A stretch of 21,763 nt of DNA from a virus, in the IMG/VR virus record IMGVR_UViG_3300003324_000620, positions 1-21,763 of that record. One strand, given 5' to 3'. Of the stretch, positions 1 through 21,763 are shown piece by piece. Position 1 is the stretch's first letter, and the number at the start of each line of letters is the position of its first letter. Below the pieces are notes generated by a model. That model made no database searches. It had not been told where the DNA came from and saw only the letters and a program-made list of their open reading frames with translations. The translations under genes and the position numbers were made by a program.

Positions 1-1210
1 GGAGCGGCGTGACCGCGTCCTTCGCGGCGAGCCGCTGGAGCGCAGCCTCGATCTTCGCGACCTCCCGCGCCAGCCGGGCCGCGTCAGCGCGCTGCACGGC
101 CCGGTGGGCGCGGGACTCCATCGCCGCGCCCCGGACGGCGTCGACCTCGCTCGCGAGCTCGACGAGCCAGTCGTACACCTCCCGCTCGACGAGCGACGCC
201 ATGATGTACCCACCGGGACAGACCGTCGGGCCGTGCTCCTTCCCGCGAGCGCACCGGTACTTGGGTTGACGCTGGTCGCCGAACTGACCCGCCACCATCG
301 TGCCGCCGCACGAGTGCCGCAGCAGCCCGGAAAGCAGGTATTGGGACCGTTCCCGCCGCGGCGGCGCCGCCCGCCTGACCGCCCGCGCGTCAAGGTAGGC
401 CTGCCACAGGCCGGCGTCGATCAGCGGCTCGTGCACCCCCTGGTGCAGGGTCCCGTGGTGCATGAACTGGCCCGAGGCGAACCCCGAGTCCATGACCCTG
501 CGTAGCGAGCGGTCCGACCAGAGCCCGCCGGCGGTGGTGCGGTGCCCGTGGGCGTTGAGCCACCGCACAAGCGCGAACACCGACTCCCCCGCCACATACC
601 TCGCGTACACGCTGGCGAGCACCGGCCCGGTCACCGGGTCCGGGACGTGGACCTGCTGCTCGAGGTCGTAGACATAGCCGTACTTCGGCTTCCCGGTCGC
701 GGGGCGGCCGTTGCGGACCCGCCGGTCGTGGATCTCCGACCACACCTCCCCGATCCGTTCGGCCTCGAACGCGTTGAGCTCGGCGAGCATGCCGCGCGTG
801 AACCGGCCGGTGGCGTTGGTGACATCGACGCCCTCGGTGGCGGACTCGATCCTCCCGCCCGCGGTCTCGACCCGGTCGAGCGCGACCGCCCACCGCAGCC
901 GGTTCCGGGAGGTGCGGGAGTACTTCCACACCACGATCACGTCGTACTCCCCCGCCTCGACCGCGGCGCAGGCCTGGTCCAGCCGGGGCCACCATGCCGA
1001 CCTGGCGCGTGATCCGGACTGGTCGAGCCCTTCCATCCAGCCGGTGATGCGGTAGCCGGCGCGGGCGCAGTAGTCCTCGATCGCGGCCTGCTGGACCTCG
1101 GGGGCGATCATGCCGTCGCGTTCCTTGGAGACGCGGACCATCCCCAGGGCGCGGGGTGCGGTGTCGGGTACGACGTTCAGATGCTTGATGGGCACCCTCG
1201 GATCATGCAC
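1..1210 (-). CDS. Large serine recombinase (phage integrase), C-terminus beyond window
   Basis: Site-specific recombinase that would integrate and excise the phage by a serine-phosphodiester mechanism. About 403 residues are visible, read right to left without a stop. The N-terminal resolvase domain has RALGMVRVSKERD, with the catalytic serine near residue 28, followed by the family's D-x-SG segment (GLDQSGSRAR) and VVWKYSRTSRN. A recombinase domain follows (GKPKYGY, SDRSLRRVM, then LLSGLLRHSCGG). A zinc ribbon comes next (SCGG, YRC, VCPGG), in which the usual first CxxC appears as H-S-C. The visible part ends in an Ala/Arg-rich helix typical of the coiled-coil. The GTG at 1210 is chosen because the ATG at 1141 would delete the first beta strand; a GTG at 1195 is equally possible. 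It is the last gene of the leftward lysogeny operon, 18 bases after immA. The attachment site should lie left of the window. Confidence 0.93.
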   Translation of the reverse strand, partial: MHDPRVPIKHLNVVPDTAPRALGMVRVSKERDGMIAPEVQQAAIEDYCARAGYRITGWMEGLDQSGSRARSAWWPRLDQACAAVEAGEYDVIVVWKYSRTSRNRLRWAVALDRVETAGGRIESATEGVDVTNATGRFTRGMLAELNAFEAERIGEVWSEIHDRRVRNGRPATGKPKYGYVYDLEQQVHVPDPVTGPVLASVYARYVAGESVFALVRWLNAHGHRTTAGGLWSDRSLRRVMDSGFASGQFMHHGTLHQGVHEPLIDAGLWQAYLDARAVRRAAPPRRERSQYLLSGLLRHSCGGTMVAGQFGDQRQPKYRCARGKEHGPTVCPGGYIMASLVEREVYDWLVELASEVDAVRGAAMESRAHRAVQRADAARLAREVAKIEAALQRLAAKDAVTPL

Positions 1211-1228
1211 CCGAACACCGACCAGCGG

Positions 1229-1654
1229 TCACGGGATCCGCAACTCCGCAGAATCGATCAGCTCGTGAAGACGGTCAGCCTCGGCGCGGGTCAACGCGTC
1301 GAGGCGGGCGCGGGCGGTGGGCACGTCGACCCAGAGCACCTCGGCGAGCTCGTGGTCGTCGTACGCCCACACCATCGCGCGGGCGAGCTCGTCGAAGCTG
1401 ATCAGCCGGCGTGCGGCCTCACGACAGACCGCAGCCTCCTCGCGGCTGGCGCACCAGCTGGGCACCGGACCGCGCTCGTGGTGGACCAGCTCGTGGGTGA
1501 GCGCTGAACGTCGTTGGGCCTGCGACATGCCGGGGCGCATCCGGATCTCTCCGGTGTCGAACGTGATGGTGGCGAGGACGCCGTCGGGCAGGTCGTGGGT
1601 CCAGCGGACGGTCAGGTGGCCGAGCTTCTGGAGGATGCGCCAGGGGTGGTACAC
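1229..1654 (-). CDS. ImmA/IrrE family metallopeptidase
   Basis: Predicted zinc peptidase of 141 residues. HELVH at residues 54-58 is the HExxH zinc motif, and a conserved E60 and RGPVP follow. The pattern YHPWR near the N-terminus, LPDG, a GEIRM strand, and a C-terminal ELAEVLWVDVPT-RLDALT segment match the ImmA/IrrE form common in actinobacterial phages. In known cases (ImmA of ICEBs1) the enzyme cleaves the phage-type repressor to trigger induction, so the repressor at 2811-3278 is the likely substrate; that is inference. The open frame extends upstream to 1852, but the extra residues are Arg/Ser-rich and overlap the preceding gene, so GTG at 1654 is preferred. No Shine-Dalgarno is obvious, but a TANNNT -10-like hexamer lies 8 bases upstream, so a leaderless start is possible. 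Confidence 0.85.
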   Translation of the reverse strand: MYHPWRILQKLGHLTVRWTHDLPDGVLATITFDTGEIRMRPGMSQAQRRSALTHELVHHERGPVPSWCASREEAAVCREAARRLISFDELARAMVWAYDDHELAEVLWVDVPTARARLDALTRAEADRLHELIDSAELRIP

Positions 1655-1662
1655 GTCACCAG

Positions 1663-1668
1663 ACCGTA
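1663..1668 (-). promoter_or_regulatory. Possible -10 hexamer for a leaderless immA transcript
   Basis: On the minus strand TACGGT (TANNNT type) ends 8 bases before the GTG at 1654, in the 67-base gap after the preceding gene. The same hexamer lies 6 bases before the repressor ATG. Leaderless mRNAs with a -10 box immediately before the start codon are common in actinobacteria. No convincing -35 box is present. Confidence 0.25.
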
Positions 1669-1721
1669 GGACACCGACGCCGCTCGCACAGGGCAAATTC
1701 CGACAAAAGGCGCAGGAAAGG

Positions 1722-2231
1722 TCACGATCTTGCGGCGAGGTCGCGAGCCCTGGCGAGACGCTTAGCCAAACGCTCCTGCGTCGCCCCGGGCCCCCGCCGC
1801 TCCGGCGGACACGCCGCCTCCCACCGCTCGATGATCGCGATCTCGGCCGCATACTCCTTGCGCCGGTGGTAGATCACCGCAGCACGCTCGGTGTAGCCCG
1901 GCGCGGGCTCACGCCCGATCACCCTCGCTACCCGCTCGGCAGCGTCCACGCACTCGAGCAGGATCCCCAGGGCGGCGTCATCCTTCTTCTCGGTCCGGAG
2001 CTTGTCGAGGGTCGGGATCCAGTCAACGTAGAAGAGGCCGCGCACTTCGCCGGCCCGGTGCTCCAGCGCCCACAGCGTGCGGGCGTACCCCGCGAGATCT
2101 CCGCCTGGTCGCGCTTTGACTCGTTCGTACTCGGCGCGTGTCTCTTCACCGAGGGTGGCGGCTTGCTCTGGTGTGACGTGATCGAACTGGGGCGGAAGCC
2201 GGACGTCGCTCTTCCTGAGGATTCGCTTCAT
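1722..2231 (-). CDS. Conserved phage/actinobacterial protein of unknown function, TPR-like C-terminus
   Basis: The product has 169 residues and is soluble and helical. The C-terminal half (about residues 85-165) contains LLECVDAAERVARVIG, then YTERAAVIYHRRKEYAAE and IAIIERWE, and ends QERLAKRLARARDLA. This matches a helical repeat I recognise from many actinobacterial proteins, where an AIIYRKRKDYAAEVAILERY-like pair of helices follows other domains (often a HIRAN domain) and resembles a TPR unit. The first half has no domain I recognise. It starts at ATG 2231, 13 bases after the lipoprotein stop, with only a weak GAGG upstream, and is probably translated from the repressor-operon mRNA. A regulatory or protein-binding role is plausible but unproven. 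Confidence 0.75.
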   Translation of the reverse strand: MKRILRKSDVRLPPQFDHVTPEQAATLGEETRAEYERVKARPGGDLAGYARTLWALEHRAGEVRGLFYVDWIPTLDKLRTEKKDDAALGILLECVDAAERVARVIGREPAPGYTERAAVIYHRRKEYAAEIAIIERWEAACPPERRGPGATQERLAKRLARARDLAARS

Positions 2232-2244
2232 CTGGAGCGCGACC

Positions 2245-2814
2245 TCACTGGGGTATCACCCAGTCGGCTACGTGATCTCCATCTGGCACATACTCGAGGT
2301 ACTTCGCGTGCACACTCTTGGGGACCTCAAATCCGATCCAGCCTCGAACGCACTCGCCCGGCTGCAAGGAACGCAGCTCCGGGTACCGAGGCGTCGGCCA
2401 GTCCACCCAGATGCCCACATTCGATGTGTAGTGGTCACCGGCCTGGTCTGCGATTGAGAAGTCGACTTCTGACGCCGAGTACAGGTCTCCTTCTGCCGGA
2501 TCCGCTTGCGGCGAGACGCAGGTCTTGAGCATCCACGCCATGGTCTTCTTGCCCGGCTCTGGCGTGTGAAAGCTGGCGGGATCAGGTGGCAATGGGTTCC
2601 GGATCTCCGTGACGGTGGTGGTGAACGCTGACCCGGTCCGCGTCTGCCCGATGCGAAGGGCCTTCGGTCCGATGTTGTACGCGTGCGGGGCAGCGGTGGC
2701 GCTCTTAGTGGGCCTCGTCTTGGGCGACTGATCGTCGTGCTTGGCGGAGTGACCGCAGCTCGAGCTGGCCATAACGACCAGAGCCAGCGTTGCCACACGC
2801 GCAATCGGTCTCAC
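2245..2814 (-). CDS. Secreted lipoprotein, DUF4352-like; candidate exclusion factor
   Basis: The product has 189 residues. The N-terminus has a signal peptide: MRPIAR, a hydrophobic stretch (residues 7-16), then ASSSC with cysteine at residue 20. The lipobox is degenerate (Ser at -3), but a lipidated Cys20 is the simplest reading. A Lys/Asp/Ser/Thr-rich linker follows to about residue 50. The rest resembles the immunoglobulin-like DUF4352/telokin-like fold: IGQT...AFTTTVTEI, then a two-strand core, LQPGECVRGWIGFEVPK and YVPDG near the end. The GTG start overlaps the repressor stop (GTGA), with GGAG 5 bases upstream, so expression in the lysogen is expected. Lipoproteins in phage lysogeny modules, such as Ltp of streptococcal phage TP-J34, can block superinfection, and that role is inferred here. 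Its codon use is less GC-biased than the early genes. Confidence 0.8.
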   Translation of the reverse strand: MRPIARVATLALVVMASSSCGHSAKHDDQSPKTRPTKSATAAPHAYNIGPKALRIGQTRTGSAFTTTVTEIRNPLPPDPASFHTPEPGKKTMAWMLKTCVSPQADPAEGDLYSASEVDFSIADQAGDHYTSNVGIWVDWPTPRYPELRSLQPGECVRGWIGFEVPKSVHAKYLEYVPDGDHVADWVIPQ

Positions 2815-3278
2815 CTTGGCTCCATGTCCCCCGGGTCCTGCGATCCGGCCTCGATCTGATCCTGTGACCCCGAGACGTGCAAGGTATCCGGCTTGCCGCG
2901 GTACGCGGCGCGGTTTTCGGAAAGTTGCGGGTCCGGCCTCTCACTTGCACGGCGAGCGGTCCTGATGCGCGGAACAGAGCGCGCGGCCATCCTCCGGCGC
3001 ACTTCGGCGAGCAGCTCGTCGTCAGTGAGGTCGTCGAGCGATGGCGCCGCGGCGGGGCGCTCCCCTGCCTCCTCGCCCGTGATGAATCCGGCTGCGACGA
3101 ACGCCTCCACGACGGGCCGTTCGTATGCCCTCGCGAACGCTGCAACGTTCTCGGCTTTCCCGGGCGACTTCGAGCTCTTCCAGCGCGACACCGTGGACTG
3201 ATCGATCCCAGCCTTCGCGGCGATCGCCTTCTGATCGTCTCCGGCTGAGATCCGTTCGACGTACCGCCACCAGTTCAT
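2811..3278 (-). CDS. XRE-type HTH immunity repressor
   Basis: The product is a DNA-binding protein of 155 residues. A helix-turn-helix lies near residues 16-36 (QKAIAAKAGIDQSTVSRWK). A helical segment with ARAYERPVVEAFVAAGF follows, then an acidic LDDLTDDELLAEVRRRM helix (about 81-97) that could mediate oligomerisation, and a basic, probably disordered tail. This arrangement is typical of actinophage repressors. It is the first gene of the leftward operon and diverges from the Cro-like gene across the operator region. The ATG at 3278 has no Shine-Dalgarno but has TACGGT 6 bases upstream, inside the perfect palindrome at 3281-3295. Repressor bound there would cover its own -10 box, giving autoregulation (inference). 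It is the likely substrate of the ImmA-like peptidase encoded downstream. Confidence 0.87.
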   Translation of the reverse strand: MNWWRYVERISAGDDQKAIAAKAGIDQSTVSRWKSSKSPGKAENVAAFARAYERPVVEAFVAAGFITGEEAGERPAAAPSLDDLTDDELLAEVRRRMAARSVPRIRTARRASERPDPQLSENRAAYRGKPDTLHVSGSQDQIEAGSQDPGDMEPR

Positions 3279-3280
3279 CC

Positions 3281-3295
3281 CGCAACCGTATTGCG
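3281..3295. promoter_or_regulatory. Operator-like palindrome CGCAA-N5-TTGCG over the repressor -10
   Basis: CGCAACCGTATTGCG is a perfect inverted repeat with 5-base arms and a 5-base centre. On the minus strand the centre and one arm contain TACGGT, which ends 6 bases before the repressor ATG. The TTGCG half-site recurs at 3327-3332, 3398-3402 and 3431-3435. It is a likely repressor or Cro operator. Confidence 0.55.
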
Positions 3296-3312
3296 TGAAT
3301 GCATCTTGTTAC

Positions 3313-3333
3313 ACGCAACCCGCCCGGTTGCGT
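3313..3333. promoter_or_regulatory. Operator-like inverted repeat ACGCAACC-N5-GGTTGCGT
   Basis: Perfect 8-base arms flank CGCCC. The arms contain the same CGCAA/TTGCG half-sites as 3281-3295, but the half-sites are 9 rather than 5 bases apart. It lies in the divergent promoter region between repressor and Cro-like gene, so it is a strong operator candidate. No T-run follows on either strand, which argues against a terminator. Confidence 0.6.
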
Positions 3334-3395
3334 CGCCGCAACTGCGCAGGTCAGCGAGTTACGCCGCTGTCTTTCAGCAGGTCAGCGAACCCTTG

Positions 3396-3405
3396 CTTGC
3401 GCAAG
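3396..3405. promoter_or_regulatory. Short palindrome CTTGCGCAAG
   Basis: A perfect 10-base palindrome made of two abutting TTGCG/CGCAA half-sites in the control region. Two CGTTACC direct copies (3413-3419 and 3424-3430) and another TTGCGTGATTGCG stretch (3431-3443) follow at once. It is probably part of the operator array, although a 10-base palindrome alone is weak evidence. Confidence 0.4.
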
Positions 3406-3446
3406 ACGAGCCCGTTACCAATTCGTTACCTTGCGTGATTGCGATT

Positions 3447-3475
3447 TTGCATATGTACCTGTACCTTCATATTCA
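3447..3475 (+). promoter_or_regulatory. Putative rightward early promoter
   Basis: TTGCAT (3447-3452), a 17-base spacer and TATTCA (3470-3475) form a reasonable sigma-70-like promoter in the most AT-rich part of the window. The predicted start near 3482 gives a leader of about 40 bases to the Cro-like ATG at 3524, with a strong GAAGGAGG Shine-Dalgarno at 3512-3519. Flanking TTGCG half-sites and GCAGGTCAGCG repeats would let a repressor occlude it. Confidence 0.5.
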
Positions 3476-3523
3476 TCACCGCAAGACAGCAGGTCAGCGG
3501 CTCACACCATCGAAGGAGGCGCC

Positions 3524-3763
3524 ATGACGGCAACACTCCGCCTCAAGACTGAGCAGCTCGCGAAGATCCGGAAGTGGGTCGGGCTGACCACCGATGCCGC
3601 GCTCGCGGCTCGCATGGGTATCGACGCCGGCAACCTGTCTCGGGTCCTGCGTGGCATCCAGCAGCCGGGCCCGAAGTTCATCGCCGCTCTCTGTGTCGCG
3701 CTCGACGCGGACCTGGCCGATCTGTTCGAGGTCGTTCCGCCCGCCGATGGCGAGGTGGCGTGA
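3524..3763 (+). CDS. Cro-like HTH regulator
   Basis: The product is a small XRE-family protein of 79 residues. Its helix-turn-helix is near residues 22-43 (DAALAARMGIDAGNLSRVLRG), followed by PGPKFIAALCVALDADLADLFEVV, the usual last helices of this fold. The ATG at 3524 is chosen because GAAGGAGG lies 4 bases upstream. The frame stays open back to 3299, but that stretch covers the operators and promoter. It is the first gene of the rightward early operon and sits opposite the repressor, so a Cro-like or early-switch role is likely. The next gene starts inside its stop codon (TGATG). Confidence 0.82.
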   Translation: MTATLRLKTEQLAKIRKWVGLTTDAALAARMGIDAGNLSRVLRGIQQPGPKFIAALCVALDADLADLFEVVPPADGEVA

Positions 3764-3960
3764 TGCCGTCGCGTGAGGAGTGCATCCGCCGCGCCGGCGA
3801 AATCCTCGCCGAGGGCGAGATCGCGGCCGCGCAGATGACTCCCCGGGAGCAGGCCGAAGCCGCCTGGACCCCCACCTCGCCGTACACCGTCGACGAGCTC
3901 GAAGACCTCATCCGGGCGGACCGGGGGCTCCCGCCGAAGCACTCGGCCGCAGCCTCCTGA
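3763..3960 (+). CDS. Small acidic protein of unknown function
   Basis: The product has 65 residues and is helical and acidic: MPSREECIRRAGEILAEGEI at the start, then MTPREQAEAAW and YTVDELEDLIRADRG. No domain is recognised. The ATG shares its A with the stop codon of the Cro-like gene, which implies translational coupling. It is followed by a 59-base stretch that can form two competing hairpins, so it closes the first short transcript unit of the early operon. Small proteins at this position are common in actinophages and generally uncharacterised. Confidence 0.68.
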   Translation: MPSREECIRRAGEILAEGEIAAAQMTPREQAEAAWTPTSPYTVDELEDLIRADRGLPPKHSAAAS

Positions 3961-3963
3961 GAC

Positions 3964-4022
3964 CCCCGCAAAAAGAAAGCGGGGCCGGACCCCAAGCCCA
4001 TCAAGCGACGGAGTCCGGCCCC
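3964..4022 (+). terminator. Two mutually exclusive hairpins (attenuator-like)
   Basis: Hairpin A pairs CCCCGC (3964-3969) with GCGGGG (3979-3984) around a 9-base A-rich loop. Hairpin B pairs GGGGCCGGAC (3981-3990) with GTCCGGCCCC (4013-4022), a perfect 10-base stem with a 22-base loop. They share 3981-3984 and cannot both be complete. No U-run follows B, so intrinsic termination would be inefficient. An RBS (GAGAGAAGGAAA) and the ATG at 4048 come next. It could be a leaky terminator, an attenuator or an mRNA-stabilising structure. Confidence 0.5.
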
Positions 4023-4047
4023 ACCAACCAGAGAGAAGGAAACCACG

Positions 4048-4410
4048 ATGAGTGACAACCACGCCACCGTCGCACGGCAGGACGACGTCCTGTACGACGA
4101 CTTCAACAGCCTCTCGAACGCGCTCCGGCAGGCCGCGGACTTCATCGACGCCGCCCGCGATGCTGGGATGCCCCGCCCCCCGCTCCAGGCCACGGTCGCC
4201 GGCCGCGCGGGCACTCGGGAGCCGTTCGTGGACTTCCGGATGAACGAGTACCAGCCCGAGGTCCTCGCCGCGTACGCCGACTGGCAGGGCACCGAGGTGC
4301 GGGAGATCAACCACGGCCTCAGGATGACCCGGTCGTTCACGGTGGGGCTGTCGGGTTGCCGGGCGCAGGTGGGTACGCAGGTCTCGATTCCCTTGGGTGC
4401 CCGGCGATGA
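4048..4410 (+). CDS. Hypothetical early protein
   Basis: The product has 120 residues and no recognised domain. The N-terminal half is helical (LYDDFNSLSNALRQAADFIDAARDAG). The middle is PRPPLQATV followed by a strand-rich region (EPFVDFRMNEY, EVREINHGLRMTRSFTVGL), which suggests a small alpha/beta protein. The start is ATG 4048 after AGAGAAGGAAACC, one of the better Shine-Dalgarno sequences in the operon, consistent with re-initiation downstream of the paired hairpins. It overlaps the next gene by ATGA. Confidence 0.68.
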   Translation: MSDNHATVARQDDVLYDDFNSLSNALRQAADFIDAARDAGMPRPPLQATVAGRAGTREPFVDFRMNEYQPEVLAAYADWQGTEVREINHGLRMTRSFTVGLSGCRAQVGTQVSIPLGARR

Positions 4411-4793
4411 GCCGCGAGTACACGACCCGGCCCGTGATGGTCGAAGACCTCGACGCCCGCCTCCTCCGGGGCCACGAGATCGCCCACATCACCGCCGCCC
4501 GCCTGGTCGACTACCCCACCCTCGGCCAGCGACTGTTCGCCGCGCTCGTCGAAGCCCAGAGCCTCGACCTGGACGTCACCGACGGCACCATCACCATCCC
4601 CCTCACCCCCGACGAGGAGGAGCAAGCCCTCGCGGCAGCGCAGCGGCGCTGGGACCACGCCCGCGACACCTACGAGAAGGCAGCCGCCGACCCGTCGTCG
4701 GTGCGGTCGTGGGAGCGCCTCGGCGTGAACGAGTTCGCCGCAGCTGAGGGCCTCCCGAAGATCGACTGGACCGCCCAGGCGGTGACCCCGTGA
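4407..4793 (+). CDS. Hypothetical early protein with coiled-coil segment
   Basis: The product has 128 residues. Visible segments are HEIAHITAARLVDYPTLGQRLFAALVEAQSLDLDV, a short strand DGTITIPL, and a long charged helix (DEEEQALAAAQRRWDHARDTYEKAAAD) likely to form a coiled coil near residues 70-96. HEIAH resembles a zinc HExxH site, but no family context supports a peptidase, so I do not call it one. The ATG overlaps the previous stop (ATGA), and the next gene starts in its own stop (TGATG). Confidence 0.65.
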   Translation: MSREYTTRPVMVEDLDARLLRGHEIAHITAARLVDYPTLGQRLFAALVEAQSLDLDVTDGTITIPLTPDEEEQALAAAQRRWDHARDTYEKAAADPSSVRSWERLGVNEFAAAEGLPKIDWTAQAVTP

Positions 4794-4930
4794 TGAGCAC
4801 CCTCGCCACCGTCGCTGGCGTCTGGCTGGTCGTCGCGTTCCCCACCGCCTGCGTGGTCGGCCGTGCCCTGCGGCGGGCCGCCGACGCCTACCCCCACCCC
4901 GCCGACACCCGAGAGGGGGGTGACCGGTGA
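4793..4930 (+). CDS. Small single-pass membrane protein
   Basis: The product has 45 residues. One hydrophobic helix covers about residues 4-23 (LATVAGVWLVVAFPTACVV), followed by GRALRRAAD and a hydrophilic tail. The positive residues after the helix favour an inside C-terminus. It is coupled at both ends: its ATG overlaps the previous stop and its own stop overlaps the ATPase start. Its function is unknown; two other small membrane proteins of similar design occur at 6428 and 14749. Confidence 0.6.
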   Translation: MSTLATVAGVWLVVAFPTACVVGRALRRAADAYPHPADTREGGDR

Positions 4931-5844
4931 TGACGACGTCGTTCGCGCCCGCCACCCGGTCCGCGTCCCGCGCCCGGATCGCGCTCTCCGGCCCCTCCGG
5001 GTCCGGGAAGACCTACACCGCGCTCGCGCTCGCCCACGGCCTCACCACCGGCGGCAAGGGTGTCGCGGTGATCGACACCGAGCGGGGGTCGGCGTCGAAG
5101 TACGCCGGGGAGAACGGGTGGGCGTTCGACACCGTCTCCCCCGCCTCGTTCGCGCCCGGCTCCCTGGTCGCGCTCCTCGCCGAAGCCGCCGCCGGCGGCT
5201 ACGACGTCGTCGTCGTGGACTCCCTGTCGCACTACTGGATGGGTGTCGACGGGATGCTCGAGCAGGTCGACCGGCACTCCCGCGGCGGGGGGAACTTCTC
5301 CGGCTGGAAGGAGGAGCGCCCCCACGAGCGGCGGATGATCGACGCCCTGGTCTCCTACCCGGGGCACGTGATCGTCACGCTGCGGGTGAAGACCGAGTAC
5401 GTGATCGAGAAGGACGACCGCGGCAAGTCGGTACCCCGCAAGGTCGGGTTGAAGCCCGAGCAGCGTGAAGGGATCGAGTACGAGTTCGACCTGGTCGGGG
5501 ACCTGGACCTCACCAACACGTTGACGGTGTCGAAGTCGCGGATCAGTGGCCTGAACCGGGCCACCATCGAGACCCCGGGCCTGGACCTGGCCCGGCAGAT
5601 CCGGGAGTGGCTGTCGGATGGCACCACGGTGGAGGACGCGAACGCGCTCCGGGCGATGGTCCTCGCCGACGGCGTCACCCTGGACGTGTTGACCGAGGTC
5701 GGGGCCCGGATGAACCAGCTGGGGCTCCGCAACGCCGCGGTGACCGACGCGGCCGGGGCGCCGATGACGCTGACCGACCTCCTCACGCAGCGGTGGCACC
5801 AGATCAAGAACACCACCCCTGTGGAGGGTGGTGACCCAGCATGA
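4930..5844 (+). CDS. RecA-fold AAA ATPase (Sak4-like recombination protein)
   Basis: The product has 304 residues. Walker A GPSGSGKT is at residues 21-28, VIDTERGSA around 47-55, and Walker B VVVVDS at 93-98. After the ATPase come HVIVTLRVKTEYVIEKDD and KSRISGL, a pattern seen in phage RecA-like ATPases of the Sak4 type, which act in single-strand annealing recombination. Residues from about 215 form an extra helical domain (LRAMVLADGVTLDVLTEVGARMNQLG) beyond the core Sak4 length. The ATG at 4930 overlaps the previous stop; GTG at 4927 is the alternative, with GAGAGGGGGG upstream. The gene pairs with the 196-residue partner that follows and with the DUF2303 gene, forming a recombination/replication module. 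Confidence 0.82.
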   Translation: MTTSFAPATRSASRARIALSGPSGSGKTYTALALAHGLTTGGKGVAVIDTERGSASKYAGENGWAFDTVSPASFAPGSLVALLAEAAAGGYDVVVVDSLSHYWMGVDGMLEQVDRHSRGGGNFSGWKEERPHERRMIDALVSYPGHVIVTLRVKTEYVIEKDDRGKSVPRKVGLKPEQREGIEYEFDLVGDLDLTNTLTVSKSRISGLNRATIETPGLDLARQIREWLSDGTTVEDANALRAMVLADGVTLDVLTEVGARMNQLGLRNAAVTDAAGAPMTLTDLLTQRWHQIKNTTPVEGGDPA

Positions 5845-6431
5845 GCGACCTGACCCTCGCAGACCGCACCCTGCGACTCCTGGCGATGAAGATCGTGGTC
5901 GAGCGGCTGACTGACGCGCTCAAGGAGGAGAGGGCGGCGTACTTCGAGGCGCTCCTCAGCCTCTACAGCGTGGCCGGCGTGAAGTCGATGGACTCCCGAC
6001 TTCCCGACGGCACCAAGGTCGGGTCAGTGACTCTGACCGTCCCGAAGGACACCACGACCGTCACCGACGAAGACGCGCTGCTGAAGTGGGCCGAGACCTC
6101 GGCGCCGTGGCTCCTCCGCGAGGAGGTCGTCCCGGCCCAGCCGGCCCGACCCGCGGTCCCCGAGCACACCGTCACCGTGCTGGACCCGAAGCAGGTCACG
6201 ACCCTCCTGAGTGCCGTACGCCCGGTCTCGGGGACGACCGTGGTCCTGGACCCGGACACCGGCGAGATCGTCGAGGGCGTCGAGCACCACCCCGGCGGGG
6301 CGCCGAAGTCGTTTTCGATCCGGTACGCCGACAACGGCCGCGAGGACCTCGTCCACGCGATCACCCACGGCGAACTCTCGCACCTGCTGACCGGCACGGT
6401 CCTCGCCCAGATCGGCGGCGGTGACCAGTGA
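5841..6431 (+). CDS. Conserved partner of the Sak4-like ATPase, function unknown
   Basis: The product has 196 residues. The N-terminal part is a helical hairpin (LRLLAMKIVVERLTDALKEERAAYFEALLS). Next comes SRLPDGTKVGSVTLTVPKDTTTVTDEDALLKW, a strand-turn motif seen in phage proteins next to RecA-like ATPases. The C-terminal half has PDTGEIVEGVEHHPGGAPKSFSIRY and an Asp/Glu-rich end. No catalytic motif is visible. It overlaps the ATPase gene by ATGA. The conserved pairing suggests a cofactor or single-strand annealing role, but this is inferred from context only. Confidence 0.7.
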   Translation: MSDLTLADRTLRLLAMKIVVERLTDALKEERAAYFEALLSLYSVAGVKSMDSRLPDGTKVGSVTLTVPKDTTTVTDEDALLKWAETSAPWLLREEVVPAQPARPAVPEHTVTVLDPKQVTTLLSAVRPVSGTTVVLDPDTGEIVEGVEHHPGGAPKSFSIRYADNGREDLVHAITHGELSHLLTGTVLAQIGGGDQ

Positions 6432-6538
6432 CCGCGGTCGTGATCATCCTCACCGCCCTCCTGGCCGTCATGGCGCTGCTGTTCCTGATCGCGATGACCG
6501 GCTACCTCGAAGAACTCGACCGAAAGGACCACCAGTGA
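6428..6538 (+). CDS. Very small membrane protein
   Basis: The product has 36 residues. A hydrophobic helix takes up most of it (residues 3-25: AVVIILTALLAVMALLFLIAM), followed by the charged tail TGYLEELDRKDHQ. The GTG start overlaps the upstream stop (GTGA), and its own stop overlaps the next GTG, so the gene is embedded in the coupled array, which supports it being real despite its size. Its function is unknown. Confidence 0.55.
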   Translation: MTAVVIILTALLAVMALLFLIAMTGYLEELDRKDHQ

Positions 6539-6834
6539 GCACCCCACCGACACCCGCGGCCCTCTCCGGTCCCGCGCTGACGTCCAGGCTGATCGAGATC
6601 TGGATCTGCGGCTTCACCTCCGGAGCCGCGACTGTCGCCATGAACTGCTGCGACCTCCCGCCCACGGCCGCCGACCAGTTCGCCGACTACCTCGCCGAGC
6701 GCGGCAGACGTGACCCGGTCGTCATGGCAGCCGTCGAGCAGGAAGTCCTCGAAGTCCTCGCTGGGGTGCCGGGCAAACCTCGCACGGTGACCTGCCACGG
6801 CACCCCACCTCGCAACACCCCGCCGACGGCCTGA
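6535..6834 (+). CDS. Hypothetical early protein
   Basis: The product has 99 residues. The core reads LTSRLIEIWICGFTSGAATVAMN, then DLPPTAADQFADYLAERGRRDPVVMAAVEQEV, a compact helical domain. The tail is Pro/Thr-rich with no predicted structure. GTG 6535 is chosen because it overlaps the preceding stop; the frame stays open upstream, but only as a shadow of the membrane-protein gene. No family is recognised. Confidence 0.6.
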   Translation: MSTPPTPAALSGPALTSRLIEIWICGFTSGAATVAMNCCDLPPTAADQFADYLAERGRRDPVVMAAVEQEVLEVLAGVPGKPRTVTCHGTPPRNTPPTA

Positions 6835-6851
6835 ACACGAAGGAGAACCCC

Positions 6852-7256
6852 ATGGCCACCCCCACCCCCGACACCTACGACATCGTCGTACGCCCCTTCG
6901 CGGACTTCCTCCGCGAGCAGGCCCGCGGCACCACCCACGAGGAACTCGGCGAGTCCCTCCACGACCTCGTCGCCCGCGTCCGCGACACCGGCAAGAAGGG
7001 CTCCCTCCAACTCACCATCACCGTGGAGCTGCTCGACAAGGACCCCGACGGGCCCCTGGTCATCGCCGACCAGATCAAGCTCCGGCTCCCCGAGCACGAC
7101 CGGAAGCCGTCGATCTTCTACACCGACGCCGACGGGAACCTGTCCCGCACCGACCCCCAGCAGCTCGCGTTCGAGTCGCTGCGTGAAGTACCGCCCCCGC
7201 CGGGTGTCGACCCGGTCACCGGCGAAATCACCGACACCAAGGAGCACCACGCATGA
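6852..7256 (+). CDS. Conserved phage protein paired with DUF2303
   Basis: The product has 134 residues. The N-terminal motif RPFADFLREQARGTTHEELGESLHDLV is followed by GSLQLTITVELLDKD, LVIADQIKLRLPE, and FYTDADGNLSRTDPQQ. I recognise this order from small proteins encoded directly upstream of DUF2303 genes in actinobacterial prophages, where the fold looks like a helix plus a beta sheet. The start is ATG 6852 with AAGGAG 5-6 bases upstream, one of the few non-overlapping starts here, so a new translation initiation point. The tail (PVTGEITDTKEHHA) overlaps the DUF2303 start by four bases. Its function is unknown. Confidence 0.72.
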   Translation: MATPTPDTYDIVVRPFADFLREQARGTTHEELGESLHDLVARVRDTGKKGSLQLTITVELLDKDPDGPLVIADQIKLRLPEHDRKPSIFYTDADGNLSRTDPQQLAFESLREVPPPPGVDPVTGEITDTKEHHA

Positions 7257-8119
7257 GCAGCATCCCCGCAGAACTCGACACCACCGGCGGCATCCAGGCC
7301 GTGATCGACACCGCGCAGATCGCCGCCGAACCCCGCAAGCTCGATGACGGGCTGTTCGCCGTCGCGGTCCCCGCCGGCGCGCAGGTTGAGGTCATTGACG
7401 TCGAGTCGATCACCCGCCCCCACGCCGCGCACCCGGCCCGGAAGACCGGCAACTATGTGGTGCACGACGCCGACTCGTTCGTCGCCTACATGGCCAAGCA
7501 TCAGCAGCCCGAGTCGGAGGTGTGGGCCGATGTCGTCAACTGGCGCGTCGTGGGTGTGATCAACGCCCACGAGGGCACCGACGGCCCCGTCGACGCGTAC
7601 GGCCCGGAGGCCGGGTGGGGCGACCACCGCGTCCAGTACACGATCACGGGCACCGAGGCGTGGAAGGCGTGGCGCGAGCTCGACGGGAAGCTCGTCGACC
7701 AGGCCACATTCGCCGAGCACATCGAAGCCCGCTCGGTCGACATCCTCGTCCCGCCTGGCGCGGACATGCTCGAACTGGCGGAGACGTTCCAGGCGACCAT
7801 CGGGGTGAACTTCGAGTCCTCCCGGCTGCTGTCCTCGGGCGAGCGGCAGTTCGAGTACCGGGAGACGGTGGACGCGAAGGCCGGGCGTAAGGGCCAGTTG
7901 TCGATCCCGAAGCAGTTCACTCTCGCGTTGATCCCGTTCGAGGGTGCCGAGGTGTTCAAGGTGACCGCTCGGTTCCGGTATCGGATCGCCGATGGTGCGC
8001 TGCGGGTCGGGTACCGGTTGGACCGTCCGGCTGATGTGCTTCGTGAGGCGTTCCTTCGGGTCGTGGACACGATCACGACCCGGGTTGAGGCGCCGGTGTT
8101 CCGCGGGGTCTCGGCGTGA
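7253..8119 (+). CDS. DUF2303 (YfdQ-like) family protein
   Basis: The product has 288 residues, close to the usual family length. It shows the expected order: N-terminal GGIQAVIDTA, the beta-rich FAVAVPAGAQVEVID, RKTGNYVVHDADSFVAYMAKH, WRVVGVINAH and GWGDHRVQYTITGTEAWKAWRELDGKLVDQATFAEHIE, then a C-terminal half ending in IPFEGAEVFKVTARFRYRI and VLREAFLRVVDTI. DUF2303 proteins (YfdQ in E. coli) occur in prophage early regions near recombination genes, and their biochemical role is not established. The ATG overlaps the preceding stop. Confidence 0.85.
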   Translation: MSSIPAELDTTGGIQAVIDTAQIAAEPRKLDDGLFAVAVPAGAQVEVIDVESITRPHAAHPARKTGNYVVHDADSFVAYMAKHQQPESEVWADVVNWRVVGVINAHEGTDGPVDAYGPEAGWGDHRVQYTITGTEAWKAWRELDGKLVDQATFAEHIEARSVDILVPPGADMLELAETFQATIGVNFESSRLLSSGERQFEYRETVDAKAGRKGQLSIPKQFTLALIPFEGAEVFKVTARFRYRIADGALRVGYRLDRPADVLREAFLRVVDTITTRVEAPVFRGVSA

Positions 8120-8322
8120 ACGGCCGGGAGTCTTGCCCGACCGGGTGCGGGCGTGCCCTGCCCGACGGGAAGGTCATGTGCGGCCAGTGCTGGCGGGAGG
8201 TGCCCGCGCATCTTCAGCGCGAGGTGTACGCCGCCTGGCGGGCCGTGTGCAACGACCTGAGCGCTGAGGCGCTGCGTCGTCATCGTGAGGCGAAGGACGC
8301 CGCGATCGGGAGCATCCGGTGA
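8116..8322 (+). CDS. Small zinc-ribbon-like protein
   Basis: The product has 68 residues. It has C7 and C11 (SCPTGCGRALPDGK), then C22 and C25 (VMCGQCWREVP), a CxxxC...CxxC arrangement that fits a small zinc ribbon, followed by a helix (LQREVYAAWRAVCNDLSAEALRRHREAK). Proteins with this CGR...MCGxCW pattern are common small actinophage genes. The GTG start overlaps the DUF2303 stop. A nucleic-acid or protein-binding role is possible; nothing more can be said. Confidence 0.65.
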   Translation: MNGRESCPTGCGRALPDGKVMCGQCWREVPAHLQREVYAAWRAVCNDLSAEALRRHREAKDAAIGSIR

Positions 8323-8624
8323 CCGCCGGGAAGGCCCCGCGGGGTGACGTGGAGCGGCTCGCGGAGGTCATCGCTGCGCACCGCTTCCACCTGGACTTCA
8401 CGTGCATCTGTGGCGCCGGGCCGCTCAACGAGTACCGCGGCCAGGACAACCTCCACGTCGCCGAGCAGATGGCCCCGCTGCTGGCGCAGGCCCGCGCCGA
8501 GGCATGGGACGAGGGCTTCAAGCAAGGCGGACCGATGCACGACGTCAACTACGACGACCCCGATGCTCACACCCGCAACCCCTACCGTGCCGCGCTCGCC
8601 GACCCCAAGGGAGACGACCAGTGA
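8319..8624 (+). CDS. Hypothetical protein with HxnCxC-GxnHxA motif
   Basis: The product has 101 residues. Residues about 12-55 contain VIAAHRFHLDFTCICGAG and DNLHVAEQMAPLLAQAR, a spaced H...CxCG...HVA pattern that recurs in actinophage proteins and may bind a metal. The end is acidic, with repeated DD/D and PYRAALADPKGDDQ. Its GTG overlaps the upstream stop. Its function is unknown. Confidence 0.6.
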   Translation: MTAGKAPRGDVERLAEVIAAHRFHLDFTCICGAGPLNEYRGQDNLHVAEQMAPLLAQARAEAWDEGFKQGGPMHDVNYDDPDAHTRNPYRAALADPKGDDQ

Positions 8625-8860
8625 GCGCCCCGAAGCGCTGGTACCGCGTCGAGGACGTGACCACGGTCGTCGGCGTCGGCTACGTCCGCGCCCGCTCCAA
8701 GGCCGAGGCGGTCGAGCTGGCTCTCAACGGCGATGTCCAGCTCGACTACGACGATGGCGGCACGACGATCCGCCGAGGCGACGGGCCCCACGTCTACGTG
8801 GCCGACCGCACTGAACGGCGCTACCTCGACGCCGACACGGCGGGAGGTAGCGAGTCGTGA
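8621..8860 (+). CDS. Hypothetical small beta-rich protein
   Basis: The product has 79 residues. The sequence KRWYRVEDVTTVVGVGYVRARSKAEAVELALNGDVQLDY suggests a beta-alpha-beta unit in which a strand is followed by a KAEAVELA helix, as in small phage proteins of the same size. The C-terminus is polar. Both its start (GTG 8621) and stop overlap neighbours, and it directly precedes the methyltransferase. No known family is assigned. Confidence 0.58.
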   Translation: MSAPKRWYRVEDVTTVVGVGYVRARSKAEAVELALNGDVQLDYDDGGTTIRRGDGPHVYVADRTERRYLDADTAGGSES

Positions 8861-10533
8861 GCCTCACCGTCACCGATCTATTCGCCGGCGCCGGCGGATC
8901 CTCGAGCGGGATGGAGCAGGTGCCCGGCGTACGCGTCGCAGCCAGCGGCAACCACTGGAAGACCGCCGTCGAGATCCACAACGCCAACTTCCCCCACGCC
9001 GACCACTACACCGTGGACCTGCATGAGGAGAACCCGGCCTACTTCCCGAAGACCGATGTGCTCTGGGCCAGCCCGGAGTGCACCAAGTGGTCGCAGGCGT
9101 CCGGGAACAAGTACGCGTCGGTGTCCTTGGAAGCCAGCCTGCTCGACGAAGACCTCATGGAGGACCCGACCGCGGACGCCGCCAGGCGGTCCCGGCTGCT
9201 GATGTTCGACGTGCTCAGGTTCATCGAGCACCACCGCTACCGGCTCGTGTTCGTGGAGAACGTCGTCGACATCGCCGTGAAGGCCGAGTACGCCTACGCC
9301 TGGGTGGTCTGGAAGAAGGCGCTGCGTGGCCTCGGCTACGAGTTCCGGGTGCTGTCGATCAACAGCATGCACGCCCAGGCGCTCGGGCTCCCCGCGCCGC
9401 AGTCGCGCGACCGGATCTACATCGCCGCGTGGCCCAAGGGCGAGAAGGCTCCCGACTTCGAGCGGATCCTCCGCCCGCAGGCGTACTGCCCGAAGTGCGA
9501 CCGGATGGTCGAGTCCCAGCAGGCGTGGAAGAACGGCCGCACGGTCGGGAAGTACCGCGCCCAGTACGTCTACCTGCACGGCGAGTGCAACACGGTCGTA
9601 GAACCCGGCTATCTGCCCGCGATCACCGCGATCGACTGGTCGATCCCGGGCGAGCGGATCGGCGACCGGTTCAAGGACAAGACCCGGCTCCGGGTCGCGG
9701 CCGGGATCGCCCGCTACTGGGGCGAGCCGTTCCAGTACGAACACACCGCGAACCAGTACGACGCAGCCGACCCGAAGCATCCCGCTCACGGCGACCCGAG
9801 CGCGTACTACCGGGCCTGGTCGCTGCTGGACGTGATGCGGACCCTGCACACCGCCGAGTCCAAGGCGCTCGCCGTTCCGCTCGAGGCCCGCGAGGGGAAG
9901 GAAGCCAGGCCGCTGTCCGAGCCTCTGCGCACGCAGACCACGCGCCTGGAGAACGCGCTCGTCGGCCCGCCGTTCGTGGCCGTCATGCGCGGGGCCCGAG
10001 CAGATCAGACCTACCCCGTCACCGAGCCCACGTCTGCGTTCACCGCAGGCGGGAGCCACCACGCCCTGGTCTCGCCGTACTACAGCAACAGCAAGTCCGC
10101 GCTCCCGGCCGACGAGCCCCTCGGAACGCTGACAACACACGACCGGTACGCACTGATCCACCGCAACAACGGCACCAGCCCCAACGGCGACCCGTGGGCC
10201 ACCACCCCGGTCACCGAGTACATGCGCACGCTCACCACGAAAGGGCACCAGACCCTCATCCAAGGGCCAGTCCGTGGCGCCCGGCCCAAGATCACCCAGG
10301 CCGACCTGAACGCCGCCATGGAGATCGTCTCCGAGTGCCACGCGCGGATGTTCCAGCCACTCGAGTGCGCTGCCGGGATGGCCTTCGCCCCGACCTACAA
10401 CTGGGACCCGCCGAACCGCGAGAAGCCCGTCAGCAAGCGCGACAAGACGCGCGCGATCGGGAACGCCGTCTGCCCGCCGAACGCACGCGACCTGATGGAC
10501 GTCGGCGTCGAGTCCCTCGGAGGTGCCCTGTGA
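8857..10533 (+). CDS. C5-cytosine DNA methyltransferase
   Basis: Transfers methyl groups from SAM to cytosine C5. The product has 558 residues. Motif I DLFAGAGG is at residues 7-14 and motif IV SPECTKWS has catalytic C75 (PEC rather than the usual PPC, as in a known phage subfamily). Motif VI is VFVENV (E134-N135-V136), motif VIII QSRDRIYI (182-189), and the C-terminal motif is AIGNAVCPPNA near residue 537. A CPKC pair at 211-214 and a later Cys (GEC) suggest a zinc knuckle after motif VIII. Between VIII and the C-terminal motif, where the target-recognition domain normally lies, there are four imperfect tandem repeats of the form P-x-x-EP-x-x-T-x-TT...AL[VI]. No restriction nuclease is adjacent, so it is an orphan enzyme, possibly protecting phage DNA. 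Confidence 0.9.
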   Translation: MSLTVTDLFAGAGGSSSGMEQVPGVRVAASGNHWKTAVEIHNANFPHADHYTVDLHEENPAYFPKTDVLWASPECTKWSQASGNKYASVSLEASLLDEDLMEDPTADAARRSRLLMFDVLRFIEHHRYRLVFVENVVDIAVKAEYAYAWVVWKKALRGLGYEFRVLSINSMHAQALGLPAPQSRDRIYIAAWPKGEKAPDFERILRPQAYCPKCDRMVESQQAWKNGRTVGKYRAQYVYLHGECNTVVEPGYLPAITAIDWSIPGERIGDRFKDKTRLRVAAGIARYWGEPFQYEHTANQYDAADPKHPAHGDPSAYYRAWSLLDVMRTLHTAESKALAVPLEAREGKEARPLSEPLRTQTTRLENALVGPPFVAVMRGARADQTYPVTEPTSAFTAGGSHHALVSPYYSNSKSALPADEPLGTLTTHDRYALIHRNNGTSPNGDPWATTPVTEYMRTLTTKGHQTLIQGPVRGARPKITQADLNAAMEIVSECHARMFQPLECAAGMAFAPTYNWDPPNREKPVSKRDKTRAIGNAVCPPNARDLMDVGVESLGGAL

Positions 10534-11018
10534 CGCCGCCGAACCCAGACGCCCGCATCACCGCCGCCGAACACGTCGCCGGCACCCTGATCGAGGCCGT
10601 CGGCGCCCGCGACCAGCAGGCCGTCCACACTCTCCTGCGGCACCTCGACCCGGGCAGCCTCCACGCCCTCGCGGTCGTACTCGCCGACCAGGTCCACCAG
10701 TCCACCTCCCTCACCCCAGAACGCCTCCTCGTCGCCGTCGAGATCGCCGCCGGCCGGTTCCACACCACCCCCGGACGGGTGACGTCCCGGTCGGGGCGGG
10801 TGGAGGACCAGGACGCCCGCGCTGTCGTGGCCTACGCGGCGTGGCTGCTCGGCTACCCCCAGTCGGTGACCGGGCGCGCGATCCGGCGAGACCGGTCCAC
10901 GGTCCTGGCCGCGATCTCCCGGGTGGGGGCTACGCCGAGGCTGCGGCGGGTCGCGACGGGGATCGCGTCCGACCTGGGCTGGTCGCGTGAGGACAACGAC
11001 ATCGAGGAGTCCGCCTGA
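10530..11018 (+). CDS. DnaA domain-IV-like DNA-binding protein
   Basis: The product has 162 residues. The first 80 or so are helical (EHVAGTLIEAVGARDQQAVHTLLRHL, ALAVVLADQVHQ). Residues about 95-135 resemble the C-terminal DnaA-box-binding domain of DnaA: DARAVVAYAAWLLGYPQ, then VTGRAIRRDRSTVLAA, where D121-R122-S123-T124-V125 corresponds to the RDHSTV signature. The AAA+ module of DnaA is absent. The GTG start overlaps the methyltransferase stop and its own stop overlaps the next gene, a replication-type protein. A role in origin recognition, or in redirecting host DnaA, is inferred. Confidence 0.65.
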   Translation: MTPPNPDARITAAEHVAGTLIEAVGARDQQAVHTLLRHLDPGSLHALAVVLADQVHQSTSLTPERLLVAVEIAAGRFHTTPGRVTSRSGRVEDQDARAVVAYAAWLLGYPQSVTGRAIRRDRSTVLAAISRVGATPRLRRVATGIASDLGWSREDNDIEESA

Positions 11019-11896
11019 TGAGCTGGTTCAAGGTCGACGACAAGTTCTACGACCACCCGAAGGCACGCAAGGCCGGGAAGGCCGCGGTCGGCGTGTGGGT
11101 GCTCGCGGGGACGTGGTCTGCCGATCATCTGACCGACGGGTTCATCCCCGCCCACGTGCTGGCCCGGTGGGGCAACCGCACCGACGCCCGGCGGCTGGTC
11201 GACGCCCGCCTGTGGGAGCCGGCCGAGCATGACGGGGAAGCAGGGTGGCGGTTCCGGAACTGGGAGCGGTATCAGCCGACGCGGGCGGCTAAGAAGGCTC
11301 AGCGGGCGGCTCGTGCTGCGGCCGGGCGGGCGGGCGGCTTGGCGTCGGGCGCAAGCAGACGACAACCAAACCCGAACCATTCTGCTTCACCACCGGTTGA
11401 AGCAGACGCGAAGCAAGTTGCTTCACGGTTGGTTGAACCCCCGTCCCGTCCCGTCCCGTCCCCTTCAATCCATCACCACAGTCACCTCACCGCCGTGCCC
11501 CCCGAGGCGCCGATGGATGGATCGATCAACGACGAGACGCTGACGAAGATCCAGCTCCGGCTCCGCTGCGACCGACCCCACGCCGCCAGGGTCGCCGCCC
11601 AAGTCCTCGCCAGAGCCAACACCCCGGTCCAGGACCAGACCCGGTACATCCTGGCCGCGATCGACCGGGCCCCCGGCGACTACCAGCCCACCCCGGGCCC
11701 GTTGAAGCGCCACGACGAGTGCGTCACCCACCCCGGCCAGCCCGCCGCCAACTGCGGCGGCTGCGCCGCTGACGCCCGGACGGTGGACCCGAGACCGCCC
11801 CGACCCCGGCGCCGTCGGCGGCGCAGTTCAACGCCGCGATCGCTGCCGCGATCCGCGACGAAGACCTCACCGTCGTGGGCGAGCTGCTGCGGATGA
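11018..11896 (+). CDS. Winged-helix replication-type protein, apparent frameshift near the 3' end
   Basis: The product as read has 292 residues. The N-terminus (SWFKVDDKFYDHPKARKAGKAAVGVWVLAGTWSADHLTDGF, then LARWGNRTDARRLVDARLWEP and GWRFRNWERYQPTRA) is a familiar actinophage replication-initiator-like domain with a probable winged helix. A polar linker follows, then a helical region (about 165-215) and a Cys cluster (C235, C246, C249). From about residue 257 the sequence becomes Arg/Ser/Pro-rich and protein-like features vanish, while the -1 frame over the same bases is strongly coding to 11988. The true product is probably about 320 residues, made through a frameshift, or the gene is split by an indel. 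Confidence 0.78.
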   Translation: MSWFKVDDKFYDHPKARKAGKAAVGVWVLAGTWSADHLTDGFIPAHVLARWGNRTDARRLVDARLWEPAEHDGEAGWRFRNWERYQPTRAAKKAQRAARAAAGRAGGLASGASRRQPNPNHSASPPVEADAKQVASRLVEPPSRPVPSPSIHHHSHLTAVPPEAPMDGSINDETLTKIQLRLRCDRPHAARVAAQVLARANTPVQDQTRYILAAIDRAPGDYQPTPGPLKRHDECVTHPGQPAANCGGCAADARTVDPRPPRPRRRRRRSSTPRSLPRSATKTSPSWASCCG

Positions 11897-11988
11897 TGGC
11901 GGTCGCGCATCCTCGGGAGGCCGAGTTGACGCACGCCGCTCTCCGGCTCGTGCTGGCCGTGCTCGCCGATGCGGAGGCGGACCGGTGA
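11773..11988 (+). other. Out-of-frame continuation of the replication-type protein
   Basis: The -1 frame, open after a TGA at 11770-11772, reads DGGPETAPTPAPSAAQFNAA, then IRDEDLTVVGELLRMMAV, AELTHAALRLVLAVLADAEADR and TGA at 11986-11988. Its third codon positions are nearly all G or C, unlike the annotated frame. A separate gene could start only at ATG 11893, overlapping the other stop, giving 31 residues; that would leave the coding-like 11785-11892 unexplained. The end overlaps the next GTG, as throughout the operon. Confidence 0.6.
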
Positions 11989-12245
11989 GCCGCCGGAAGA
12001 AGCCGCACGAGGTGGCGTACGCCGAGGCCCGCGCCGACCTCGAGCAGGTCCTCACCCGAGCCGGGGCAGCCGACCCGGCCCAGGAGGCCGTCGACTACCT
12101 CCGCCGGCTCCTAAACGCCGGCTGGCGCCACACCCGCCCCGACCTCGAGCCCGAACCGCCGGCGGGCCCGAACGTCCGAGCCGAGGAGGCGACGGCGTAT
12201 CTCGCTGCGAAGGCGGCGTTGACGAGGAAGGGAGACCGTCTGTGA
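11985..12245 (+). CDS. Hypothetical basic protein
   Basis: The product has 86 residues. It opens with a basic patch (SRRKKPHE) and continues VAYAEARADLEQVLTRAG, EAVDYLRRLLNAGWRHT, and a terminal helix EEATAYLAAKAALTRKG. The helices suggest a small nucleic-acid-binding or adaptor protein, but no domain is recognised. Its GTG overlaps the stop of the out-of-frame continuation, which supports that continuation being the true end of the upstream gene. It precedes the HNH gene and overlaps it. Confidence 0.58.
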   Translation: MSRRKKPHEVAYAEARADLEQVLTRAGAADPAQEAVDYLRRLLNAGWRHTRPDLEPEPPAGPNVRAEEATAYLAAKAALTRKGDRL

Positions 12246-12685
12246 AGCGCAAGACCCCGCTCCAGCGGAAGGCGCCGATGCCGCGCCGCCCACCGGGCCG
12301 GAAGACCCCGCCGAAGAACCGCCGCACCCCGGACCCGGGCCGCGAGTTCTGGCAGGAACAGCGAGCGAAGCTCTACGACCGCTCCGGTGGTGCCTGCGAG
12401 CGGTGCGGCGCCGACCTCAACGCCACCGGCATGGAGGCGCATCACAGGAAGCTCCGCTCCCAGGGCGGCGGGCACGACCTGACCAACCTCGCCGCGCTCT
12501 GCCCTGGCTGCCATCTGCACTGCCACCGCAACCCCGTCGAGGCCCGCATGGGCGGCTGGATCGTCCCAGCACCCTGCGACCCAGCAGCCCGGGCGGTGCA
12601 GCTGTGGACCGGCCGTGTGGTCCGGCTGGGCGTGGAGGGCGACTACGACGTGGTGTTCGACACCGACGAGGAGGAACCAGCATGA
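12242..12685 (+). CDS. HNH endonuclease
   Basis: The product has 147 residues. A basic Pro/Arg/Lys tail (residues 1-34) is followed by the nuclease domain: C52-x-x-C55, H67-H68 in MEAHHRKLRSQGG, N82 in DLTNLAALC, C87-x-x-C90, then H91 and H95. The zinc-stabilised beta-beta-alpha-metal site is complete. Free-standing phage HNH proteins often assist terminase in cos-type packaging, but this gene lies 2.2 kb upstream of terminase in the early operon, so a role in DNA processing or homing is equally open. Start is GTG 12242, overlapping the previous stop. Confidence 0.85.
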   Translation: MKRKTPLQRKAPMPRRPPGRKTPPKNRRTPDPGREFWQEQRAKLYDRSGGACERCGADLNATGMEAHHRKLRSQGGGHDLTNLAALCPGCHLHCHRNPVEARMGGWIVPAPCDPAARAVQLWTGRVVRLGVEGDYDVVFDTDEEEPA

Positions 12686-13035
12686 GGTCGACCCAGAAGA
12701 TCCCCAGGTTGAGCGGGTTTTGCAACCCGGCGAATCCGCCGGCGTCGCACACGCTGTGTCGGATGGAGGGCTGCACCTGCACCCACCACACCGACCTCGG
12801 GCAGACGCAGCGGCACAGCGCCGTCGTTGCCCTCCTCGCGCAGCTCCACGCCGGCGTCGAGTCGGGTGTCTCCCTCGCGTTTGAGGTCGCCCAGCACCAC
12901 CGCCCCACCCACCCCACCAGCGAGCCTGACCGGTGGTACTGCGGCGAACTGTGGTGCCACTCGACGTGGCCATGCCGCCCGTTCCTCCTCGCGGAGGAGA
13001 TCGCGAATAGCAGACCCGGCGAGGTGTCCCGCTGA
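12682..13035 (+). CDS. Cysteine/histidine-rich protein, putative zinc binding
   Basis: The product has 117 residues. Cys and His cluster in two regions: FCNPANPP...HTLCRMEGCTCTHH near residues 13-40 and YCGELWCHSTWPC near 86-98. The central part is a helix (HSAVVALLAQLHAGVESGVSLAFEVAQHH). Such clusters imply structural zinc. No family is recognised. Its ATG overlaps the HNH stop by four bases and its stop overlaps the WhiB start, so it is co-translated with both. Confidence 0.6.
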   Translation: MRSTQKIPRLSGFCNPANPPASHTLCRMEGCTCTHHTDLGQTQRHSAVVALLAQLHAGVESGVSLAFEVAQHHRPTHPTSEPDRWYCGELWCHSTWPCRPFLLAEEIANSRPGEVSR

Positions 13036-13580
13036 TGTTCCACCGCCCCGAGTCCTGGACCGAACACGCCGCCTGCATCGGCCTCACCAGCCCCGACCGC
13101 GACCCCTGGGCCCCCGGCGACTGGCTCACCCCCGAACAGACCGGCGCCGAGTACTACGTCGCGCGGAGTATCTGCGCCGGCTGCCCCGTCCGCATGGAGT
13201 GCGTCACCGACGAACTCGCCATCCTCGACACCCACGAACCCGCTGCGATGCGCGGCGGCCTCACTCCCGACGAACTCCTCGACCTCGGCCACCAGCTCGG
13301 CATCACCCAGCCCGCCACCCGCTCCAAGCACGGCACCAGGAGCAGGTACGTCGGCGGCTGTCGCTGCGACCGGTGCCGCAACGCCCACCGCATCTACGAG
13401 CACGAACGCCGACTGTGGGCCAAGACCACCCGACGCACGGTCACCGCCCACGACGTCCAGGCCTGGCTCGCCCGCCCACTCGGCCGCGGCCGCCATCGTG
13501 CCGAGCCCGGGCAACTGCTGCTGTTCACCGACGGACTCCCCAAGCGCTACATCGCTGCCTCAACTTCCGAGGCCAGCTAA
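13035..13580 (+). CDS. WhiB-family iron-sulfur regulator with C-terminal Cys extension
   Basis: The product has 181 residues. The WhiB core has C14 (AACIG), C47, C50 and C56 (CAGCPVRMEC), the four ligands of a [4Fe-4S] cluster, and a GG-turn (AMRGGLTPDEL). WhiB proteins bind sigma factors and regulate transcription; in mycobacteriophage TM4 a WhiB protein inhibits host WhiB2 and contributes to superinfection exclusion. Beyond residue 98 there is an extra segment with HGTRSRY and C109, C111, C114 (GCRCDRC), a small motif seen elsewhere in actinobacteria. It is the last plus-strand gene before two opposing genes, and its stop overlaps the stop of the first of them. Confidence 0.85.
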   Translation: MFHRPESWTEHAACIGLTSPDRDPWAPGDWLTPEQTGAEYYVARSICAGCPVRMECVTDELAILDTHEPAAMRGGLTPDELLDLGHQLGITQPATRSKHGTRSRYVGGCRCDRCRNAHRIYEHERRLWAKTTRRTVTAHDVQAWLARPLGRGRHRAEPGQLLLFTDGLPKRYIAASTSEAS

Positions 13581-14125
13581 CTTCGGGACTTGGACACCTC
13601 ACCAGTCAGTTCGAGGCGCATCTCCTCGAGTAGGAGCAGCGAGCATTCTCTGAGCTTCTCAACACCGGCCGGAGCCGTCTTGAGGTCGCTCGCGAGGTCT
13701 GTAAGCACCTCGTCGAGAGCGACAGTGAACGCGCAGAAGGCCGCGCGGACGTCTGCCCCTGCGACCAGCTCCATGAGCGGTATGTGCTCACGCACCCATC
13801 CACCGGCGGCAACGAGGTCGTCGGCAGACCTTCGAACAGCACCCTTGTTGCCTTCCGGGTTATCCGGATCGATAGATCCCTCGCGAGGATCGAAACGCCC
13901 GATCGCCCACCCGGCCCGGTACGTCTGCCGCAGGCACTCGACATAGAGCGCTTCGCGACGCTCGCGACGCTGTCTGTTCTCCTCAGCTAAACGCTCATCC
14001 TCTGCCAAGGCAATCGACGTTCTCTTGTTCAACGAAGCGACCGCGTAACTCACAATGCCAGTCAAGACACTACCTGCGAGAACGAACCCGCCACCGAGCA
14101 GAGTCGCCTGAGTCTGAGGGTCCAT
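13577..14125 (-). CDS. Membrane-anchored helical protein, paralogue of the next gene
   Basis: The product has 182 residues. One transmembrane helix lies near residues 8-31 (LLGGGFVLAGSVLTGIVSYAVA), then a charged helix (LAEDERLAEENRQRRERREALYVECLRQTY), a loop, and a helical domain with ADVRAAF at 124-130 and LRECSLLLLEEMRLEL near the end. It lies opposite to the surrounding operons and has less GC-biased codons. It shares architecture with 14197-14658: VLAG near the start, R-rich juxtamembrane helix, VRAAF, and a similar end. A leaderless start is possible. Likely lysogenic cargo; function unknown. Confidence 0.75.
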   Translation of the reverse strand: MDPQTQATLLGGGFVLAGSVLTGIVSYAVASLNKRTSIALAEDERLAEENRQRRERREALYVECLRQTYRAGWAIGRFDPREGSIDPDNPEGNKGAVRRSADDLVAAGGWVREHIPLMELVAGADVRAAFCAFTVALDEVLTDLASDLKTAPAGVEKLRECSLLLLEEMRLELTGEVSKSRS

Positions 14126-14196
14126 GGTCGAATCCTGACACCACTGGTCGCAGAGCAGTCGGCATCCCCGTCGCGCTACCTTGCCGGACCGGCGGC

Positions 14197-14658
14197 CTAG
14201 TTCCAGACCCCGAGCTGGCGCCGCATCGCGGCAATCAATGCTTCGAAAGCCTTGTCGTACTCGATCTCTGCCGCGCGGCCCGTTCCTCCGTTCTTGATCT
14301 CAGTCAGGATCTGCCCCCCCTTATCGAGACACTCCCAGAAGGCTGCTCGAACGCTGGCGTCGGCGTAGAGCGCTATTTTCGGCATCCCGGTTGTTCGAAG
14401 TTGCTGGACCTGTTGCTGGAAATGTTCGAATGCCTCACCGTCTCCGTTCTTCCACTCCTCGACCGTGTCACCCAGCCCGAACACAGCCATCAGCACCTCC
14501 ACCAGGCCGAGGTAAATGTCCTCGCGCCGGGCCCTAACAGAGGCTTGCAACGCGACGAGGTGATCGCGTCGAGAGATCCTCATACTGATCCAGCCAGAGC
14601 AGAGCGCCCCAGCGAGCACCGAACTCGACGAGATCAGCGCAAGCCCTAGATCCGACAT
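14197..14658 (-). CDS. Membrane-anchored helical protein, paralogue of the previous gene
   Basis: The product has 153 residues. A transmembrane helix lies near residues 6-28 (LALISSSSVLAGALCSGWISM), followed by a juxtamembrane basic helix (SRRDHLVALQASVRARREDIY), then ASVRAAF at 101-107 and a helical end (IEYDKAFEALIAAMRRQLGVW). The ATG at 14658 has no Shine-Dalgarno, but GATAGT ends 6 bases upstream, and GTTGCGG[AG]ATG here matches the repressor start region almost exactly. A shared promoter type would mean lysogenic expression. The 71-base gap to the downstream gene holds no terminator. Function unknown; exclusion or defence is inferred from position. Confidence 0.75.
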   Translation of the reverse strand: MSDLGLALISSSSVLAGALCSGWISMRISRRDHLVALQASVRARREDIYLGLVEVLMAVFGLGDTVEEWKNGDGEAFEHFQQQVQQLRTTGMPKIALYADASVRAAFWECLDKGGQILTEIKNGGTGRAAEIEYDKAFEALIAAMRRQLGVWN

Positions 14659-14702
14659 TCCGCAACTATCTCAAGAACCCGTTACCCAAGGAGTGATAAC
14701 AC

Positions 14703-14737
14703 TGCGACCGGTGCGACCGCTGACACCACCGGTCGCA
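14703..14737. repeat. 11-base inverted repeat upstream of the terminase module
   Basis: TGCGACCGGTG (14703-14713) pairs with CACCGGTCGCA (14727-14737) around a 13-base centre. GCGACCG occurs at 14704-14710 and 14713-14719, and inverted at 14730-14736. The site lies between divergent genes, 158 bases before the small terminase start, so an operator or a terminase recognition (cos/pac) site is more plausible than a terminator. The 90-base gap contains AAGGAG at 14688-14693 but no start codon at the right distance. Confidence 0.5.
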
Positions 14738-14748
14738 CCATCAGCCCC

Positions 14749-14892
14749 ATGCCCACCTGGTACACCCTGGCCTGCGCACTCGCACCAGCACCCGCACTCT
14801 GGTGGGCACTCAGACACGCCGGACTCTCCACCGACCCCTCATCCCGCGCATGGCGCCAACACCGCGCCTCCGGCCGCACTCCCCACCGGTAA
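14749..14892 (+). CDS. Small hydrophobic N-terminus protein upstream of terminase
   Basis: The product has 47 residues. Its first 25 residues are moderately hydrophobic with paired Trp (MPTWYTLACALAPAPALWWAL) and could form one membrane helix. The tail is basic (RAWRQHRASGRTPHR). The stop is 2 bases before the terminase ATG, which suggests coupling, but the gene has no clear Shine-Dalgarno. It is short and could be spurious. Confidence 0.45.
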   Translation: MPTWYTLACALAPAPALWWALRHAGLSTDPSSRAWRQHRASGRTPHR

Positions 14893-14894
14893 CC

Positions 14895-15413
14895 ATGCCC
14901 AAGCCACTCGACCAGGCAAAACGCGAAGCCATCGAGCACGACATCCGCGCCGGCCACAGCCGCAACGCCATCGCCCGAGACCACGGCGTCTCCGGCTCCA
15001 CCGTCACCAAGATCGCCAAGACCCTCGAAGCACTCGAAGGCGCCACGCCTGCGTTCGACCGGTCGGCGACAAAACGCGCGACTGAAGCTCGGGCGGTGGA
15101 CCTGGCGGAGTCTCGGTCGAGGTTGCGGGAGCTGCTCCTCGAGGACGCTCACCGGCTCCGGAAGCAGCTCTGGATGCCGTGTGTGGCGCACAACTTCGGC
15201 GGGAAGGACAACACGTACAACGAGCACGAGTTGCCGCAGCCGACGTTCGCGGATCAGGCGAAGATCATGACGTCGGTGGGGATCGCGGTCGACAAGATCA
15301 TCCGGCTGGATGGTGGCGACGCGGCGGAGCAGCAGGCAGCGTCGCTGATGCACTCGTTGGTGGACGAGATCCGGTCCCGTCGAGCGGCTGGCGGTGCGGA
15401 TGCCGCTCAGTGA
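14895..15413 (+). CDS. Terminase small subunit
   Basis: The product has 172 residues. The N-terminal helix-turn-helix (about residues 20-45, GHSRNAIARDHGVSGSTVTKIAKTLE) is the resolvase-like DNA-binding fold of small terminases. After it come a helical linker (RELLLEDAHRLRKQLW), LPQPTFADQAKIMTSVGIAVDKIIRLDGGDAAEQ, and an end with DEIRSRRAAGG. The adjoining large terminase fixes the role: the small subunit binds phage DNA at the packaging site and recruits TerL. The ATG at 14895 follows the previous stop by two bases. The frame stays open upstream of this ATG, but that stretch is read in the 47-residue gene. Confidence 0.8.
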   Translation: MPKPLDQAKREAIEHDIRAGHSRNAIARDHGVSGSTVTKIAKTLEALEGATPAFDRSATKRATEARAVDLAESRSRLRELLLEDAHRLRKQLWMPCVAHNFGGKDNTYNEHELPQPTFADQAKIMTSVGIAVDKIIRLDGGDAAEQQAASLMHSLVDEIRSRRAAGGADAAQ

Positions 15414-16704
15414 GAAGCAGGAACGGTCGCTGATCGAGGCTCTCGACGGCCAAGCCCGCGTCAACGTTTGGGAGGGCGCCGTCCGGTCCGGCAAGACCAT
15501 GTCGAGCATTCTGGCGTGGTGCGAGTACGTCCGCACCATGGCGCCACCGGGGCCGCTGGTGATGATCGGGAAGACGAAGGACACCTTGGGTCGGAACGTG
15601 CTCGACGAGATCGACAACTACTTCGGCAGCAGCTCGCCCCTGGTCCACACTCGCGGGGCGAACGAGGGGCGGCTGTTCGGGCGGAAGGTGCACATGGTCG
15701 GCGCGAACGACGCGAAGGCCGAGTCGAAGATCCGCGGCCTCACCCTCGCCGGGGCGTACGTTGACGAGGCTACCCTCCTGCCCGGCGAGGGCTACTGGTC
15801 GATGCTCCTGACCCGCCACATCACGACCTTCCCGCAGGGCGCGAAGATCTTTGCGACCACGAACCCCGACGGCCCGGCGCACTGGTTCAAACGCAAGGTC
15901 CTCGACCGCCTCGACAAGGTCCGGGGCCAGTCGTGGGCGTTCCGGCTCGACGACAACCCGATCCTCCCCGAGGATGAGAAGCAGGCCCTCCGCGACTCCT
16001 TGTCGGGGCTGTTCTACAAGCGGTTCATCGACGGCCTCTGGGTCGCCGCTGAAGGCGCCATCTACGACATGCTCGACCTCGACCCCGGCGGCCGACACCG
16101 CACCACCTGGCAGCAGCTGCCCCACATGACCGGGTACAGGGTCCTCGGCCTCGACTACGGCACCGCGAACCCCTTCCACGCCGTCCTCCTCGGCACCGGC
16201 GTCGACCAGCGGCTCTACGTCCTCGGGGAATGGCGCTACTCCGGCCGCGACACCCACCACCAGCTCGACGACGGCCAATACGAGAAGCGGCTCCGCACCT
16301 GGCTCAACGAAGGCGCCGGGATCCTCCTCGGCCACGACCCCGACCAGATGCTCCAGCCGTTGGACGTGTGGCCCAGCCGGGTGGCGATCGACCCCTCCGC
16401 AGCGTCGTTCCGGGCGCTGCTGCGGAACCGCGGCTGGGGTGGCCTCGTCGCAGCCGACAACTCGGTGCTCGACGGGATCCGGAACGTCGCGTCGCTACTC
16501 AGTAGCGGCCGGCTCGTCTTCGTTGACGGTGCGGCGCCGGAGTTGGAGCGGGAGCTGCTCGGCTACGTGTGGGACCCGAAGGCCCAGGAGCGGGGCGAGG
16601 ACGCCCCGTTGAAGGTCGACGATCACGGCCCTGACGCGCTCCGGTATGGGATCCAGGCGGCGCGGGTGGAGTGGAAGCCGTGGCTGGGTGGGCTCGCCGC
16701 CTGA
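15400..16704 (+). CDS. Terminase large subunit (PBSX/Terminase_3 type)
   Basis: ATPase and nuclease that pumps DNA into the prohead. The product has 434 residues. Walker A GAVRSGKT is at residues 26-33 (WEGAVRSGKT), Walker B D122-E123 in YVDEAT, then the coupling region TTNPDGP. The nuclease domain has D252 in GLDYG, a second acid in AIDPSAAS, and the last acid in DDHGPDALRYG near the end. Length and order fit the Terminase_3/6C pair. The ATG at 15400 overlaps the small subunit by 14 bases; GTG at 15394 is an alternative. Strong coupling to small terminase and portal shows one late transcript. Confidence 0.92.
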   Translation: MPLSEKQERSLIEALDGQARVNVWEGAVRSGKTMSSILAWCEYVRTMAPPGPLVMIGKTKDTLGRNVLDEIDNYFGSSSPLVHTRGANEGRLFGRKVHMVGANDAKAESKIRGLTLAGAYVDEATLLPGEGYWSMLLTRHITTFPQGAKIFATTNPDGPAHWFKRKVLDRLDKVRGQSWAFRLDDNPILPEDEKQALRDSLSGLFYKRFIDGLWVAAEGAIYDMLDLDPGGRHRTTWQQLPHMTGYRVLGLDYGTANPFHAVLLGTGVDQRLYVLGEWRYSGRDTHHQLDDGQYEKRLRTWLNEGAGILLGHDPDQMLQPLDVWPSRVAIDPSAASFRALLRNRGWGGLVAADNSVLDGIRNVASLLSSGRLVFVDGAAPELERELLGYVWDPKAQERGEDAPLKVDDHGPDALRYGIQAARVEWKPWLGGLAA

Positions 16705-16729
16705 CACTCGGCACCGCACCCTGAGCGGC

Positions 16730-16894
16730 ATGTACGACGTCCTCGTCCTCGCCCCTGGTGGCGGCTGGGCCACCGACACCACCGGCACCCTCAGCCGCTG
16801 CCGCCTGCGCTGCCGCGACCTCGCCGCGTCCAACCGCGGACGCCGCCAGATCGTCCGCATCAGGGACCGCCGCACCGGCAAGGACGCCTCCTGA
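16730..16894 (+). CDS. Small basic protein between terminase and portal
   Basis: The product has 54 residues. YDVLVLAPGGGWATDTTGTLSRCRLRCRDL opens it and RGRRQIVRIRDRRTGKDAS closes it; the overall charge is strongly positive. A small alpha/beta fold that could contact DNA or RNA is plausible but no family is recognised. Only 25 bases separate it from terminase, and its stop overlaps the portal start (TGATG). Confidence 0.58.
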   Translation: MYDVLVLAPGGGWATDTTGTLSRCRLRCRDLAASNRGRRQIVRIRDRRTGKDAS

Positions 16895-18345
16895 TGCCAC
16901 TCCCCACCGACAAGGGCCAGTGGCCACCCAAGGACGTCAAGCCCTACATCGACCAAGCCACCAAGGCCGGCGCCTGGTGGTCCGGAGACCGGCAGGCCCT
17001 CCAGGACACCGCGGGCGTGGCTGGCGACACGGCGCGGCGGCGGTTCTGGCAGCGCCGCAAAACCTCCGATGCGACGAAGGCCACCCCCCAGCTGCATGCC
17101 CCCCTCGCCGCCGACATCGCCTCCGTCAGCGCGGACATGCTGTTCGGTGACCCCGTCGGCCTCAACGTCGACGACACCAACGTGCAGGCGCAGATCGAGG
17201 CCATCGAGGAGAACATCGGCCTCGCAAACAGGTTCGTCGAAGCTGCCGAAACGTGCGCCGCGACCGGCGGCGTCTACCTGAGGGCGGCGTGGGACGAGAC
17301 GGTCGCCGACCACTCCCTGCTCCAGATCATCGACCAACGCCACGCCGTCCCCGACTTCCGGTACGGCGTCCTCGTGGCCGTCACCCTGTGGGAGGACGTC
17401 CTCGTCGACGGCACCGTGGTGTGGCGCCACCTCGAACGCCACGAACGCGGCGTCATCCTCCATGGCCTGTACCAGGGCACCCTGACTGAGCTCGGCACCC
17501 AGGTGCCGCTGGCGGCGCACCCGGCGACGGCGGACCTCGAACCCACCGTCCGCCTCACCGGCCTCCTGGCGGACCGGCTGCTCGTGTCCTATGTCCCGAA
17601 CGTGCTCCCCAACCGGACCGGCTCGCGCCCGATCGGCCGCCCCGACTGGGCGGGCTGTGACGACTTCCTCGACGCCCTCGACGAGACCTGGACGTCGCTG
17701 ATGCGTGACGTCAGGTTGGGGCAGGCGCACGTGTTCGTCCCGCAGGAGTGGCTCAAGGCCGCCGGCGGGCGCCCCGGCACCCAGGTGACCCTCGACGTCG
17801 ACCAGGAGCTGTTCACCGGCCTCAACGTCGACGACAGCGCGGACCAGAAGATGGAGACCTACCAGGCTGCGCTCCGCGTCCCCGAGCACATCGCGATCAC
17901 CCTCGGTCTGACCGAACGGATCGTCTCCGCCGCCGGCTACTCGCCGCAGTCGTTCGGGCTCCAGATCGAAGGCCGCGCCGAATCGGGGACGTCGCTGCGG
18001 ATCCGGGAAGGGAAGACCACCAACACCAGACAGCGGAAGCAGCGGTACTTCCAGACCGCGATCCGGCAGACCGTGGAGAACCTCCTCGCGATCGACGCCG
18101 ACCTGTACGCCGGCCCGCGCCTCCCCGACGGCGAGCGGGTCAAGGTCGACTGGCCCGAGTTGGCCCGCGACCCCGCCGAGCAAGCCACCTGGATTCAGAC
18201 GCTCCGCGCCGCACAGGCCATGTCGATCGAGAACGCCGTCAAGGCCGCCCAGCCGGACCTCGACGAAGACCAGGCCGCCGAAGAGGTGGACCGGATCAAG
18301 GCCGAGACCACCGCCGCGGTGCCGGACCCGTTCCCGATGGGATGA
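16894..18345 (+). CDS. Portal protein, SPP1 gp6-like
   Basis: The dodecameric head vertex channel for DNA. The product has 483 residues, within the range of SPP1 gp6-type portals. The N-terminal region has ATQ-free helices and LHAPLAADIASVSADMLFGDPVGL, the family's early signature. A strand-rich clip and wing follow (GVYLRAAWDETVADHSLLQIID), then TGSRPIGRPDWAG, a long stem region (VPEHIAITLGLTERIVSAAGYSPQSFGLQ) and a C-terminal helical crown (AEEVDRIKAETTAAV). It starts at ATG 16894 inside the previous stop. It lies between TerL and the minor head protein, the usual order. Confidence 0.88.
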   Translation: MPLPTDKGQWPPKDVKPYIDQATKAGAWWSGDRQALQDTAGVAGDTARRRFWQRRKTSDATKATPQLHAPLAADIASVSADMLFGDPVGLNVDDTNVQAQIEAIEENIGLANRFVEAAETCAATGGVYLRAAWDETVADHSLLQIIDQRHAVPDFRYGVLVAVTLWEDVLVDGTVVWRHLERHERGVILHGLYQGTLTELGTQVPLAAHPATADLEPTVRLTGLLADRLLVSYVPNVLPNRTGSRPIGRPDWAGCDDFLDALDETWTSLMRDVRLGQAHVFVPQEWLKAAGGRPGTQVTLDVDQELFTGLNVDDSADQKMETYQAALRVPEHIAITLGLTERIVSAAGYSPQSFGLQIEGRAESGTSLRIREGKTTNTRQRKQRYFQTAIRQTVENLLAIDADLYAGPRLPDGERVKVDWPELARDPAEQATWIQTLRAAQAMSIENAVKAAQPDLDEDQAAEEVDRIKAETTAAVPDPFPMG

Positions 18346-18349
18346 GCCG

Positions 18350-20002
18350 GTGACGCCGGAGGAGGCGCTGCTCCTCGCCAAGACCGTCACCGACCTGTAT
18401 GCGAAGGCCGCGCAGGACCTCCTCGAGCTGATCGGCCGCGCCGTCGCGAAGGGTCTGCCGGAGCCGGTGTGGGCACGGCGTGGGCTGGAGCAGATCCTCC
18501 CCCTCAGACGGCAGGCGCAGGCCGTCGTTGGGCGACTTCAGACGGCTGGGCCGGGTGAGGCGCGGCGGGTGATCGAGGAGGTGTACCGGCTCACCGCCGC
18601 CCCCGACGGCCTGTCCACGGTCAACACCCGCGCCGTGGCGGCGCTCGCCGCGGACACGCAACGGCTGCTCGTGAGTCTGGGGCCGCCGCTGCTGCGGTGG
18701 GCCGAGGACGTGCACCGCAACGTCATCGCCGAAGTGGCCGGGTCGACGGTCATCGGCGCCACCAGCCGCCGGGAAGCGGCCGCGCGGGCGTTGCAGCGGT
18801 ACGCCGACCTCGGCGTGGGCGGGTTCACCGACAGCGCGGGGAGACGGTGGCAGCTCGACTCGTACGCCGAGATGGCCACCCGCACCGCCGTCGGCCGCGC
18901 CCACCTCGCGGGGACGCTGCACCGGTTCGAGGACCAGGGCCGCCTCTGGGTGGTCGTGTCGAACAGCCCGGAGGAGTGCCCGATGTGTCGGCCGTTCGAG
19001 GGCCGGATCCTGTCCATCGCCGGAGACGTCGCGCCACCGGCCGCACCGGGATGGGAGTACGCCGGCACACTCACCGCAGCCATTGCGCGGGGGCTGTTCC
19101 ATCCGAACTGCACCCACCGCCTCACCGCGTACATTCCGGGGCTGTCGCGGCCGCCGGCGTGGAACAGCCCGGGGCGTCGCACCGAGAACCCGGCCGGGTA
19201 CGTGGACCGGCAGCGGCAGCGGGAGCTGGAGCGTCGGGTCCGGGAGTCCAAGCGCCGGGTCGCGGCCCTCCGCCCGCTGGGGGACACTCCGGAGCTGCGC
19301 CGCCAAGAGGCACTCCTCACGGCGCGCCGTGGGCACCTGAACACGTTCGTCAACGACCACAACCGCAAGAAGTCGGTCTCGGATCAACGGACTCGCGTCA
19401 CCCCGTCCGCCGAACTTGCGATGCCCGCAGCCGAGCGGCTCGTTCGACCCCACGTAGACCGGATCCTCACCGACGCCCGGGCCAACGAGCCGGCGATCAG
19501 CCACACGATGCGGCAGCTCACCGAGGCCGAGGGCGGCACCCTGGAGCGGTTCGCGTTCCGGCTCAAGGAGCGCGACAGCCTCACCCGCAAGCTCGCCACC
19601 GAGGTACTCGACGGCGAAGACCCGGCCGCAACTGCCGCGGGGATCAAGGACGCGGTCCGCTACACCGTGGTGCTCGACCACGACACCTACGCCGACGGCG
19701 TACGCCGATGGGAGGCGGCGCTCACCGACGCCGGCTACCAGATCGGGAAGCGCCCCGCCGGGTGGCGACCTGCCGGGGAGTACCAAGGCCTGAACGTCTC
19801 GCTCCGCGCTCCGAGTGGGCAGGTGTTCGAGGTCCAGTTCCACACCCAGGCCTCGCTCGACGCCGCCGAGGCTGCTCACAAGCTGTACGAGAAGGCGCGG
19901 CACCCGACGACCCCAGCCGAGGAGCGACACCTCCTCAAGGTCCGGATGGCCACAGTGTTCCGCCGCGTCCCGCTCCCACCTGGCTGGCAGAGAATAGGAT
20001 GA
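18350..20002 (+). CDS. Minor head protein (MuF / minor capsid 2 type) fused to a RelA/SpoT-like domain
   Basis: The product has 550 residues. The N-terminal half resembles MuF/minor capsid protein 2: helical start, then EECPMC (C210, C213) and LFHPNCTH (H251, C254), the paired Cys/HPxC pattern of these head proteins. After about residue 290 a charged coiled coil (RQRELERRVRESKRRVAAL) leads to a second domain. Residues about 404-510 resemble RelA/SpoT synthetases: K406 and R413-K414 (LKERDSLTRK), D434 with VRYTVVL (436-442), Y478-Q-G-L-N, and FEVQFHT with E494 in the position of the catalytic EIQIRT Glu. Phage head proteins with C-terminal toxin domains are known (MuF polymorphic toxins); the domain here may be such a toxin. 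GTG start, 4 bases after the portal stop. Confidence 0.85.
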   Translation: MTPEEALLLAKTVTDLYAKAAQDLLELIGRAVAKGLPEPVWARRGLEQILPLRRQAQAVVGRLQTAGPGEARRVIEEVYRLTAAPDGLSTVNTRAVAALAADTQRLLVSLGPPLLRWAEDVHRNVIAEVAGSTVIGATSRREAAARALQRYADLGVGGFTDSAGRRWQLDSYAEMATRTAVGRAHLAGTLHRFEDQGRLWVVVSNSPEECPMCRPFEGRILSIAGDVAPPAAPGWEYAGTLTAAIARGLFHPNCTHRLTAYIPGLSRPPAWNSPGRRTENPAGYVDRQRQRELERRVRESKRRVAALRPLGDTPELRRQEALLTARRGHLNTFVNDHNRKKSVSDQRTRVTPSAELAMPAAERLVRPHVDRILTDARANEPAISHTMRQLTEAEGGTLERFAFRLKERDSLTRKLATEVLDGEDPAATAAGIKDAVRYTVVLDHDTYADGVRRWEAALTDAGYQIGKRPAGWRPAGEYQGLNVSLRAPSGQVFEVQFHTQASLDAAEAAHKLYEKARHPTTPAEERHLLKVRMATVFRRVPLPPGWQRIG

Positions 20003-20006
20003 TGAT

Positions 20007-20228
20007 GTGAAGTTCTACGCCCGTATCCCGTTCGACGGCCAGCCAGCCACGAAGCTGGTGCGCGTCAGCGAGCCTGGCGCCGTGCCGGAGTACTGGCTCG
20101 AGCGGGACCAGTCCTGGGTTCCGCGAGACATGCTGGCGTTCGAGCTCATGATGAACCCGGACTACGAGCCGATCTCCGAGGCCGACGTGCCACGGGTGAT
20201 GGCCGAGGTCGCCCGAGTCCAGGTCTGA
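20007..20228 (+). CDS. Small protein behind the RelA/SpoT-like domain; candidate immunity protein
   Basis: The product has 73 residues and is acidic: MKFYARIPFDGQ, then EPGAVPEYWLERDQSWVPRDMLAFELMMNPDYEP and EADVPRVMAEVARV. The sequence suggests a small alpha/beta fold with an acidic surface. It starts at GTG 20007, 4 bases after the upstream TGA, next to the run ATGATGATG. Location directly after a toxin-like C-terminal domain is the layout of an immunity gene. No immunity family is recognised; it may instead be a small head protein. Confidence 0.6.
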   Translation: MKFYARIPFDGQPATKLVRVSEPGAVPEYWLERDQSWVPRDMLAFELMMNPDYEPISEADVPRVMAEVARVQV

Positions 20229-20253
20229 CACCCCGGCCCTGACTCTGGGGGGC

Positions 20254-21763
20254 ATGTCGTGGTACCGCATGCCCTCCGGCCTCCCGTTCTACGCGGTCGA
20301 CGGAACAACCCTCGCCGAACGGCTCACCGCCGAAGGCGCCACGATCATCCCCACCCAAGACGTCGCCGCAGCCATCGACGCCTGGAACGCCCACCTCCCC
20401 GTACCGCCCGGCGTCCCCATCGACTGGGCCACCCTCGGCGAGATCAACGAAGCCCGCGACGCCGCCCTCGCCGCCGCAGCGCAGGCACAAGCCGCCGCAG
20501 CGCTCACCACCTACCCCGTCGAACGGTACGGGTCGCTCTCCTCCACCGCCGACAACCGGGCGGTCATCCAGGCCGCCATCGACGCCGCCAAGGCTGATGG
20601 CGGCGGCCTCGTCGTACTCCCCCGCGGCCGCATGCTGCCCTGGTCCGGTGACCTGGTCATCCGCGACGGCGTCCACCTGGAGGGGTACGCCACCCGGCAG
20701 GCGCCCGCCGACACGTCGTCCCCGTCGGTGTGCGGGCTCGTGGCCCTCGACGCCACCTCCCGGCTGCTGATCGGGAAGTGGGTCGACGGGTCGACCGCCC
20801 CGGGCGGGGTGCGGAACCTGTACGTCGACGGCGACAAGGTCGGCGGCGCCACCGGCGGCCTCGTCCGCGTCGCCGGGGTGGACGCCAGGATCGACGGCCT
20901 GTTCGTCACCCGCTCCGCCGGCGACGGGATCGTGTACGACGGCCTCCAGAACGCCACCATCACCGGCGGGTTCTCCACCTACCACGCCGGAACCGCGCTG
21001 GTGTTGGACAACGGCACCGGGGGCTGCACCTTCGCCGGCGGCTACGCCGGCACCTCACGCGGTGGGGCGTTGATGTTCCGCAACACCGCCGCCGAACCGG
21101 ACCTGTACCCGTTCGGGCCCACCCAGAACAGCTTCGTGGGGACGGTGTTCGAGTCCTACCACGACACCGTGTTCGCGCCGTCGGGGCATGCGGCGCACGT
21201 CTACCTCAAGTGCGGCCTCCAGAACTCGTTTTGGGGCTGCAACTTCACCGCCGGCGAGACCAACACGGCGGCCGCGGCGGTGCTGGTCGACAACTCTGAC
21301 AACGGCCCCATCGGCACCTCTGTCGGGTTCCACGCCTGCACCTGGTGGACCCGGCAGGGTTTCGACGCGCTCCGGGTCGTCGGGGCGCAGGACGTGCACC
21401 TGTCCGGCAGGCAGCTCCTCTCCGACGACGGCACCAACCACGCCCCGGCGTTCGTCGCCGTCGACGGCGGCATCCCCCGGATCAGTTTCGACGGGGAGGT
21501 CGTCGGCGTCACCACCGTCCCCACGTTCCGCACCCTCAACGGCGGGTCGCTGCTCGGGGCGTACGGGTACGCCGACACCCCGAGCATCCACCGCCTCCGC
21601 ACCGGGCAGGTGTCGGGGTGGCGCCGCGACACCGACACGAACCACCGCGGCTACGTTGACCGCGACTTCGCGCACGCCTGGTTCGACCCCGCCACCCCGG
21701 GCACCCCGAAGGCTGTGATCCAGCGCCGGACCGGCGGTGAGGGGCTGGAGGTCACCGGCACCG
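20254..21763 (+). CDS. Beta-helix (pectate-lyase-like) structural protein, partial
   Basis: At least 503 residues are visible, and the frame is open at the right edge. Residues 1-50 are a small domain (MSWYRMPSGLPFYAVDGTTL, DVAAAIDAWNAHL), followed by an Ala-rich helix (residues about 68-85). From residue 95 the pectate-lyase-3 start signature is clear: TADNRAVIQAAIDAAKADGG, then VVLPRG. Long runs of short strands follow with Gly/Asn turns (DGVHLEGY, GVRNLYVDG, ATITGGFST, CTFAGGYAGT, QNSFWGCNF), as in right-handed beta helices of tailspikes that bind or cleave surface polysaccharide. GGGGGGC precedes the ATG. Its position before the capsid genes is unusual; a capsid-attached fibre is an alternative. 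Confidence 0.72.
   Translation, partial: MSWYRMPSGLPFYAVDGTTLAERLTAEGATIIPTQDVAAAIDAWNAHLPVPPGVPIDWATLGEINEARDAALAAAAQAQAAAALTTYPVERYGSLSSTADNRAVIQAAIDAAKADGGGLVVLPRGRMLPWSGDLVIRDGVHLEGYATRQAPADTSSPSVCGLVALDATSRLLIGKWVDGSTAPGGVRNLYVDGDKVGGATGGLVRVAGVDARIDGLFVTRSAGDGIVYDGLQNATITGGFSTYHAGTALVLDNGTGGCTFAGGYAGTSRGGALMFRNTAAEPDLYPFGPTQNSFVGTVFESYHDTVFAPSGHAAHVYLKCGLQNSFWGCNFTAGETNTAAAAVLVDNSDNGPIGTSVGFHACTWWTRQGFDALRVVGAQDVHLSGRQLLSDDGTNHAPAFVAVDGGIPRISFDGEVVGVTTVPTFRTLNGGSLLGAYGYADTPSIHRLRTGQVSGWRRDTDTNHRGYVDRDFAHAWFDPATPGTPKAVIQRRTGGEGLEVTGT

What the first reader, a model, noticed from the sequence alone, without database searches (positions are those of the whole stretch)
13577..14658. Two paralogous membrane-anchored genes inserted against the flow between early and late operons
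Both encode one N-terminal transmembrane helix, a basic juxtamembrane helix and a helical cytosolic domain with a VRAAF motif (ADVRAAF and ASVRAAF). They are on the minus strand, interrupt a plus-strand genome, are less GC-biased in codon use and have no structural role by position. This is the profile of lysogenic cargo such as superinfection-exclusion or anti-phage systems. Tandem paralogues with separate functions, perhaps sensor and effector, are possible.
Basis: partly seen in the sequence, partly recalled or inferred. Interest (0 to 1): 0.62.

Follow-up and report, generated by a model that had tools for sequence, protein, structure and literature searches.

The report
Phage-borne pair of membrane-anchored cargo genes
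A temperate phage of an actinobacterium carries, backwards between its early and packaging genes, two small membrane-anchored proteins that belong to a widespread but unnamed family of actinobacterial chromosome genes; they look like cargo for the dormant prophage, but what they do is not known.

Summary
Two minus-strand ORFs (13577-14125, 182 aa; 14197-14658, 153 aa) interrupt a plus-strand phage between a WhiB-like gene and the small-terminase/terminase genes. Their GC3 is 0.68 and 0.73, against about 0.89 in the surrounding lytic genes. In the closest syntenic phage contig (L085) the site lacks them. New here: both belong to a broad, uncurated family of actinobacterial proteins (N-terminal membrane helix, basic coil with RRxxY, cytosolic helical domain). 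A profile built only from 42 chromosomal members finds P0001 (E 4e-9) and P0002 (E 2e-4) among about 17,000 ORFs. The family occurs in 38 of 297 Actinomycetes genomes, often in several copies, as solitary genes without conserved neighbours. It has no significant match in Pfam, NCBIfam or PHROGs, no PADLOC match shared by more than one member, and was not found in other phages searched. The two are homologous, but each scores higher with some chromosomal members than with the other, so a recent tandem duplication is unlikely. Best reading: host-derived lysogenic-conversion cargo (a moron). Superinfection exclusion is possible, but nothing found supports it specifically; the sensor/effector idea has no support.

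The parts
13577..14125 (-). P0001, 182 aa: N-terminal membrane helix, basic coil (RERREALY), cytosolic helical domain
   Evidence: 42-member chromosomal profile without it, E 3.8e-9
14197..14658 (-). P0002, 153 aa: same architecture (RARREDIY ... ASVRAAF ... AAMRRQLG); upstream of P0001, 71-bp gap, probably co-transcribed (inference)
   Evidence: chromosomal profiles without it, E 9e-7 and 2e-4
14135..14152 (+). copy 1 of an 18-bp repeat CTGACACCACTGGTCGCA, just 5' of the P0001 start; role unknown
14720..14737 (+). copy 2 (17/18 identical), in an inverted repeat 14710-14739 upstream of P0002 and of the terS region; the same site occurs once in L085 at the same place
14659..14719 (-). likely promoter region of the P0002-P0001 unit (GATAGT 6 nt before the ATG, leaderless type); inference only
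   Evidence: sequence. The sigma-70 scan found no site
13035..13580 (+). WhiB-like gene, left border; convergent with P0001, stops overlap
   Evidence: Pfam Whib 1.5e-6
14895..15413 (+). terminase-small-like HTH protein, right border (start probably 14895, MPKPLDQ..., as in L085)
   Evidence: phrog_5536 1.8e-43

Best explanation
The pair is a moron-type cargo unit in a temperate actinophage. Two divergent members of an actinobacterial family of membrane-anchored proteins lie on the minus strand between the early genes and the packaging genes. Shown: family membership, orientation, atypical composition, absence from the nearest syntenic relative. Inferred: P0002-P0001 is transcribed leftward, independently of the lytic programme, in the lysogen. 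Each protein is held by its N-terminal helix on the inner face of the membrane, with its helical domain in the cytosol; the two may associate. The pair then alters the membrane or envelope of the lysogen. My single most likely specific outcome is interference with entry of other phages (about 30%); a general fitness effect with no anti-phage role is about as likely.
For: Temperate phage: serine integrase, HTH repressor and Cro-like gene. Family: HMM of 42 chromosomal members without the pair finds P0001 3.8e-9 and P0002 2.1e-4; a 12-member model gives 7e-7 and 9e-7. 38 of 297 Actinomycetes genomes carry members, up to 5 copies; 0 of 149 in another phylum. Topology: 36 of 38 members have more K/R after the TM than before it. 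Empty site in L085; nothing comparable next to terS/terL in SV1 or ToastyFinz. Other minus-strand N-TM genes lie upstream of terS in a few related phages (L023, L254, L334). GC3 low; chromosomal members also average below their neighbours, 0.79 against 0.86.
Against: No expression data. No clear own promoter or terminator. No family member has a known function, and no conserved neighbours give a clue. PADLOC gives only isolated, weak single-member matches in the family. None of the phages searched carries the family, so there is no recurrence among phages to show selection for a phage function; the tblastn searches may be blunted by the low-complexity filter.
Confidence: 0.55

Rival explanations
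1. Host-derived accessory genes with a general cellular role (for example a membrane-associated adaptor in envelope or stress physiology), carried as lysogenic fitness genes or by chance, with no anti-phage role.
For: Relatives are solitary, patchy, often multi-copy chromosomal genes without conserved neighbours or detected phage genes nearby; only isolated weak PADLOC matches.
Against: Two members side by side in a compact phage genome suggest selection; the family is absent from the other phages searched, so incidental capture is not frequent.
Confidence: 0.35
2. Lytic-cycle genes: membrane-associated inhibitors of a host defence, or regulators of lysis or host membrane, expressed leftward during infection.
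For: They adjoin the early/late boundary, share a divergent intergenic region with the terS operon and an 18-bp site conserved there.
Against: GC3 resembles the lysogeny genes rather than the lytic ones; relatives with the same packaging genes do without them.
Confidence: 0.15
3. A recent tandem duplicate that diverged into a two-component sensor/effector pair.
For: Adjacent, homologous, the same 18-bp site 5' of both genes; tandem members also occur in a chromosome (L240).
Against: P0001 scores best with L216/L214 (z 7.6/7.5) and P0002 with L219/L223 (z 7.1/6.7), against 4.9 for each other; the distances from the 18-bp site to the two start codons differ; no domain looks like an effector. The tree neither supports nor rejects a sister pair (AU p 0.29).
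Confidence: 0.08
4. Spurious ORFs.
For: No close homologue was found by single-sequence searches.
Against: Profile homology to real families for both, coding-like GC by codon position on the minus strand, precise fit to the WhiB stop.
Confidence: 0.02

Closest known systems
Unnamed actinobacterial family of membrane-anchored helical proteins
   Same: N-terminal TM, K/R-rich coil, RRxxY, GPxxV-type helix, C-terminal AxR..L helix in P0002; profile E-values significant
   Different: The pair is phage-borne, very divergent (about 15-25% identity) and has VRAAF in place of the usual GPdeV..A
Phage morons (lysogenic-conversion cargo, as in lambdoid phages)
   Same: Opposite orientation, atypical composition, absent from the relative with the same flanking genes
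   Different: Own terminator absent; promoter and prophage expression not shown
Lambda RexAB and its actinophage counterparts: Sbash gp30/gp31, CarolAnn gp44/gp43, Butters gp30/gp31 (PMC6426596, PMC6426606, PMC7542560)
   Same: Two adjacent prophage genes with a membrane component
   Different: Those systems pair a cytoplasmic protein (about 370 aa in Sbash and CarolAnn; DUF4747 match) with a 4-TM protein; here both proteins are short, N-terminally anchored and have no DUF4747 hit
Single-protein exclusion, e.g. the Charlie prophage membrane protein that blocks Che9c DNA injection (cited in PMC6426606)
   Same: Small prophage membrane protein; would work like this if exclusion is the role
   Different: No sequence comparison was made and no phenotype is known

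Membership tests
Unnamed actinobacterial TM-coil-helix family | Scores with a profile built from other members only | tested here: met
   P0001 3.8e-9, P0002 2.1e-4, best decoy 0.004; 7.2e-7, 9.4e-7, best decoy 0.12
Unnamed actinobacterial TM-coil-helix family | N-terminal membrane helix with positive charge on the C-terminal side | tested here: met
   No K/R before and 3 K/R in the 15 residues after the TM in both; 36 of 38 members alike
Unnamed actinobacterial TM-coil-helix family | R57 and Y61 (RRxxY) after the coil | tested here: met
   RERREALY and RARREDIY; nearly invariant columns of A3
Moron | Insertion between conserved genes, absent from relatives | tested here: met
   L085 has WhiB (56%) and terS (65%) without the pair; SV1, ToastyFinz without it
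Moron | Atypical base composition | tested here: met
   GC3 -3.5 and -2.6 sd from lytic genes
Moron | Own promoter and terminator | tested here: inconclusive
   No sigma-70 consensus; one terminator-like match inside P0001, at chance level; GATAGT before P0002 by eye
Moron | Expressed from the repressed prophage | not testable with these tools
   needs RNA from a lysogen
RexAB / Sbash gp30-gp31 type | 4-TM protein plus cytoplasmic DUF4747-like protein | tested here: not met
   One N-terminal TM each (a second hydrophobic stretch in P0002), no DUF4747 in Pfam scan
Known anti-phage systems (PADLOC-DB 2.0.0) | Match to a system model | tested here: not met
   P0001, P0002: 0 families; family members: four different models, one member each, best 0.0005
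Superinfection exclusion protein | Blocks infection by other phages | not testable with these tools
   phenotype

The most novel reading that the evidence does not exclude
The pair forms a membrane-bound prophage exclusion complex, and the chromosomal family it comes from is an unrecognised, actinobacteria-specific class of membrane-associated anti-phage proteins.
Probability: 0.1. Interest if true: 0.75.

Novelty: new member of a known kind. Interest (0 to 1): 0.36.

Why it matters
It turns an anonymous gene pair into a lead on a broad, uncurated protein family present in roughly one in eight of the Actinomycetes genomes sampled. A phage carrying two copies is a handle for finding the family's function, because phage cargo can be tested quickly for effects on lysogens. 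If the function is exclusion, many chromosomal copies become candidate defence genes.

Tried and rejected
Single-sequence searches in phages, plasmids, viral contigs and genomes gave only chance hits: L068 lies antisense to a glutamate-synthase-like gene, L338 is a TadC-like frame. Both AlphaFold models were built without an alignment and are weak (pLDDT 53 and 59); Foldseek found nothing. tblastn with the family consensus found no phage or plasmid match, but the low-complexity filter may hide some. 80 further contigs with related terS held no family member. The 18-bp site in viral contigs: of ten contigs only L136, the same contig as L085, is a relative; the rest look like chance. A 9-mer shared by the immunity region and the P0002 upstream region is at chance level. 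The L254 minus-strand protein resembles the pair in architecture only (z 1.0 and 0.6). Conserved neighbours of chromosomal members: one cluster in 3 loci only, at varying offsets; genes were called by a simple GC-based script, so this is coarse. Searches of the chromosomal neighbourhoods with about 38 phage proteins found none, which does not exclude unrelated prophages.

Full report
What is there. The window is a 21,763-base IMG/VR virus record. On the minus strand are a large serine integrase, cut by the window edge (2-1210), a gene with an HELVHH motif, a lipoprotein-like gene and an HTH repressor (2811-3278); a Cro-like gene starts the plus-strand early genes. The plus strand continues through an AAA ATPase, a C5 methyltransferase, an HNH gene and a WhiB-like gene, and after the two minus-strand genes through terS (phrog_5536), terL, portal and minor capsid protein. 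The phage is therefore temperate. WhiB and the closest ATPase relatives point to an actinobacterial host.

The observation. Their GC3 values are 3.5 and 2.6 standard deviations below the lytic genes. P0001 ends convergently on the WhiB stop. The claim of homology needed a test: BLASTP alone gives E 0.009 over 30 residues. The full alignment scores 52 against 30 +/- 5 for shuffles that keep the membrane part separate; 3-4 of 2000 reach it. That is real but remote homology.

The family. A profile of the two proteins (A1) on 297 Actinomycetes genomes drew in three proteins with the same plan (L151, L165, L159); with them (A2) nine more were found. To avoid circularity a model was built from the 12 chromosomal proteins without the phage pair: it finds P0001 at 7e-7 and P0002 at 9e-7, the best decoy at 0.12. 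Nine second-round members alone give 1.4e-8 and 0.0066. A larger model from 42 members gives 3.8e-9 and 2.1e-4, best decoy 0.004. Some circularity remains because the first members were chosen by likeness to the pair. The 13-row profile A3 finds the family in 38 of 297 Actinomycetes genomes, 59 places, up to five per genome, and in none of 149 genomes of another phylum. No Pfam or NCBIfam model covers it; PHROGs and PADLOC gave only scattered weak matches to single members or few.

Topology. 36 of 38 family members have more K/R after the membrane segment than before it, which places the helical domain in the cytosol (positive-inside rule). P0002 has a second hydrophobic stretch, so its topology is less certain.

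Relation of the two. P0001 scores best with L216 and L214, P0002 with L219 and L223, each higher than with the other. The tree cannot decide whether they are sisters (AU p 0.29). Recent tandem duplication is unlikely. Chromosomes also hold adjacent members (L240) and close ones (L220).

Position. The closest syntenic contig, L085, has the WhiB gene (56% identity) and terS (65%) with a short plus ORF, an inverted repeat and a 66-aa ORF between them, and no counterpart of the pair. SV1 and ToastyFinz have nothing comparable. Among 70 contigs with related terS, 51 have no minus-strand gene called in the 3 kb upstream; minus-strand genes with an N-terminal membrane helix were called in L334 and L023, and one just below the cut-off in L254/L264 (the same contig). 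They do not belong to this family. L260 also passes the hydrophobicity cut-off but looks spurious.

An 18-bp site occurs 5' of both genes and once in L085 at the homologous place before terS, inside an inverted repeat in the window. It may be a late-promoter or packaging site; P0002 sits between its two copies.

Mechanism. Shown: family, composition, position, absence from relatives. Inferred: leftward transcription in the lysogen, inner-membrane location, possible association, effect on the lysogen's membrane. Exclusion of other phages is the most likely single function, at about 30%. Known two-gene systems (RexAB, Sbash, CarolAnn, Butters) have a different make-up, so this is not filed with them.

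Verdict. An ordinary kind of thing (phage cargo) made of an uncurated protein family. Moderate interest.

Noticed in passing
window 14135-14152 and 14720-14737; L085 19639-19655: 18-bp near-identical repeat, the second copy within an inverted repeat (14710-14739), conserved in the nearest relative at the same place before terS; possible late operator or packaging site.
   Followed up: partly
window 2245-2814 (-): Lipoprotein-like gene (lipobox ASSSC, weak DUF4352 match, E 1.1e-4, below cut-off) between repressor and integrase; by position a better candidate for lysogenic exclusion than the pair.
   Followed up: no
window 3347, 3378, 3490: Three direct copies of CAGGTCAGCG in the immunity intergenic region, possible operators.
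   Followed up: no
window 1229-1852 (-): ORF with HELVHH zinc-peptidase motif (ImmA/IrrE-like by eye) but no Pfam hit.
   Followed up: no
window 14749-14892 (+): 47-aa plus ORF with a hydrophobic segment before terS; a 66-aa ORF stands there in L085. The true terS start is probably 14895.
   Followed up: partly
L023 913-1398 (-) and within 2855-3973 (-): Two minus-strand proteins with an N-terminal TM and a different, probably beta-rich domain, upstream of terS in a related phage.
   Followed up: partly
L254 3643-4176 (-): 178-aa protein with N-terminal TM and basic coil on the minus strand 1.8 kb upstream of terS; same plan, no sequence similarity.
   Followed up: partly
L214-L253: Chromosomal family members have lower GC3 than their neighbours on average (0.79 against 0.86; 20 of 42 lower by more than 0.08), as expected of mobile accessory genes.
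   Followed up: partly
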